Positions 1 through 64,000 of a stretch of 64,000 bases of DNA are shown here, in pieces. Position 1 is the first letter of the stretch. The number at the start of each line of letters is the position of its first letter. A program made the translations under genes and the position numbers. This DNA is from Rhodomicrobium lacus. GTDB lineage: Bacteria > Pseudomonadota > Alphaproteobacteria > Rhizobiales > Rhodomicrobiaceae. The stretch lies in contig NZ_RZNF01000003.1 of assembly GCF_003992725.1 (NCBI RefSeq), forward strand, positions 248,001 to 312,000. The letters run 5' to 3'. A model generated the notes under the pieces. That model worked only from the letters and a program-made list of their open reading frames with translations, made no database searches and was not told the DNA's origin.

Positions 1-173
1 AAAACTATCGCGAGCGCGTCCGCTATGAAACCGGCTATCGCACGGTTGAATATCCCCGGCCCTATTTCTATCGCTCCCGCCCGCGCTACGACGATTACGG
101 CTCGACGCGTTACGAGCGCCCGTATGACGACGAACGCGTGCCGATTCGCCGCTTCGACGGCCCGCGCTACTAG
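1..173 (+). CDS. C-terminal fragment of a Tyr/Arg-rich protein (partial)
   Basis: An open frame enters from the left edge and stops with TAG at 171-173. The visible 56 residues are extremely rich in Tyr, Arg, Asp and Pro and contain repeated RY/RYE/YDD patterns, ending in FDGPRY. Short secreted alphaproteobacterial proteins often carry such low-complexity basic tails. No catalytic motif or domain is visible. The N-terminus lies outside the window, so a signal peptide cannot be assessed. The reading frame is inferred from the uninterrupted composition bias; an overlapping ATG-started frame at 25-246 looks like a shadow. Confidence 0.5.
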   Translation, partial: NYRERVRYETGYRTVEYPRPYFYRSRPRYDDYGSTRYERPYDDERVPIRRFDGPRY

Positions 174-179
174 CGGTCC

Positions 180-232
180 GATTCCGACATTTGCATCCGT
201 TTGCAGCACGCTTGCGAGCAAATGTCGGAATC
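180..232. repeat. 15-bp perfect inverted repeat with 23-nt loop
   Basis: Arm gattccgacatttgc at 180-194 is exactly repeated in reverse complement at 218-232. It begins 7 bases after the stop codon of the upstream partial gene. There is no T-run behind the right arm, so it is not a classic intrinsic terminator. The core gacatttg is shared with the larger inverted repeat 28 bases downstream. Confidence 0.75.
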
Positions 233-259
233 GAAAAGACCACTAGCAACATCATGATT

Positions 260-341
260 CTAGTGGAGCTTTTGAATTTGACATTTGAGCGAGAGCGCGC
301 AGCCTCCGGGACTCAAATGTCAAATTCAAAAGCTCCACTAG
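260..341. repeat. 30-bp perfect inverted repeat with 22-nt loop
   Basis: The arm at 260-289 and the arm at 312-341 are perfect reverse complements over 30 bases; both begin with ctagtggagc on their own strand. The loop at 290-311 is GC-rich. Transcribed in either direction this gives a very stable hairpin. It shares the core gacatttg with the hairpin at 180-232 and lies in the same gene-free stretch. It could be an intergenic palindromic element, a non-autonomous mobile element remnant or a transcription block; no coding frame crosses it convincingly. Confidence 0.8.
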
Positions 342-722
342 AGCGGCCTACGCAATCGAACTCGATTTACGCAAGGCAAGCTGATCGACAACGCAAATCT
401 ACAGCGTCGTGCCTCGTCAGTTCCACGACGCGACGCTGTAAGTCGCGACTGCAGCCCATTCGATCGAGCGCACATCATGTCGGGCTGCTCCTCATATCGG
501 GTGAGCGGGCAGGACAGTGTGTAATCTTCGTGATCCCACACGTTCCTTGAGCTTGGCCAAACTCGCAGGACCTAAACTTACCCCACTCGCCGGAGTGGGG
601 GAGCAAGCCCATACCCGCGGCATCCGTCGTCAGGATTTCCGCCGCCGGAGCTTACCGGCGCACCCGGCTTCCGTGCACGAACAGCAACATCAGACGCGCG
701 CTCCAGAAACGTCGCGTTCTCG
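342..722. other. Intergenic stretch without a convincing gene
   Basis: Three overlapping frames are open here on both strands, but none has codon usage or a ribosome binding site that persuades. Two more hairpins are present: acagcgtcg at 401-409 with its complement at 431-439, and ccccactc at 581-588 with gagtgggg at 593-600 around a 4-nt loop. Neither has a T-run. I see nothing else. Confidence 0.5.
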
Positions 723-977
723 TCAATACATGTGCGTGTTGACGCGATTTGTGGGACAGCATGCAAACGTAAAAATTTCCGGCGCTGGCGGAGGCGGAAC
801 AAAGCGCGGGCTGCGATAGACCCAATAGAGCGGTCTCGCGGCGGGGGCGCGGTATGTCATTGCCGCACGCGCACCATGGTGCGAGCGCCATCCCGACGCG
901 TCGGCCCCGTCAAGAATGCCGGGCGATATCGCCGCCAGCAGCGCACCGAAAAGAAGAAGAGCGATCATTCTCATCAT
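723..977 (-). CDS. Small secreted protein of unknown function
   Basis: An 84-residue frame starts at tandem ATG codons (975-977 and 972-974), preceded on the minus strand by gagagg about nine bases upstream. The N-terminus MMRMIALLLFGALLAAISPG is a plausible signal peptide: basic residue, hydrophobic core, small residues. The mature part is rich in Arg, Tyr and Pro (YRSPRFVPPPP) and ends in a short tail with two adjacent Cys. It resembles the composition of the partial gene at the left edge. I do not recognise a family. The longer in-frame extension upstream to 1289 has no good start and poor codon bias. Confidence 0.4.
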   Translation of the reverse strand: MMRMIALLLFGALLAAISPGILDGADASGWRSHHGARAAMTYRAPAARPLYWVYRSPRFVPPPPAPEIFTFACCPTNRVNTHMY

Positions 978-1169
978 CACCTTGCACCTCTCGCGGTCAC
1001 AGCCGAACATTCGACTATGGTGCCGATGATAAACCGGAGGTGGTAAAGGTGCCGCGAACGCGGCCTGACCCATCGCTCGCCACGGCGGGAGCAAATTATG
1101 CATCATCCCAAAGCGGGAGACGATCAGCCCAATTTCAGCTTGAAGTTGTGCACAGTTTAAAATAGAGTT

Positions 1170-1200
1170 GGCCGGACCCGGGTGGGGCAGGGGTCCGGCC
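1170..1200. terminator. Hairpin with 10-bp perfect stem, possible terminator
   Basis: Arm ggccggaccc at 1170-1179 pairs with gggtccggcc at 1191-1200 around an 11-nt G-rich loop. It is followed on the plus strand by only ttct and preceded by an AT-rich run, so on either strand the U-tract is weak. No obvious gene ends here, hence low confidence in a terminator role. Confidence 0.35.
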
Positions 1201-1280
1201 TTCTGGGCACTTGAGAGGGAAATGATCGAAGCTATCCTTGGGCGTGGATAGACAGGGATCATTAACGATGCACGAGAGCT

Positions 1281-1327
1281 GCTCTCCAATGAGTTGAGCT
1301 ATCGATCTTGTTAACCGGCTGAGCTAC
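1281..1327 (-). pseudogene. Possible decayed tRNA 5' half fragments
   Basis: Read on the minus strand, 1305-1327 gives gtagctcagccggttaacaa, the consensus shape of a tRNA D-arm (AGCTCAG..GGTTA). Immediately after it 1281-1302 gives atagctcaactcattggaga followed by gc, again D-arm-like. Neither tract is followed by a foldable anticodon stem, T-arm (GGTTCGA) or CCA end. They may be remnants of deleted tRNA genes or a recombination scar; chance similarity is not excluded. Confidence 0.25.
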
Positions 1328-1456
1328 AAGTTCGCGTTTCTCTCTTGCCTCGCTGGAAATACAACTATAGCGAGAAAGGATAAGGCGCAACTACTTTTAC
1401 GTGCGTTTTCGTTTGATTCGCCTAAAAGTTGCGGCGCGGACACAGTGAGGGGGTTG

Positions 1457-2206
1457 ATGGCGGAGGTTGCGCTGATCACCGGGGGGGCTGTGCGGATCGG
1501 AAGATCGATCGCGATCCACCTCGCCTCTCGCGGATTTATCATTGCGATTCAATACAATAAGTCGAAGATTGACGCAGATGCCACTGTCGCGGAGATCACG
1601 GCTGCGGGTGGCGTTGCCGCAGGTTTTCAGGCCGACCTGGAATCTCACGCAGACGTTGCACAGCTTATCCCCAGGGTGGTCGCAGAAGTCGGCCGCCTCA
1701 CATGCCTTGTCAACAACGCGTCGACCTTCGCCGATGACAATCTGGCATCGCTCACGCCCGAAAGCTGGCGGCGCCATATGGCCGTCAACCTGGAGGCGCC
1801 CGTCTTTCTCGCGCAACCTTTCGTTGCGCAGCTTCCAGCCGGCGCCGATGGCAATATCGTCAATATTCTCGATCAGCGCGTGCTGCGCCCCAACCCGCAT
1901 TTTTTCTCTTATACAGTAAGCAAGGCCGCGCTTCATTCCGCGACGAAAACCCTAGCGCAAGCGCTCGCGCCACGCATCCGCGTCAACGCCGTCGCACCGG
2001 GCCCCACGCTGAAAAGCATCCATCAGACGGAAGACGAGTTTGCCCGCGAGGACGCCGCTATGCCGCTCGGCCACGGCGCGAGGCCAGACGAGATCGCGCG
2101 CGCGGTCGGTTTTCTCCTCGACCAGCCGTCCATCACCGGCCAGACCATCGCCGTCGACGGCGGCCAGCATCTGATGTGGCAAACGCCGGACATCCGCGTT
2201 ACATAA
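1457..2206 (+). CDS. SDR-family oxidoreductase, pteridine reductase-like (PTR1/FolM type)
   Basis: A 249-residue short-chain dehydrogenase with an N-terminal NAD(P) Rossmann motif TGGAVRIG (residues 8-15) and the NNAS motif. The catalytic site has Asp139, Tyr152 and Lys156: NILD, then thirteen residues on, YTVSK. In classical SDRs a Ser sits where this Asp is; an Asp-13-Tyr-3-Lys arrangement together with the RIG turn is typical of PTR1 and FolM, which reduce pterins or dihydromonapterin with NADPH. The substrate is inferred from these residues only. ATG 1457 is preferred over GTG 1445 because gagggg lies just upstream. The gene ends 5 bases before uvrC and is probably cotranscribed with it. 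Confidence 0.85.
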
Positions 2207-2211
2207 CCGGC

Positions 2212-4281
2212 ATGCCCGACATCGAGGACACAATCGAAGTGGCGTCGGACCTCGCGGCGGAGGACGCCGCGAGCGCGCCCGAAACCGGCCCGCACGTCAT
2301 CCATCGCTATGTGAAGAACCTCGGCACCGGCCCCGGCGTCTATCGCATGATGGATCTCGCGGGCGAGGTGATCTATGTCGGCAAGGCCCGGAACCTGAAG
2401 GCCCGCGTGCAGAACTATACGCGCATGGGCGGCCACACGAACCGCATCGCAGCGATGATCCGCTCGACGGCGACGATGGAATTCGTGAATACGCGCACCG
2501 AAGCGGAGGCGCTGCTTCTCGAAGCGAACCTCATCAAGCGTTTCAAGCCGCGCTATAATGTGTCGTTTCGCGATGACAAGTCGTTCCCTTACATCGTTAT
2601 CCGGCGCGATCAGGAAGCGGCGCAAATTGCGAAGCATCGCGGCGCGCGCACGGTCAAGGGCGACTATTTCGGTCCGTTCGCGAGCGCGGGCGCCGTTAAT
2701 CGCACCATCAACACGCTTCAGCGCGCCTTTCTTCTGCGCACCTGCGCCGACAGCGTTTACGACAGCCGCACGCGGCCCTGTCTCCTGTTTCAGATCAAGC
2801 GCTGCGCGGGACCGTGCACGCGCGAAATCCCGCTCAGCGAATACGCAAAGCTCGTGGAAGAAGCGACGGCGTTCCTGTCCGGCAAAACGGACGCCGTGCA
2901 GCGAAAGCTCAACACACTGATGGAGGAAGCGGCCGAAGCGCTGGAGTTCGAGCGCGCCGCGAAATATCGCAACCGGCTGTGGGCGCTGGCGCATGTCCAG
3001 GCGCATCAGGGCATCAATCCGAAGGGCGTCGAGGAAGCGGACGTTTTCGCCATCGCGCAGGAAGGGGGCCAGACTTGCATTCAGGTCTTCTTTTTCCGCA
3101 GCGGCCAGAACTGGGGCAACCGCGCCTATTTCCCGCGCGCGGACAAGAGCCTTTCGCCCGCCGAGGTGCTCGGCTCCTTCATCTCCCAGTTCTACGACGA
3201 CAAGCTCGTGCCGCGCTGCGTGTTTCTTTCCGAGGAGGTGCCTGAGCAGGCGCTCATCTCGGAGGCGCTTTCCACGAAGCTTGGCCGCAAGGTAGAGGTC
3301 GTCACGCCGAGGCGGGGCGAAAAGCGCGAACTCGTCGACTACGCGCATCAGAACGCGCGCGAAGCGCTGGGCCGCAAGCTTGCGGAGACGACGAGCAATG
3401 CGAGGCTGCTCGCGGGAGTCGCGCAGGTCTTCGGTCTCGAACGGGTTCCGCGCCGCATCGAGGTTTACGACAACTCCCATATCATGGGCACGAACGCGGT
3501 CGGCGGCATGATCGTCGCCGGGCCCGAAGGCTTCGCGAAGAACCACTATCGCAAGTTCAACATCCGGGCAGCCGACCTCACGCCGGGCGACGATTTCGGC
3601 ATGATGCGCGAGGTTCTGACGCGGCGGTTCAAACGCCTCATCAAGGAGCACGGCCTTCCGGCTGGCGACGCCGCGGCGAGCGATATCGAGGCGGAGACGG
3701 AGGCGGCAGGGAAAGCCCCGGCGACCGCGACAATCGCAAGCGAGACCTCGTCGCTGCCTTCGCCCGCGGAAGAAGAATATACCGAGGAAGAGAACGGCGA
3801 GGCGGTTGCGCAGGGCGGCGATGTCGGCGCGTGGCCGGATCTCCTGCTGATCGACGGCGGCGCGGGCCAGCTTTCCGCCGCGCAGGAGGTGCTGGCCGAA
3901 CTCGGGCTGCATGGGCTCGCCATCGCGGGCATCGCCAAGGGGCCCGACCGGAATGCGGGACGCGAACGCTTCTTCATGCCGGGCAAACCGCCCTTCTCTC
4001 TTCCGCTCAACGATCCGGTGCTCTACTTCGTGCAGCGGCTTCGCGACGAAGCGCACCGTTTCGCCATCGGCTCGCATCGCGCGAAACGGAAGAAGACCAT
4101 GACAGAGAATGAACTCGACGGCATTCCGGGCATCGGGCCGACGCGCAAGCGCGCGCTCCTGAAGCATTTCGGCTCGGCGAAGGCTGTCAGCCGCGCCGGA
4201 CTCTCCGATCTTCAGGCGGTCGACGGCATCAGCGCCGCCATGGCTCAGCAGATCTACGACTGGTACAACGACCGCAAGTAA
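2212..4281 (+). CDS. uvrC: Excinuclease ABC subunit C
   Basis: UvrC makes the dual incisions in UvrABC nucleotide excision repair. The 689-residue product has an N-terminal GIY-YIG nuclease (GVY at about 42, YVGKAR at 55-60), a Cys pair region, a UVR helix pair for UvrB binding around residues 225-260, a C-terminal RNase H-like nuclease ([20 protein letters not shown]) and a terminal helix-hairpin-helix ([19 protein letters not shown]). It is longer than the usual ~610 residues because of an acidic, Ala/Glu-rich insert of about 60 residues (roughly 483-540) inside the RNase H-like part. ATG 2212 is chosen; an upstream GTG at 2176 would overlap the SDR gene. Confidence 0.95.
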
Positions 4282-4475
4282 GTGCTTCGCCGGAACGGAA
4301 AAACGTTCACGCCCTTTTGGTGGGAAAGCGCCTCACTCACGACGCAAAACAAAGCGATCCGTGCCAGAACTTCGGGAGAAGCGGCGCACATTTGGCGAAT
4401 CACCTAGCTTATAGCCGTGCGGCGTCAAAGGTGACCGGTTGCCGCTTCAACAGCACCTCAGAGGGAGACTTAACA

Positions 4476-4709
4476 ATGCGGAATGCAGTGTGCGCAGCCG
4501 TGGCGGCGGCGTTCTTGGCAGCGAGCGCGGGCGCAATGGCCCAATATAACGGCCATCGGGGCACGAAGGACGAACAGGAAGCTTGCAAGCCCGACGTTTA
4601 TCGCCTCTGCCCCGAATACGTGATGCCGCCTCAGGAAGACAAGATCCTCGCCTGTCTGAAGTCCAAGCGGAAGGAACTCAGCCAGGCCTGCAAGAAGGTT
4701 ATCGACTAA
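4476..4709 (+). CDS. Small secreted cysteine-rich-repeat protein
   Basis: The 77-residue product has a clear signal peptide (MRNAVCAAVAAAFLAASAGAMA) and a mature part with one Cys-rich FGFR/GLG1-type motif: C-x3-V-x-R-L-C-P, then CLKSKRKELSQAC. Four Cys in this spacing suggest two disulfides in the periplasm. Single-motif proteins of this kind are common in Hyphomicrobiales but have no known role. The start ATG 4476 follows gagggag at 4461-4467. The upstream in-frame ATG region has no binding site. It stands alone between uvrC and a gene-free region with palindromes. Confidence 0.75.
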   Translation: MRNAVCAAVAAAFLAASAGAMAQYNGHRGTKDEQEACKPDVYRLCPEYVMPPQEDKILACLKSKRKELSQACKKVID

Positions 4710-5105
4710 AGCCGGTTCGCTCTGATTGGATCGCAGTCAGAGCGGCATGATGGTCTCTTCCATAATCAGTTATAGAAACCGGAAGCGGCTTCACCGATCG
4801 ATTGGATCGTCCTGATTGGATCAGGCTCCAGTCTGCGTCAAATCGGCTCCGATTTGACGCAGACAATCTGATCAAGCGCCGTGCCGCGTCCGGTTTCACG
4901 GCACGACGCTGTAGCGCTCCGCCTCGCGCTCATTACCGCGCTGAAGTTTCATGATGGCGGTGCGGTTGCAACAGGCCGCACGCAATCTGCCGTTCACCCT
5001 GATTTCGATTGCTTGGCTTGGGCTCGGCGGCCTATGGTGCCGCGACCTTATCGTCAGCGGCGGAAAACGACGCCGCAGTGCTGACACAGCAAGAGCGAGG
5101 CGGCA
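4710..5105. other. Intergenic region rich in palindromes and gattggatc repeats
   Basis: No gene is credible here. The motif gattggatc occurs three times (near 4726, 4800 and 4814), a hairpin cgctctga/tcagagcg lies near 4718-4743, and the near-perfect palindrome at 4831-4864 is listed separately. Further on, the motif acgacgctgtag near 4902-4914 recurs in similar form at the hairpin around 401-439. The composition suggests intergenic repeat elements rather than coding sequence. Confidence 0.5.
4831..4864. repeat. 34-bp palindrome (16-bp arms, 2-nt centre)
   Basis: Arm gtctgcgtcaaatcgg at 4831-4846 is the exact reverse complement of 4849-4864, with ct at the centre. A two-base centre makes a tight cruciform or a dimeric protein site more natural than an RNA hairpin loop, though a hairpin with a slightly opened tip is possible. 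It has no T-run. The core tcaaat/atttga is also found in the inverted repeat at 260-341. Confidence 0.75.
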
Positions 5106-5747
5106 GTGGCACGCGAGGCGATCATCCAGGAAGACACCATCATCAAGGGCAAGATCCGCAATTGCCGCCAGATGGAAATCCATGGCTATGTCGAAGGCGA
5201 ACTTGCCGCCGAATCGGTGATCGTCCATCAGGGTGGCACGTTTTTCGGCACGCTGAAGACCGATCAGGCCGATGTCGCGGGCTCGCTCCAGGGCGAGGTC
5301 TTCGTGAAGAACCTCATCAGTATCAGAAGCTCCGGTGTCGTGAACGGCAATGTGCGTTACGGCCAGCTTGCCATGGAAATGGGGGCCGACCTCTCGGCCG
5401 AACTGCGCAATGTGCCGCCGAAGCTCGCAGGCGATCTCGACGTCACGGTCAAGCGCGGGCGCTCGGTCGTGATTACCACCGAAGACCTTACCGCTATCGA
5501 CCCCGACGACCGCGCGGACGAGCTGAGCTATGCCGTGTCAAACGCTTCGAACGGTATCGTGGCGCTTGCGGCGAACGCTGGCGTTTCGGTGGACCGCTTT
5601 ACGCAGGCCGACATCGAAGCGGGGCGCGTCCTCTTCGTGCATGACGGCGGCGATAGCAACACCGCGAGTTTCGATGTGCTCGTCTCGGACGAGAGCGGGG
5701 CTAACTCCGGCCGCGCGCAGACTGTGCATGTGAACGTCCGGGGCTGA
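5106..5747 (+). CDS. Bactofilin fused to a CSPG/cadherin-like repeat
   Basis: Residues 1 to about 105 match a bactofilin (polymer-forming, right-handed beta-helix): IIQEDTIIKGKIRNCRQMEI, repeated GxVEGELAAESVIVHQGG, GTFFGTLKTDQADVAG and SGVVNGNVRYG turns. Residues 110-213 are unlike bactofilin tails and match the CSPG/cadherin-like repeat: LTAIDPDDRADELSYAVS, then FTQADIEAGRVLFVHDGG and a final SFDVLVSDESG strand. Bactofilins are cytoplasmic scaffolds, CSPG repeats are usually extracellular, and no signal peptide is visible. Start is GTG 5106 after gagcgaggcgg. The frame is continuous, so the fusion is not a sequencing join by eye. Role: probably envelope or cell-shape scaffold; inference. 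Confidence 0.75.
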   Translation: MAREAIIQEDTIIKGKIRNCRQMEIHGYVEGELAAESVIVHQGGTFFGTLKTDQADVAGSLQGEVFVKNLISIRSSGVVNGNVRYGQLAMEMGADLSAELRNVPPKLAGDLDVTVKRGRSVVITTEDLTAIDPDDRADELSYAVSNASNGIVALAANAGVSVDRFTQADIEAGRVLFVHDGGDSNTASFDVLVSDESGANSGRAQTVHVNVRG

Positions 5748-5893
5748 CGCGCGCTTCCCTCGGCAGACCATTTTCAATAGATCCCAGTCCGGCTGCCGTC
5801 GCTCGCTTGCGCATGGCTCGCGCAGGAAAGCTGCGACGTGTCAGAAGCCGTGTGCCGTCACTTGACTGCGCGGAGTGCCGGAAAGCAGACAAA

Positions 5894-5920
5894 AGAAGCC
5901 GCTCCGAAGGAGCGGCTTCT
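5894..5920 (-). terminator. Intrinsic terminator of pccA
   Basis: On the minus strand a 12-bp perfect stem (agaagccgctcc) encloses a CTTCGG-type tight loop and is followed by tttgtctg. It lies 24 bases beyond the pccA stop codon, on the correct strand. Confidence 0.8.
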
Positions 5921-5943
5921 GCAATCGTGCGGACCGGCCGCGA

Positions 5944-7968
5944 TCAAGCGAATTCCATGATCACCGCGTCCACCGCGAGGCTGTCGCCCGGCTTCGCGCG
6001 AAGCTTCGTGACGGTGACATCGCGCTCAGCCTTCAAGACATTCTGCATCTTCATGGCCTCGACGATGGCGAGCTGCTCGCCCTCCTTCACCTCCTGGCCC
6101 TCTTCCACCGAAATGGACACGACCAGGCCCGGCATCGGGCAGAGAAGCTTCTTCGAGGTGTCGGCGGCCTTCTTCTCGGGCATCAGCGCAATCAGACCCG
6201 CCTCGCGGGTCGTGTAGACATGGGCTTTCGTGCGCACGCCATTATAGGACAGGTCGAAGCCGTTCGGAATGACGCGCACCTGCACCGAGACTTCCTTGCC
6301 ATCGACCTTGCCGTGCCAGATGGGTTTGCCGAACCACCATTTGGTTTCAAACTCGACCGTCTTCTGCGGATTGCCGTCGGCATCCGTGAAGGTAACGGTC
6401 GTGCCGTTCTTGTAGTCGCCCGCCAGCACCACATGCTGCTCGAACTTGCCGAGCTTGACGATACGCGCCGCGCCGAGACGCAGGCCGACCGCATGCGGAA
6501 GCTGCCCCGAAATGTGGCGGCGGCGGATGTTATTGATGTGGTCGATCCAGGCGGCGACGGCGGCAAGAATATCGCGTTCCTCGCCCTCCGGCTCGCGATG
6601 ATGGAAGCCGTCCGGATATTCTTCCGCGATGAAGCCGGTGGAGAGATTGCCTGCGCGCCAGCGCGGATGCTGCATGAGCGCCGAGAGGAACGGAATGTTG
6701 TGCTCGATGCCATCGATGTAGAACGCGTCGAGCGCGGCAGCCTGCGCATTGATGGCGGCTTCGCGCGTCGGTCCCCAGGTGATGAGCTTCGCGATCATCG
6801 GATCGTAGAACATCGAGATTTCGCCGCCCTCTTCCGTGCCGGTGTCGTTGCGCACGATGGTGCCGTTCAGGCGCGGCCCTTCGACCGGCGGCCGATACTT
6901 CACGAGGCGGCCGATGGAGGGCAGGAACTTGCGGAACGGATCTTCGGCGTAGACGCGGCTTTCCACGGCCCAGCCGTTGATCTTCAGGTCTTCCTGCTTG
7001 AACTGGAGCTTCTCGCCATAGGCCACGCGGATCATCTGTTCCACGAGGTCGAGACCCGTTATCATCTCCGTGACCGGGTGCTCCACCTGAAGGCGCGTGT
7101 TCATTTCGAGGAAGTAGAAGTTCTTCTTCGGGTCGACGATGAACTCGACGGTGCCCGCGCTCTCGTAGTTCACGGCCTTCGACAGGGCCACCGCCTGCTC
7201 ACCCATCGCCTTGCGCGTAGCTTCGTCGAGGAACGGGCTCGGCGCTTCTTCGATGACCTTCTGGTTGCGGCGCTGGATGGAACATTCGCGCTCGAACACG
7301 TAGACCACGTTGCCGTGCTTGTCGCCGAGCACCTGTATTTCGATATGGCGCGGGTTCTCGACGAATTTCTCGATGAACACGCGGTCGTCGCCGAAGCTCG
7401 ATTTCGCCTCCGCCGTCGAGGTGAGGAAGCCCTCGCGCACTTCGTCGGCCGAGCGCGCGATACGCATGCCCTTGCCGCCGCCACCCGCACTGGCCTTGAT
7501 CATCACCGGATAACCGATGTCGTTCGCGATCGAGATCGCCTGCTCCGGGCTTTCGATGACGCCGAGATAACCCGGGACGGTCGAGACCCGCGCTTGCGCC
7601 GCGGCTTTCTTCGACTCGATCTTGTCGCCCATCGCCTTGATGGCTTCGATGTTCGGGCCGATGAAGGCGATGCCGGCCTCCTTCAGCGCCTCGGCGAAGC
7701 CGGCATTTTCCGAAAGAAAGCCATAACCGGGGTGGATAGCTTCCGCGCCGGTCTTTTTCGCCGCCTCGATGATCTTCTCGGCGATGAGGTACGATTGGGC
7801 GGCTGGAGCCGGACCGATCAGCACGGCCTCGTCGGCCATTTCCACGTGCACGGCGTTTCGGTCGGCCTCGGAATAGACGGCGACCGTCTTGATGCCCATA
7901 CGGCGCGCGGTCTTGATCACCCGGCAGGCGATCTCGCCCCGGTTTGCGATGAGAATCTTCTTGAACAT
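5944..7968 (-). CDS. pccA: Acetyl/propionyl-CoA carboxylase alpha subunit (biotin carboxylase + BCCP)
   Basis: The 674-residue product carries an N-terminal biotin carboxylase (FKKILIANRGEIACR), ATP-grasp with the glycine loop SAGGGGKGM, the catalytic block FLEMNTRLQVEHPVTE, a middle BT-like segment and a C-terminal biotin carrier domain with AMKM, whose Lys would carry biotin. The size and BT segment fit propionyl-CoA carboxylase alpha, which makes methylmalonyl-CoA with a separate PccB; no beta subunit is adjacent. ATG 7968 is chosen because aggat lies 7 bases upstream and MFKKILIANRGE is the family start; ATG 7977 is also in frame. A candidate promoter lies at 8028-8056. Confidence 0.93.
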   Translation of the reverse strand: MFKKILIANRGEIACRVIKTARRMGIKTVAVYSEADRNAVHVEMADEAVLIGPAPAAQSYLIAEKIIEAAKKTGAEAIHPGYGFLSENAGFAEALKEAGIAFIGPNIEAIKAMGDKIESKKAAAQARVSTVPGYLGVIESPEQAISIANDIGYPVMIKASAGGGGKGMRIARSADEVREGFLTSTAEAKSSFGDDRVFIEKFVENPRHIEIQVLGDKHGNVVYVFERECSIQRRNQKVIEEAPSPFLDEATRKAMGEQAVALSKAVNYESAGTVEFIVDPKKNFYFLEMNTRLQVEHPVTEMITGLDLVEQMIRVAYGEKLQFKQEDLKINGWAVESRVYAEDPFRKFLPSIGRLVKYRPPVEGPRLNGTIVRNDTGTEEGGEISMFYDPMIAKLITWGPTREAAINAQAAALDAFYIDGIEHNIPFLSALMQHPRWRAGNLSTGFIAEEYPDGFHHREPEGEERDILAAVAAWIDHINNIRRRHISGQLPHAVGLRLGAARIVKLGKFEQHVVLAGDYKNGTTVTFTDADGNPQKTVEFETKWWFGKPIWHGKVDGKEVSVQVRVIPNGFDLSYNGVRTKAHVYTTREAGLIALMPEKKAADTSKKLLCPMPGLVVSISVEEGQEVKEGEQLAIVEAMKMQNVLKAERDVTVTKLRAKPGDSLAVDAVIMEFA

Positions 7969-8027
7969 TGCGGGCATCCTATGCGGCAGGCAGCGGCAGT
8001 TTGGTATTTATTGTCTTGTTTGCGCCT

Positions 8028-8056
8028 GTTCTAGCCGTCATATGGCCGCGCATCAA
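8028..8056 (-). promoter_or_regulatory. Candidate sigma-70-like promoter for pccA
   Basis: On the minus strand TTGATG (8056-8051) and TAGAAC (8033-8028) are separated by exactly 17 bases and lie about 60 bases upstream of the pccA start. Alphaproteobacterial promoters are degenerate, so this is only a sequence match. Confidence 0.35.
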
Positions 8057-8150
8057 TCCTGCTAATTATTGACTGCTGCCATATACCACGCATGCGGTTT
8101 AGGTAGGGCTTGAGCATTGCCTCTGGGAAGCGCGCGGGTGTGCTCGCCGG

Positions 8151-8429
8151 TTACGCGTCGTCCCGGTCGTGAGCCATCATCATCACGGCCGCGCCCGCCG
8201 CCGCGCTGCCGAACGTGACGGCGAAGCCAGCCATCAGCATGCCGATGGGTACGAGCGGCGCTTCCGATGTCGCGATCAGGGTGCCGACGCCGTTCACGTC
8301 GGTCGCGAGGATGAGCACGAGCAAGAGCCAGCCCGCAAGGATGCCGATACCGGCGTTCAGCCCGAGAAAGCGGATGAGTTGCGGAAGATCGTTCCAGCCC
8401 GCGGAAGCGCGTTTCAGAAGAAGCTTCAT
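8151..8429 (-). CDS. Conserved two-helix inner membrane protein
   Basis: A 92-residue protein starting MKLLLKRASAGWNDLPQLIR, followed by two hydrophobic helices (LNAGIGILAGWLLLVLILAT and a second, FAVTFGSAAAGAAVMMMA) and a charged HDRDDA tail. I recognise the general type as a small conserved hypothetical of Hyphomicrobiales but know no function. ATG 8429 is preferred to the upstream ATG at 8552 because gaggg sits a few bases before it and the upstream extension is low-complexity and charged. It is followed on the same strand by pccA, with about 180 bases between. Confidence 0.6.
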   Translation of the reverse strand: MKLLLKRASAGWNDLPQLIRFLGLNAGIGILAGWLLLVLILATDVNGVGTLIATSEAPLVPIGMLMAGFAVTFGSAAAGAAVMMMAHDRDDA

Positions 8430-8776
8430 GTTCGCCCTCGCTCTTGAACGGTCCTGTCGAGCCGCTTTATCGGGGGAATTCGCCTTTGGTGCGAACTCCG
8501 GCAGCGTCTTCCGTACCATGCCACGGTCGGAAATCGTTCGCATGAGGGCCAATGCGCGAGCACGGGAAATTGTTCACGAGAGGAACTGCAAGAAACGGCC
8601 TGATAATAATAAGCGGCTTTTGAAAAGGTGAAATAAACGGATTTCAGAACAAACGGATCGGGTAAGAGGAGCGGGGCAATTCCTCAATTGCGAAGGGAGG
8701 AGGTTGTCCCGCTTATTCCAAGGAGGTGTCCACCGTGTCGACTTAGCTGCGGACGGACACCAGCCTTCTTCAAAGC
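8430..8776. other. Intergenic region with a strong Shine-Dalgarno-like site and mini-frame
   Basis: No gene of normal size is supported. On the plus strand aaggaggtgtcc at 8720-8731 is almost the full anti-Shine-Dalgarno complement and is followed by GTG TCG ACT TAG at 8735-8746, a three-codon frame. The 7-bp inverted repeat ggtgtcc/ggacacc (8725-8731, 8755-8761) brackets it. No plus-strand gene follows, so the site may be a relic or chance. Confidence 0.4.
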
Positions 8777-9100
8777 TTACGCGTCAGATTTGATAGCCGG
8801 CCAGGCCTTGAACGGGAAAGGCTTCTCCTCCGTGTCATGGTAGATGAACCGCGATGCGTCACCCAGCCACTGACCTAAGCTTGGTCCGAACCGAGACAGG
8901 AACGGGTTCGGAGCCCGCTGGACGAGAAACCAGACCAACTGCACGAGAGCCAACGCAAAAAAGAGGCTCTGCCCGACACTGAACAGAACAAGAAAGAAAA
9001 GTGAGAGACCCGCGCGAGGCCAGTTCCTTGGCTCCTGCGCGGCATCAGACTTGGTCTTGTCGGCCTCCACGGCCGAGAGATTTGCTGCTTCACTCATCAT
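8777..9100 (-). CDS. DUF4389-family membrane protein
   Basis: A 107-residue protein with an acidic soluble N-terminus, one or two strongly hydrophobic helices (LSLFFLVLFSVGQSLFFALA, then LVQLVWFLVQ) and a conserved C-terminal half: PNPFLSRFGPSLGQW, then FIYHDTEEKPFPFKAWP. The TEEKPFPF block is the hallmark of DUF4389 proteins. Their function is unknown. The start is taken as the first of two adjacent ATG codons at 9100, preceded by ggagg five bases upstream; a further ATG at 9112 overlaps that binding site. Confidence 0.7.
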   Translation of the reverse strand: MMSEAANLSAVEADKTKSDAAQEPRNWPRAGLSLFFLVLFSVGQSLFFALALVQLVWFLVQRAPNPFLSRFGPSLGQWLGDASRFIYHDTEEKPFPFKAWPAIKSDA

Positions 9101-9309
9101 GGTATCCTCCATCCCTTCGCAACCCCCGCTTATCATGGGAAGTGAGCGGCATTGCGCCGTTGGGGCGATATGCGACATTCCGCCACAGCTTCTCCACAGA
9201 GGTGGGCCGGTTAGAGGGCATTTCGGGGTTGTCATGACGCACTCGGACACGCCTGGCGCGTGTTTCGCTCAAGATTCATCAGGGGTCGCGCCGCGCGGGC
9301 ACGAACCGC

Positions 9310-9663
9310 TCAATCTCGATTCGATTCGCCGCCGTCGTCGAAATGCAGCGCGAGCCAGACGGTGGGCGCGTCCGGCGACGTCCAGTCCACCCGGTGGCGC
9401 CGCCGGGCCGGAATGAAAACGTAGTCGCCGGGTTTCAGCGTTCGAGCGTCCTCCTCGCCCTCGAACCGCAGCCGCGCGGCGCCGGAGAGCAGCAACACCC
9501 ATTCGGCGGACGGCTGATCGTACCAGAAGTCCGGCGGGCTCGCCTGCCCGGTCGAAACGATGCGTTCGACGCGAAGCCCCGGTACATCGAGAAGCGCGGC
9601 GATGTCTTCATCCGCGCTCCCAGTGAGCGGCAGATCGGCAAAAATGTTGCCTTCGTTCGCCAT
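9310..9663 (-). CDS. Single-domain cupin protein
   Basis: A 117-residue small beta-barrel protein. The first cupin motif is partly visible in EWVLLLSGAARLRFEGEE and the second in LKPGDYVFIPARRRHRVDW, where His and Arg replace part of the canonical metal site. WLALHFDDG closes the barrel. Such stand-alone cupins are widespread and often bind a divalent metal or small molecule; the substrate is unknown. The start ATG 9663 follows gggag six bases upstream. It lies 35 bases downstream of the L,D-transpeptidase stop on the same strand and could be cotranscribed. Confidence 0.7.
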   Translation of the reverse strand: MANEGNIFADLPLTGSADEDIAALLDVPGLRVERIVSTGQASPPDFWYDQPSAEWVLLLSGAARLRFEGEEDARTLKPGDYVFIPARRRHRVDWTSPDAPTVWLALHFDDGGESNRD

Positions 9664-9698
9664 CGACGCTCCCGCCTTCGATCTCTGATCGGACGATT

Positions 9699-11273
9699 TT
9701 AATCCCTCACGATGGTGCGCGCGAGGATCTGGAAATCCATCGGAAACTTGCCGTCGTTCGACGCGACGTCCGAGAGGATGAGTGTCGAGCCGACATAGAG
9801 CCTCTCGCCGATGCGATCCTTCGCCTCCTCGGAGATTTCGATCCGGTCGAGTGCGGCGGGGGCGGTCTCGGGGAACGGCTGCGCGGCACGTTCCGGTTCA
9901 AGCGGTTCGACCGCGCGGCCGCGGCGGCTCGAATGCCGGCGATACTTCACCTCGACGGCGGCAGGCGGCGTGATGCCGACCCAGTTCAGCGCGGCCTTGT
10001 TGTCGCCGGTTCGTGTCGCAATGAAAAGATGCGTGCCGAGCGGGCGATCCGCGTCCTTGATCGTCACGGGCACGTCGAACAGGGGGGTCGTGCCCTGCCG
10101 CACGTAAAGACGGCTCGTCTTGCGGCTGATGAGCATCGAGATCGGGGTCGCGCGCGAAGCAGCGTCCCTCGCCATCTCGGTGGCCTCGTCGCCGTCGGCG
10201 ATGGCCGCGCGAACGGCTTCCTGCGCGGCGAGCAGATCGCGCTCGATCGCGGCGCGAGCGTCGCGCGCGGCACCCGCTTTCGTTTCGGCATCGGCAAGCC
10301 TTGCTTCGAACGCGCTGAGGCGCTGATCGACGGCCTTCGATGTCGCCTCGTCGGCGTCGACCTTCTCGGCGGCGCGAGTGGCGGTCTCAAGCTCGCGGCT
10401 CGCGCGCTTCACATCCGCTTCGGCCAAGGCGACATCCCTGTCGGCCTGCCTAAGCTCTGACTGCTTTTTCCCGGCAAGAGCCACGGCGGTCTTCTTCGCC
10501 TGCGCGGCAGCGCGGCCCTTCTGGATGGCCGCAGCCTTCAGGGCCTCCGCGTATTCGCCCGGCGCAACGAGATCCGGTTTCGTTTGGTCAGGCTTTCCGG
10601 CGGAAAGTGCCACCGGTTCGACAGCCGGTGTGGCGTCTTGCTTGCCGGTGGTCCTGTCGTCGGCCTTGTCCGGCAGAGGCAAAAGCTTGGGAGCGGGCAG
10701 CTTCGCGTGCGCTATATCCACCGGGGCGACGTCCTGCGGTGCGATGACGACGCGCATGCCCACGCTCGTCACCCCGAAAAGACGCTGCGCGAAGGCGGCC
10801 GGAAGCCGCACGCAGCCGTGGCTCGCCGGATAGTTCGGCACGACGCCCAGATGCAGCGCCACGCCGGTCCAGGTCAGCCGCTGCATGAACGGCATCGGCG
10901 CGCCGCTGTAAATGTTGGAGCGGTGATAGCGGTTCTTTTCAAGGATCGAGAATACGCCGGCGGGCGTCGCGTAGCCCTGCTGCCCTGTCGAAACCCGGCT
11001 TCGCGCCCAGACGCCTTTCGCGTCGTAGAACGTCACATGCTGATCGGCGAGCGAAACCACGCCGTAGAGCGGCCCGACCGGCGCGCGGCTCTGCGTATCC
11101 TCGACCGCCTGCGGTTCTTCGCGTTCGGGCTGATAGTAGCGGCGGCGCGCGTCAGCCGGTTGCGCCACCAATCCAAAGCCGACAAGCGCGACCATGAGAG
11201 CCGCCGAAGCGGATGCGGCGCTATGAGCGGACGGGAAAATGCGGCGCGGGCTCGGGAAATCAAATCGACGCAT
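9699..11273 (-). CDS. L,D-transpeptidase (YkuD family) with coiled coil and second C-terminal domain
   Basis: The 524-residue product begins with a basic n-region and signal-like helix (residues 20-40). The YkuD catalytic domain spans about 70-180, with His141 and the motif SHGCVR at 151-156, where Cys154 is the nucleophile that forms 3-3 or protein crosslinks in peptidoglycan. A Pro-rich linker, an Ala/Lys/Glu-rich coiled coil (about 245-365) and a C-terminal region (375-524) follow. That region starts ISMLISRKTSRLYVRQG and contains PLGTHLFIATR, a pattern like the first half of a YkuD fold but without His or Cys active-site residues. It is likely periplasmic cell-wall machinery. Confidence 0.85.
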   Translation of the reverse strand: MRRFDFPSPRRIFPSAHSAASASAALMVALVGFGLVAQPADARRRYYQPEREEPQAVEDTQSRAPVGPLYGVVSLADQHVTFYDAKGVWARSRVSTGQQGYATPAGVFSILEKNRYHRSNIYSGAPMPFMQRLTWTGVALHLGVVPNYPASHGCVRLPAAFAQRLFGVTSVGMRVVIAPQDVAPVDIAHAKLPAPKLLPLPDKADDRTTGKQDATPAVEPVALSAGKPDQTKPDLVAPGEYAEALKAAAIQKGRAAAQAKKTAVALAGKKQSELRQADRDVALAEADVKRASRELETATRAAEKVDADEATSKAVDQRLSAFEARLADAETKAGAARDARAAIERDLLAAQEAVRAAIADGDEATEMARDAASRATPISMLISRKTSRLYVRQGTTPLFDVPVTIKDADRPLGTHLFIATRTGDNKAALNWVGITPPAAVEVKYRRHSSRRGRAVEPLEPERAAQPFPETAPAALDRIEISEEAKDRIGERLYVGSTLILSDVASNDGKFPMDFQILARTIVRD

Positions 11274-11636
11274 GACGTTTGAACATTCGTGAGGGTTGCC
11301 GGGGAGCGCAGTATGCAGGCTTTGCCGTAACTATAGCGTGAAATTGTGCCGCGCAAAGCCTATGCGGATATTAGAGCGGATCTGAAATCGGCCTTCCTTT
11401 TGGAGCGAGTGCGGTGTCGATCCCAAATTCACAAGCCGCTCCAGAACCTTAATTTCCAGACCACCTTATACACTTTAAATGCGACTACGGATGGGTCGGC
11501 GCCCTCGGTCGCATTCAGAGCGCAGCAGGCGACCCGGCGAAATTGCGCTCGCTGCCGCCCGCGGTCTTAACTGAAATGCCATGTCGCTCGCGCTTCCTTC
11601 TGTGAGACCGCCGATGCCTTCGACCGGAGGGACAGA
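11274..11636. other. Intergenic region between divergent genes
   Basis: This gap separates the leftward L,D-transpeptidase gene and the rightward ArAE-like gene and must hold both promoters. I could not identify a convincing -35/-10 pair. The stretch around 11375-11460 (attagagcggatctgaaatc and AT-richer sequence after it) resembles the intergenic-repeat style seen near 341 and 4800, but no perfect palindrome was found. Confidence 0.4.
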
Positions 11637-12644
11637 ATGCAGACATGGACGCAAACGCTTTCAGCTCGCGCCCGCGAAAACTGGCGTGACGCCTTTGCCT
11701 CTGCGGCTGCCGCATGCATCGCGTGGGTTGTCTCGTTCCGTCTTTTCGGCCATACGACGCCGCTCTTCGCGGCGATCACGGCCATCATCTGCCTCGCTCC
11801 GGCGCTGCCGAGCCGTGGCCAACAGGCCGTCGGGCTGCTCATCGGGGTGGCAACGGGCATCGTGGTCGGCGAACTTGCGCTGCTCCTGCCGCCGATGGAG
11901 CCGCTGTTGCGCATGGGGCTGGCGACCTTTGTCGCTTTGCTGATCGCGTCCCTTTTCGGCCTAGCGCCCGTCGTTCCGATTCAGGCGGGGATTTCAACGG
12001 TGCTGCTGCTTTCGTTCGGAGCGGAGAAGGCAGGCGTCGCGCGGATGCAGGACGTGGTGGTTGGCGCTTCCGTCGGCCTGATGTTCAGCCAGGTGCTGAT
12101 GACACCGAACCCCGTCCGCCTCATCGACGTGGCGGCGAAGTCGCTGCTGCAGCGGTTGTCCAAAGGTTTCGCGCAGGCCGAGGCGGCGATCTCGGATCGG
12201 GACCGGGCGAAAGCCGAAGCCGCGACGACCCTTTTCACAGAGACGCAATCGAGCCTCATCAACCTCAATTCCGGCATCAACCGGGCCCGAAGCCTCGTGC
12301 GCTGGACCTTGCGCGGGCGCTTCGTCGCCTTGCAGGTGCGTGAAATGGCGGCCCTCTACGACCGCCGCGCCATCCGGCTCTACGCCTCGGCCCTGCTATT
12401 CGCGGAATCGCTCGAAGAGGCGCTGCGGACAAGCAGTGCCCCTCCGCCTGACGGGCTTCGCGACCGGGTTGCCCATGTCGCGCGCCTCGCCGCCGCCTTG
12501 GCGAAAGATCTCGACGCCGCGCGCAACGACACATTCGAGGCATCTCTTCCGGTCGCGGTGCCGCATGGCTGGGAACCCTGCCTCGACAATCTCCACGCGG
12601 CGGAAGCAGCGCTCGCCGCCTTGATCGCAATCCGCGACCGATAG
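11637..12644 (+). CDS. Aromatic acid exporter / FUSC-family membrane protein
   Basis: The 335-residue product has an N-terminal half with about five or six hydrophobic helices (ACIAWVVSFRLFG, LFAAITAIICLAP, AVGLLIGVATGIVVGELALL, LATFVALLIASLFGLAP) ending at the VVVGASVGLMFSQVL segment near 150-165, and a helical, charged cytoplasmic C-terminal half. The layout and the sequence TPLFAAITAII fit the ArAE_1/FUSC superfamily of putative aromatic acid or small-molecule exporters. The substrate is unknown. The start ATG 11637 is well supported by ggaggg. It is not obviously in an operon with the downstream dehydrogenase. Confidence 0.75.
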   Translation: MQTWTQTLSARARENWRDAFASAAAACIAWVVSFRLFGHTTPLFAAITAIICLAPALPSRGQQAVGLLIGVATGIVVGELALLLPPMEPLLRMGLATFVALLIASLFGLAPVVPIQAGISTVLLLSFGAEKAGVARMQDVVVGASVGLMFSQVLMTPNPVRLIDVAAKSLLQRLSKGFAQAEAAISDRDRAKAEAATTLFTETQSSLINLNSGINRARSLVRWTLRGRFVALQVREMAALYDRRAIRLYASALLFAESLEEALRTSSAPPPDGLRDRVAHVARLAAALAKDLDAARNDTFEASLPVAVPHGWEPCLDNLHAAEAALAALIAIRDR

Positions 12645-12742
12645 CGAGGGCTTCCCCCTGCGCGGACGCGGGCAGGGCGGTTGCCAGGATCGCGGAACAG
12701 GTTTTCCATGCATGCATTGGGGTGGGGAACAGGAGGCAACAT

Positions 12743-13624
12743 ATGAAAGCGGGGTTTATCGGGCTCGGACAAATGGGCTCGGGCATGGCAGCCAATCTTG
12801 CGAAGGCCGGTCATGAGGTGCGCGTCTATAACCGCACACGCGGCAAGGAAGGCCCGCTTGTCGCCTTGGGCGCGACGGCTGCCGAAAGCATCGCGGATGC
12901 ATGCGTTGGCGCAGACGCCGTCTTCACCATGCTGGCGAACGACGAAGCGTTGCGCGCCGTCGCTTTCGGCGTGGGCGGCGTTCTCGAAGCCCTGCCGAAA
13001 GGCGCGATCCATATCTCGTCGAGCACCGTCAGCGTGGCTCTGGCGGAGGAACTGACAGCCGCGCATTCAGAGGCGGGGCAACGCTTCATCTCTGCACCGG
13101 TGATGGGACGGCCAGAAGCGGCGGCTGCCGCGAAACTGTTCGTCATGGCGGGCGGCGCACCGGATGCGGTGGCGGACGCAGGGCCGCTGTTCGACGCCAT
13201 CGGCCAGAAGACATTCCACCTCGGCGACGACCCCAAGGTGGGCAATATCGTGAAGCTCGCGAACAATTTCCTTCTGGCCTGCGTTATCGAGACGGTCGGC
13301 GAGGCAATGGCACTCACATCGAAAGCGGGCGTGGATCGGCATTCCTATCTCGATGTTCTCACCTCCACGCTGTGGAATGCGCCGGTCTACAAGACCTACG
13401 GCGCGCTTATCGCGAACGAGGCGTTCGAACCGGCGGGGTTCCCGGTTCCGCTCGGGCAGAAAGACGTACGGCTTGCGCTCGAAGCGGCGGAAGGGCTGAA
13501 CGTGCCGCTGCCAGTCGGCGGAATCCTGCGCGACCGCTTCATCCGTCTGCGGGCGGAAGGCGGCGATGCGCTCGACTGGTCGGCCATTGCGAAACTTGCC
13601 CGCAAGGATGCGGGACTCGACTGA
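12743..13624 (+). CDS. NAD(P)-dependent beta-hydroxyacid dehydrogenase
   Basis: This is a 293-residue member of the 3-hydroxyisobutyrate dehydrogenase / GLYR superfamily. It shows the N-terminal dinucleotide motif GFIGLGQMGSGMAANLAKAG, the substrate-binding block ISSSTVSVALAEEL followed by FISAPVMGRPEAA, and the catalytic Lys in GNIVKLANNFLL. The substrate could be a hydroxyacid, glyoxylate or succinic semialdehyde; sequence alone does not say. ATG 12743 follows a perfect aggagg at 12731-12736; the in-frame ATG at 12722 lies before that site. It precedes the aldo/keto reductase by 21 bases, so a two-gene carbonyl-reductase operon is likely. Confidence 0.88.
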   Translation: MKAGFIGLGQMGSGMAANLAKAGHEVRVYNRTRGKEGPLVALGATAAESIADACVGADAVFTMLANDEALRAVAFGVGGVLEALPKGAIHISSSTVSVALAEELTAAHSEAGQRFISAPVMGRPEAAAAAKLFVMAGGAPDAVADAGPLFDAIGQKTFHLGDDPKVGNIVKLANNFLLACVIETVGEAMALTSKAGVDRHSYLDVLTSTLWNAPVYKTYGALIANEAFEPAGFPVPLGQKDVRLALEAAEGLNVPLPVGGILRDRFIRLRAEGGDALDWSAIAKLARKDAGLD

Positions 13625-13645
13625 GACAACAGCGGAGAATGGATC

Positions 13646-14644
13646 ATGGAAACCATCGCAATCGGCAAATCCGGGATCGAAACCTCGCGCATCGCGCTTG
13701 GCACATGGGCCATCGGCGGCTGGATGTGGGGCGGCACCGACGAGGCGCAGTCCATCGCGACGATCCGGGCGGCGGTCGATCGCGGCATCACGCTGATCGA
13801 CACCGCGCCGGTTTACGGCTTCGGGCGGTCTGAGGAGATCGTCGGAAAGGCGCTCGCCGAGGGTGGTTTGCGCGACAAGGTCCAGATCGCCACGAAATGC
13901 GGGCTGAACTGGCGCGACGGCAAGGTGTGGCGCGATGCGCGGCCAGAGCGCATTCGCCGTGAGATCGAGGACTCCCTTCGGCGGCTTCGCACGGACGTCA
14001 TCGACCTGTATCAGGTGCACTGGCCCGATCACGAAACGCCGTTCGAAGATACGGCACGCGTGCTGGAAGATCTGCGGCGCGACGGGAAAATTCGCGCCAT
14101 CGGCGTCAGCAATTACGCGCCTGCCGAGATGGACTCATTCCGCAAGGCGGCGCAACTCGACGCCGTGCAGCCGCCGTACAATCTTTTCGAGCGCGAGATC
14201 GAGGCGGATGTGTTGCCCTATGCCGAGAGAAACGGCCTGACCGTGCTGGCTTACGGCGCGCTGTGCCGCGGGCTTTTGTCAGGCCGCATGAAGGCCGACA
14301 CGGCGTTCGACGGCGACGATCTTCGCAGGAGCGACCCCAAGTTTCAGGGCGAGCGCTTTCACGATTATCTCGCGGCGGTGGAGGCGCTTAAGACGCTGGC
14401 GCAGGAACGCTTTGGCAAATCCGTTCTCGCGCTTGCCGTTCGCTGGGTGCTCGATCAGGGACCGACCATCGCGCTATGGGGCGCACGCAAGCCGTCGCAG
14501 GTCGAAACTGTGAGCGAAGTCATGGGTTGGCATATCGATGAGGAGGCGAAGCGCGAAATCGACGCGATCCTGAAGCGTACGATCCGCGAGCCGGTTTCGC
14601 CCGCCTTCATGGCTCCGCCGGACAAACGCCCGGCAGGCGTGTGA
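13646..14644 (+). CDS. Aldo/keto reductase
   Basis: A 332-residue (alpha/beta)8 NADPH-dependent oxidoreductase. The catalytic tetrad is visible: Asp in IDTAPVYG, Tyr in VYGFGRSEE, Lys in IATKCG and His in YQVHWPD. The cofactor end shows the family pattern LWGARKPSQVETV. The N-terminal GTWAIGGWMWGGTD is like the YajO/Tas-type and L-glyceraldehyde 3-phosphate reductase branches. The physiological substrate is unknown. It starts 21 bases after the beta-hydroxyacid dehydrogenase with ggag upstream of ATG, so the pair is likely cotranscribed. Confidence 0.9.
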   Translation: METIAIGKSGIETSRIALGTWAIGGWMWGGTDEAQSIATIRAAVDRGITLIDTAPVYGFGRSEEIVGKALAEGGLRDKVQIATKCGLNWRDGKVWRDARPERIRREIEDSLRRLRTDVIDLYQVHWPDHETPFEDTARVLEDLRRDGKIRAIGVSNYAPAEMDSFRKAAQLDAVQPPYNLFEREIEADVLPYAERNGLTVLAYGALCRGLLSGRMKADTAFDGDDLRRSDPKFQGERFHDYLAAVEALKTLAQERFGKSVLALAVRWVLDQGPTIALWGARKPSQVETVSEVMGWHIDEEAKREIDAILKRTIREPVSPAFMAPPDKRPAGV

Positions 14645-14736
14645 CGGGTCGGTAAGAAGACAACCGCTATCCTCGGCCAAATGACCTTGCGCGAGGCCAT
14701 CCGCCTCGTTTGAAACCAAAGTGCCCGGAGTAGCGT

Positions 14737-15258
14737 ATGGCGATCCCTTACAAGAGCGAATTGCAACTGTTGAACCACGACGAGCGCGAGCTGGTGCGCG
14801 CGACGCATTATCCCGCTATCTGCGAGTTGGCCCGCGATGATCTTCAGGACACGCTGGCGCGGCTTCGCGGTCTGCGCGACAAGGAAAAGGCCCAATACAT
14901 GGCAAAGCGTCGCGAAACCAAGGGCACGGGCGAGGCGCGCGGCGGAAGCTTTCCCGGCACGTCCGAGCAGCCGCGCCGCAGGAAGCAGGTCTTCGCCCAG
15001 GCGCTGAAGCGCGTGAACAAGGAGATAGAGCGGCACCGAAAGTTCGAGGCGAAGGCAGAACTTGGAGCGGCTGCGCGGCGCGCGCTTGCGCTCAAACGGT
15101 CCGGGGACTTCCACCGTCCGTCCCCCGGCGTCACAGCTCATGAAGGCATGTCGCCGCTTCCAAGCCGCCGCCGCCGGACGACCGTCCACCCGTCCAAGAT
15201 CGGGCAGGTGTCGCAGTGGACGAAGATCCGCCAGGCGCAAAGGGACGCGCGCCCATAA
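14737..15258 (+). CDS. Conserved basic hypothetical protein
   Basis: A 173-residue, highly basic protein without signal peptide or membrane helix. The N-terminus (LQLLNHDERELVRATHYPAI) is mildly hydrophobic and helical; the middle is charged (LRGLRDKEKAQYMAKRRE, then GSFPGTSEQPRRRKQVFAQA) and the C-terminus is Arg/Ser-rich (SRRRRTTVHPSKIGQVSQ). I recall similar hypothetical proteins in Methylobacterium and rhizobia, so it is probably a real conserved gene. The composition suggests binding to nucleic acid, but no known fold is evident. The start ATG 14737 is preceded by ggag. It converges with aroB, 40 bases away. Confidence 0.65.
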   Translation: MAIPYKSELQLLNHDERELVRATHYPAICELARDDLQDTLARLRGLRDKEKAQYMAKRRETKGTGEARGGSFPGTSEQPRRRKQVFAQALKRVNKEIERHRKFEAKAELGAAARRALALKRSGDFHRPSPGVTAHEGMSPLPSRRRRTTVHPSKIGQVSQWTKIRQAQRDARP

Positions 15259-15298
15259 CGCGCGTACTGCGTTTCCGCGCCCGGAAAGGCGACGTCGC

Positions 15299-16435
15299 CT
15301 ACCTCTCAAGCTCGGCGGCAAGGAACGCGCGGATCTTGTCGCGCGCAACATCCTTCGCCACGAAGGCGTTGCCGATGCCGCTGAGCAGGATGAGGTTCAT
15401 CTTGCCGTCCTTCACCTTCTTGTCCTGCTCCATGAAGCCCGTCAGTTCGTCGAGCGATGGACCGCGGCCGAGCCGCTGGCGCAGTTCACCAAAGGTGGTG
15501 GCAAAGCCGACTTCGGCCAGATGGTCTTCGAGCCGCCGCGAAACAGTACCCGCGCAAAATCCTTCCGCCTCGGAAAAGCGCGCGGCCAGCACCATGCCGA
15601 GCGCAACAGCTTCGCCGTGGAGCACGTCGCCGGAATAACCGGCCCACGCCTCGACCGCGTGACCGAAGGTGTGGCCGAGATTCAGGAGCGCGCGGTCGCC
15701 CGCCTCCTTCTCGTCGCGGGACACGATTTCGGCCTTCATCCGCACGCTCGTCTCGACGGCGTCGGTGAGCGGATAGGTGTCCTGCTCGAAGATCGCGGAG
15801 GCGTTGTCTTCCAGCCAGCGGAAGAAGACCGAGTCGCCAAGCGCGCCGTATTTCGCCACCTCGGCATAGCCCGCGCGAAATTCGCGCTCCGGCAACGTCT
15901 TCAACGTGTCGAGGTCGATCAGAACGAGCGAAGGCTGATGGAATGCGCCGACGAGGTTCTTGCCGTGCGACGTGTCGATGCCGGTCTTGCCGCCGACCGA
16001 CGAGTCGACCTGAGCCAGAAGCGTCGTCGGAACCTGCACGACGCGCACGCCGCGCTTCAGCGTCGCCGCCGCAAACCCCGCAAGGTCGCCGATCACGCCG
16101 CCGCCGAGCGCGATGACCGCGTGGTCGCGCTCGACCCCAAGGTCGAGCAGCGCCGCCGTCACCCGTTCGAGAGAAGCGAAACTTTTCGACGCCTCGCCGG
16201 ATGGAACGTAAACCGTCGGGCCAAGCAGGAGCCCCGCCCCCGAAAGCCCGGCCTCAAGCTGGTCCGCGTAGGCATGAACTGCCTCGTCCGCGACGATGGC
16301 GAAGCGTGTGCCCGGCAATGTCTCCGCGAGAAACTGCGGTGCGCCCGCGATCAAACCGTTGCCGATGAGGATCGGATAGCTGCGTTCGCCAAGCTCCACA
16401 TCCACGCGCGCGGAAGGCTTGATTTGTGCCGTCAT
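15299..16435 (-). CDS. aroB: 3-dehydroquinate synthase
   Basis: AroB converts DAHP to 3-dehydroquinate, the second step of the shikimate pathway, using NAD and a divalent metal in the cytoplasm. The 378-residue product contains the NAD/phosphate region ALGGGVIGDLAGFAAATLKR, the substrate block PTTLLAQVDSSVGGKTGID, the metal and catalytic residues in FRAGYAEVAKYGAL and the metal His residues in LNLGHTFGHAVEAW and LHGEAVALGM. It starts at ATG 16435 inside the last codon of aroK (ATGA overlap), indicating translational coupling. A longer in-frame extension upstream is antisense-like shadow within aroK. Confidence 0.96.
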   Translation of the reverse strand: MTAQIKPSARVDVELGERSYPILIGNGLIAGAPQFLAETLPGTRFAIVADEAVHAYADQLEAGLSGAGLLLGPTVYVPSGEASKSFASLERVTAALLDLGVERDHAVIALGGGVIGDLAGFAAATLKRGVRVVQVPTTLLAQVDSSVGGKTGIDTSHGKNLVGAFHQPSLVLIDLDTLKTLPEREFRAGYAEVAKYGALGDSVFFRWLEDNASAIFEQDTYPLTDAVETSVRMKAEIVSRDEKEAGDRALLNLGHTFGHAVEAWAGYSGDVLHGEAVALGMVLAARFSEAEGFCAGTVSRRLEDHLAEVGFATTFGELRQRLGRGPSLDELTGFMEQDKKVKDGKMNLILLSGIGNAFVAKDVARDKIRAFLAAELER

Positions 16436-17070
16436 GACGGTTCGCTCCCTTGCAGGTCGGCCGGTCGGGCTTCGGCGCCCCCGGACTCTTTGGCTGTCAG
16501 ATAAGCAAAGATCAGGTCGAGGATTTCGTCCACGATCACCTCGTGAGGCGCATCGCGGCTCTCGAATTTGAGATTCGACTCCGCATAAAAGGGCTCGCGC
16601 TGGGCGAGAAGCCGACGAAGCACTGCCATCGGATCGTCGGTCTTGAGAAGGGGGCGATTGTCGCGCCGCGAAACGCGCTGGAGGAGAAGGTCGAGCGGCG
16701 CATGGAGCCAGATCGAAACGCCGCCTCTGGCGATCTCGGCTCGCGTGGCGGGCGAGATGACCGACCCGCCGCCGGTCGACAGCACTTGCGGGCCGCTCTG
16801 CAGAAGGCGGCGGATGACTCGCTCCTCGCCATCGCGGAAGTAACCTTCGCCGTGGATGCGGAACATTTCTTCGATGGTCATGCCGGCGGCGGTTTCGATC
16901 TCTGTGTCGGCATCGTGAAATGGCAGATCCAGCGCGGTCGCCAGCCGCCGCCCGATTGACGACTTGCCCGATCCCATCATGCCGACGAGGATGACGCTCT
17001 GCCGCCCCAGCGCGTGCCGCACAGCCCTCGCCATCGGCTTCAAGCCGCCTGCTTCGTTTTCCGACGTCAC
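16432..17070 (-). CDS. aroK: Shikimate kinase
   Basis: The 212-residue product is an ATP-dependent kinase that phosphorylates shikimate. The P-loop GMMGSGKSSIGRRLA, the shikimate-binding FHDADTEIE, FRDGEERVIRRL with GGGS downstream (STGGGSVIS) and the lid Arg in RDNRPLL are all present. The start is taken as GTG 17070 (weak upstream gagtgg); an internal ATG at 17034 would also keep the whole kinase domain. The order aroK-aroB on one strand and a small membrane gene plus xerD on the other is a conserved arrangement in Hyphomicrobiales. Confidence 0.94.
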   Translation of the reverse strand: MTSENEAGGLKPMARAVRHALGRQSVILVGMMGSGKSSIGRRLATALDLPFHDADTEIETAAGMTIEEMFRIHGEGYFRDGEERVIRRLLQSGPQVLSTGGGSVISPATRAEIARGGVSIWLHAPLDLLLQRVSRRDNRPLLKTDDPMAVLRRLLAQREPFYAESNLKFESRDAPHEVIVDEILDLIFAYLTAKESGGAEARPADLQGSEPS

Positions 17071-17191
17071 GAACCACTCATCTTATTGGCTTAATGGAAG
17101 AGACAGGGCGCAACTTAAGCCTCTATCGCATCCTTGACAACGGGTGCGAAGAGAGGCAGCCCATAAGGAGAACGACCGACTGGAGGGAGAA

Positions 17192-17332
17192 ATGCCGACA
17201 CTTCTTCGCTTTCTGACAATCGTCGGTTTGATCGCCGGGCTGTTCTACGGGTCGATGTTCGTTCTGGCGAACTTTTTCGAGCCGTCGCCGCATGAGATGA
17301 CGAAATCGATCCGCGACGCGAAGATCAAGTAG
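17192..17332 (+). CDS. Small single-span membrane protein upstream of xerD
   Basis: A 46-residue protein with one transmembrane helix (LRFLTIVGLIAGLFYGSMFV) and a short charged cytoplasmic or periplasmic tail ending RDAKIK. A similar tiny gene precedes xerD in many rhizobia, which supports its reality; the function is unknown. Its ATG at 17192 has an excellent ggaggga eight bases upstream. The stop codon is one base before the xerD start, so the two are translationally close. Confidence 0.7.
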   Translation: MPTLLRFLTIVGLIAGLFYGSMFVLANFFEPSPHEMTKSIRDAKIK

Positions 17333-17333
17333 C

Positions 17334-18344
17334 ATGGGGCGGCCATCGAGCGCGCCCGCGTCCCCGGTAGACGGGCCGCTGATCGAGGCGTTTCTCAGTA
17401 TGATGCGTGCCGAACGCGGCGCGTCAGTCAACACGGTCGCGGCCTATGCCGCGGACCTGCGCGAGATGTCGCGATTCCTTGATGAGCGCGACTCGACATT
17501 TGCCGATTGCGCGCGCGACGAACTGGAAGCGTTTTTCTCGGATCGCGCCGCCGCCGGCCTCGCGGCCAATTCAGCGGCGCGCAAGCTCTCTTGTCTGAAG
17601 CGATTCATGCTGTTTCTTGTCGCCGAGAAGGTACGCGAGGATGACCCCGCGCGGCTCATCGACGGCGCGAAGGCGCGGCGCGTGCTGCCGATGACGCTTA
17701 CCGTCGCCGAAGTGGACCTTCTGCTCGACGCGGCGCATCAGGCTGCGGCCGTTGCCGATCCGCAAACGCCGGGCGGCCGCCGTGCGCTGCGCCTCGCCTG
17801 CCTGCTCGAACTGCTCTACGCCACCGGCCTGCGCGTCTCCGAACTCGTCGGGCTGCCGCGCGCCGCCTTCCTCGGCGACCGCAAGATGCTGACCGTAAAG
17901 GGAAAGGGTGGGCGCGAGCGCATCATCCCGCTCAATGCCAAGGCGCGCGCGGTGCTCGATTGCTGGTTGGATGCGCTCGATACGGCCGCGCGGTCAGCCG
18001 ACGGGAAGGCAGGCGCCGCCGGGAATTCTGCATCGAAATGGCTTTTTCCGTCCTGGGGTGAAGACGGCCACCTGACACGGCAGAAATTCGCGCAGGATCT
18101 GAAGGCTCTCGGCGCAAGCATCGGTATCGACGCGGAGCGGCTTTCTCCGCACGTCCTGCGCCACGCATTCGCGACGCATTTGCTCGACAGGGGCGTTGAC
18201 CTGCGCGTGCTGCAAACCCTGCTCGGCCATTCCGACATTTCGACGACGCAGATTTATACGCACGTCATGGAAGACCGCCTGCGGCAGACCGTGTTCGATT
18301 TTCACCCGCTCAGCAAGGACGCCGTGGAGAAGGGCGAAAGGTAG
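17334..18344 (+). CDS. xerD: Tyrosine site-specific recombinase XerD
   Basis: A 336-residue recombinase with an N-terminal SAM-like core-binding domain (about 14-105) and a C-terminal catalytic domain. The active-site residues are visible: Arg in YATGLRVSEL, Lys in TVKGKGGRER, His and Arg in SPHVLRHAFATHLLDRG, the second His in LLGHSDISTTQIYTHV and the nucleophile Tyr in that same block. XerD with XerC resolves chromosome dimers at dif. It is slightly long because of an Ala/Gly-rich insert (DTAARSADGKAGAAGNSAS) near 220. The gene position divergent from aroK identifies it as the housekeeping Xer rather than a phage integrase. Confidence 0.92.
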   Translation: MGRPSSAPASPVDGPLIEAFLSMMRAERGASVNTVAAYAADLREMSRFLDERDSTFADCARDELEAFFSDRAAAGLAANSAARKLSCLKRFMLFLVAEKVREDDPARLIDGAKARRVLPMTLTVAEVDLLLDAAHQAAAVADPQTPGGRRALRLACLLELLYATGLRVSELVGLPRAAFLGDRKMLTVKGKGGRERIIPLNAKARAVLDCWLDALDTAARSADGKAGAAGNSASKWLFPSWGEDGHLTRQKFAQDLKALGASIGIDAERLSPHVLRHAFATHLLDRGVDLRVLQTLLGHSDISTTQIYTHVMEDRLRQTVFDFHPLSKDAVEKGER

Positions 18345-18366
18345 CCGCGAAGTTTCGAAGCGGATT

Positions 18367-18924
18367 CTAGCTCGGCTCGAAGCGATGCACGAGAAGCCCG
18401 AGATCCGGGCTCACTTCCCTTAACGGGAAAAACCGGCGGAAGCCGCAGTTTTCGTAGAATTGAACCGCACGGGAGTTGGCTCCCGTCACGACGTGCACGC
18501 CGGGCGAACGGGCCTCGATGCACTGCTCGAAGAACCGCGCGACCAGCAGCGAACCGATGCCCCTGCCCTGCTGCCCCGGTTTCACGTTGATGTGGAGATG
18601 CGACGGAAAATCCTGAAGCGCGGCGCGAAAGTTCTTCGTGTAGAATGCCATGCCGTCGAGGATCGGGCGGGATTCATCGGAAAAACTGTCGAGGCACCCG
18701 GCGAGATAGCCGACCGCATGCCGCTCATTGTCGAGCGCGAGGAAAAAGGAAAGCGGCTGCAAATCCAGATAATTGCCGAACCAGCGCTGATAAAACGCCT
18801 TTTTCACGATCGGCGAGTTGAATGCGGATGTGTTCGCCGTCGCGAAGAAGATCTCGGTAGCCTCGGCCAGAAGACGGTCACGGTCCGACGGATCGATGGC
18901 GGTCAACGGATATGTGATGGCCAC
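18367..18924 (-). CDS. GNAT-family N-acetyltransferase
   Basis: A 185-residue acetyltransferase. The acetyl-CoA pyrophosphate loop is NVKPGQQGRGIGSLLV (motif A, Q/RxxGxG/A), followed by GANSRAVQFYENCGFRRFF, the usual motif B with the NxxAxxFYExxGF pattern. The N-terminal part is longer than minimal GNATs. The substrate is unknown. It lies 27 bases downstream of fabI on the same strand and could be the last gene of the fabA-fabB-fabI transcript, although nothing links it functionally to lipid synthesis. Confidence 0.8.
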   Translation of the reverse strand: MAITYPLTAIDPSDRDRLLAEATEIFFATANTSAFNSPIVKKAFYQRWFGNYLDLQPLSFFLALDNERHAVGYLAGCLDSFSDESRPILDGMAFYTKNFRAALQDFPSHLHINVKPGQQGRGIGSLLVARFFEQCIEARSPGVHVVTGANSRAVQFYENCGFRRFFPLREVSPDLGLLVHRFEPS

Positions 18925-18951
18925 GGCATGCCTTTCCCGAAACGCGAAGCC

Positions 18952-19824
18952 TCATTCGGCTGCGCGTGGCTCCTGCTGCGGCGCCTCTGAGGCGAGCCCT
19001 TCGCCCTTCTCGTTGATCATTTCGGGGCGAGGCATGGCCACGATATTGTAACCCGAATCGACGTAATGGGTTTCGCCCGTGACCGCAGTGGACAGGCCGG
19101 AGAGCAGATAGAGAGCGGCGCCGCCGACTTCGTCGAGCGTCGGCGTGCGGCGCAGAGGCGAATGCAGCTTCTGGTAATTGAAGATGACGCGCGCGTCGGA
19201 CACGCCGGAGCCCGCGAGCGTGCGCATCGGACCGGCCGACAGGCCATTCACGCGGATGCCCTGCGGACCGAAATCCACGGCGAGGTAACGCACGGACGCT
19301 TCGAGTGCCGCCTTCGCCACGCCCATGACGTTATAGCGCGGGACGACGCGCGTCGACCCGCCGTAGGTCAGCGTGATCATCGAACCGCCGTCCGTCATCA
19401 GCGCGGCGGCGCGCTTGGCAATCTCCGTGAACGAGAAGCACGAAATCACCATGCTGTTGATGAAGTTCTCGCGGGTGGTATCCGCGTAGCGGCCCTTGAG
19501 TTCGTTGCGGTCGGAGAAGGCCAGCGCATGGACCAGAAAGTCGATCTTGCCCCACTTCTCCTTGAGCGTGTCGAACACGGCATCAACCGACGCGAGATCG
19601 ACCACGTCACACGGCAGGATGATCTTGCCCCCGAGGCTTTCGGCCAGCGGAATGACGCGGCGGCCGAAGGCGTCGCCCTGATAGGTGTAGGCGATTTCGG
19701 CGCCTTGTCCCGCGAGCACGCGGGCAATTCCGTAAGCGATCGACCGTTCGTTGGCCACGCCCATGACGAGCCCGCGTTTGCCTGCCATCAACGGCTGCGG
19801 CTTTGCTACATCAAACCCAGTCAT
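18952..19824 (-). CDS. fabI: Enoyl-[acyl-carrier-protein] reductase (NADH)
   Basis: FabI performs the last reduction of each fatty-acid elongation cycle. The 290-residue product shows the atypical SDR N-terminus GLVMGVANERSIAYGIA and the catalytic pair in YNVMGVAKAALEASVRYLA (Tyr-x6-Lys spacing, with the second Tyr upstream replaced by the GGSTRVVP context common in alphaproteobacteria). SAGPMRTLAGSGV is the substrate-loop region that also contacts FabI inhibitors. ATG 19824 is chosen; the open frame continues to 19938 but the extra residues are shadow-like. It is third in the fabA-fabB-fabI operon. Confidence 0.93.
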   Translation of the reverse strand: MTGFDVAKPQPLMAGKRGLVMGVANERSIAYGIARVLAGQGAEIAYTYQGDAFGRRVIPLAESLGGKIILPCDVVDLASVDAVFDTLKEKWGKIDFLVHALAFSDRNELKGRYADTTRENFINSMVISCFSFTEIAKRAAALMTDGGSMITLTYGGSTRVVPRYNVMGVAKAALEASVRYLAVDFGPQGIRVNGLSAGPMRTLAGSGVSDARVIFNYQKLHSPLRRTPTLDEVGGAALYLLSGLSTAVTGETHYVDSGYNIVAMPRPEMINEKGEGLASEAPQQEPRAAE

Positions 19825-19865
19825 GAGATCGTGGCCTTTCCTGATCCGGCTTATTGCCGACGCCT

Positions 19866-21083
19866 CTAGGCGACGTACCGGTTGAATATCAACGTCGCGT
19901 TGGTGCCGCCGAAACCGAAGCTGTTCGACATCACGCAATTCAGCTCGACGTTATCGAGTCTTTCGCGAACAATTGGCATATCCGAGAACGCGGGATCAAG
20001 CTCCACGATATTTGCGGATTCACACACAAATCCGTTGTTCATCATCAGAAGTGAATAGATTGCCTCCTGAACGCCAGCGGCGCCGAGCGAGTGCCCGGTG
20101 AGCGACTTGGTGGCGGACAGCAGCGGCGCTTTCGAGCCGAACACTTCGCGGACAGCCTCGATTTCCTTCAGGTCGCCTATCGGAGTCGAGGTTGCGTGAG
20201 GGTTGATGTAGTCGACCTTGCGGTCGAGGCCCTTCATCGCCACGCGCATGCAGCGCGCCGCGCCTTCGCCCGACGGCGCAACCATGTCGTAGCCGTCCGA
20301 GTTCGCGCAGAACCCGACGAGTTCGCCGTAAATCTTCGCGCCGCGAGCCTTGGCCCGCTCCAGTTCCTCAAGCACGAGCACGCCCGCACCGCCCGCGATC
20401 ACAAAGCCGTCGCGATTCGCGTCATAGGCGCGGCTCGCCTTCGTGGGCGTGTCGTTGTAGTTGGACGACATCGCGCCCATCGCGTCGAACAGCACCGACA
20501 GCGTCCAGTCGAGTTCCTCGCCGCCGCCCGCGAACATCACATCCTGCTTGCCCCAGGCGATCATCTCGGCGGCATTGCCGATGCAATGCGCGGAGGTCGA
20601 ACAGGCCGACGAGATCGAATAATTGATGCCCTTGATGCGGAACGGGGTCGCGAGCGTGGCCGAGTTGGTGCTCGACATCGCCTTCGGCACCTCGAACGGG
20701 CCAACCTTGCGGGGGCCCTTCTCGCGAGTCGTGTCGGCGGCGGCAACGATGGCGCGCGTGGACGGACCGCCGGACCCCATGATGAGGCCCGTGCGCTCGT
20801 TCGAGATGTCTTTTTCCTCAAGACCGGCGTCCGCGATGGCCTGCTGCATCGCGATATAGTTCCACCCGGCGCCCGCGCCCATGAAGCGGCGAACTTTCCG
20901 GTCGATCGCGGCTTCCCAGTCGATTGTCGGCTCACCGTGCACCTGACACCTGAAGCCGCGCTCGGCGTAATCCTTCGCCTTGACGATGCCGGACCGTCCC
21001 TCGCGCAGGGAGGCGAGCACCTCCTGGGTGTTGTTACCGATGGACGAGATGATGCCCATTCCCGTGACAGCAACACGTCTCAT
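19866..21083 (-). CDS. fabB: 3-oxoacyl-[acyl-carrier-protein] synthase I
   Basis: FabB condenses malonyl-ACP with acyl-ACP and is needed to elongate cis-unsaturated intermediates produced by FabA. The 405-residue product has the KAS catalytic triad: Cys in [15 protein letters not shown], His in [13 protein letters not shown] and His in [19 protein letters not shown], plus GFGGTNATL at the C-terminus. The close match to the FabB branch and adjacency to fabA distinguish it from FabF. It starts 55 bases after the fabA stop on the same strand. Confidence 0.95.
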
Positions 21084-21137
21084 GTCTTGACCCCACGTTG
21101 TCGCAATTTGTTCAAAAGGCTTCGGCGCGGACAGGCT

Positions 21138-21674
21138 TTAGCCAGCCGCCGCTTCAATGCCCACGTTCGCGTCGGTAAACAAGCCCACGCGGAGGTCCTT
21201 GGCGGAATAGATGACGGTACCGTCGGCCTTCAGAATGCCGTCGCCAACCCCCAGCGTCAGCTTGCGGCGGATGACGCGCTTCAGATCGACGATATATTCG
21301 AGCTTCTTCACCGTCGGCACGACCATGCCGGTGAACTTGACCTCGCCGCAGCCAAACGCGCGGCCGCGGCCCGGCGATCCGCCCCAGCCGAGGAAGAAGC
21401 CCAGCAACTGCCAGAGACCGTCGAGCCCGAGACAGCCGGGCATCACCGGATCGCCCTTGAAGTGGCAGTCGAAGAACCAGAGATCCGGGCGGACATCAAG
21501 TTCGGCAACAACCTGCCCCTTGCCGTGCTCTCCAGCCGTTTCGGAGATGCTCGTAATGCGGTCGAACATCAGCATGGGGGGAAGCGGCAATTGCGCGTTT
21601 CCGGGCCCGAATAGTTCGCCGCGACCGCAGGCGAGCAAGTCTTCATAGTCGTAGCTGTGGCGCCGCTCGGACAT
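21138..21674 (-). CDS. fabA: 3-hydroxydecanoyl-ACP dehydratase/isomerase
   Basis: FabA dehydrates 3-hydroxydecanoyl-ACP and isomerises the trans-2 product to cis-3, the branch point to unsaturated fatty acids. The 178-residue hot-dog fold enzyme has the catalytic His in [20 protein letters not shown], with the Asp in [17 protein letters not shown]. The length is typical. It is the first gene of a leftward fabA-fabB-fabI cluster and is divergent from irr, separated by about 200 bases, an arrangement known from Bradyrhizobium and relatives. Confidence 0.95.
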
Positions 21675-21812
21675 ATTTCCTCTTTAGATAGTCATCATGC
21701 CTGCTCGTTGGCAGGCCGTCGCTAAACTGTCATATACCGTAACTATCACACCTTTCGGTGCTCGCAACCCATGCCAATCGTTGCGTTCGGAATTCCGGGC
21801 CTTGGGCGGCGC

Positions 21813-21841
21813 TTGCGAGTTAAGGCGTCGCTACCTATACT
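21813..21841 (+). promoter_or_regulatory. Candidate promoter of irr
   Basis: TTGCGA at 21813-21818 and TATACT at 21836-21841 are separated by exactly 17 bases, and the irr start codon lies about 30 bases further on. This is the best sigma-70-like match in the divergent fabA-irr region. No clear iron-control-element palindrome was found by eye. Confidence 0.45.
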
Positions 21842-21871
21842 ACAAGGTGGATCGCGACGGAATGCCAAGTG

Positions 21872-22300
21872 ATGTCTGACAATATCCCGGAACTGCCGAT
21901 AGAAAGACTGCGCCTCACGGGCTTGCGCCCCACGCGTCAACGCGTCGCGCTCGCGGAGCTGCTATTCGGGCATGGAGACTGGCATTTCACCGCCGAGGAG
22001 ATCCATGCCGAGGCGGTGAAAAGGGGGGTGCCCGTCTCTCTTGCAACCGTCTACAACACGCTCCACCAGTTCGTAGAGGCGGGCATTCTGCGCGAAGTCG
22101 CCATCGAAAGCTCGAAGACGTATTTCGACACGAAGATTAACGATCACTTTCATTTCTTCTTCGAAAAGAACGGCTCGCTTGTCGATATCGACACAGCCGA
22201 CATCAAGGTCGAGAATTTGCCGAAGCCCCCTGCGGGCACAGAGATTGCCCGTATCGATGTCCTCGTCAGGCTGGAGCCGACCAGGAAGAAGGGCGGCTAA
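21872..22300 (+). CDS. irr: Iron response regulator Irr (Fur family)
   Basis: A 142-residue Fur-superfamily transcription factor. The winged-helix part includes LRPTRQRVALAELLFGHGDW and the recognition segment SLATVYNTLHQFVEAGILRE; the dimerisation part has the HFHFFFEKNG block, where the His cluster replaces the canonical Fur HxHxHH and binds haem or metal in Irr. Irr represses haem biosynthesis and activates iron uptake genes under iron limitation in alphaproteobacteria. It lacks the extreme N-terminal heme regulatory motif of the Bradyrhizobium protein. ATG 21872 is preferred to the adjacent GTG 21869. It sits divergent from fabA, as in other members of the order. Confidence 0.9.
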   Translation: MSDNIPELPIERLRLTGLRPTRQRVALAELLFGHGDWHFTAEEIHAEAVKRGVPVSLATVYNTLHQFVEAGILREVAIESSKTYFDTKINDHFHFFFEKNGSLVDIDTADIKVENLPKPPAGTEIARIDVLVRLEPTRKKGG

Positions 22301-22452
22301 AGCAGCCTGCGTCCGATTTGCGGCGCGCTTCGGCGTTTCGCGCTTCGGCGATTCTCGTGGCTCGATCGCTGCGCTGCTCCTTCATGGCGTCGCGCGACAT
22401 TCCAATCGCCACCGGGCTACCGCGGACGGTTTCTCGCGCGCGGGCTTCCGAT

Positions 22453-22478
22453 AAAAAAAGCCCCGACAGAGCGGGGCT
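22453..22478 (-). terminator. Intrinsic terminator downstream of the IalB-family gene
   Basis: On the minus strand agccccg (22478-22472) pairs with cggggct (22465-22459) and a run of seven T follows (22459-22453). A second perfect hairpin, catgcgccgc/gcggcgcatg at 22485-22508, lies between it and the gene end. Confidence 0.85.
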
Positions 22479-22521
22479 CGCCGTCATGCGCCGCAGAAGC
22501 GGCGCATGTCTCGATGCCGTA

Positions 22522-23280
22522 TTACTTCTTCGGAGCGGGAGCCGCCGGAGCAGCCGCGCCCTGCGGGTTCTTCGCCGCGGCTTCCTGCTGCGCGCGAAGC
22601 GCGGCGAGACGCTGCTTGATCACTTCCGCGATCTTCTGCTGATCGGCGTTGTACTTGTCGACCGGAACCGGCTGGCCTTCGATAGCCTTGGCGAAGCCTT
22701 CGAGCGGCAGCGGTATGCTGAGAGCGCGGCCCGTCACGTCGATGCCGAGATAGGCGATCTGCTTGCCCTTCTTCAGGTCGTCGATCAGCGCGGGCTCGAT
22801 GTTGGCTTCAGCGTAGCAGCCGGCCTGATCGCAAGTCGTGTAGGCGAGCTTGACGGGCTCCTTGTCGTCGACCTTGACCAGCGCTCCGGGCGGCAGAGCG
22901 GAACCGAGCGGCAGCATGGCGAGAAGCTGCGGCTTGTCCTGGCCGGCGACCTGACGGACGGCAATCTTGCCGATGAGGATGGCGGTCGCGTTGTCGCGCA
23001 CGTCGACCTGCGTGAGGCAGACGTTGACCTTTTTCAGATCTTCCGGCTTCTGCTGCTTCGGCTGTTCGCCGGGCTTCGTGGCCTCAGCCACCGGCACGTC
23101 GATGCAGAGCTTGTACCAGATATCCGCGGGCTTCTGGTCGCCGGCGGCCTGCTTCTGTTCCGTGGCGGCAGGCTTGGCCTTGCCTTTGTCCTGCGCCATC
23201 GCGCCGGTCACGCCCAGCGTGAGCGCCGACGCTGCGACGGCCCCGATCACCGCCGCTTTCGCGAGCTTTGTGAAAACCAT
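22522..23280 (-). CDS. Invasion associated locus B (IalB) family periplasmic protein
   Basis: A 252-residue secreted protein with a signal peptide (VIGAVAASALTLGVTGAMAQ) and an IalB domain: KLCIDVP, NVCLTQVDV, then the conserved TTCDQAGCYAEANI block, with paired Cys that probably form disulfides. The C-terminus is a Gln/Ala/Lys-rich and Pro-rich tail (AAPAAPAPKK), longer than usual. IalB proteins are required for host-cell entry in Bartonella, but the family is widespread in free-living rhizobia where its role is unknown. ATG 23280 gives the signal peptide; an upstream extension to 23661 is shadow. A terminator follows. Confidence 0.85.
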   Translation of the reverse strand: MVFTKLAKAAVIGAVAASALTLGVTGAMAQDKGKAKPAATEQKQAAGDQKPADIWYKLCIDVPVAEATKPGEQPKQQKPEDLKKVNVCLTQVDVRDNATAILIGKIAVRQVAGQDKPQLLAMLPLGSALPPGALVKVDDKEPVKLAYTTCDQAGCYAEANIEPALIDDLKKGKQIAYLGIDVTGRALSIPLPLEGFAKAIEGQPVPVDKYNADQQKIAEVIKQRLAALRAQQEAAAKNPQGAAAPAAPAPKK

Positions 23281-23521
23281 TAACCCGAACCTTTCACTCA
23301 ATCGTGTTGGCTGTTCCGAATTCCGCTGGCCCCTCTCCCGGACCGACTGTTGCTTGCATACTCGGAATTGAGGCATCTCCGTGACAGGTTCCGCGATGGA
23401 ATGGGGAGGGCCGCCGTGAGTCGCTCTTTTCGCGGAAAGGGTTGCCCAAACGCTTTCTTTCTGGGAGTTTCGGCGCCTGAAGGGGGTGGGCGAGCAGACG
23501 TAACCGAAGGAACCGAACGCC

Positions 23522-25411
23522 TTGCAATGTGGAAAACCCGATTGTTTCGCTCGCGCACCGCGACCGAAAAGACACAGCGGCCAAGCACTGGTCGCGGCGC
23601 TTTTCGCGGCTGTTCTGGCGAGCGCTTCTGCCGCCGCCGAACCGCGCGGCGGCATCGCCATGCACGACCAGCCGAAATATGCGGATGGCTTCGCAAACCT
23701 CGGCTATGTGAACCCCGCCGCTCCGAAAGGCGGAACGCTCCGGCTCGCGGTGCTCGGCTCCTTCGACAGCGTGAACCCGTTCATCATCAAGGGGGCGCCG
23801 GTCGCGGGCGCGCGCGAATACGTCTATGAGACGCTGCTCGCGCGAACCTATGACGAGCCGTTCTCGCTCTATGGTCTGATCGCTGAAAGCGTGGACACGC
23901 CCGAAGACCGCAGTTCCGTTACGTTCCAGTTGCGCCCGGAGGCGCGTTTCGCCGATGGCAAGCCAATTACGCCCGACGACGTGCTGTTCTCATGGAAGCT
24001 GCTGAAGGAAAAGGGGCGTCCCAATCATCGCGGCTACTATTCGAAGGTGGTCAAAGCCGAGAAAGTCGGCGAACGCGGCGTGAAGTTCACCTTTGACGGC
24101 GCGGACCGCGAGATGCCGCTCATCATGGGCCTGATGCCTGTGCTTCCGAGCCATGCGCTGACGCCCGAAAGCTTCGAGAAGACCAGCTTCGACAAGCCGG
24201 TTGCGAGCGGACCTTATGTCGTCGAAGACATCGAGCCGGGCGCGAGCATCACCTACCGCAAAAACCCCGGCTGGTGGGGCCGCGACCTTCCAGTCAATCG
24301 CGGGCAGTATAATTTCGAGCGCATCCGCATCGACTATTACCGGGACCGCACCACCATGATGGAGGCGTTCCGCAAGGGGCTGTTCGACGTGCTGGGCGAC
24401 AGCGATCCAATCGACGCGGTGCGCTGGGCGGATTCGTTCGACTTCCCCGCCGTGGAGAACGGGCTTGTGAAGAAACTCGCCTTCGATCTCGGCGTGCCCG
24501 CGCCGATGTCGGCGCTCGCGTTCAACACGCGCCGCGAGGTGTTCGCGGATCGCCGCGTCCGCGAGGCGCTGACCGAAGTGTTCGACTTCGAATGGCTGAA
24601 CAAGATGCTGTATCGCGGCCTGTACGCGCGCACCGAAAGCTTCTTCGACCGCTCGGAGCTTTCCTCGCACGGCCGCGCCGCGACGGAGGCGGAGAGCGCG
24701 CTGCTCGCGCCTTACGCAGCCGAACTCGCACCGGGAATACTCGACGGCACGTTCAGCCAGCCCCAGACCGACGCCTCCGGCACGAATCGCGAGGGCCGCA
24801 AGCGCGCCATCCAGCTTTTGGACGAGGCTGGCTACGAGCTGCGCGACGGACGCATGGTGTCGAAGGCGACGGGTGCGCCGCTTTCCTTCGAGATGATCTG
24901 CGTCAGCCGCGAGCAGGAGCGGCTGCTTCTCGCCTATGCGCACGCGCTCGCGCAGATCGGCGTGGAGGGCCGCGTCCGCATGATCGACTCGGCGCAGTTC
25001 CAGCGGCGCGCCACGTCCTTCGATTTCGACCTGATGCAAACGACGTGGGCCTCGTCACTGTCGCCCGGCAATGAGCAGAGCTTCCGCTGGTCGAGCGCGT
25101 CGGCGAAGCAGGACGGCAGCTTCAACTACGCAGGCGTTGAGAGCAAAGGGGCCGATGCGATGATCGCGGCCATGCTTTCGGCGAAGACCCGCGCTGAGTT
25201 CGTAGCCGCCGTGCGAGCGCTCGACCGCGTGCTGCTTTCGGGACGTTACGCCATCCCGCTTTACTACGCGCCGAAACAGTGGATCGCGGCCTGGGCGCAG
25301 TTGCGTCAGCCGCCGGTTTCTACGCTTTATGGTGCGCGGCTCGAAACGTGGTGGGCCGAGCCGTCGAAAAGCGCGGCAAAGGGCGCGGGGACAGCGGAAG
25401 GTGAACACTAG
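23522..25411 (+). CDS. ABC transporter extracellular solute-binding protein, family 5 (YejA-like)
   Basis: The 629-residue product is a periplasmic peptide-type binding protein. The N-terminus contains a hydrophobic export signal (LVAALFAAVLASASAAAEP), then GGTLRLAVLGSFDSVNPF, YVYETLLARTYDEPF, FADGKPITPDDVLFSWKLLK and GPYVVEDIEPGASITYRKNP, all typical of family 5. The YGLIAES and FRKGLFDV features resemble YejA, the microcin C/oligopeptide-binding protein; no permease or ATPase gene is adjacent. The start is uncertain: the frame opens only at 23504 and the best in-frame codon is TTG 23522 after aagga; an ATG at 23528 lies in another frame. The 3' end overlaps the acyl-CoA ligase gene. Confidence 0.85.
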   Translation: MQCGKPDCFARAPRPKRHSGQALVAALFAAVLASASAAAEPRGGIAMHDQPKYADGFANLGYVNPAAPKGGTLRLAVLGSFDSVNPFIIKGAPVAGAREYVYETLLARTYDEPFSLYGLIAESVDTPEDRSSVTFQLRPEARFADGKPITPDDVLFSWKLLKEKGRPNHRGYYSKVVKAEKVGERGVKFTFDGADREMPLIMGLMPVLPSHALTPESFEKTSFDKPVASGPYVVEDIEPGASITYRKNPGWWGRDLPVNRGQYNFERIRIDYYRDRTTMMEAFRKGLFDVLGDSDPIDAVRWADSFDFPAVENGLVKKLAFDLGVPAPMSALAFNTRREVFADRRVREALTEVFDFEWLNKMLYRGLYARTESFFDRSELSSHGRAATEAESALLAPYAAELAPGILDGTFSQPQTDASGTNREGRKRAIQLLDEAGYELRDGRMVSKATGAPLSFEMICVSREQERLLLAYAHALAQIGVEGRVRMIDSAQFQRRATSFDFDLMQTTWASSLSPGNEQSFRWSSASAKQDGSFNYAGVESKGADAMIAAMLSAKTRAEFVAAVRALDRVLLSGRYAIPLYYAPKQWIAAWAQLRQPPVSTLYGARLETWWAEPSKSAAKGAGTAEGEH

Positions 25412-26960
25412 CGGCTATCGCGGAGAACTTCCGCCGCGCGACCTCAACATGGCGCGGTATGTGCTCCGCGCGGGCGCCGCGGCGCGAGACAAGACCGCGC
25501 TCGTGGTGATCCACGATCCGGCGGGGCGCGAGGCCGAGACGTGGACTTATCACGCGCTCGAAAGCGCTGCGCGTCGCGTGGCGTTCGAGCTTCGGGCGAA
25601 GCTGGGTCTTGCGCAGGGCAGCCGCGTGCTGATCCGGCTCAGGAACCGCACGGCCTATGCGCTGGCCTTCTTCGGGGCCATTGCGGGCGGGCTTGTGCCG
25701 ATCCCGGCTTCTCCCGACCTCACCGCGCGCGAAGTTGCCTTCCTGCTCGACGACAGCGAAGCGGCGGCCATCGTCCTTGACGACACGCTTCCTCACGGAA
25801 ATTTCGCCATCGAGCTCGCGGTGGTGACGGAAGCCGCACTCATCACTGCCATCGAAGGCGGTCCGGAAGGCGCCTTCGCTGACACCGCCGCCAACGATCC
25901 GGCCTTTCTGATCTACACGTCGGGCACGACCGCGAATCCGAAGGGCGTGCTGCACGCACATCGAAGCGTTTGGGGCCGTCGCCCGATGTATCGCGGCTGG
26001 TACGGCATCACGGCGGCGGACAGACTTCTGCATTCCGGCGTCATCAACTGGACCTACGCCATCGGTACGGGCCTTTCCGATCCCCTGGCGAACGGGGCGA
26101 CAGCGCTGCTTTATACGGGCGAACGGCACCCGTCGATATGGCTCGGGCTGATCCGCGCTTTCGACGCGACCATCTTCGCAGGCGTGCCGGGGCTCTATCA
26201 CCAGATCCTGAAGCATGTGAACGGCGGTCGTCTCGATATCGCGCGGCTGCGTCATGGCCTCACGGCGGGCGATACGCTCCCCGACGCGCTCGAAGCGGAC
26301 TGGCGCGCGTGCACCGGCACAAGGCTTTACGAAGGGTTCGGCCAGACCGAGCTTTCGACCTATCTTTCAAACGCGCCGGATTTTCCCCGAAAGGCGGGCA
26401 CGGTGGGGCGCGCGCAGCCGGGCCGCTGCGTGGCGATCCTGCCGGAAGACGGCGGCGAGACACCGTTGCCGCCGGGCGCTTCCGGTCTCATCGCGGTGCA
26501 TCGGACAGACCCCGGCCTGATGCTCGGTTATTGGCGGCGCCCGGACGAAGAGCGCGCGATGTTTCGCGGCGATTGGTTCACGGGCGGCGATCTCGGCAGG
26601 ATGGACGCTGACGGCGCTATCGCTCATCTCGGCCGCGCGTCGGATCTCATGAACGCGGGCGGCTATCGCGTCTCCCCTGTGGAGGTTGAGGCGGTCCTTC
26701 GCGAGCATCCGCTGGTGGCCGAGGTCGGCGTCATCGACGTGCCGCAACAGCACGGCGGAACCGCGATCACCGCGTTCGTCGTCACGCGCGAAGGCGGCGC
26801 GGATCTTTCCGCCGACCTCGCCGCCCGCGCGGAAGGCAGCCTCGCCGCCTACAAGCGGCCCCGCCATTACGTGTTCGTCGAGCGTCTTCCGAAAACCGCG
26901 AACGGCAAGCTGAAGCGCTCGGACCTCAAGACGCCCGCCATCCGCTCCGCTACCGGCTGA
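25401..26960 (+). CDS. Acyl/aryl-CoA synthetase (AMP-forming)
   Basis: A 519-residue adenylate-forming ligase that would activate a carboxylic acid to its CoA thioester via an acyl-AMP. The P-loop is YTSGTTANPKGV (Ala for the usual Gly), the adenine motif is YEGFGQTELS, the Asp block is GDWFTGGDLGRMDADG, the hinge is HLGRASDLMNAGGYRVSPVE and the catalytic Lys is in PKTANGKLKRSDL. The pattern is like benzoate-CoA ligase and medium-chain ligases; the substrate is unknown. The start GTG 25401 overlaps the last 11 bases of the solute-binding protein gene, suggesting coupling; ATG 25449 is the alternative. Confidence 0.87.
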   Translation: MNTSGYRGELPPRDLNMARYVLRAGAAARDKTALVVIHDPAGREAETWTYHALESAARRVAFELRAKLGLAQGSRVLIRLRNRTAYALAFFGAIAGGLVPIPASPDLTAREVAFLLDDSEAAAIVLDDTLPHGNFAIELAVVTEAALITAIEGGPEGAFADTAANDPAFLIYTSGTTANPKGVLHAHRSVWGRRPMYRGWYGITAADRLLHSGVINWTYAIGTGLSDPLANGATALLYTGERHPSIWLGLIRAFDATIFAGVPGLYHQILKHVNGGRLDIARLRHGLTAGDTLPDALEADWRACTGTRLYEGFGQTELSTYLSNAPDFPRKAGTVGRAQPGRCVAILPEDGGETPLPPGASGLIAVHRTDPGLMLGYWRRPDEERAMFRGDWFTGGDLGRMDADGAIAHLGRASDLMNAGGYRVSPVEVEAVLREHPLVAEVGVIDVPQQHGGTAITAFVVTREGGADLSADLAARAEGSLAAYKRPRHYVFVERLPKTANGKLKRSDLKTPAIRSATG

Positions 26961-26969
26961 TTTAGCGCC

Positions 26970-26993
26970 GTGACAGTTCGAAAAAACTGTCAC
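26970..26993 (+). terminator. Weak hairpin after the acyl-CoA synthetase gene
   Basis: gtgacagtt (26970-26978) pairs perfectly with aactgtcac (26985-26993) around a 6-nt A-rich loop, 9 bases after the stop codon. No strong T-run follows, so it may be a weak terminator or transcript-stabilising hairpin before tolQ. Confidence 0.4.
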
Positions 26994-27128
26994 CAGCTTT
27001 GTGGCGAGGAATCCTCACTTTGGACAATCTTCGGGGTAATCCCTTCGATAAACCCCACAAGCAAGGTTGCAGCGTGAGATTGAAGCCTCCACGTCTGCCT
27101 TGAACGCGGCCATAGAATTCAATCGGAT

Positions 27129-27809
27129 ATGACGCCAGCAAGCGATTTCTCATTCCTCGGTCTGTTCCTTCAGGCCCACCCCGTCGTGAAATTCGTCATG
27201 ATCGGGCTCATTCTCGCGTCGATCTGGTGCTGGTCCATCGTGATCGAGAAGACCATCGCCTTCCGCCGCGCGAAAAAACAGACCGAAGAATTCGAACGCG
27301 TGTTCTGGTCCGGCCAGTCGCTCGACGAGCTTTACCTCGCCATGCCGCAGAAGCCGACGAGCGCCATGGCGGCGCTGTTCCAGGCGGCGATGCGCGAGTG
27401 GCGCCGCTCCATCGACGGCACGGCGAAGCCGCTGCCGGGCGTCCAGATGCGCATCGAGCGCGTCATGGAGGTGACGATAACGCGCGAGATGGAGCGGCTC
27501 GAAGCGCGACTTCTCTTCCTCGCGACCGTCGGCGCGGTGGCGCCCTTCATCGGGCTGTTCGGAACCGTCTGGGGCATCATGACGGCGTTTCAGGGCATCG
27601 CGGCCAGCAAGAACACGAATCTGGCCGTGGTCGCGCCGGGTATCGCGGAAGCGCTGTTCGCGACCGCGCTCGGCCTTCTCGCCGCCATTCCGGCCGTGAT
27701 TTTCTACAACGCGTTCCAGCAATCGGCGTCGCGGCTCGCTCAGCGGCTCGAAGGCTTCGCCGACGAATTTTCCGCGATAGTCTCGCGTCAGCTTGATCTG
27801 AAAACGTAA
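27129..27809 (+). CDS. tolQ: Tol-Pal system protein TolQ
   Basis: TolQ is the proton-driven inner-membrane channel subunit of the Tol-Pal machine, which constricts the outer membrane at division. The 226-residue product has three transmembrane helices: VVKFVMIGLILASIWCWSIV near the N-terminus, LFLATVGAVAPFIGLFGTVWGIM and AEALFATALGLLAAIPAVIFYN. The GLFGTVWGIM and TALGLLAAIPA motifs are the ExbB/TolQ/MotA signature. It is the first gene of tolQRAB, and the start ATG 27129 is 24 bases upstream of the first hydrophobic helix region. No ybgC is present upstream. Confidence 0.95.
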   Translation: MTPASDFSFLGLFLQAHPVVKFVMIGLILASIWCWSIVIEKTIAFRRAKKQTEEFERVFWSGQSLDELYLAMPQKPTSAMAALFQAAMREWRRSIDGTAKPLPGVQMRIERVMEVTITREMERLEARLLFLATVGAVAPFIGLFGTVWGIMTAFQGIAASKNTNLAVVAPGIAEALFATALGLLAAIPAVIFYNAFQQSASRLAQRLEGFADEFSAIVSRQLDLKT

Positions 27810-27833
27810 GCGCGCGGCGACGAGGGACCAGTC

Positions 27834-28295
27834 ATGGGTATGTCATTGCAGGCGGGAGCGGGCGGTCCGTCCGGGGCGCGGCGGCGCCGGGGGCGGAAGC
27901 ATCGTCCCATGGCCGAGATCAACGTGACGCCCTTCGTCGACGTGATGCTCGTGCTCCTGATCATCTTCATGGTTGCCGCGCCGCTTCTGACGGCCGGCGT
28001 GCCGGTGGACCTGCCGAAGAGCGAGGGCGCTGCGCTTCAGAGCGATGCCGAGCCGTTGACGCTCACCGTCGATCCGCAGGGCCGTATCTTCATTCAGGAG
28101 ACGGAAATTCCGTTCGACGGGTTGCAGGCCAAGCTTCAGGCCATTACGGAAGCGCGCAAAGGCATGGACGAGGCGATCTACGTGCGTGGCGACAAGACCA
28201 CGAACTACGGCGAGTTGATGCGCGTCATGGGACGAATCGCGGCGGCGGGCTACAAGAAGCTCTCGCTCGTGACGGAACTCGACGACAAACGCTGA
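27834..28295 (+). CDS. tolR: Tol-Pal system protein TolR
   Basis: A 153-residue ExbD/TolR protein. A basic cytoplasmic N-terminus (ARRRRGRKHRPMAEINVTPF) precedes one transmembrane helix that carries the conserved protonatable Asp: FVDVMLVLLIIFMVAAPLL. The periplasmic domain includes VPVDLPKS and the terminal IYVRGDKTTNYGELMRVMG. TolR dimerises with TolQ and TolA and couples the proton gradient to Pal movement. It starts 24 bases after tolQ. Confidence 0.95.
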   Translation: MGMSLQAGAGGPSGARRRRGRKHRPMAEINVTPFVDVMLVLLIIFMVAAPLLTAGVPVDLPKSEGAALQSDAEPLTLTVDPQGRIFIQETEIPFDGLQAKLQAITEARKGMDEAIYVRGDKTTNYGELMRVMGRIAAAGYKKLSLVTELDDKR

Positions 28296-28307
28296 CGAGA
28301 GGACATC

Positions 28308-29354
28308 GTGCGGTACGGCCTTATCGGCTCCGTTATCTTGCATCTTTTGGTCTTCGGGCTGGTGATCTTCAACTTCGCCAGCAGCGGGGACAAGGATGTG
28401 CCTCCGCCACCGCCGGTCTCGGTTGAAATCATGTCGCCGAAGGATTTCAGCGAACGCCAGCAGGGCAAGGTCGAAGCGAAGGCGCAAACGCCCGCGCCGC
28501 CCGCCGAACTGAAGGCGCCCGACACGCCCGCGACCGCGAAAAAGGAAGTCGAACAGAAGCCATCGCAAAAGCCGACAGAAAAGGAAGCGCTCGCGCCGCC
28601 GCCTCCGAAGGCGGAGCCGACGCCCGCGCCTCAACCTAAACCCGTGGAACAGGCGAAGGCGCAGCCCGCTCCCGCGCCTGAGAAGCCCGTCGAGAAGCCG
28701 AAGCCGGTGGTCAAGAAGGAACCGCCGCCGAAGCCCAAGGCCGAGGTTGCGGCAAAGAACGAGGATCGACCGAAGCCTGCCGCCGAGAAGCAGCCCGAAC
28801 GCAGTTTCGACCCGAATCATATCGCTTCCCTGATCAAGAAGGATCAGCCGGCGGAGCCGCGCCAGCAAACCTCGCGCTCGACCATGGACACGCAGCCAGC
28901 GAAGACATATTCCGACCGGCAGACGGCCGTCCTCAACCGCGATCCGAACGCCGGCGCTCCATCGGGAAATTTCGAGCCGGGCAAGCCGTGGCGTCCAGCA
29001 AGTTCGCTTCAGGATCAGGCGATGGGCGTGCCGCAGGCGCAGGGCTCGATGAATGCGGGCAGTTGCGCCGACCTCGTGCAAAGCCGTATCGAACAGAATT
29101 GGGATCTGCCGCTCGGCGCGGCGCAGGGAGAAATGGGCCTCGTGCGCCTCCACATCGAGCTGAACCGCGACGGCACCCTGATCCGGCCTCCCATGGTCAT
29201 GGACGCGCCGACATCGCCCACCGGACAGGCCATGGCCGACGCCGCCATTCGCGCGGCCATGCGCGGCGCCCCGTACTCCATCCCGCCCGCGCAGTATGAG
29301 CGCTGCCGCGACATGGTTCTTCGTTTCAATCCCCGCGACATGTATGGCGGCTGA
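28308..29354 (+). CDS. tolA: Tol-Pal system protein TolA
   Basis: The 348-residue product has one N-terminal membrane helix ([20 protein letters not shown]), a long Pro/Lys/Glu/Ala-rich periplasm-spanning segment (about 30-210) and a C-terminal TonB/TolA-like globular domain (about 250-348: [33 protein letters not shown]). TolA links the TolQR motor to TolB and Pal. The Pro-rich rather than Ala-helical stalk is normal for alphaproteobacteria. The start is GTG 28308, 12 bases after tolR. It overlaps or abuts the tolB start, indicating a tight operon. Confidence 0.9.
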
Positions 29355-29355
29355 T

Positions 29356-30663
29356 ATGATTTCCCGCAGATTGACGACATTTCTCGCAGCCTTCCTTGCG
29401 GCTGCCACGCTGGCGCCCTCATTCGCCTCCGCGCAGGTGGAGGTCGAGATCCGCCGTGGGCAGGTACGCGCCATCCCGATCGCTGTGGCCGACTTCACGG
29501 GCGACCCGATCGCGGCGGAGACCGCGCAGGTCGTGACCGCCGACCTCCAGCGCTCCGGCCTGTTCCGTCCCGTCCCGAACTCCGCCTTCATCGAGCGGGG
29601 CGCGAATGTCGATACACCCCCGCGCTTTCAGGACTGGAAAGTTCTCAACATCCAGGCGCTGGTCGTGGGCCGCGTCACCGATACCGGCGACGGGCGTCTC
29701 AGGGGCGAATACCGGCTCTGGGACGTGGTAACGGGCCGCCACATCGCGGGCGAACAGTTCTTCATTCCCCGCAACACCTCGCGCCGCCTCGCGCATATCA
29801 TTGCCGACGCGGTTTACGAACGCCTCACGGGCGAGCGCGGCTATTTCGACAGCCGCGTCGTCTTCGTGGACGAATCCGGCCCCAAGAACCAGCGGGTGAA
29901 GCGCCTCGCGATCATGGATCAGGACGGCGCGAACCTCCGTCTTCTGACGCAGGGCCGCGAACTGGTGCTGACGCCGCGTTTCCATCCGCTTTCCCAGGAG
30001 ATCACCTACACCGCCTATCGCAACGGCGAGCCGCGCGTCATGCTGCGCAACATCATGACCGGGCAGGAGGAGGTGCTGGGCGATTTTCCGAACATGTCGT
30101 TCGCCCCGCGCTTCTCGCCGCAGGGCGACCGCCTCGTCATGAGCCTTCAGGAAGGCAGCAATTCCGCGATCTTCGAAATGGATTTGCGCTCGCGCCGCCT
30201 CGCGCGGTTGACCCAAAGCTCCGCCATAGACACCGCCCCCTGCTACTCGCCGGACGGCCGCCAGATCGTGTTCGAGTCCGACCGTGACGGGAAGCAGCAG
30301 CTTTACGTGATGAACGCGGATGGCTCGGGTCAGCGGCGCCTCTCGTTCGGTGAGGGAAGCTACTCGACGCCGGTCTGGTCGCCACGCGGGGATCTGATCG
30401 CGTTCACGAAGCGCGTGCCCGGCGGCTTCGCCATCGGCGTCGTGCGTCCTGACGGTTCCGGCGAGCGCCTCCTGACGGAGGGATACCATAATGAGGGGCC
30501 GACATGGTCGCCAAACGGCCGCGTTATCCTGTTCTTCCGCGAAAGCGGCGGGGCGAACGGGGGCGCGAAGCTCTACAGCATCGATCTGACCGGGTATAAT
30601 GAACGGCAGGTGCAGACGCCGTCCTTTGCATCCGATCCGGCATGGTCCGCGCTTTTGAAATGA
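29356..30663 (+). CDS. tolB: Tol-Pal system protein TolB
   Basis: A 435-residue periplasmic protein with a signal peptide ([20 protein letters not shown]), an N-terminal alpha/beta domain ([20 protein letters not shown]) and a six-bladed beta-propeller whose repeats show the SPDG/SPNG-type motifs: [31 protein letters not shown] and [15 protein letters not shown]. The propeller binds Pal and the N-terminal strand binds TolA. ATG 29356 starts 2 bases after the tolA stop; ATG 29344 would overlap tolA by 11 bases. The product length is as usual. Confidence 0.93.
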
Positions 30664-30856
30664 AGGCCAGCTTAAACGATCATGCTCGAGTCTGCCCTGG
30701 CCGGATAACGGCACGCTGAGAATTTCCTGCATTTTGTATCGAATTTTGTTGCAGGCCACAAAACGGCCCGAGAAACGGTTTGTTTGGTAAGCATTCCGTT
30801 ACGATTTCGCGGGCAAACTCGCGCTCAAGTTGTGCCGCGATTGGAGGAAAGTCTAA

Positions 30857-31366
30857 ATGCGACCGCGTCTCGGTTCCCTGTTTGCCGTCCTTTTCATGAT
30901 CGCTGCCGCAGTCTCTCTATCCGGCTGCGACAAGAACGCTCCCGGTGCGGGGCTCGGGCTCGGCGCTGGTGGCGGAAATTATCCGCCGGGCAGCAAGCAG
31001 GAGTTCAATGGCAAGATCGGTGACACGGTGCGCTATCTCACCGACAGCTCGGAACTCACGCCGGAAGGCCAGCAGATCCTGAACGCTCAGGCCGTTTGGC
31101 TCCGGCAGTACACAAATTACCCGATCACCATCGAAGGGCATGCCGATGAGCGCGGCACCCGCGAATATAACATAGCACTCGGCGCCCGCCGCGCCGAGAC
31201 GACGAAGAACTTCCTTGTTGCCCAAGGCATCAGCCCTCAGCGCATCCGCACCATTTCCTATGGCAAGGAGCGGCCGGTCGCCGTTTGCGATGACATCTCG
31301 TGCTGGTCTCAGAACAGGCGCACGGTCACGGTGCTCGAAGGGGGCGGCTCGGTGGCGTCCTATTGA
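30857..31366 (+). CDS. pal: Peptidoglycan-associated lipoprotein Pal
   Basis: A 169-residue outer-membrane lipoprotein. The signal peptide ends in the lipobox LSGC, giving the lipidated Cys at about residue 24. A Gly-rich linker precedes the OmpA-like peptidoglycan-binding domain: TDSSELTPEGQQILNAQA, ITIEGHADERGTREYNIALG and RAETTKNFLVAQG, in which the Asp and Arg that bind diaminopimelate are present. It is separated from tolB by about 190 bases, so it may have its own promoter. gaggaaag precedes ATG 30857. A strong terminator follows. Confidence 0.95.
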   Translation: MRPRLGSLFAVLFMIAAAVSLSGCDKNAPGAGLGLGAGGGNYPPGSKQEFNGKIGDTVRYLTDSSELTPEGQQILNAQAVWLRQYTNYPITIEGHADERGTREYNIALGARRAETTKNFLVAQGISPQRIRTISYGKERPVAVCDDISCWSQNRRTVTVLEGGGSVASY

Positions 31367-31388
31367 CGCCGCCTCAAATCCTCTCGAA

Positions 31389-31410
31389 AAGGCGCTCGGA
31401 GCGCCTTTTT
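31389..31410 (+). terminator. Intrinsic terminator of pal
   Basis: aaggcgct (31389-31396) pairs with agcgcctt (31400-31407) around cgg, followed by TTTTT to 31410. It lies 23 bases after the pal stop codon. Confidence 0.85.
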
Positions 31411-31538
31411 GCGCTCCGCGCTGGCTGCAAGGCGCTCAATTCATTAAAAAATGCTTAACTCAAAGCGGTTGACAGCCCGCCCGCGCACCGTCAGAGAAGA
31501 CTGCAAATCGCCTGCCGCGAACCAGCGAGAGCGCCATC

Positions 31539-32477
31539 ATGAGACGCATTGTTGCTGCATCCGTTCTCTCTCTTGCCTTAGCCGCATCCTTCGCAACCGC
31601 CGATGCGCAAGCGAACGATAACACGGCGCAGCGCGTCGACCGGCTTGAGGAACAGATCAGCAACCTGCAAAGCGTCGTCACGGCTGTCGAGTCGCTCGCG
31701 AAAAGCGGGGGCGGCGGATATGGTTCGACGGCTGGCGGCGGGGCAACCGCAGCCGATCTGAACCGCCTTTCCGCTCAGATCGCGGATCTTGCGCAGCGCG
31801 TCCAGCGTCTCGAAGCGCGGCTTGCGTCGGCTTCGCCGGGCACAGACCCGGCCCAGCCAAAGGGCGAGGCAGCTTTCAATACCTTCACGCCGGCCGCAGG
31901 TTTCGAAGCGAAGGAACCGTTGAAGCCCCTCGGCGAACCGACCGCCGCGCCCGATCGATATGGCGCGTCGCAGCCTTCGCAACCGGCCGATGCCTTTCCG
32001 CGACGCCAGACCGCCAATGCGGGACAGGCGGCCTCCCCTGTCGCGCCACGCACGGGGACGGACGCCACCCCCGCCGCGCTGCCCGCTTCTGGCGGTGCGC
32101 GGGCGTTGTTCGATCAGGGCACCGGCGCCCTCAACCGGCGGGAATATTCGGCGGCCGAGACCTACTTCCAGCAGGTGGTCGATCAGTATCCGAACGATCC
32201 GGTTGCCGGACCGGCCTATTACTGGCTGGGCGAAACCGCGTTCGTCAGCGGCGAATACCGGACGGCGGCCGACCGCTTTCTGAAAACATTCACGTCCTAT
32301 CCCAATACCGAGCGGGCGCCGGAAGCGCTCCTCAAGCTGGCTATTTCGCTTCGCAGGCTTGGAGAGAAAGCCGCCGCGTGCGACTCCTTCGCCGAATTGC
32401 AGCGGCGTTATCCGCAGGGCCCGAAAGCCGTGCTGCAACGCGCGGAAGTCGAGAAGAAGCGAGCCGAATGCAGCTAG
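31539..32477 (+). CDS. cpoB: Tol-Pal-associated coordinator CpoB (YbgF)
   Basis: A 312-residue periplasmic protein: signal peptide (AASVLSLALAASFATADA), an N-terminal trimerising coiled coil (RVDRLEEQISNLQSVVTAVE), a second coil (LNRLSAQIADLAQRVQRLEA), a long low-complexity Pro/Ala linker (about 100-190) and C-terminal TPR repeats (ARALFDQGTGALNRREYSAA, AYYWLGETAFVSGEYRTAAD, AFLKTF-like units). CpoB coordinates PBP1B and the Tol machine during constriction in E. coli. It lies downstream of pal as in most proteobacteria, but beyond a terminator, so it is probably transcribed from its own promoter. Confidence 0.9.
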   Translation: MRRIVAASVLSLALAASFATADAQANDNTAQRVDRLEEQISNLQSVVTAVESLAKSGGGGYGSTAGGGATAADLNRLSAQIADLAQRVQRLEARLASASPGTDPAQPKGEAAFNTFTPAAGFEAKEPLKPLGEPTAAPDRYGASQPSQPADAFPRRQTANAGQAASPVAPRTGTDATPAALPASGGARALFDQGTGALNRREYSAAETYFQQVVDQYPNDPVAGPAYYWLGETAFVSGEYRTAADRFLKTFTSYPNTERAPEALLKLAISLRRLGEKAAACDSFAELQRRYPQGPKAVLQRAEVEKKRAECS

Positions 32478-32679
32478 GCGGGCCATCGCCGATTTGTCTT
32501 CGATGCGCAACCCCAAGTGTTTGGCATCTCTTGATTTGTGCATATAATTCAATTCAATCCGTTTATTAATGGAATGCGCGCCCGTGCCGCGCATCTTCAG
32601 TTGGCCACGGCTCGACGACGGGATTAAATGGTCCCGTGCCGTTGCCCGGTCCGGCACCTCATGCACCCTGTTGCATGCA

Positions 32680-34077
32680 ATGACAGGCGGACGGCGCGAT
32701 CAGGAAACGACGCAGGACAAGGTGCCGACGATTATAAGCGATAGCGAAATCCTGAAGGCCTTCGCCTGCGTCAAGGCATCGCCCGCACTCGTTCTTGCGG
32801 TTTCCGGCGGTCCCGACAGCACGGCGCTTATGCATCTCGCGCGCCGCTGGGCGACCCTTGCGAACCGGAGCCCCGCCACCATCACCGTCGCGACTGTCGA
32901 CCATGGGCTGCGTCCCGAAAGCGCGGAAGAAACGGCGTTCGTCAGGACTCACGCCCGGGCGCTCGGCTTCGACCATGTCACGCTCGTCTGGAGCGGCGAG
33001 AAGCCATCCGCCGGTCTTCAGGCGGAAGCGCGGCGCGCCCGATACGCCCTGCTCACGGCACAGGCGCGGGCCAGCGGAGCCAGCCTCCTCACCGCACACA
33101 CCCGAGACGATCAGGCGGAGACGCTCATCATGCGGCTCGCGCGCGGCAGCGGTGTCGACGGGTTAGCCGCCATCGCCGTCGTATCGGCACGGGAAGGGGT
33201 GCGTCTCGCTCGCCCGCTTCTCGGATTTTCGAAGACGCGGCTTACCGCGTATCTTCGCGCGGCGGGCGTGCCGTTCGTCCGCGATCCCAGCAATGAGAAT
33301 ACCGCCTTCGAGCGCGTACGACTTCGCATCGCCATGAAGGCGCTGGCGAATGCCGGGGTATCGAAAGCCGCTCTCGCGCTCAGTGCCACCCGCCTCGGAC
33401 GCGCCCGCGCAGCGCTCGACGAGGCCGCGGAGCGCTTCCTCGACGGGTTTCTGAGAGTGTCACCGCTTGCACATGGCGAGATCGACCGCGAAGCCTTCGA
33501 CGCGTTGCCCGACGATATCGCGCTGCGCGTGCTGTCCCGCGTGTTTGGGCTGCTGGGCGGGCGGTCCGAGCCGCCGCGCATGATGCGCCTCGAACGTCTT
33601 CTCGAAAGTTTGCGGTCCGGGCAAAGCGAGGCGACGCTTGGGGGAGCGCTTCTGATTGCCCGCGCGGGACGCCTCTCTTTCTACCGCGAGCCTGGGCGCA
33701 TGAAGCCGGAACCTCTTCTTCTCGAACCCCGCATCGCTTCTGTATGGGACGGGCGTTTTCTGCTTTCGGCTTCGACCGCTGAAGCCTGCGATGGGCAAAT
33801 CCGTCCCCTCGGAGAGACCGGCTGGATGCTGTGGCGCAGGGAATGCAAGAGCTCCGGCCTGTCCGCCGAAGCAAACCGGCTCGCAGCTCTTTCCACGCCC
33901 GCACTCTGGCGCGGCGGAAAGCTCGTCGCCGCTCTCGTCCTCCAGCGAAAAGATCATCCATCGTTCATTCCATCTGTCACCGCCACGCTTTCGCCCTCCC
34001 TTGCACGGTTTTTAACCCGCTTGCCAAACACGACCTCAAGTGCGCTTGGCAAAGACACACCCATACCCTATCTTTGA
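32680..34077 (+). CDS. tilS: tRNA(Ile)-lysidine synthase
   Basis: TilS modifies C34 of the CAU-anticodon tRNA-Ile to lysidine using ATP, changing it to read AUA. The 465-residue product has the PP-loop ATP motif LAVSGGPDSTALMHLARRW, the HGLRPES block, LLTAHTRDDQAETLIMRLARGSG and RPLLGFSKTRLTAYL, then the variable C-terminal part. ATG 32680 gives a typical N-terminus; the open frame continues upstream to 32569, and a GTG start nearer the PP-loop cannot be excluded. The placement between cpoB and ftsH is the usual alphaproteobacterial order. Confidence 0.9.
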   Translation: MTGGRRDQETTQDKVPTIISDSEILKAFACVKASPALVLAVSGGPDSTALMHLARRWATLANRSPATITVATVDHGLRPESAEETAFVRTHARALGFDHVTLVWSGEKPSAGLQAEARRARYALLTAQARASGASLLTAHTRDDQAETLIMRLARGSGVDGLAAIAVVSAREGVRLARPLLGFSKTRLTAYLRAAGVPFVRDPSNENTAFERVRLRIAMKALANAGVSKAALALSATRLGRARAALDEAAERFLDGFLRVSPLAHGEIDREAFDALPDDIALRVLSRVFGLLGGRSEPPRMMRLERLLESLRSGQSEATLGGALLIARAGRLSFYREPGRMKPEPLLLEPRIASVWDGRFLLSASTAEACDGQIRPLGETGWMLWRRECKSSGLSAEANRLAALSTPALWRGGKLVAALVLQRKDHPSFIPSVTATLSPSLARFLTRLPNTTSSALGKDTPIPYL

Positions 34078-34181
34078 AAGGCTTGGCCGCTCCGCCTCGC
34101 TTTGTGGCTTGAAGACTGAGGCCAGTCATCAAGTCGCGCCTTCACGCCGCGCAGGCGGCACCAGAGGAAACCAACGCCTCC

Positions 34182-36107
34182 ATGAACTCGAATTTCCGCA
34201 ATCTGGCGATCTGGGTCATTATCGCGCTGCTTCTCGTGGCGCTTTTCAATCTGGTTCAGAACAATCCGCGCAGTACTCGCGCGAATGAGATGAACTATTC
34301 CCAGTTCCTGAACGACGTCGAGAACAAGAACGTGCGGTCCGTAACGCTGGCCGGCAACCAGATTGCCGGTACGCTAAACAGCGGCCAGACCTTTGTCACG
34401 ATCGCTCCGAACGATCCTCAACTCGTCGACCGTCTCTACTCGAAGGGCGTGGCGATCAACGTGAAGCCCGCAACGGAAGACGTGCCGTCGCTTCTCGGTG
34501 TGCTTTTGAACTGGTTCCCGATGCTGCTTCTTATTGCGGTGTGGGTCTTCTTCATGCGCCAGATGCAATCGGGCGGGGGCCGCGCGCTTGGGTTCGGAAA
34601 ATCCAAGGCGAAGCTTCTCACGGAGAAGCAGGGGCGCGTGACCTTCGACGACGTGGCGGGTGTCGACGAGGCGAAGGAAGAGCTTGAAGAGATCGTGGAG
34701 TTCCTTCGCGATCCGCAGAAATTCCAGAGGCTCGGCGGCCGCATCCCGCGTGGCGCGCTGCTCGTTGGCCCTCCCGGCACCGGCAAGACGCTGCTCGCGC
34801 GCGCTATCGCCGGCGAGGCGAACGTGCCCTTCTTCACGATTTCGGGCTCGGACTTTGTTGAAATGTTCGTCGGCGTCGGCGCGAGCCGCGTGCGCGACAT
34901 GTTCGACCAGGCAAAGAAGAACGCGCCTTGCATCATCTTCATCGACGAAATCGACGCGGTCGGCCGCCATCGCGGCGCGGGCCTCGGTGGTGGAAACGAC
35001 GAACGCGAGCAGACGCTGAACCAGCTTCTGGTGGAGATGGACGGGTTCGAGGCGAACGAGGGCATCATTCTCGTGGCAGCCACGAACCGACCGGATGTGC
35101 TCGACCCCGCGTTGCTGCGTCCGGGCCGTTTCGACCGTCAGGTCGTCGTGGCTGCGCCCGATATCGTCGGACGCGAGAAAGTTCTGAAGGTCCATGTGCG
35201 CAAGGTTCCGTTGGCTCCCGACGTCGACCTCAAGGTCATTGCGCGCGGAACGCCGGGCTTTTCGGGCGCGGACCTGGCCAACCTCGTCAACGAAGCAGCG
35301 CTGCTCGCTGCGCGCCGTTCCAAGCGCGTCGTCACCCAGCACGAGTTCGAGGACGCCAAGGATCGCGTGATGATGGGCGCCGAGCGCCGCTCCATGGCCA
35401 TGACCGAGGATGAAAAGCGCCTTACCGCCTATCACGAAGCGGGTCATGCGCTTGTGTCGATCTTTGCCGCCGGCAACGATCCGCTCCACAAGGTTACGAT
35501 CATTCCGCGTGGCCGCGCGCTGGGCGTGACGTTCAACCTGCCGGAACGCGACCGCTACAGCATGAAGAAGCACGAGATGGATGCCTATCTTGCGATGGTC
35601 TTCGGCGGACGCATCGCGGAGGAACTGATCTTCGGTCCGGAGAACGTGACGACGGGCGCGACGAACGACATCAAGCAGGCCACCAACATGGCGCGTGCGA
35701 TGGTGACGGAATACGGCATGAGCGACAAGCTGGGCCGCATCCGCTATCGGGACAATCAGGAAGAAGTGTTCCTCGGACATTCCGTGGCACGCTCGCAAAA
35801 CATGTCGCAGGAGACGGCGCAGCTTATCGATTCCGAGATCCGCCGCCTTATCGACGAAGGCGAGCAGCGTGCGCGCACCATTCTGACCGAGCACCTCGAA
35901 GACCTGCACACGCTGGCCAAAGGGCTGCTCGAATATGAGACGCTTTCAGGTCAGGAAGTGCGCGATCTTCTCAATGGCAAGCCGCCCGTTCGCGAGTTCA
36001 CTATGAAAGAAGATCAGCCGAAACGTCGCTCGGCGGTTCCGACGACTGGCGGGCGCGCGCCTCGCAAGGACGATCTCGGCGGCATGGAGCCTCAGCCATC
36101 GACGTAA
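34182..36107 (+). CDS. ftsH: ATP-dependent zinc metalloprotease FtsH
   Basis: The membrane-anchored AAA+ protease degrades misfolded membrane proteins and regulators such as LpxC-type targets. The 641-residue product has two N-terminal membrane helices ([16 protein letters not shown] and the one ending [10 protein letters not shown]), a periplasmic loop, the Walker A GPPGTGKT at 196-203, Walker [10 protein letters not shown], the second region of homology RPGRFDRQ and the zinc site HEAGH at 418-422. The C-terminus is charged and flexible. It follows tilS by about 100 bases and ends at a strong terminator. Confidence 0.97.
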
Positions 36108-36164
36108 TAAAAGCGGCGATGGTCCATCGTTGCCGCGAAGAAGATCAAGTGAATACCTGCTGAG

Positions 36165-36189
36165 ATGGCCGCCTTCGGGCGGCCATTTT
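36165..36189 (+). terminator. Intrinsic terminator of ftsH
   Basis: atggccgcc (36165-36173) pairs with ggcggccat (36178-36186) around a ttcg loop and is followed by ttttg. It lies 57 bases after the ftsH stop codon. Confidence 0.85.
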
Positions 36190-36233
36190 GCTTTTGGCGC
36201 GCCGCCTGCTGCTATAAGCTCAAGTAAAGGTTC

Positions 36234-36383
36234 ATGGTTCAGGTAAGCGGTTCGATGGTATGGGCGGTTTTCCGCAATCGCGGTCAGATGGCTAAGGCGG
36301 TAAGACTGATCGGCCTGGCGATAGCTTTGCCGACCGTAGCGCCCGCAAATGCCGTGACCGCTGCGGTAACGGCACTTCCTTAA
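36234..36383 (+). CDS. Possible small secreted peptide
   Basis: A 49-codon frame with ATG 36234 preceded by aaagg, ending TAA at 36381-36383. From the internal Met the product reads like an N-terminal export signal: MAKAVRLIGLAIALPTVAPA, then a short AVTAAVTALP tail. No homolog is recalled. It lies between the ftsH terminator and the dipeptidase gene, where a short open frame could also occur by chance. Confidence 0.3.
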   Translation: MVQVSGSMVWAVFRNRGQMAKAVRLIGLAIALPTVAPANAVTAAVTALP

Positions 36384-36465
36384 GCAGATCAGCGCTTGGA
36401 AAGTTTCGGCTTCCGCGCAGGCGACAGAAGCGGACGCCGCAACGAACCGGAAAAGAGAGGCAAAA

Positions 36466-37881
36466 ATGCCAAAGAGATTCGACGTTCAACCCGTGCTCGC
36501 GCGCGCCGAAGCGGATTTCGACAACGCTGTCGCGCGCTATGTCGATTTCCTGCGCATCCCGTCGATCTCGACCGATCCGGCCTACGCGAAGGACGTAAGA
36601 CGCGCGGGCGAGTGGCTCGCCGCAGAGTTCCTTGCGCTCGGCTTTGAGGCGACGCTGCACGATACCCCCGGGCATCCGATCCTCGTAGCGCACCACGCGG
36701 CCGCGAGCGCCGACGCGCCACATCTCCTTTATTACGGCCATTACGACGTGCAGCCCGTCGAACCGCTGGAAGAGTGGACATCGCCGCCCTTCGAGCCCGC
36801 CATCGTCGACGGTCCGCACGGCAAGCGCGTGGTCGCTCGCGGCGCGGTGGACGACAAGGGACAGGTGGTGACCATCCTCGAAGCGCTGCGGGCCTGGAAG
36901 ACCGTGCATGGCGCTCTTCCCGCGGAGGTTACGGTGCTGCTCGAAGGCGAGGAGGAAAGCGGCAGCGTGTCGCTTCCCGCCTTCCTCGCCGCGCATGCCG
37001 ACACGCTTCGCCGCGCCGACGCCGTGCTCATCAGCGACACCAACGCGTGGGACATCGACACGCCCGCCATCACCTACCGTCTGCGCGGGAATGTTTATGT
37101 CGAGATCACGCTTCAGGGGCCGTCGCACGATCTGCATTCCGGGCTGTATGGCGGCGCGGTGGTCAACCCGATCAACGCGCTGACCGAAGTGCTCGGCCAG
37201 CTTCACGACGCAAACGGCCGCGTGCAGATCGAAGGCTTCTACGACGGCGTTGCGGAGCTTTCCGAGGCTGAGCGCCGCGAATGGGCCTCCCTCCCGTTCG
37301 ACGAGAAGGGCTTCCTCGGCGAAATCGGCCTCACGCAATCGATCGGCGAAGCTGGCTTCACGCTTCTCGAACGCATCTGGGCGCGCCCGACCGCCGACAT
37401 CAACGGCATCTGGGGCGGATACATCGGCGAAGGCTCGAAAACCGTGATCGCCGCGCGCGCCTCCGCCAAGGTCAGCTTCCGCACCGTGCCGAACCAGAAC
37501 CCGCAGAAGATCGTCGACGGATTGAAGGCGTTCCTCGACGCCCGCACCCCGCCCGATGCGAAATGGACCGTCCGTCAGTTCGGCGCGTCGGAGGGCATCC
37601 TTGTGCCGGCAGAGGGGCCCTACATGCAGGCGGCCCGCGACGGACTTCAGGATGTTTTCGGCAAGCCCGCAGCGATGGTCGGCGGCGGCGGGTCGATCCC
37701 GGTGGTGGGGCTCCTGCAAAAGGGGCTGGGCCTCGATTCGATCCTCGTCGGTTTCGGCCTGTCGGACGATCGCATTCACAGCCCGAACGAGAAATTCGAG
37801 CTAAAATGCCTGAAGAACGGCATTCTCAGTCACGCCGCGATCCTCGGCCGCGCGGCGGAGATCGGGAAGCAGCAAAAGTAA
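36466..37881 (+). CDS. M20 family dipeptidase/metallopeptidase
   Basis: A 471-residue dinuclear zinc hydrolase. The metal ligands are visible in order: His in YYGHYDVQP, Asp in RGAVDDKGQ, the general base and bridging ligand in LEGEEESGS, Asp in LISDTNAWD and the C-terminal His in DDRIHSPNEKF. A lid/dimerisation domain with SHDLHSGLYGG lies between, and its His joins the active site from the partner. The pattern is that of carnosinase-like dipeptidases (CNDP/Dug1 type). The substrate is unspecified. gagaggca lies before ATG 36466. Confidence 0.9.
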   Translation: MPKRFDVQPVLARAEADFDNAVARYVDFLRIPSISTDPAYAKDVRRAGEWLAAEFLALGFEATLHDTPGHPILVAHHAAASADAPHLLYYGHYDVQPVEPLEEWTSPPFEPAIVDGPHGKRVVARGAVDDKGQVVTILEALRAWKTVHGALPAEVTVLLEGEEESGSVSLPAFLAAHADTLRRADAVLISDTNAWDIDTPAITYRLRGNVYVEITLQGPSHDLHSGLYGGAVVNPINALTEVLGQLHDANGRVQIEGFYDGVAELSEAERREWASLPFDEKGFLGEIGLTQSIGEAGFTLLERIWARPTADINGIWGGYIGEGSKTVIAARASAKVSFRTVPNQNPQKIVDGLKAFLDARTPPDAKWTVRQFGASEGILVPAEGPYMQAARDGLQDVFGKPAAMVGGGGSIPVVGLLQKGLGLDSILVGFGLSDDRIHSPNEKFELKCLKNGILSHAAILGRAAEIGKQQK

Positions 37882-38160
37882 GTCCGAAAGCGGCGCGCGT
37901 CGCGCTCGCAAGAAAAAGACGCCGTCGCCATGTCCGCATGGAGCGGCGTTACAGGTTCCGCCGGCCAAGCAGTCCGGGCGATCGAATCCCGAAAGACCGC
38001 CCCGGCGGCGCGGTCGGTTGTACCCGCAACCCGGACCTCTTTCTTTCCGTGTGAAGCGCGTGGAAGCCGCTGAGCACATCCGCTGATTTCGCTTGAAACT
38101 TGGCGCGGGCCTCACCAAGGTTCCTTGCTCGCCGTGCAGGCGAAAAGGAAAAGTCGAGAC

Positions 38161-40842
<2,682 letters not shown>

Positions 40843-40858
40843 GGGGCCTCGCCCGTCA

Positions 40859-42865
40859 TCAATCCGTACGGATAAGCCCTGTCAATGCCGCGATCGCAAA
40901 GACGCTCGCAAGACCACCGAATACCGTTTCAAAAAGCACGACGATCTGGGTGGTGCTTGCCGGAAGGACAATTTTGCCGAATGTGGGGACTGTTATCTCC
41001 ACTTCCTTCCACATCGGAACCCAGCTCTTTTCCTTGAAAACATCGAGAAAAGGCAAAAGAATTTTTAGCGAATAGATCATGGGATCGAAGCGTGGGTGTT
41101 CCGGCAGTTTTTCTTCAAGGCATGCCGTCCATCTGCGAGCGGTTTTCTGGTCGCTAACTAGAGCCTTTACTTGCGTTATATTACCTTCAGGCGAGATGAC
41201 ACGGCAGCTGTGCAATGTTTCGTCGAGCAGAACCTGCGAATCGCTTGGTGCGAATACGCCCTGTTTCTCGGCATGATTATAGTAGAAAGCGCATATTATT
41301 GCGACGAGGAGCATCCGGCCAACTACTTTGCGCGGTCTGTATCCGTGGTCGATAAAAAAGCCTTTAATTAAGTAGAGAATTGCCACCAGAGGAATGCTAT
41401 GAGGCGCTTCCCGCCATTGCGAGAGAGCGCGCTTGAAAAAATATCTCTCGCGCGCGATACCAACGCGGCCAGCCTCTAGGCGATGGCCCATGTTCCGGAG
41501 CACCGTCATCAGTTGCTCGAAAGGCTGCGGACGAAAATCTCGCCCAAGATGAGCAGTCGGCTGATATTTCAGCCATCTGATGCGGTCTTTTGCAGTGATG
41601 TCCTTCCCAGCAAAGCGCTCGTACTCCAGGCCATCCAGGTAGATGACGTTGTGAAGATTCTTCCGGTTGGTTGGTTTGGGCCAGGCCGCCCTACTATCTG
41701 CTATAATGCGGATGTTCGCGCCCTTGAGATCCAGTGAACCGTAGATAACAGCAGGCGTATCATAGGAGCTTTCACTTGAAGCGACGTTGGCTTCCTCGCT
41801 CGCTGGCGCGAGGAACAAGCAACCTCCGATGCGTGCGTTCACGAATGAAAGCGCGTCACGTGTTACGTTACCAAGCAACTTTTGAATATTTGGTTTTGGG
41901 TCGTACGGAACTGAAAACTGCCCACCGGCACAGTTCACATTGCCACTTATGCTCGCGCCATTGAACTCGACCTTGCCCGAGCTTCGCAATCCACGTCCGA
42001 TGTAGACATTCCCACCCACTTTTATGCGTGTGAAGCGGAGTGTAATCGGGTCGATTTCCGAGGGAGTTTCAAAAGTCCCGCCGCGGCAGTCGACGTCGCC
42101 TCCGATCTCAGCGCCCGTAAAGGAAAGTTCGCCATGCGCGACTGTTTCCCTGAGATTCAAGGTGCCGCTAATCCGCGCGCGATAGGCACTCAAAGCTCGC
42201 ACAGGTACTTCCCAAGGAGCGCTCGGGTTAACGTGCTTCGACTTGGAGGCGGAAAGAAAAGCGCGCGAGCAATCGAAGATCCCCTCTATGATGGAATCGT
42301 CGATAAATATCGTGCCATTTGCACTGAAGCCTCCGTTGAACTCAAGTTTACCGCCGATCGAAGCCGTAATCAGGTTCACCGATGTATCGTCGCGATTCAG
42401 GCCAAGTCTTGTTCCCGTACAAGACAGGGTGCCGGTGATTTCCGCGCCGAAGAGTTCGAGGCTCTCGGCGATGTTGCATCTTCTAATGAAGAGATCGCCA
42501 TCGATCCGTGCGCTGTTGCCGCATAGGCTCGCGACCGTCACATTTTCAAGGGCGATGGAGCGGGTCTCGGCATCCCCGAAGGACAAACGCTCAGAGATAA
42601 AACAATGCGTAAGGTGGAGCGGGCGAAGTTTAGTGACGCCGTCGAGGATAACGGCACCATCGATATAGGCACCGCGGATTTCCAGCTTCCCTTCAAAGAG
42701 ATCTTTGTTTAGCAGGACGTTGAGGAGCACACAGGCGCGTATCGTGTTTTCCGGAGTGGATACGTCAGGCTTCGTCTCGCCAAGGACGCAATGTTCTCCC
42801 ATTCGCACGCATTCGAGTAGCTTTGCTTCAGCATGGGTAAAATCAGCTTCTTCATAAAAACTCAT
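40859..42865 (-). CDS. Beta-helical repeat protein with C-terminal membrane segment, unknown function
   Basis: A 668-residue protein. Residues about 50-420 consist of irregular short repeats with the pattern of a solenoid or bactofilin/pentapeptide-like beta-helix: GAYIDGAVILDGV, CGNSARIDGDLFIRRCNI, FNGASISGNVNCAGG and many others. The C-terminal third contains hydrophobic stretches (IPLVAILYLIKGFFI, VVGRMLLVAIICAFYYN, IVVLFETVFGGLASVFAIAA) and a soluble loop with two Cys. Similar proteins are annotated only as hypothetical or membrane-associated. The gene is visibly AT-richer than its neighbours, which suggests transfer. ATG 42865 is chosen by the loss of similarity-like composition upstream. 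Confidence 0.65.
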   Translation of the reverse strand: MSFYEEADFTHAEAKLLECVRMGEHCVLGETKPDVSTPENTIRACVLLNVLLNKDLFEGKLEIRGAYIDGAVILDGVTKLRPLHLTHCFISERLSFGDAETRSIALENVTVASLCGNSARIDGDLFIRRCNIAESLELFGAEITGTLSCTGTRLGLNRDDTSVNLITASIGGKLEFNGGFSANGTIFIDDSIIEGIFDCSRAFLSASKSKHVNPSAPWEVPVRALSAYRARISGTLNLRETVAHGELSFTGAEIGGDVDCRGGTFETPSEIDPITLRFTRIKVGGNVYIGRGLRSSGKVEFNGASISGNVNCAGGQFSVPYDPKPNIQKLLGNVTRDALSFVNARIGGCLFLAPASEEANVASSESSYDTPAVIYGSLDLKGANIRIIADSRAAWPKPTNRKNLHNVIYLDGLEYERFAGKDITAKDRIRWLKYQPTAHLGRDFRPQPFEQLMTVLRNMGHRLEAGRVGIARERYFFKRALSQWREAPHSIPLVAILYLIKGFFIDHGYRPRKVVGRMLLVAIICAFYYNHAEKQGVFAPSDSQVLLDETLHSCRVISPEGNITQVKALVSDQKTARRWTACLEEKLPEHPRFDPMIYSLKILLPFLDVFKEKSWVPMWKEVEITVPTFGKIVLPASTTQIVVLFETVFGGLASVFAIAALTGLIRTD

Positions 42866-42944
42866 GCTCAATCCCGCAATCAAAATGCCTATGGGGTGAA
42901 TATAGGTAGTTTTGTTAACCACGCTTCGAGCCCAGAGGTGCGGC

Positions 42945-44855
42945 ATGACGCAACAGGCAATCCCCTTCGGCCATTGGCCGTCCCCGATATCCGCCGAGGC
43001 GGTCGCGGCGGGCGCGCTTCGTTTCGGGCGCGTCGAAGCGCACGGCGGCGCCGTCTACTGGAGCGAAAGCCGCCCCGCCGAGAGGGGGCGCTCGCCCGTG
43101 CTGCGCTGGACGCCGGCGGGCGGCATCACCGAGCTTCTGCCCGCGCCATGGTCGGCGCGGTCGCGGGTGCATGAATATGGCGGCGGCGAGTTTACCGTGG
43201 CGGGTGGCGCGCTCTATTTCGTCAATGACGCCGATCAGGATCTTTACGCGGCTCGACTGACGGCGGCAGGGGCCGATGCGCCGCCGCGCCGCCTCACCGA
43301 ACTGCCGGACACGCGCTTCGCCGACATGACGCTCGACGCAGGCCGCAATCGCCTCGTCGCGGTGGGCGAAACGCATCGCGCGAGCCGGACGCACGACGGC
43401 GTCGGACCCGCCAACGCGCTGTGGTCGATTCCGCTCGATGGAAGCGGGCCTCGCGTCCTCGTCGAAGGACATGACTTCTACGCGAGCCCACGCATAAGCC
43501 CCGACGGCTCGCTTCTGGCTTATCTCGCCTGGAACCTGCCCCACATGCCGTGGGACGCGGCAGAACTGTTCGTCGGGCATCTTGCCCCGGATGGCACGCT
43601 ATCCGGCGTGGTGAAGGTAGCGGGCGGCGGCGGCACGGCCTGCTTCCAGCCGGAATGGACCGGCGAGGCGCTGCTCTTCGTTTGGGACGCTGACGGCACG
43701 GGCAATCTGTGGCGCTGGATGGAGGCGGCCGCCCCGGTGCAGATCACGCGGCTCGACGGAGATCTGTCTTTGCCGCTGTGGGTGTTCAATCAGGCGAGCT
43801 TTGCGCTTTCCGGCGACGGCAAGGCGCGGCTGTCGTATGTCGACAACGGCGAGACGCGCGCGGCGCTGTTCGACCTGGAAACGGGAGGACTGACACCGCT
43901 CGCTTCGCCTTTTACCGCTGTGAACGCCGTATCTGTCGACGACGGTCTCACGGCGCTGATCGGCATGGCTGACGACGAGGCGCTTTGCATCGCGGTAGAG
44001 GCGGAAGGAGGCGGCGCACCGCGCATTATCCGGCGCGGTTCCGCGCTCGCGATCATCCCCGGCTTCATCGCCCCACCGCAGCGCCTCGAAATTCCGAGCC
44101 CCTCCGGCCCCGTCTACGGCCTTTATTACCCGCCTGCCAACCCTGATGCGCGCGGTCCCGAGGGCGCGGCCCCGCCGCTCATCGTCAACCTGCACGGTGG
44201 ACCGACCAGCGCCGCGCCACGCGGGCTTAAGGCCAGAACGCTGTTCTTCACCTCGCGCGGCTTCGGCTGGCTGGATCTCGACTATTCGGGAAGCGTCGGC
44301 TATGGCCGCGCCTATCGCGACCGGCTCAATGGCGCGTGGGGCGTGGCCGACGTCGCCGATACGGTGGCGGCGGCGGAATACGCGGCGGCGAGCGGGCTGG
44401 CCGATCCTCGCGCGATCTTCGTAACGGGCGGCAGCGCGGGCGGCTTCACGGCGCTGATGGCGATTGCAACGTCGAACGTCTTTCGCGGCGCGGCGAGTTA
44501 CTACGGCGTGGCCGACCTTATCGGCTTGCAGAAGACGACGCACAAGTTCGAGCAGGGATATCTCGAAACGCTGCTCGGTGCGACGGTGGAAGCCGACCCG
44601 CAGCTCTACCGCGCGCGCTCGGCGCTCACGCATGCCGACGCGATCAAGACGCCGCTCATCCTGCTTCAGGGCACGGAAGACAAGGTGGTGCCGAAGGCGC
44701 AGTCGCTCGCCATCGCCAACGCTCTGCGGGCAAAGGGCGTCCGCGTCGCATATCACGAATTCGAGGGCGAGGGGCACGGCTTCCGGCGTGCGGAGACAAT
44801 CCGCGAATGCCTTGACCTTGAACTGGCCTTCTATCGCAGCTTGCTGACAAGCTGA
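42945..44855 (+). CDS. S9 family serine peptidase (prolyl oligopeptidase/acylaminoacyl type)
   Basis: The 636-residue cytoplasmic enzyme has an N-terminal beta-propeller (WSARSRVHEYGGGEF, SPDGSLLAYLAW) and a C-terminal alpha/beta hydrolase domain. The catalytic triad is Ser in VTGGSAGGFTAL, Asp in LQGTEDKVVPK and His in EFEGEGHGFRR. LIVNLHGGPTSAA forms the oxyanion region. The substrate is likely a short peptide or acyl-peptide, unspecified. agagg precedes ATG 42945. It is divergent from the low-GC repeat protein gene; the promoters share about 80 bases. Confidence 0.92.
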   Translation: MTQQAIPFGHWPSPISAEAVAAGALRFGRVEAHGGAVYWSESRPAERGRSPVLRWTPAGGITELLPAPWSARSRVHEYGGGEFTVAGGALYFVNDADQDLYAARLTAAGADAPPRRLTELPDTRFADMTLDAGRNRLVAVGETHRASRTHDGVGPANALWSIPLDGSGPRVLVEGHDFYASPRISPDGSLLAYLAWNLPHMPWDAAELFVGHLAPDGTLSGVVKVAGGGGTACFQPEWTGEALLFVWDADGTGNLWRWMEAAAPVQITRLDGDLSLPLWVFNQASFALSGDGKARLSYVDNGETRAALFDLETGGLTPLASPFTAVNAVSVDDGLTALIGMADDEALCIAVEAEGGGAPRIIRRGSALAIIPGFIAPPQRLEIPSPSGPVYGLYYPPANPDARGPEGAAPPLIVNLHGGPTSAAPRGLKARTLFFTSRGFGWLDLDYSGSVGYGRAYRDRLNGAWGVADVADTVAAAEYAAASGLADPRAIFVTGGSAGGFTALMAIATSNVFRGAASYYGVADLIGLQKTTHKFEQGYLETLLGATVEADPQLYRARSALTHADAIKTPLILLQGTEDKVVPKAQSLAIANALRAKGVRVAYHEFEGEGHGFRRAETIRECLDLELAFYRSLLTS

Positions 44856-45096
44856 GCGAAATCGCGGTTTCGGCAGGCGCAAATCGCTGGCCATCACCAT
44901 TTATCGTCGACGGCATCTGCAAGAGACGAACGCGATGAACGCGCTTCGCCATCGGGCGCAGCTGAAGCGCGTCCTGAAAGCTCCAGCCTGAGCAACCTTG
45001 GCACCGGCTGGCGCCGGGAACGCCTTGCGATCAAGAAGCCATGAGAAGCCCGGCCTGCCGCCCCGGCCAACCCGCACAGCAGATTGCGCGAGACAC

Positions 45097-45124
45097 AAAA
45101 AAAGCGACGCCCGAAGGCGCCGCT
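45097..45124 (-). terminator. Intrinsic terminator of the outer membrane barrel gene
   Basis: On the minus strand agcggcgcc pairs (one G-T) with ggcgtcgct around a ttcg loop, followed by seven T (45103-45097). It lies 26 bases beyond the gene end. Confidence 0.85.
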
Positions 45125-45149
45125 CTCTCATTCCGGAAGAAGCCGAAGC

Positions 45150-45824
45150 CTACTTCAGGGGCTCGTAGCCCGTGGAACCGAAGTGATAGTTCAGGCCGAC
45201 GCGGACCGTGTTGACGCCGAAGTCGAGATCCTTGTAGTTGCTGTTGCCGTCGAGTTCGAAGTTCAGGTACTGATATTCGATCTTGCCGGAGATATTCGGC
45301 GTGAACTTGTGTTCAAGACCACCGCCGACGACCCAGCCGGTTTCGGTCTCGTCTTTCGACCAGCCGTTGCCCTTGACCTCAAAGCTGCCGTAAGCGAAAC
45401 CGCCCGTGGCGTAGACGAGGCTGTTACCGAGAGCGTAGCCGAGACGACCACGAACGGTGCCGAAATAATCAAGGTTAGCTTCGTAGCTGTGCGCGTCGTA
45501 ACCCACGCCCGAACCCTGGATGTCAGCTTCGATACCGATCACGAGCGGGCTGGTGCCGAAAGCGCCCTGCCAGTTGTAGCCGATCTGACCGCCGCCGAAG
45601 CCGCCATTGAAGTCGCCGTCGAACCTCGAGTCGGAATCGATATCGTCCCAACCGTAGCCGCCGTTGATACCAGCGTAGAAGCCGGTCCAGGTCGCAACGG
45701 GAGCAACCACCGGGCCGTCCTTGTAACCGCCAGCCTGGCCGCGATAGAGGTCAGCCGAATTTGCAGAGGCAATAGCCACGACGCTGGCGAGCGTCAGGCC
45801 AGCGATGCCGGAAAGAAGTTTCAT
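45150..45824 (-). CDS. Outer membrane beta-barrel protein (Omp25/RopB-like)
   Basis: A 224-residue protein with a signal peptide (LLSGIAGLTLASVVAIASANSA) and an eight-stranded barrel pattern of alternating hydrophobic residues: WTGFYAGINGGYGWDD, GGGQIGYNWQ, SLVYATGGFAYGSFEV, WVVGGGLEHKF, GKIEYQYLNFEL and a final strand TVRVGLNYHFG. The W-x-G-x-Y-x-G start is characteristic of the Brucella Omp25 / rhizobial RopB porin-like family. The last residues after HFG are unusually long (STGYEPLK), where most such barrels end in Phe. It has its own terminator. Confidence 0.9.
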   Translation of the reverse strand: MKLLSGIAGLTLASVVAIASANSADLYRGQAGGYKDGPVVAPVATWTGFYAGINGGYGWDDIDSDSRFDGDFNGGFGGGQIGYNWQGAFGTSPLVIGIEADIQGSGVGYDAHSYEANLDYFGTVRGRLGYALGNSLVYATGGFAYGSFEVKGNGWSKDETETGWVVGGGLEHKFTPNISGKIEYQYLNFELDGNSNYKDLDFGVNTVRVGLNYHFGSTGYEPLK

Positions 45825-46351
45825 CTCAAGTTCCCCATCTAGTCTTCTGTGTTGTCAACGTATGAAAGCACACGTGACACCACCAGCCCTAGGCAGTGCC
45901 TGCGTTTCATTCGATAGGCGGATACTAGTCTCCGAGGCAGTGCGGCGCAACAAGCTACCGGCAAGGAGCCGGATGCTTGGCATGCCAAGCCTTTTTGCGT
46001 CATAGAACAAAATATATCAATATTTTCCGTATATTATCGATCCGCCTACATTTAATTCGCGCATCGGTTTGGGTGGCATATAGGCAACAGGGGCGAGCAA
46101 AGCGCTCCTCAGGTTGAGGCCGGACGCGCTCCAAATGCGAGAAAAGCGGCCATTTGCGCCACCATTTGGTGTGTCCCGCGACTCAGATGAGGACATCGAA
46201 AGCCGAAAAAGCCGTCTCGATTTGCGGGCTTGAACACGACATTTCATCCCTTGCAATCCCTAGAGAAATCCGCCTTTTCCGGTCGCACGGCCCCGCCAAA
46301 TAGATTATTCTCGCTCAAAATCGAGACGGAACGTCAGGCAGGGACGGGTTG
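45825..46351. other. Long AT-richer intergenic region
   Basis: About 530 bases lie between the divergent barrel gene and the PhzF gene. Near 45863-45868 the minus strand has TTGACA, but no good -10 follows at 16-18 bases. A palindrome-like hairpin with a T-run lies at 45975-45996 (separate entry). The stretch 46010-46050 is very AT-rich (aatatatcaatattttccgt). A 79-codon open frame on the minus strand (46017-46256) has poor codon bias. I support no gene. Confidence 0.5.
45975..45996 (+). terminator. Orphan hairpin with T-run
   Basis: gcttggcatgccaagc at 45975-45990 is a perfect 16-bp palindrome (6-bp stem with a CATG loop when folded as RNA) followed by cttttt. No plus-strand gene ends here, so it may mark a lost gene or an unrecognised short transcript. 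Confidence 0.5.
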
Positions 46352-47260
46352 ATGGAACGGCGATATGCAGTGTGGGACGTGTTCACCAACTCGGCGCTAT
46401 CGGGCAACCCGCTGGCCGTAGTCCTCGACTCGGGCGACCTCTCGGCCGAAGAGATGCAGGCCGTCGCGCGCGAGTTCAATCTCTCGGAAACCGTCTTCGT
46501 GTTGCCGCCTCGGCTGCCGGCCCATACCGCCTATGTGCGCATATTCACCCCCGCCGCCGAACTTCCTTTCGCCGGTCATCCGACCGTCGGCGTGGCGATC
46601 CAGCTCGCCGACGACCGGATATCGGGGGCCGCAGCCGATTGCGATGCGCTCATCGTTCTGGAAGAAGAGATCGGAAGCATTCGGGTCGGTGTGGTCGGCA
46701 GACGGGGACGCGCGCCTTACGCGGAATTCGACGTGCCGAAATTGCCGGAGCTTTCCGGCGCGCCCGCCCATGACGACCGCATCGCGGCAGCGCTGGGCCT
46801 TGCTCCTGGCGAAATCGGCTTCGCCAATCACAAGCCGTCGCAATACGATGCGGGGACTCCATTCACCTTCGTCCCGGTGCGCGACCTCGAAGCGATCGGG
46901 CGCGCCCATATCGTGGCGCAGCATTGGGATGAAGCCTTCCACGGCTCGGGCGGCAAGGTTTACCTCTATTGCCGAGAGACCATTCAGCACAGCGCGGCAT
47001 TTCATGCCCGCATGTTCTCGCCGTCATTGGGCGTGGCTGAAGACCCCGCGACCGGATCGGCGGCCGCGGCCTTCTCGGCGGTCATCCATCGTTTCGATAT
47101 CCTGCCGGAGGGGACGTCCGAGTTCGCAATCGAACAAGGCATCGAGATGGGAAGACCGAGCGAAATCAGGCTCGAAATCGAAATAGCGTCGCGCAAGCTC
47201 AAGCGCGTCCGCATCGGCGGGTTCGCCCGCCTCGTCATGCGCGGAAAGCTGTCCATATAG
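46352..47260 (+). CDS. PhzF family isomerase/epimerase
   Basis: A 302-residue diaminopimelate-epimerase-fold enzyme. The N-terminus YAVWDVFTNSALSGNPLAVV, the catalytic Glu in FNLSETVFVL, TPAAELPFAGHPTVG and the C-terminal phosphate/substrate motif VAEDPATGSAAAAFS are diagnostic of PhzF. PhzF itself isomerises trans-2,3-dihydro-3-hydroxyanthranilate in phenazine synthesis, but most family members have unknown substrates, and no other phenazine genes are here. ATG 46352 follows aggga; the adjacent TTG 46349 is less likely. Confidence 0.88.
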   Translation: MERRYAVWDVFTNSALSGNPLAVVLDSGDLSAEEMQAVAREFNLSETVFVLPPRLPAHTAYVRIFTPAAELPFAGHPTVGVAIQLADDRISGAAADCDALIVLEEEIGSIRVGVVGRRGRAPYAEFDVPKLPELSGAPAHDDRIAAALGLAPGEIGFANHKPSQYDAGTPFTFVPVRDLEAIGRAHIVAQHWDEAFHGSGGKVYLYCRETIQHSAAFHARMFSPSLGVAEDPATGSAAAAFSAVIHRFDILPEGTSEFAIEQGIEMGRPSEIRLEIEIASRKLKRVRIGGFARLVMRGKLSI

Positions 47261-47407
47261 GCGCCAGCCTGGTTGGATCGACCTGGCGGCATCGATTGAA
47301 TACGGACAATCTCTTCCCAACGCAGATCTAAAGCGTGGTATCGCGTCTGACATACGGCATGACGGCCCTGGCCGAACCGATGGTTGGAAGCCCGATCCCC
47401 GGGCAAA

Positions 47408-47437
47408 AAAATAGCCGGGCGTGAACCCGGCTATTTT
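47408..47437. terminator. Bidirectional intrinsic terminator
   Basis: aaaatagccggg (47408-47419) pairs perfectly with cccggctatttt (47426-47437) with a 6-nt loop. The A-run on the left and T-run on the right serve both strands. It lies between the convergent PhzF gene and the membrane protein gene at 47458. Confidence 0.85.
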
Positions 47438-47457
47438 CGACTTGCCGCAACGGTACC

Positions 47458-48624
47458 TTAGGAAACCGCCGAAAGCTCTCGCAGTCCGTCGTCGTCCGAC
47501 GCCGAAAACAGCAGGCGCACGTCCATATAACGGATGCGACCGGCGACTTTCGCTTTCTGAACGCCGAGATCGCTGAAGCGGCGCGTGAAGATCGGCAGAC
47601 CGAGCGGTTGCTTGCCCTTCGCCTCGCACCACTGGCAGTAGTCGTCGTAAAGCGCGAGAGCCGTCACACTGGAGCCGTTCTCGCGGCCGACCCGTTCGTC
47701 GAAATAAAGCTCGACGTCCGTCTTGGGTTGAGCCGGTGTCAGATCCGCATCCTCATCGAAGGCCAGAGCGGGAAGGCGCTGCGTGGGCGCGAAGGCAGGC
47801 GCGGGCGCGACGACACGAACGGGTTCAGGCGCGGGCAGGCCCTTGACGTCGAAGATCCGCCAATAGGAAAAGGCCGTATAGAACCCGAGGCTTGCACCAA
47901 GCTCCACGAGAAGCGCGATCAGCACGGTCAACGCCGTCTGCACGTCTTCGGTCTTATACCCGGTAAGCCCGGCCAGCATCTGGCTCTGAGGATCGCTGGC
48001 TTTTGTCGCCGCCTCCGAAGTCAGGTCGCCGAGTTCCGTGCGCAATTGCGTAACCTTCGCATCGAGCTTGTCGGCTTGCTCTGCAACCGCTAGCTCTGCC
48101 TTCAACTTGAAGTAGCTCTCGCAATAGGTCATGCTTTTCGTCGCGGTCGCATTCGCGCATTCGCCGCTCGATATCCAGCGGCCATTCTGCTTGAACGCCT
48201 CGATTTCACCCGCAACCGTGCCGGACGGGCGGTGCTCGGGCAGAGCAGCCAGCGCGGCGCGCGCGCGTTCGAGATCGGACCGAAGATCCGCATGCGTCTC
48301 GACCTTCAGCACGCGCTGGCTCGTCGTGTCAGCACGATTAAGCGCGGCAAAACCCAGCGATGACGAAAGCGAATAGGAAAAGCACACGACGAACAGCAGT
48401 GCGCCGCCAAGCGCCTGACTGTAACTGCGATTGCGCAGCGCCGCGAAGATAAAGAACGGCAGCAGTGCCTTGAAGCAGTCGGCAGCAGCACTCGCCCCGC
48501 CATAAAGCTGCGACTCGAACTCGGACTTGCCGAGCGTATATCCGAATTTCCAGTTCATCGCTGCGGAGACGATGAGAAGAATCGCCGCCGCCATAACGCC
48601 TGCTACACCGAGTACGTGTCTCAT
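47458..48624 (-). CDS. Four-helix membrane protein with coiled coil and primase-like C-terminal domain
   Basis: A 388-residue protein. The N-terminal part has helices (VLGVAGVMAAAILLIVSA, LLPFFIFAALR, ALGGALLFVVCFSYSLSS), then a soluble segment with coiled-coil heptads (FKLKAELAVAEQADKLDAKV) and Cys residues, another hydrophobic pair (VQTALTVLIALLVELGASLG), a Pro-rich linker and a C-terminal winged-helix-like domain. The latter (ALALYDDYCQWCEAKGKQPL, then FTRRFSDLGV and IRYMDVRLL) resembles the C-terminal domain of P4-type/D5 phage and plasmid primase-helicases. A membrane protein carrying this DNA-binding-type domain is unusual. ATG 48624 has a good aagg/ggggg site; the function is unknown. 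Confidence 0.65.
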   Translation of the reverse strand: MRHVLGVAGVMAAAILLIVSAAMNWKFGYTLGKSEFESQLYGGASAAADCFKALLPFFIFAALRNRSYSQALGGALLFVVCFSYSLSSSLGFAALNRADTTSQRVLKVETHADLRSDLERARAALAALPEHRPSGTVAGEIEAFKQNGRWISSGECANATATKSMTYCESYFKLKAELAVAEQADKLDAKVTQLRTELGDLTSEAATKASDPQSQMLAGLTGYKTEDVQTALTVLIALLVELGASLGFYTAFSYWRIFDVKGLPAPEPVRVVAPAPAFAPTQRLPALAFDEDADLTPAQPKTDVELYFDERVGRENGSSVTALALYDDYCQWCEAKGKQPLGLPIFTRRFSDLGVQKAKVAGRIRYMDVRLLFSASDDDGLRELSAVS

Positions 48625-49130
48625 GCCTTGCCCCCATATGGGGCGCCGCTCCGCTGGCGGCGCCATTGCAAGGGGGCCAGCGAATTCTGTCGGTCTGACG
48701 TGATACAATATCCCGGGTGGCGCGCCCCGCAAAGACGCGCCGACAAGACCCGGCAGAAGTCACATGTCCGTGTGCGCTCGCGCTGAGCCGGAACGAGACT
48801 TTCTCGTCAAGGCTGCGTTCCGCCGCTGGTCCGCAGTCTTTTCCGGCGCAAGATCAAGCGCTTATTAGGCCCCCGACATCAGCTTTAGTGATTCGTGAAG
48901 TGTTAAGCGAGGATTAATTTCGCTGCACAAGATCTGGTGGACAGGTTGAAGCTCTGAACCTTTATGTTGATTTCCACACGCCGTTCACTGAATTTTGCCG
49001 AGAAGTGACAAAATCGGTTGCGATCTGTCGTGCCGCAACCGAAGATTAGATTTACCGTATCAGGATCGAATTCCCGGAGCCCTTGTTGACCCCGTAGCCG
49101 ACTGGCAACTTGCGTCGAGGAGTTTATGGA
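48625..49130. other. Intergenic region between divergent genes
   Basis: The gap of about 500 bases contains a hairpin tcggttgcg/cgcaaccga (49014-49022 and 49034-49042, 9-bp stem, 11-nt loop) about 90 bases before the next gene. AT-rich stretches near 48880-48925 and 48960-49010 could hold promoters for either side, but no clear -35/-10 pair was identified. No gene is supported. Confidence 0.45.
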
Positions 49131-49922
49131 ATGCGCCCACTTGTTCTGCTCCTTTGCAGCACGGCGGCGTTGATCGGGCTGCCGATGCTGGCGGATCAGT
49201 TCCGCGCGGGCCCTCCGAGAGCGCTCAGAACTGCGGACTTGTCGAAGTCGCCTGATAAAACGGGCGCCGCCGCACCCGCGACATTGAAGAACGCTGCGGC
49301 GGAGCAGAAAGTGAATGAGCGTTCAGAACAACGCCCGGGGACGGCTTCCGCTCCGACCGGTCCGCTTCCTGTAAAATTGAGCGATGCGGCTGCTGTATTG
49401 CCGGTGCCGAACACGCGAGCCGAACTGATCGAGGCGATCGGCAAGGAACTCTCGCGGCTTGGCCTTTATCAGGGGCCGATCTCGAAAGCTTGGACGAAGA
49501 CCATGCGCACAGCTGTGCGGCGTTTCAACGGAGCGAAGGCACCCCAGCCGACATCAGCTCTTCTTTCTGCCTTGCAAGCCGTGAAGCGCGACGAGAAATC
49601 AGTCAATGCGCCTCCATCGATCAACGCGCAAACGGTCGCGATCACGGTAGCGAAGATCGCCGACGCCCGCACGAGCGACGACATCGCGGCCGGGTCTCAT
49701 CTTCGATCCGGCGATTATCCTCCGCCTTCGGCAGGCATACGCACTCGTTCTGGTCAGGCGTCGCGTGGCCCTGCGCTCACGCAGCGCGGCCGTGCGTCAA
49801 AAAAAGAACGGCCCGCGAGTGCAGCCAGAACGAAGCGTGCATCCATTCCGCGCGCTTCCCGGCCGGTCCCTAAAACGAAAAGCATGTTTGCGAATGCCAG
49901 CTTTTCCTGGCCCGGCTTGTAG
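49131..49922 (+). CDS. Peptidoglycan-binding-like secreted or membrane-anchored protein
   Basis: A 263-residue protein with a short N-terminal hydrophobic segment (MRPLVLLLCSTAALIGLPML) that could be a signal peptide or anchor, an Ala/Lys/Pro-rich linker and one PG_binding_1-like helical domain (about 95-145): AELIEAIGKELSRLGLYQGP followed by WTKTMRTAVRRFNGAK. The C-terminal hundred residues are low-complexity, basic and Ser/Arg/Pro-rich and end with a short hydrophobic tail (NASFSWPGL). ATG 49131 follows aggag at eight bases. The function is inferred only from the domain: interaction with the cell wall. Confidence 0.6.
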   Translation: MRPLVLLLCSTAALIGLPMLADQFRAGPPRALRTADLSKSPDKTGAAAPATLKNAAAEQKVNERSEQRPGTASAPTGPLPVKLSDAAAVLPVPNTRAELIEAIGKELSRLGLYQGPISKAWTKTMRTAVRRFNGAKAPQPTSALLSALQAVKRDEKSVNAPPSINAQTVAITVAKIADARTSDDIAAGSHLRSGDYPPPSAGIRTRSGQASRGPALTQRGRASKKERPASAARTKRASIPRASRPVPKTKSMFANASFSWPGL

Positions 49923-50030
49923 ACGCCGTTGGAGCTTTCATCAGGACAATCGTCCGGTCCCGACGGCGCCTTGTTGCCCCGACGACGCCCAACTGAAAAA
50001 ACGCCCCACAACAGCACATTCCATCGACGA

Positions 50031-52106
50031 TCAGATGTCCAGCGCTTCAGGCTCGGCGAAGGCGGCGCGGTCTTGAATGAAACGGAAGCGCGCTTCCGGC
50101 TTGTTGCCCATCAGTTGCTCGACGACCTCAGCGGCCGCCGCCTCTTCCGACTTCGCATCGATGCCGGTCAGATCGCCATCGCGGCCCGCAATCTCGACGC
50201 GCAGCATCATGCGCTTCTTCCGGTCCATCGTCGTCTCTTTCAACTGGGCGGGCATCATCTCGCCGAGGCCCTTGAAGCGGCTGACTTCGAGCTTGCCGCG
50301 TCCATTGAAGAGGGTGCGCTTCAATTCCGCCAGGTGCGCATCGTCGCGCGCATAGGCCGTCTTGCCACCCTGGCTGATACGGTAAAGAGGGGGAACCGCG
50401 AGGAAAAGATGGCCGTTGCGGATCAGATCCGGCATCTGCCGATAGAAAAACGTAATCAGCAGCGACGCGATATGCGCGCCGTCGACATCGGCGTCGGTCA
50501 TGATGATGACGCGGTCGTAGCGAAGGTCGGCGTCGTTGTAGTGCTTGCCGGTTCCACAGCCGAGCGCGAGCGTCAGGTCCGAAAGAAGCTGGTTCTGGGC
50601 GAGCTTGTCGCGCGAGGCGCTGGCAACGTTCAGGATCTTGCCGCGTAACGGCAGGATGGCTTGAGTGGCGCGGTCGCGCGCCTGTTTCGCGGAACCGCCA
50701 GCCGAGTCGCCTTCGACGATGAAGATTTCGGTGTCGTCCTTCGCATTCTTCGAGCAGTCCGCGAGCTTGCCGGGCAACCTGAGCCTGCGCGTCGCCTTCT
50801 GCCGCTGCGTTTCCTTCTCGCGTTTCTTCCTGAGACGGTCTTCCGCGCGCTCGATGACGAAGTCCAGAAGGCCGTTCGCCTGCTGGGGCGATGCGGTCAG
50901 CCAATGATCGAACGCATCCTTGACGGTGTTTTCGACAATGCGCGCGGCCTCTGCGGTAGACAGCCTGTCCTTCGTCTGCCCCTGAAATTCCGGCTCGCGG
51001 ATGAAGACCGAAAGCATCGCGCCCGAGGCGACGAAAACGTCGTCCGCCGTGATTTGCGCGGCACGCTTGTTGTTCGTGAGTTCGCCATACGCACGCAGAG
51101 ACTTCGTAAGCGCCGCCCGCAAGCCCTGCTCGTGCGTGCCGCCTTCGGGTGTCGGCACGGTGTTGCAATACGACTGCATGAAGCCGTCATCGTCTGCGAT
51201 CCAGGCAATGGCCCACTCGACGCTGCCATGTCCGCCTTCCTTCTGAACGCGGCCCGAAAACACATCCTTCGTAACCGTGGTCAGCTTCTCGATGCGAGAG
51301 GACAGGAAGTCTCGCAGGCCGCCGGGGAAATGAAAGACGGCCTTCTCTGGAACATCCGCATCGCCCTTCAGAAGCTCCGGCGCGCAGCTCCAGCGGATTT
51401 CAACGCCGCCGAAGAGATAGGCCTTCGCGCGTGCCATCTTGAAAATACGGATGGGACGGAACGTGGACCGTTCCTTGAAGATCTCGGGGTCGGGGTGGAA
51501 ACGAACAGTCGTGCCACGCCGGTTCCTCACAGCGCCGACTTCTTCCAGCTTCGAGGTCGGCAGGCCGCGCGCGAAGGTCTGGCGATAAAGCTTGCCGTTG
51601 CGCGCCACCTCGACTTCGAGCTTCTCGGCAAGCGCGTTCACGACCGAGATGCCGACACCGTGCAGGCCGCCGCTTGTGGAATAAACCTTCGAGTTGAACT
51701 TTCCACCCGAATGCAGCGTGGTCATGATGACTTCGAGCGCAGACTTGCCCGGATATTTCGGATGCGGGTCGATCGGGATGCCGCGCCCGTTATCCGCGAC
51801 CGAAAGCGTGCCATCGGCGTCGAGCGCTACTTCGATGAAGCTCGCATGTCCCGCCACGGCCTCGTCCATGGCGTTGTCGATCACCTCCGCGAAGAGGTGA
51901 TGCATCGCCTTCTCATCGGTGCCGCCGATATACATGCCGGGGCGCCGACGCACCGGCTCCAGCCCTTCCAGCACCTCGATGTCGGCTGCGGTGTAGCTTT
52001 CGGCAGGCGCAACGCCACGCGCCACGCTTCCGGCCGCCCTCGGCTTTTCCGGCTCGCCGCCTTCGCCGAAAAGATCGCGTGTCGCCGCTGCGCTGTGCTT
52101 GGTCAT
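50031..52106 (-). CDS. parE: DNA topoisomerase IV subunit B
   Basis: ParE supplies the ATPase of topoisomerase IV, which decatenates daughter chromosomes. The 691-residue product has the GHKL ATP site (EVIDNAMDEAVAGHASFIEV, DNGRGIPIDPHP, TSGGLHGVGISVVNAL), the transducer domain and the TOPRIM metal site (EGDSAGGSAKQARDR, IIMTDADVDGAHIASLLITF), and ends FRFIQDRAAFAEPEALDI. The branch is ParE rather than GyrB because it lacks the large GyrB insert and its C-terminus is short. ATG 52106 follows aggggagaagg. parC is not in the window. The phage-type region starts about 420 bases upstream, divergently. Confidence 0.93.
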   Translation of the reverse strand: MTKHSAAATRDLFGEGGEPEKPRAAGSVARGVAPAESYTAADIEVLEGLEPVRRRPGMYIGGTDEKAMHHLFAEVIDNAMDEAVAGHASFIEVALDADGTLSVADNGRGIPIDPHPKYPGKSALEVIMTTLHSGGKFNSKVYSTSGGLHGVGISVVNALAEKLEVEVARNGKLYRQTFARGLPTSKLEEVGAVRNRRGTTVRFHPDPEIFKERSTFRPIRIFKMARAKAYLFGGVEIRWSCAPELLKGDADVPEKAVFHFPGGLRDFLSSRIEKLTTVTKDVFSGRVQKEGGHGSVEWAIAWIADDDGFMQSYCNTVPTPEGGTHEQGLRAALTKSLRAYGELTNNKRAAQITADDVFVASGAMLSVFIREPEFQGQTKDRLSTAEAARIVENTVKDAFDHWLTASPQQANGLLDFVIERAEDRLRKKREKETQRQKATRRLRLPGKLADCSKNAKDDTEIFIVEGDSAGGSAKQARDRATQAILPLRGKILNVASASRDKLAQNQLLSDLTLALGCGTGKHYNDADLRYDRVIIMTDADVDGAHIASLLITFFYRQMPDLIRNGHLFLAVPPLYRISQGGKTAYARDDAHLAELKRTLFNGRGKLEVSRFKGLGEMMPAQLKETTMDRKKRMMLRVEIAGRDGDLTGIDAKSEEAAAAEVVEQLMGNKPEARFRFIQDRAAFAEPEALDI

Positions 52107-52522
52107 CCTTCTCCCCTTCCGGCGCGCCGACGAAGCGCCGCGAATCCCAACCGGATGCGAGGATGGAAAGTTGCAAGCTGCGACCGATTTGGCAAGGGGC
52201 AGGCGCAAGCGACCGGGGGAAGTCGCGGACAAACGACAACCTCGGATGGCCCATTTAAGTCTTTTTGGAGCGAATGAGACTTCGCGCCCCGCGGCTTTCG
52301 GTGCCGGGTGCCGTCGCTTTTAATGTTTCTTAGCCATGTCGACCATCTTCGCGATACGTCGGATACACCGCCGTTGCACGGCGACGGTGACTTCCCCTAT
52401 CAATCAGTATAGTTGCAGAACGCTTGCAGATGATGCCGGAAGAAACGGCACGCTGTTACACAGTTCGACAATAACGCTCTGCACCACTTCCCCGTAAACA
52501 CTGCTTCGTTTCAAGAGGTGAC
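52107..52522. other. Region between parE and the phage-type module
   Basis: No integrase, repressor, tRNA or obvious attachment repeat is seen. A small inverted repeat cgccgttgcacggcg lies at 52369-52383 and the motif ttgcaga occurs twice near 52405-52425. The terminase small-subunit gene starts after aagaggtg. This gap should contain both the parE promoter and the promoter of the virion genes, but I could not pick them. Confidence 0.45.
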
Positions 52523-53008
52523 ATGGGCACCGATCTCGAAATCTTGCGGCCGCGGGGTCGCGGACGCCCCACTCTCTATAACGCGGCTTACTGCGACCGG
52601 GTGCTGGAACTCGCCGCCGAGGGCTGCTGCAAGGCCGAAATTGCCGCCGCGCTCCATGTCAGCGTGAAGACGCTCACCGCCTGGACCAAGACACATGAGG
52701 AGTTTCGCGACGCGATGACCCGTGCCAAGGAACTCGAATATGCATGGTGGCTCGCCGCCGGTCGCAAGGGCCAGTTCATGCGAACGTGGAACGCGGGCGG
52801 CTGGGCGCTTCAGATGCGAAACCGGTTCCGCAAGCGCTTCCGCGACAAGCTTCCGCCGCTGCGTGAGGAAAACCCGGAGGACAGCGTGAATGCCGAGCAA
52901 CTCCGGGACGAAATGGAGCGCAAGCTTTCTCGCATCGCTGACGCCGGAGCGGAGAGCGGACTTCCTCTCGCAACTGACGGCAAGGGAGCTGAAAAGCCTC
53001 CGATTTGA
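52523..53008 (+). CDS. Terminase small subunit-like protein
   Basis: A 161-residue protein. The N-terminus (RPRGRGRPTLYNAAYCDRVL) is basic and is followed by a helix-turn-helix (CKAEIAAALHVSVKTLTAWT) like those of small terminase subunits that recognise packaging sites. FRDAMTRAKELEYAWWLAAG and a basic amphipathic segment follow; the C-terminus is charged. The start ATG 52523 has aagaggtg upstream. It overlaps the large-subunit gene by about 119 bases in another frame, an unusually long overlap. It starts the structural transcript. Confidence 0.75.
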   Translation: MGTDLEILRPRGRGRPTLYNAAYCDRVLELAAEGCCKAEIAAALHVSVKTLTAWTKTHEEFRDAMTRAKELEYAWWLAAGRKGQFMRTWNAGGWALQMRNRFRKRFRDKLPPLREENPEDSVNAEQLRDEMERKLSRIADAGAESGLPLATDGKGAEKPPI

Positions 53009-54287
53009 TTGGGCATTCTGGGCAAGGCCCGAACAACGCGAGCCATCCGGCGACTGGCATACCTGGCTCATTCTCGCCGGGCGCGGTGCCGGCAAGACGC
53101 GCACCGGCGCCGAATGGGTGCGCGCATGCGTCTGCGGGCCGACGCCGCTCTCGGGCGGACGATATTCGCGCGTGGCACTGGTGGCCGAGACGGCAGCAGA
53201 CGCGCGCGACGTGATCGTGGAAGGGCCGAGCGGCCTTCTCCCCATCCATCCGCGCGGCTTTCGCCCGAAATTCGAGCCGTCCAAGCGTCGGCTGACCTGG
53301 CCGAACGGCGCGGTCGCGATGCTCTACAATGCGACGGAGCCGGATCAGTTGCGCGGGCCGCAGCACGACGCGGCGTGGTGCGACGAACTCGCGAAGTGGC
53401 GTTATGCACGCGAAACCTGGGATATGTTGCAGTTCGGCCTCCGGCTCGGCCATGACCCCCGTCAGATTGTGACCACGACGCCACGCCCCATTGCAATTAT
53501 TCGCGAATTTCTCGCCAAAGAGGGGCATGGCGTCGTCTTGACGCGCGGCAGCACGTATGACAATCGCGCCAATCTGGCGCAAAATTACTTTAATACGGTT
53601 GTGAAAAGTTACGAAGGTTCAAGACTTGGGAGGCAGGAAATCAATGCAGAACTCCTGGACGACGTTGCTGACGCTCTTTGGACGCGATCTATGCTGGATC
53701 GGCACCGCGTTGCTCGGGGAGCTTCGCTTCCCCGGCTTGACCGTGTTGTGGTGGGGATCGACCCCGCGGCACGCCCAAGCGGGGCGGGTGATAAGACTTC
53801 AGAAACTGGGATTGTCGTCTGTGCCCTCGGCGAAGACGGTCGCGGTTACGTCCTTGACGATCTCTCCAACCGACAAGGACCAATGGGCTGGGCTCAAAAA
53901 GCGGTCGCAGGCTTCGACAGGTACGAAGCGGACGCCGTGGTGGTCGAGATAAACCAGGGCGGCGCAATGGTGGAGACGGTGCTGCGCGCGGTGCGCGGCG
54001 GGCTGCCGATCCGGGCGGTTCGCGCGAGCCGCGGCAAGACCGTGCGAGCCGAGCCCATCGCCGCGCTTTATGCGCAGGGCCGCGTGAGCCATGTTGGCGC
54101 GTTGCCGACACTCGAAGATCAGATGGTGCAGTTCACGCCCTTCGGCATCGAGGGCGACGGCGCGGCCGACCGCGTCGATGCGCTGGTGTGGGCGCTGGCC
54201 GACCTGTTCCCGCGCATGATCCGCCCCGTTCCCGACGCCGCGACGTGGGACGATGAGCGCGGGGGCGGCGGAAGCTGGCTTACTTGA
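52890..54287 (+). CDS. Terminase large subunit / DNA-packaging protein (GTA gp2-like)
   Basis: The 465-residue packaging motor has an N-terminal ATPase with Walker A GRGAGKT at 64-70 (ILAGRGAGKTRTGAEWVRA), the segment EPDQLRGPQHDAAWCDELAKW containing the Walker B-like acidic residues, and TTTPRPI (motif III). The C-terminal RNase H-like nuclease shows VVGIDPAARPSG, VVEINQGGAMVE and DGAADRVDALVWALADLF. From memory, the N-terminal layout and the ELAKW/TTTPR blocks are very close to the RcGTA-type DNA-packaging protein. The gene begins inside the small-subunit gene (ATG 52890, ggagg upstream). vapC converges on its 3' end. Confidence 0.88.
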   Translation: MPSNSGTKWSASFLASLTPERRADFLSQLTARELKSLRFDWAFWARPEQREPSGDWHTWLILAGRGAGKTRTGAEWVRACVCGPTPLSGGRYSRVALVAETAADARDVIVEGPSGLLPIHPRGFRPKFEPSKRRLTWPNGAVAMLYNATEPDQLRGPQHDAAWCDELAKWRYARETWDMLQFGLRLGHDPRQIVTTTPRPIAIIREFLAKEGHGVVLTRGSTYDNRANLAQNYFNTVVKSYEGSRLGRQEINAELLDDVADALWTRSMLDRHRVARGASLPRLDRVVVGIDPAARPSGAGDKTSETGIVVCALGEDGRGYVLDDLSNRQGPMGWAQKAVAGFDRYEADAVVVEINQGGAMVETVLRAVRGGLPIRAVRASRGKTVRAEPIAALYAQGRVSHVGALPTLEDQMVQFTPFGIEGDGAADRVDALVWALADLFPRMIRPVPDAATWDDERGGGGSWLT

Positions 54288-54297
54288 ATACTTCACC

Positions 54298-54699
54298 TCA
54301 ACTGCGCAACCAGTTTTCGCACAGAAGCCCGTCGATGCGGGCGAACTCGCGTTCATTGGCCGTCACAAGCGTGCAACCAAGCGTGAGAGCGTGAGCGGCG
54401 ATGAAGAGATCGTTGTTTCCGATCAACCGGCCTTCCCGTTCAAGATTTGAGCGAAGCGCGGCATAGGTTGTATCGGCGGGTGCCTCGAAAGGCAGGATAT
54501 CAATCGTTGCGAGAATAAGATTTAACTGCCGGGTGAGCTGGAGCGAATTTCGTTTGGCGGCTCCGTAACGCGCTTCGCACGCGACAAAGATGCTGGTGCA
54601 GACATTCGTCTGCCCGACTTGGCGAATCCGCTTTCGGACGAGGCCCTTAGGGTTCCGAACGAGATCCGAAACGATGTTCGTATCGAGAAGATACTGCAT
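54298..54699 (-). CDS. vapC: Type II toxin VapC (PIN-domain RNase)
   Basis: A 133-residue PIN nuclease. The conserved acidic residues are visible: Asp in YLLDTNIVSD, Glu in FVACEARYGA and the Asp pair in NNDLFIAAHAL with a further Asn/Glu in TANEREFARIDGL. VapC toxins typically cleave tRNA or rRNA and are neutralised by VapB. It overlaps the end of vapB by one base (TGATG) and is transcribed against the virion genes, converging with the large terminase. The location between terminase and portal is unusual. Confidence 0.9.
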   Translation of the reverse strand: MQYLLDTNIVSDLVRNPKGLVRKRIRQVGQTNVCTSIFVACEARYGAAKRNSLQLTRQLNLILATIDILPFEAPADTTYAALRSNLEREGRLIGNNDLFIAAHALTLGCTLVTANEREFARIDGLLCENWLRS

Positions 54700-54926
54700 C
54701 AGAAATCGACTGGTTCCGGAGGCAGATCCTCAATCTCGGGAAACTCATCCTCGATCGGCTCAAGCGTATCGAGGAGTTCCAGAAGAGAGAGTTTCCGCAT
54801 CGGCTCGATGATGAGCTTGTCGCCTTCCTTGCGCATGATCGCCTCGTCTCCCGGCAACTCGAATTCGCGCGGGATGCGGACGGCCTGATTGCGCCCGTTT
54901 TTGAAAAGTTTGACCTGACGCTCCAT
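54699..54926 (-). CDS. vapB: Antitoxin VapB (AbrB/SpoVT-type)
   Basis: A 75-residue antitoxin with an N-terminal swapped-hairpin AbrB domain (VKLFKNGRNQAVRIPREFEL, then AIMRKEGDKLIIEPM) that binds DNA, and an acidic C-terminal tail (PIEDEFPEIEDLPPEPVDF) that inhibits VapC. gagggcag precedes ATG 54926. It starts divergently to the portal gene and is followed directly by vapC, the normal antitoxin-first order. It would autoregulate the pair. Confidence 0.9.
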   Translation of the reverse strand: MERQVKLFKNGRNQAVRIPREFELPGDEAIMRKEGDKLIIEPMRKLSLLELLDTLEPIEDEFPEIEDLPPEPVDF

Positions 54927-54942
54927 TCACACTGCCCTCAGA

Positions 54943-54961
54943 CATATGCCAGCAGCATATG
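54943..54961. promoter_or_regulatory. Candidate VapB operator
   Basis: catatgc (54943-54949) and gcatatg (54955-54961) form a perfect inverted repeat with a 5-bp centre, 17 bases upstream of the vapB start. Size, symmetry and position fit a VapBC autoregulatory operator. It lies about 50 bases before the portal start codon and might also influence portal-gene transcription. Confidence 0.6.
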
Positions 54962-55013
54962 CCAAACGTCATTGAACTGCAAGCACGCGCGTCACCGCCC
55001 CAAAGAGGTTCCC

Positions 55014-56921
55014 TTGCCCCACATCGACATCGTTCGGGAGGCGCGGGAGCGCCTCGCAGCCGCATGGCTGCAGGATCGCGAGAACCGCGAAGATGCGTTC
55101 ACCGATCTGAAGTTCCTCGCGGGCGACCAGTGGCCCGCCGCCGTGCGCCAGCAGCGCGAGGCGCAGAGCCGCCCGTGTCTCACCATCAACCGCCTGCCGC
55201 AATTCGTGCATCAAGTCGCCAACAGCGTGCGCATGAACCCGCCGCAGATCAAGGCCATCCCGGCGGGCGGCGCGGCGACGGAAGCGCTGGCGGAGATCTT
55301 TTCCGGCCTGTTCCGGCACATCCAGTATCGCTCGAACGCGACGCACGTCTTCGCGCATGCGGTCTATTACGCGGTCGCGTGTGGCATCGGCCATTTCCGC
55401 CTCGCCACCGACTATGTGGACGACAACGCCTTCGAGCAGGAAATCCTGATCAAGCGCATCCAGCATCCGCTTTCGGTGTTCTGGGACCCGGCTGCCATCG
55501 AGCCGAGCCGCGCCGATGCCGATTATTGCCTCGTGTCGGAGATGATCGGCCGCAAAGAATTCGAAGCGCGCTTCCCCCATGCGGCCCCCGCCGATTTCGA
55601 CACGCCCGCCGATGGCAGCGCGGAAAGCGGCCTGTTCTGGGCAAGCCGCGATGCCGTGCGCGTCTGCGAATACTGGGTTAAGCGGCCCGTCGAGCGCGCC
55701 ATCGCAAGGCTCGCGCGCGGCGAGACAGTGGACATCACCGAGGTCGACCCGGCGGAGCTGCCGCGGCTTGGGATCGTCGCCACGCGCAAGGTTCGCTCGC
55801 ACAAGGTGGAACGCTGGCTGCTTTCGGGCAGCGAGGTACTCGAAGGACCGAACGCCTGGGCCGGGCGCACCATCCCGATTTTTCCGGTGATCGGCGCGGA
55901 AACTGCGCTCGAGACGAAAACCGTCCGCAGCGGCCTCATACGCGCCGCGCGCGACCCGCAACAGCTCTATAATTTCTGGCGTTCGGCGGCGGCGGAAGCC
56001 ATCGCGCTCGCGCCGCGTTCGCCGTTCCTCGCAACGCCAGCCATGATCGCAAAATTCAAGGGCCAGTGGGACACGCAGAACAGTGTCGCACGCCCCTATC
56101 TTCTCTACGAGCCGGACCCCGACGCACCAGGCAGCCGCCCGATGCGCGAGCCGCCGCCGGACGTACCGACCGCGCTGACGCAGGAAAGTGCCATCGCCGC
56201 CGACGAGATGAAGGCGACGACGGGCATCTACGACGCAGCGCTCTGGGCGCGGTCGAACGAGATTTCCGGCGTGGCCATTCGGGCGCGTGAAAATCAGGGC
56301 GGCAACGCGGCGCTTCACTATCAGGATAACCTGATGGCGACGCTGCATCATCTCGGCAAGGCGCTGATTGACCTCGTGCCGAAGATTTACGACAGCGAGC
56401 GGACGCTTCGCATCATGCGAGAGGACGACAGCCAGGAGCCCGTGCGCATCAATGCCGCCGTTATGGGCGTTGACGGCAAGCCCATGCTGCTGAACGACCT
56501 TTCGCAAGGCGTCTACGACGTGCGCGTGAAGATAGGACCGGCCTACGCCACGCGACGCTCGGAGGCTGCCGACGCGATGCTTCAGTTCATCCGCGCCGTG
56601 CCGCAGGCGGCGGGGATCGCGGGCGACCTCGTCGCGAAGACCATGGACTGGCCGGGCGCCGACGAAATCGCGGCGCGGCTGAAACGCACGCCCCCGGAGG
56701 TTACAGGAGAGGCTGCATCGCCCGAGGTTCGGGCCGCGCAGGCACGCCAACAGGCGCTCGCCGAAGCCGAACTCGCCCGCGCCCAGAGCCTAGCCGCCAA
56801 GTCCGGCGCGGATGCCGCCAAGGCCGAGGCCGTCGCTCAACAGGCTGCACTCGACGCCGCGAAGGCCGAGGCAGAACTCAAGGCGAGCGGCAAGGCTCCC
56901 GCAGGACCCGCCGCCCTCTAG
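55014..56921 (+). CDS. P22-type portal protein
   Basis: A 635-residue portal, the dodecameric ring through which DNA enters the head. The N-terminus (IDIVREARERLAAAWLQDRE, FLAGDQWPAAVRQQREAQSR, LTINRLPQFVHQVANSVR) and the core (FWDPAAIEPSRADADYCLVS, FLATPAMIAKFKGQWDT) are those of the P22-portal family. The C-terminus is a long Ala/Glu/Lys helix (about 565-635), like the barrel domain. The best start is TTG 55014: agagg at 55004-55008 lies five bases upstream, and no ATG is available; the upstream in-frame extension crosses the vapB operator. Confidence 0.87.
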   Translation: MPHIDIVREARERLAAAWLQDRENREDAFTDLKFLAGDQWPAAVRQQREAQSRPCLTINRLPQFVHQVANSVRMNPPQIKAIPAGGAATEALAEIFSGLFRHIQYRSNATHVFAHAVYYAVACGIGHFRLATDYVDDNAFEQEILIKRIQHPLSVFWDPAAIEPSRADADYCLVSEMIGRKEFEARFPHAAPADFDTPADGSAESGLFWASRDAVRVCEYWVKRPVERAIARLARGETVDITEVDPAELPRLGIVATRKVRSHKVERWLLSGSEVLEGPNAWAGRTIPIFPVIGAETALETKTVRSGLIRAARDPQQLYNFWRSAAAEAIALAPRSPFLATPAMIAKFKGQWDTQNSVARPYLLYEPDPDAPGSRPMREPPPDVPTALTQESAIAADEMKATTGIYDAALWARSNEISGVAIRARENQGGNAALHYQDNLMATLHHLGKALIDLVPKIYDSERTLRIMREDDSQEPVRINAAVMGVDGKPMLLNDLSQGVYDVRVKIGPAYATRRSEAADAMLQFIRAVPQAAGIAGDLVAKTMDWPGADEIAARLKRTPPEVTGEAASPEVRAAQARQQALAEAELARAQSLAAKSGADAAKAEAVAQQAALDAAKAEAELKASGKAPAGPAAL

Positions 56922-56948
56922 TTTCTTCCATCAGCAAAAGGACCGCGC

Positions 56949-57674
56949 ATGACCATCCCCGGCGATACCCCGTCGGCGGACGAAGCCGCCTTGGCTTTTT
57001 CCGCCCTTCACGACGATGCGAGCGAGGCCGCAGACAGAGGCGGCGCCGCACGGCGCAAAGGCGCGCCCGGAAAGGCACGCGTCGACCGCCTCATTCGCGA
57101 CAAGGAGGTCGCCGACGCCCTCGCTCAAACGAGCGCGGCTCAGGCGGAGGCGCTTCGCCAGAGATTGCAGAACGCGGGGCGCCCGCAGGATTACCGCACC
57201 CCCGAAGACTACACCCGCGCCGTGGCCGAGCAGGCCGTGCGCGAGGTCGGCGCGGAGATCCTCGCCCGGCAGGCCGAGCAGGCTCGCGAGATCGCGGCTC
57301 GCGCCGCTTACGACGCCTGGGGCGAAGCGACCTCCGCATTCCGCGAAAAGGTCCCGGACTTCGACGAGGTGGCCCACAATCCGAACCTCGCCGTCACGCC
57401 GATCATGGCGGAGGCGATCCGCGGAATGCCGCGAGGCGCGGAGATCGCCTATTACCTCGGCAAGAATCCCGGCGAGGCCGCGCGCATCGCGGCGCTTCCG
57501 CCCGTCAGTCAGGTGATGGCAATCGCGCGGCTCGAAACCCGGCTCGACACTGCGCAAGCCGCAGTCAGCCGCGCGCCCGAGCCGATCGGCGCGCTCACCG
57601 GGCGCGGCGGCAACGCGGGCAAGCCGCTCGACCAGATGACGTTCGACGAATACCGCCGCGCGCGCGGCTACTGA
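56949..57674 (+). CDS. Capsid scaffolding-like protein
   Basis: The 241-residue product lies between portal and coat, the standard position of a scaffold. It is acidic at the start, then Ala/Arg/Glu-rich and mostly helical (VDRLIRDKEVADALAQTSAA, AVREVGAEILARQAEQAREI), with a C-terminal structured segment (FREKVPDFDEVAHNPNLAVT, MAEAIRGMPRGAEIAYYLGK) and a short basic end (DEYRRARGY). Scaffolds of P22 bind coat protein by a basic C-terminal helix-turn-helix. Sequence similarity is not obvious; the call rests on position and composition. aagga precedes ATG 56949. Confidence 0.7.
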   Translation: MTIPGDTPSADEAALAFSALHDDASEAADRGGAARRKGAPGKARVDRLIRDKEVADALAQTSAAQAEALRQRLQNAGRPQDYRTPEDYTRAVAEQAVREVGAEILARQAEQAREIAARAAYDAWGEATSAFREKVPDFDEVAHNPNLAVTPIMAEAIRGMPRGAEIAYYLGKNPGEAARIAALPPVSQVMAIARLETRLDTAQAAVSRAPEPIGALTGRGGNAGKPLDQMTFDEYRRARGY

Positions 57675-57764
57675 CGAATCCAACGGCAATCGGCCCTTTT
57701 TAGAGCCCGCTTCACGGCGCGGAACGGACAGGCGCGCCTCCCTCAATCCAAGGAACCTCCCCGC

Positions 57765-59006
57765 ATGGCCTCTACCCTTCTCACGCCGAGCCTCATCGCC
57801 AAAGAAAGCTTGATGCAGCTCGACAATAACCTCGTCGCCGCGAAAATGGTGTATCGCGCCTACGAGGCCGAATTCGGCGAAACGAAGATCGGCGACACGC
57901 TCACCATCCGCAAGCCGGTGAAATACGCCGTCCGCTCCGGCTCCGTCGCGCAGATGCAGGACGCGACCGAAGGCAAGGTGCAGATCAAGGTCGACACGCA
58001 GCGCGGCGTCGACCTGCGCTTTCCGACGAAAGACCTGACGCTGTCCATCGACCGTTTCGCCGAGCGCTATCTGAAGCATCCGATGATCGCGCTGGCAAAT
58101 CAGGTCGATCTCGACGTGCTGTCTCTCTACAAGGCGGTGTGGAACTGGGTCGGCACGCCGGGGAAAACGCTCGACGGCTACAGGTCGTTCATCGCCGCGC
58201 CGCAGCGCCTCGATGAAATGGCGGTGCCGACCCCGCGCACGGCGTGCCTCTCGCCCGCCGATTTCTACGGCATGGCGTCGAGCTTCACGAGCCTGCATGT
58301 GCCGGACGTGGCGAAGACCGCGCTTGAGAAGTCGCGCCTTCCGCTCGTCGGCAATACCGACTGTTACGCCTCGCAGAATGTCGTCAGCTACACGGTCGGC
58401 AATCACGCGGGCACGCCGGTGATCTCGGCCATCGCCTCGGCAAACGGCGTCACGAATACGGGCGTCACGACGTGGCTCGCCGCCAAGGACTCGGACGAGA
58501 CGGCGATCCTCGTGGACGGGCTGACGCCGGGCGCCACGCTCAATGCGGGCGACGTCTTCACCCTCGCGGGCGTTTACGCCGTGAACCCTGTCACGAAGCA
58601 GGTTCTTCCCTATCTCCAGCAGTTCGTCGTGAAGGCGCCCGTTACGGCAACCGGCAACGCCGACGCGCTTACGATTTCGCCCGCGATCATCGTATCCGGC
58701 CAGTATCAGACCGTGAGCGCGGCGCCTGCAGCCAACGCGGCGCTGACATTCGCGGGAACGGCGGGCGCCAATTATCCGCAGAACCTCGTCTTTCATGAGA
58801 ACGCCTTCGCGCTCTGCATGGTGCCGATGGAACTGCCCGAGGGGGCCAGCAAGAAGGCGCGGCAGAGCTACAACGGGCTCTCGATCCGCGTCATCTGCGA
58901 CTACGACATCGTCAACGACATCAACATGTGGCGGCTCGACATCCTTTACGGCGTGAAGCCGATCTACCCCGACCTCGCCACGCGCCTTTCCGGGTCGGCG
59001 GCGTAA
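57765..59006 (+). CDS. P22-type major coat protein
   Basis: A 413-residue HK97-fold coat of the P22 branch. The N-terminal MASTLLTPSLIAKESLMQLD and VYRAYEAEFGETKIGDTLTI are characteristic, as are DLTLSIDRFAERYLKHPMIA and VFHENAFALCMVPMELPEGA. The central portion (about 220-330) contains the extra I-domain-like beta region (LVDGLTPGATLNAGDVFTLA). The end (GLSIRVICDYDIVNDINMWR, LDILYGVKPIYPDLATRLSG) is typical. The start ATG 57765 follows aagga. It confirms the podovirus character of the head. Confidence 0.9.
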   Translation: MASTLLTPSLIAKESLMQLDNNLVAAKMVYRAYEAEFGETKIGDTLTIRKPVKYAVRSGSVAQMQDATEGKVQIKVDTQRGVDLRFPTKDLTLSIDRFAERYLKHPMIALANQVDLDVLSLYKAVWNWVGTPGKTLDGYRSFIAAPQRLDEMAVPTPRTACLSPADFYGMASSFTSLHVPDVAKTALEKSRLPLVGNTDCYASQNVVSYTVGNHAGTPVISAIASANGVTNTGVTTWLAAKDSDETAILVDGLTPGATLNAGDVFTLAGVYAVNPVTKQVLPYLQQFVVKAPVTATGNADALTISPAIIVSGQYQTVSAAPAANAALTFAGTAGANYPQNLVFHENAFALCMVPMELPEGASKKARQSYNGLSIRVICDYDIVNDINMWRLDILYGVKPIYPDLATRLSGSAA

Positions 59007-59079
59007 GCCGCGAGCGTCAGCAACCGGGCACAGCCCCGGCAGACCGCGCACCACTTGTCCAGAACCGAGGAGCTATTCC

Positions 59080-59334
59080 ATGCCCGTTCGCCATCCCTCC
59101 GACGGCAATCCTGACGGCACCGTGCTCGGCCAGAGCCCGAGCGACCTCATCTCGTTTTACAACGCCACGCCCACGCCGCAGCGCTCTGGCTCCGCACAGG
59201 CCGCGGTGCCCGCGACCGCGCCGACCAACGCCGCACCTTACGGCTTCAGCGAGGCGCAGGCACAAGCGATCGTCACCCTTCTGAACGAGATCCGCGCGAC
59301 GCTCGTCGGGCTGGGCCTGATGAAGGGCTCGTGA
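59080..59334 (+). CDS. Short phage structural protein downstream of coat
   Basis: An 84-residue protein with the pattern DGTVLGQSPSDLISFYNATP and a C-terminal helix (YGFSEAQAQAIVTLLNEIRA followed by TLVGLGLMKGS). I recall proteins of this pattern following coat genes in many phages; they are often annotated as hypothetical or head fibre/decoration proteins. The C-terminal helix could trimerise. The role is unknown. It begins 73 bases after coat and overlaps the next gene by one base. Confidence 0.65.
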   Translation: MPVRHPSDGNPDGTVLGQSPSDLISFYNATPTPQRSGSAQAAVPATAPTNAAPYGFSEAQAQAIVTLLNEIRATLVGLGLMKGS

Positions 59335-59627
59335 TGCACGCCGACACACGCCTCTGGATGTATCGGAAGGGCGAAGCTCGCCTTTTCGGTGCCGCGGGCG
59401 AGGTGCCGCGCGAGGAAGGCTGGCAGCGATTTCCCGTCCCCGACGTCGGGGAAGCTGAAGACGTGTCGCCCGAGGGGGGCGCGCCCGATGCCGAAGCCCT
59501 CGACACCATGTCCCGCCGACGCATGCTTGAACTTGCAGGCGATTGCGGTCTGAAGGTCGAGCCGGGCTGGACGAAAGCCCGTCTCAGGCAAGCGCTCGGC
59601 GAGGTTCTCCATGACTACGGCGCGTGA
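59334..59627 (+). CDS. Phage hypothetical protein with SAP/HeH-like helical end
   Basis: A 97-residue protein that starts at ATG 59334 in a TGATG overlap with the preceding gene and runs 17 bases into the next gene. The N-terminal half (MHADTRLWMYRKGEARLFGA) is a small beta-rich segment followed by an acidic linker. The C-terminal part (TMSRRRMLELAGDCGLKVEP, then WTKARLRQALGEVL) resembles a SAP or Rho-N-type helix-extended-loop-helix. Such small proteins occur between coat and neck genes in phages; the function is unknown. Confidence 0.55.
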   Translation: MHADTRLWMYRKGEARLFGAAGEVPREEGWQRFPVPDVGEAEDVSPEGGAPDAEALDTMSRRRMLELAGDCGLKVEPGWTKARLRQALGEVLHDYGA

Positions 59628-60000
59628 CGTCATCACCGGCGCGTATCGGCGGCTGGGTCTCCTGCCGCTCGGCGCGAACCTCGATCCCGCGCGCGCCGTC
59701 GCCGGCCTGCAAGCCTATGGTGGCATGCTCGGCGCATGGGCCGCCGATGGCATCGTCGCGGGCAACGTGACGCCGGAGACCGCCGACCTCGACGACGATT
59801 TCCCGCTTCCGCCTTGTTTCGTGGAAGGGGCGAAAGCGCTGCTCGCGGTCGAATTGGCGAGCGAAAGCGGCATCGAGGCGCAACCCTCGATCCAGAGCCG
59901 TGCGAAGAAGGCTTACGCGGCAATGCTCGCCGCCTTCGTAGCCGCGCCTGAGGCATCGCAAGACCGTGCGCTCACCGCGCTCCCGAGCCAGCGCCGCTAG
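59611..60000 (+). CDS. P22 gp4-like head-completion/tail accessory factor
   Basis: A 129-residue helical protein. The N-terminus TTARDVITGAYRRLGLLPLG with LQAYGGMLGAWAADGIVAGN is the recognizable gp4 pattern: an initial helix with RxLG, then a long helix with MLxxW. PLPPCFVEGAKALLAVELAS follows. gp4 binds the portal and closes the DNA channel in P22. It overlaps the preceding gene by 17 bases. Short length and helical character fit the family. Confidence 0.75.
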   Translation: MTTARDVITGAYRRLGLLPLGANLDPARAVAGLQAYGGMLGAWAADGIVAGNVTPETADLDDDFPLPPCFVEGAKALLAVELASESGIEAQPSIQSRAKKAYAAMLAAFVAAPEASQDRALTALPSQRR

Positions 60001-60194
60001 ACTAGAGGATCCGACTGGTGTCGCTCCGATTGGTGCGCGACGCGGAGCGTTTCAGCCGGACGCACTCAGCAAAGGGGGCGGACCTGCCCCGTCCCTCGAT
60101 ACCGGCTCCGGCGCTCCAGAAGCGCGACCTCCCCTCGCTCGAAACGCTCTCAACCCTCCACCGCAGAAGCGCTCAACGCTCCCGGAGTAATGTC

Positions 60195-61619
60195 ATGGTT
60201 TCCGTCGAATTCGGTCACACATCGAACAAAGGCGCAAGCGGCGTCGTGTCGAACCAGCGCCTCCTCAACGGCTACGCCGAGGCAATGGGGCAAGCGGCAA
60301 AGGCTTCGCTTCCGGTCTATGCGGTGCCAGGCACAAGGCGCTTCGACCGGGGTGAGACCGGCCTGGATGGCCCCTGCCGTGGGATGCTTTACGTCTACGG
60401 CAAGGGGCTTTACGTGGTCGCGGGCACGCGTGCGGCGCTATTCGATGATGCAGGCAACGCCGCAGTGGTCTCGGGCGAGATCGCGGGCAGTTCCATGGTC
60501 GTCATGGCCGCGAACCAGCAGACGAACCCGCAGATCGGCATCGTCGCCGACGGAGTTTATTACGTGCTCGACACCGCGACGAACGCCATCGCCGCCCCCG
60601 ATATCACGACGCTTCCCGCTCCGAACAGCGTGACCTTCCTGGACGGCTATCTCGTCTTCTCCATCGCCGACGGGCGCATCTTTCACACAGCGCTGAACGA
60701 CGCGGTGACAGTCAATGCCCTGTCATTCGCGACCACCACGAGCCGCTCGGATGGACTTCGCCGAATCGTCACGCACCGGGGCGCCCTCATCGCGCTCGGC
60801 GAGGCGAGCCTGGAAATCTGGGAAAACGCAGGCACCACGCCGTTCGCCTTCGCGCCGATCCGCGCCGATATCGACATCGGCTGCATTGCGGAGCACACGG
60901 CCGCAAGCGTCGGGGACTCGCTCCTCTTCGTGGACCATAACGGCGTCGTCCGCCAACTCACCGGGTCGGAGCCGCAGCGCATCTCCACACACGCCATCGA
61001 GCGCGCCATCGCCGCGCTGTCGTGGGACGAGCGGCGCGCGCTTTATGCCGTCTACACGCATTTCAACGGCCATGACTTCTATGCCGTCACGAGCCCCTAC
61101 TGGACGTTCGAATTCGACCTGGCCACCGGGCTTTGGCACGAGCGGGCGAGCGGCGAACTCGATCACTGGACGGCGCGTGGGCATGCCTCTTTCAACGGCA
61201 AGGTGGTGATCGGTTCGGGCGTCGATGCGAGCCTTCACGTGCTCGACGATGCGTCTTATACGGCAAGCGGCCAACCTTATCTCTTTCTTGCGCAGTCGGC
61301 ACCGCTGCATGCTTTCCCGAACGGCCTCATCGTCGACCAGCTCGACGTCGACATCATTCCGGGGGTCGGCATGACGAGCAACGACGAGGACACCGCCGAC
61401 CCTAAGCTGATGCTCGACTGGTCGGACGATGGCGGCGTCACCTGGACCGGCGGGCGTGTCGCCTCCCTCGGCCGCGTGGGCGAGCTATTCACGGTAGCGA
61501 GTTTCCATCAGCTCGGCGCGGCGCCCCGCGGCGGTCGAACGTTTCGCCTCGCATCGTCGTCGCCGGTCATGCGCGGCATCCTCTCGGCGAAAGCGCGCGT
61601 GCGCGCCATCGCACCGTGA
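60195..61619 (+). CDS. P22 gp10-like packaged-DNA stabilisation protein
   Basis: A 474-residue beta-rich protein that in P22 forms the hexameric tail hub. The N-terminal region (SNQRLLNGYAEAMGQAAKAS, YAVPGTRRFDRGETGLDGPC, RGMLYVYGKGLYVVAG) and the middle (FLDGYLVFSIADGRIFHTAL, FATTTSRSDGLRRIVTHRGA, LGEASLEIWENAG) match the phage stabilisation family. The start ATG 60195 follows ggag; GTG 60018 would add 59 residues of poor composition. About 190 bases with no other gene separate it from gp4. Confidence 0.85.
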   Translation: MVSVEFGHTSNKGASGVVSNQRLLNGYAEAMGQAAKASLPVYAVPGTRRFDRGETGLDGPCRGMLYVYGKGLYVVAGTRAALFDDAGNAAVVSGEIAGSSMVVMAANQQTNPQIGIVADGVYYVLDTATNAIAAPDITTLPAPNSVTFLDGYLVFSIADGRIFHTALNDAVTVNALSFATTTSRSDGLRRIVTHRGALIALGEASLEIWENAGTTPFAFAPIRADIDIGCIAEHTAASVGDSLLFVDHNGVVRQLTGSEPQRISTHAIERAIAALSWDERRALYAVYTHFNGHDFYAVTSPYWTFEFDLATGLWHERASGELDHWTARGHASFNGKVVIGSGVDASLHVLDDASYTASGQPYLFLAQSAPLHAFPNGLIVDQLDVDIIPGVGMTSNDEDTADPKLMLDWSDDGGVTWTGGRVASLGRVGELFTVASFHQLGAAPRGGRTFRLASSSPVMRGILSAKARVRAIAP

Positions 61620-61629
61620 GGACGGCATC

Positions 61630-63774
61630 ATGACCGGAAAGGACAACCTATTCAGTCCGTTCGGCTTTTCGGTCGATCGCAAGGGCCGCGTCGACAACAA
61701 CACGCGCGCCTTTCTCTCGAAGTTCAAGGGACGCACCGGCCCAGCGATCGCCGATCTGGAAAGCGACGCTTCGTGGACCGGGATCGCGGCCACGGCAAAT
61801 GCGCTCATCCGCGAATTTGTGGCGCAAGGCTGGACTGAAAAAGGCTTCGATTCGAACGAAACGGCCTATGCGAGCGCCGTCCGCGCCGTGACCATGATCC
61901 CCGCCGCAACCGAGTTCGCCTACGCGCCATATGAAGTTTTGCGCGACCAGGTCACGGCGGGCACTGAATATGTGGCGACGGAAAACGCCTTCAGCATTTA
62001 TGAGCGCGATATGTGGCTCCTCGCCCATGCCGCCGCAAACAGGGCCGGGCGCATCGGCGGCGCGGCGTGCGACTGGGCCACTTCGCTCAATGTGATGCAA
62101 AGCCAGTTGCCGAATGTCGGCCTCGTGAACCTTTTCGTTTCGTGGTACGGCACCGATCTGCGCGCTGGCGAATGCATACTCGTGCCCGGCGTCACGCGCG
62201 CGAGCTTCGAGACCATGCCAGATCGCTGGAGTTGCGCGGGCATGTCGCGCGGCGAGGCGCATGTCGTCTCGCAGGTGGACGGCAACGCGGCTTTCGGCGG
62301 CACGCCGGACGACACATCGCTTGTCGCCTGCATCAAGGATCTGAAGGCGCGCAAGCTCGAAGTCGCCTTCACGCCGTTCATTCTGATGGACATCCCGGCG
62401 GGCAACGCGCTGCCGGACCCGCTTCGGGGCGGGGCGGGTCAACCGGTCTATCCATGGCGCGGACGCATCACGAAGGCTTATGCCACCGCGGACAGGTCGG
62501 CCGAGGTCGAGGCGGAAGTCGCAGCATTCGTCAGGCAGTATCGCGCCTTCGTCTTGCATTATGCGCAGCTCTGCGCGGATGCGGGCGGCGTGGATATCTT
62601 TCTGCTCGGCACGGAGCTTCGCGGCCTGACGTGGCTTCGCGGCGCGGAAGGGGGCTATCCTTTCGTGACGGCGCTGAAGCAACTGGCGGCGGACGTAAAG
62701 GCGGTTCTGCCGAGGGCCAGGCTCTCCTACGCAGCGGACTGGTCCGAATGGTTCGGCCATCAGCCGCCTGACGGCACGGGCGATGCTATCTTTCATCTCG
62801 ATCCGCTGTGGACGGACCCGAACATAGACGCCATCGCCTTCGACAATTACTGGCCGCTGTCGGACTGGCGAGACGGCACGCCGAACATGGACCGCGCGCT
62901 GAAGGAAGACGGCACGCTGACGGCCAACACCGATTACGACTATCTGATGGGCAACATCAGAGGCGGCGAAGGCTACGACTGGTACTACGCCAGCACCGCC
63001 GACCGCGACGCCCAGGTGCGTTCGCCTATCACCGACGGCGGCTACCACAAGCCCTGGATCTATCGCTACAAGGACATATGGGGCTGGTGGGCGAACCCGC
63101 ATTACGACCGCCTCGGCGGCATCGAGGCTGCGGAACCGACGGCCTGGGTGCCGCGCTCCAAGCCATTCTGGTTCACCGAACTCGGCTGCCCCTCCATCGA
63201 CAAGGGATCGAACCAGCCGAACGTGTTCCACGATCCGAAATCGGCGGAAAGCGCCCTGCCTCATCACTCGACCGGCCAGCCGGACAACCTCATCCAGCGC
63301 CGCTACCTCCATTCGATGCTGCGCTTCTTCGACGAGACCGATGCCGCGTTCGAGGAGACGAACAACCCGCAAAGCACCGTCTATGACGGCCGCATGGTCG
63401 ATGTGTCACGCATCATGATCTACACATGGGACGCGCGGCCCTATCCGTACTTTCCGCTGTTCTGGTGGGTCTGGAGCGACGCCGCGAACTGGGCTTACGG
63501 CCACTGGATCGCGGGCAAGCTTTCAACCTACGCCTTGCCGACGGAGCTTGACAGCATGGCCAAGACGACGACCTACGCGCCCCGCCACCCCTATATCGTG
63601 GACCCGGCGACGGGCAAGCTCGACAAGCAGTATGCGGATTTCTTCCAGAGCATCGAGTTCGTGAAGGGGAGCGCGATCGCAAACGTGCCGCTCGAACCGA
63701 CCGTCTCGGAGGCAGCCGCCGCGATCAATTCGTTACTCGCGGTGCTCCGCGCGCAGAACAGGCTCGCCACATGA
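61630..63774 (+). CDS. GTA-type TIM-barrel glycoside hydrolase-like tail protein
   Basis: A 714-residue protein. Residues about 95-600 match the TIM-barrel domain found in the large host-recognition protein of the Rhodobacter GTA (the Rcc01698/orfg15 type): VDIFLLGTELRGLTWLRGAE, LSYAADWSEWFGHQPPDGTG, FHLDPLWTDPNIDAIAFDNY, GGEGYDWYYAS, KPFWFTELGCPSIDKGSNQP. Glu329 (GTEL) and Glu517 (FTEL) are candidate acid/base and nucleophile. In GTAs the barrel is the N-terminal part of a ~1,300-residue tail-tip protein; here it is the whole protein, with a short N-terminal extension and a helical end (INSLLAVLRAQNRLA). It may degrade a cell-wall or surface glycan. It begins 10 bases after the gp10-like gene. 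Confidence 0.82.
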   Translation: MTGKDNLFSPFGFSVDRKGRVDNNTRAFLSKFKGRTGPAIADLESDASWTGIAATANALIREFVAQGWTEKGFDSNETAYASAVRAVTMIPAATEFAYAPYEVLRDQVTAGTEYVATENAFSIYERDMWLLAHAAANRAGRIGGAACDWATSLNVMQSQLPNVGLVNLFVSWYGTDLRAGECILVPGVTRASFETMPDRWSCAGMSRGEAHVVSQVDGNAAFGGTPDDTSLVACIKDLKARKLEVAFTPFILMDIPAGNALPDPLRGGAGQPVYPWRGRITKAYATADRSAEVEAEVAAFVRQYRAFVLHYAQLCADAGGVDIFLLGTELRGLTWLRGAEGGYPFVTALKQLAADVKAVLPRARLSYAADWSEWFGHQPPDGTGDAIFHLDPLWTDPNIDAIAFDNYWPLSDWRDGTPNMDRALKEDGTLTANTDYDYLMGNIRGGEGYDWYYASTADRDAQVRSPITDGGYHKPWIYRYKDIWGWWANPHYDRLGGIEAAEPTAWVPRSKPFWFTELGCPSIDKGSNQPNVFHDPKSAESALPHHSTGQPDNLIQRRYLHSMLRFFDETDAAFEETNNPQSTVYDGRMVDVSRIMIYTWDARPYPYFPLFWWVWSDAANWAYGHWIAGKLSTYALPTELDSMAKTTTYAPRHPYIVDPATGKLDKQYADFFQSIEFVKGSAIANVPLEPTVSEAAAAINSLLAVLRAQNRLAT

Positions 63775-64000
63775 GCGGCGTCGTTCGACAGGCGAGCGAG
63801 GCCGATGCCGCCCGTTTCGTGGAACTGGCCTTGCGGTTTTATGCCGAGGAAGGTGCACGGCGCGCCGATCCACGCGCGCTCGCCCGTTTCGCCTTCGCGC
63901 AGATTTTCGAGCGAAACCGGGTGCTGCTGGCGGCGAAAGAGCCTGCGGTGGCCGTCCTCGCGGGCATGATCGCGCCGCACTACCTCACGGGCGAGCCGAC
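63771..64000 (+). CDS. GNAT-like acetyltransferase, 5' part
   Basis: ATG 63771 overlaps the TGA of the TIM-barrel gene (ATGA). The 76 visible residues (VVRQASEADAARFVELALRF, then AEEGARRADPRALARFAFAQ, LLAAKEPAVAVLAGMIAPHY) look like the N-terminal third of a GNAT: an initial strand, the xxxDxxxxxEL helix and the next strands. Small GNAT genes are found among tail genes of podoviruses. The acetyl-CoA motif would lie beyond the right edge, so the call is tentative. Confidence 0.5.
   Translation, partial: MSGVVRQASEADAARFVELALRFYAEEGARRADPRALARFAFAQIFERNRVLLAAKEPAVAVLAGMIAPHYLTGEP

Follow-up and report, generated by a model that had tools for sequence, protein, structure and literature searches.

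A short-tailed, P22-like candidate GTA at two chromosomal loci of Rhodomicrobium

Gene content of the head locus

The window, a stretch of 64,000 nucleotides from the genome of Rhodomicrobium lacus (G000:C3:248001-312000), carries at its right end a virion gene module that runs over the window's edge; positions beyond 64000 are given as window equivalents, and L002 designates the sequence from window position 60001 onward. Profile searches found at 52523-64803 a full P22-type set of head, packaging and neck genes, together with a 714-aa GTA TIM-barrel protein:

52387..52433, + strand: conserved promoter-like element upstream of TerS, 47 bp (GTGACTTCCCCTATCAATCAGTATAGT...GCAGATGA)
52523..53008, + strand: small terminase TerS, HTH kept (phrog_309, 4e-15; Sf6_terminase/HTH_23; compared with phage TerS)
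52890..54287, + strand: large terminase TerL (Pfam Terminase_6N/6C; in the tree with P22-portal podoviruses, 97/96)
54298..54926, - strand: VapC/VapB-type toxin-antitoxin, carried as cargo in the gap after TerL, outside the particle (PIN and MazE_antitoxin domains)
54972..56921, + strand: P22-type portal, alternative start 55014 possible (PF16510, P22_portal, 2.7e-182)
56949..57674, + strand: head scaffolding protein, P22-type (phrog_8865, 5e-32; Phage-scaffold, 2e-4, under the cut-off)
57765..59006, + strand: P22-type coat protein (PF11651, P22_CoatProtein, 3e-49; P22 gene 5 protein in PDB, 1.9e-10)
59080..59334, + strand: small virion-operon protein, 84 aa (in all genus members; dN/dS 0.09-0.15)
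59331..59627, + strand: small virion-operon protein, 98 aa (conserved yet faster-evolving; dN/dS 0.20-0.33)
59611..60000, + strand: head-tail adaptor Ad3, gp4-type (phrog_637, 1e-12)
60018..61619, + strand: head closure Hc3 / tail hub protein, gp10-type, alternative start 60195 possible (phrog_578, 1e-86; needle head proteins in PDB 7eeq)
61630..63774, + strand: GTA TIM-barrel protein, 714 aa, corresponding to the central part of RcGTA gp15/megatron, both ends being new (PF13547, GTA_TIM, 2e-140; 6tba_8A; tree)
63771 to window-equivalent 64214, + strand: GNAT acetyltransferase (phage-profile matches at the operon's right end include phrog_1249 and phrog_598)
ending at window-equivalent 64803: DNA-ejection protein, phrog_598-type, last gene of the operon (position conserved)

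The start of TerS lies ~290 bp from parE, in divergent orientation, and the order is TerS, TerL, VapBC (on the opposite strand), portal, scaffold, coat, two small proteins, gp4-type, gp10-type, TIM barrel, GNAT, ejection protein. These matches agree with a preliminary description of the window, which had seen the portal, coat, gp4 and gp10 proteins as being of the P22 kind and the 714-residue TIM-barrel protein as GTA-like; the latter has the GTA_TIM match at 2e-140 and stands in the tree with RcGTA gp15. The module had also been said to adjoin parE with no integrase or repressor at its left, and reading of the ORFs confirmed this. In fact, no integrase, repressor or replication genes were seen among the flanking ORFs on either side of the head locus, and no tail-tube or tape-measure genes were found in the module by profile search.

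The 47-bp promoter-like element is identical at 43-47 of its 47 positions in four species, and its core is also present in the divergent members L036, L040, L041 and G004; it matched once in the window and not once in 100 shuffles.

A second locus with tailspike and lysis genes

The ejection gene is followed by ~11 kb of host genes (cytochrome b561, enoyl-CoA hydratase, patatin, glk, otsA, GH15, otsB and GNAT). Behind them, at about window-equivalent 76033-79936, lies a second locus, after which come HU, ssb and gyrA:

L002:15964-18345: tailspike with a pectate-lyase-like beta helix (spike profile match)
after the tailspike: GH108 plus PG-binding endolysin (endolysin and GH108 matches)
after the endolysin: small holin-like ORF (assigned solely from its position and what look like membrane helices)

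We compared this tailspike with those at L022:15086-16738, L023:2948-5065 and L150:1695-5396. The proteins (550-1233 aa) have ~110 N-terminal residues in common, the remainder being wholly different between species; this suggests that receptor-binding parts have been exchanged. A regulatory element common to both loci was not found in front of the second locus, and no CtrA sites were found upstream of TerS or the spike gene.

The preliminary description had named an ordinary mosaic prophage, with its lysogeny genes to the right, as the simpler alternative, and had pointed to an integrase and a lysis cassette on the right flank as its signs. A lysis cassette is indeed present there; however, it comes without an integrase, lies beyond host genes and is itself conserved in place, which makes it one part of a two-locus GTA layout rather than the end of a prophage. 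Among the ORFs of the next 40 kb, host genes and the spike/lysis locus alone lie between the operon and gyrA, and a prophage with lysogeny genes at the right was rejected. With no integrase seen at the right and both loci conserved in place wherever the context is readable, the ordinary prophage is disfavoured.

Conservation within the genus and selection

The genus was represented by five genomes: that of the window, Rhodomicrobium sp. Az07 (G005), R. udaipurense JA643 (G006), the divergent MAG fen_921 (G004) and a genome of 4,014,469 bases in one contig (G007), which we take to be R. vannielii ATCC 17100. All five have the portal, which three sister genera lack; both loci are genus-wide and absent from those three genera. 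Among 297 genomes of the order, the remaining portal matches were 32-50% identical and lay in loci having no TIM barrel; we considered the other P22-portal loci of the order (in G179, G176, G161, G030, G184 and others; 30-51% identity) and rejected them as ordinary phage relatives.

The same two loci in the same order were seen in G005, G006 and G007, where the head locus is beside parE and the spike/lysis locus is flanked by the GNAT gene and HU; in G005 a PiT phosphate transporter sits between parE and the head locus. In G004, the gp10, TIM, GNAT, ejection, ECH, glk, spike and lysozyme genes are on one contig, with parE elsewhere. Gene order is kept in divergent metagenomic copies as well (portal 70-79% identical), and some neighbours recur there: the PiT transporter on the left in L041, as in G005, and a cyt219 homologue on the right in L038.

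Pairwise comparison of module genes gave dN/dS values mostly of 0.05-0.25, with dS of 0.2-0.6, similar to that of host genes. Trees built from concatenated host proteins and from concatenated module proteins have identical topology and similar branch lengths; one inner branch is weak in both (61/63 and 64/49). The comparison of relatives proposed in the preliminary description came out mostly in favour of domestication: the position beside parE is conserved wherever the context is readable, selection is purifying and the phylogeny is vertical. As the position is conserved, dS is host-like, dN/dS is low and the two trees agree, the module is, judged from its sequences, a virus-derived particle system that is passed on vertically and maintained by selection, rather than an ordinary prophage.

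One could think of a mobile phage or satellite that has its integration and replication genes elsewhere or makes use of a helper phage, given that TerS keeps its HTH and that IMG/VR files the cluster as viral contigs. We regard this as very improbable: the chromosomal neighbourhood is the same genus-wide, the module co-diversifies with its host and is absent from sister genera, and host genes separate the two loci. The IMG/VR contigs close to the module, with portals 70-98% identical, are pieces of 7-16 kb, two of which run into host genes.

Lesions and intact copies

Lesions were found in three of the four isolates. In the window's own genome a 14-bp tandem duplication frame-shifts the ejection gene near its 5' end; G007 has an out-of-frame scaffold/coat deletion and G006 a portal frameshift. 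The metagenomic copy L041 has an insertion in TerL. On the other hand, the module genes checked in G005 and L034 were intact, as were the conserved parts in several metagenomic copies. These lesions could reflect errors of assembly, decay that set in recently or the loss of a lytic trait that is costly to keep, the last being of the type discussed for GTA cheaters (PMC10883770).

Lesions in four examined loci could also be expected of an ancient defective P22-like prophage that integrated once, descended vertically and decayed slowly; its mosaicism would be ordinary phage recombination, and the TIM barrel could have joined the phage before integration. Such a history appears quite unlikely in view of dN/dS values that stay mostly at 0.05-0.25 over some 0.3-1.2 synonymous changes per site. 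Furthermore, 12-14 genes are kept in order genus-wide, yet every lysogeny and replication gene is gone; the lesions differ from each other and look recent, and G005, L034 and other metagenomic members have intact copies.

Origins of TerL and the TIM barrel

TerL is 50-54% identical to RcGTA-type TerLs and 50-52% identical to the GTA-type TerL of sister genera. In the TerL tree it was placed among TerLs of P22-portal podoviruses (97/96), which rules it out as a sign of GTA origin despite the 50-54% identity; the earlier view of the large terminase as GTA-like did not hold. We also considered the GH108 endolysin as a second RcGTA heirloom and rejected it, phage endolysins being closer (47.6% vs 37-39%). 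By these comparisons, the TIM barrel is the sole part of the module that comes from a GTA.

Each Rhodomicrobium genome has exactly one GTA_TIM match, the module's 714-aa protein, and a single TerL. The gp15-type TIM proteins of the sister genera have 1186-1366 aa, and in L145, the one case read in detail, the gene belongs to an RcGTA-like tail cluster. A GTA_TIM match is present in 91 of 121 genomes sampled from the order. All three sister genera have DUF6456, the domain of GafA (PMC9638019, PMC9765227), which none of the five Rhodomicrobium genomes has. Judging by gene content, this photosynthetic genus has apparently lost the DNA-transfer particle that most related bacteria possess, and seems to have kept the virus-derived module in its stead throughout its existence.

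In a 53-row mixture-model tree, the module's TIM barrel clusters with RcGTA gp15 of the three sister genera (99/96), and the same grouping has an SH-aLRT value of 97 in a 127-row tree. In a reduced 30-row tree it obtained 72/32 only, and AU tests of alternatives were borderline (p 0.047 and 0.051). Because of the weak 30-row tree and the borderline tests, we grade the descent of the module's TIM barrel with sister-genus RcGTA gp15 as likely, not certain. Compared with RcGTA gp15 in PDB (6tba_8A, 1304 aa), the module's protein matches the central portion (best over residues 447-764), and its predicted fold resembles the R4C megatron protein and GH113 mannanases. No phage match was found for either the new N-terminal or the new C-terminal end, both being predicted at low confidence.

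Many IMG/VR contigs of 12-16 kb labelled as viral (L244-L320) encode a GTA TIM barrel with a GH108 lysozyme downstream of it; they look like RcGTA-type clusters filed as viruses.

A candidate short-tailed GTA and its possible mechanism

We consider it probable that the two chromosomal loci of Rhodomicrobium encode a domesticated, vertically inherited GTA-type particle system with short-tailed, P22-like architecture. This reading builds on the gene content, the two-locus layout, genus-wide conservation, purifying selection, co-diversification, the lack of an RcGTA TIM/TerL or DUF6456 in the genus and the chimeric TIM/TerL ancestry. The idea of an undescribed short-tailed GTA-like particle, raised in the preliminary description, is therefore supported by the conserved locus, purifying selection and vertical phylogeny, as a candidate; we keep it at this rank because TerS retains its HTH, several isolates carry lesions and the packaging of host DNA is predicted from the genes.

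As to origin, we lean towards GTA replacement. The ancestor's long-tailed RcGTA-type GTA, along with GafA, would have been displaced by a newly domesticated P22-type podovirus module that acquired the host-recognition TIM barrel of the old RcGTA, giving a chimeric short-tailed alphaproteobacterial GTA, possibly of larger capacity.

Homology to P22-type phages and GTAs suggests how particle formation, packaging of host DNA, delivery and regulation may proceed. In a fraction of cells, a dedicated promoter ahead of TerS would activate the head operon. A P22-like procapsid would form from scaffold, coat and portal; TerS/TerL would load it with host DNA by a headful mechanism, after which the homologues of gp4 and gp10 would close the head. 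The short tail would consist of the TIM-barrel protein, with its glycoside-hydrolase-like fold from the old RcGTA baseplate protein, and the species-specific tailspike. Release could occur via the holin-like protein and the GH108 endolysin of the second locus; kin would then be bound through the tailspike and the DNA ejected with the phrog_598-type ejection protein.

Comparison with known systems

A published definition of GTAs (PMC9662315) lists six features: structural proteins derived from caudoviricetes; packaging of mostly random host DNA; full endogenization, often at multiple loci; a genome that is not, or cannot be, packaged in full owing to head size; mostly vertical inheritance with co-diversification; delivery of the DNA to other cells. 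From its sequences, the module has three of the six, namely caudoviricete-derived structural proteins, endogenization at two loci and vertical inheritance with co-diversification. We class it as a GTA-like candidate, not as a member of Rhodogtaviriformidae. A P22-type coat usually forms a head holding ~40 kb; a head of this size could be large enough for both loci (~27 kb span), which counts against the GTA reading.

The TerS of RcGTA is without HTH, the N-terminal DNA-binding domain, and its loss has been proposed as a GTA hallmark (PMC6854486). Compared with that GTA-type small terminase, the module's TerS keeps the HTH region, as present in related phage TerS, and so does not carry this hallmark. 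Since the HTH is kept, packaging by the module could be site-directed.

The nearest analogue in layout is FpGTA of Faecalibacterium, reported in 2026 as the first GTA with podovirus-like morphology (PMC12946183); we liken the two by their descriptions. Both have two separate operons, one with TerS, TerL, portal, scaffold and capsid genes, the other with receptor-binding and lysis genes; both are podovirus-like, conserved in one genus, not found in related genera and devoid of replication genes. FpGTA differs in its Gram-positive host, and its particles were shown to package ~8.5 kb of host DNA. The module, for its part, has P22-type parts, a built-in RcGTA TIM barrel and a TerS with HTH, whereas the TerS of FpGTA has no obvious one.

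A PBSX-like or tailocin-like particle, one that packages host DNA and serves mainly in killing competitors through its tailspike and TIM-barrel hydrolase rather than in gene transfer, seems unlikely to us. In its favour, the tailspikes are species-specific with unrelated C-terminal parts, and long-term conservation and lysis genes fit it equally well; the authors of the FpGTA study left the same possibility open for FpGTA (PMC12946183). However, the gene for a DNA-ejection protein is conserved across the genus, and the TIM barrel derives from a gene-transfer system. Also, the known headed killers of the PBSX-like kind use long tails.

With RcGTA and the other type I GTAs (Rhodogtaviriformidae) the candidate GTA shares a multi-locus layout, vertical inheritance, the absence of lysogeny and replication genes and a gp15-type TIM barrel; the RcGTA-type clusters of sister genera also have a downstream GH108 lysozyme. 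The RcGTA particle combines an HK97 capsid with a long tail (g1-g15 cluster), whereas the module has a P22-type head, short-tail genes and a podoviral TerL; its TIM protein has 714 instead of ~1300 aa, and its genome lacks DUF6456/GafA.

P22-like temperate podoviruses and IMG/VR phages (L044 and below) have portal, scaffold, coat, gp4, gp10 and TerL in order, with TerL 58-64% identical in the nearest; those examined have no TIM barrel at this place. Unlike such phages, the module is without integrase, repressor or replication genes (flanking ORFs read) and is fixed in one genus. The cyanophage Pam1, a podovirus, has an endolysin 47.6% identical to the module's, and PDB 7eeq, the needle-head match of the gp10-type protein, is presumably the Pam1 structure; Pam1, however, is a virus with a 36-kb genome and no relation to a host-fixed locus. 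We found nothing relevant on a GTA or prophage of Rhodomicrobium in the open-access literature, and no description of the IMG/VR pieces of the module as a GTA.

Few GTA lineages have been described, and the module, if our reading is true, is a domestication independent of FpGTA. Since sister genera still carry the old GTA, its loss and replacement would then be directly open to study. It would suggest that selection favours possession of a GTA as such, not descent from one particular virus, with the TIM barrel being the part worth keeping. The retention of the TerS HTH bears on whether GTA behaviour needs loss of TerS specificity. R. vannielii and R. udaipurense are in culture and the module genes checked in strain Az07 are intact, so particle content and gene transfer are open to experiment.

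Cargo slot and flanking ORFs

The stretch separating TerL from the portal gene acts like a slot for cargo: it holds VapBC-type genes in several members, nothing in G007, and in R. udaipurense (L025:11628-13366) a pair of GmrSD_N (PADLOC NsnA / PD-T4-2_A) and HEPN_MAE_28990 genes. The dS of VapBC is 1.4-2.3, vs ~0.4 for the module; VapBC was thus exchanged separately from the module.

Past the ejection protein, divergent members have one extra small ORF (L038:11306-11644; L042:10439-10723), which was not found in the window's genome. Right of gyrA (L003:14764-16602 and L003:17868-20000) there is a relaxase-like ORF, together with fragments resembling transposases and a large ORF of DEAD/helicase-like type; this may be a mobile or defence island of its own. 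Beside parE, at window 49110-49922, there is an ORF with a weak PG_binding_2 match that evolves far faster than its neighbours (50-57% identity and dN/dS 0.32-0.40 between species).
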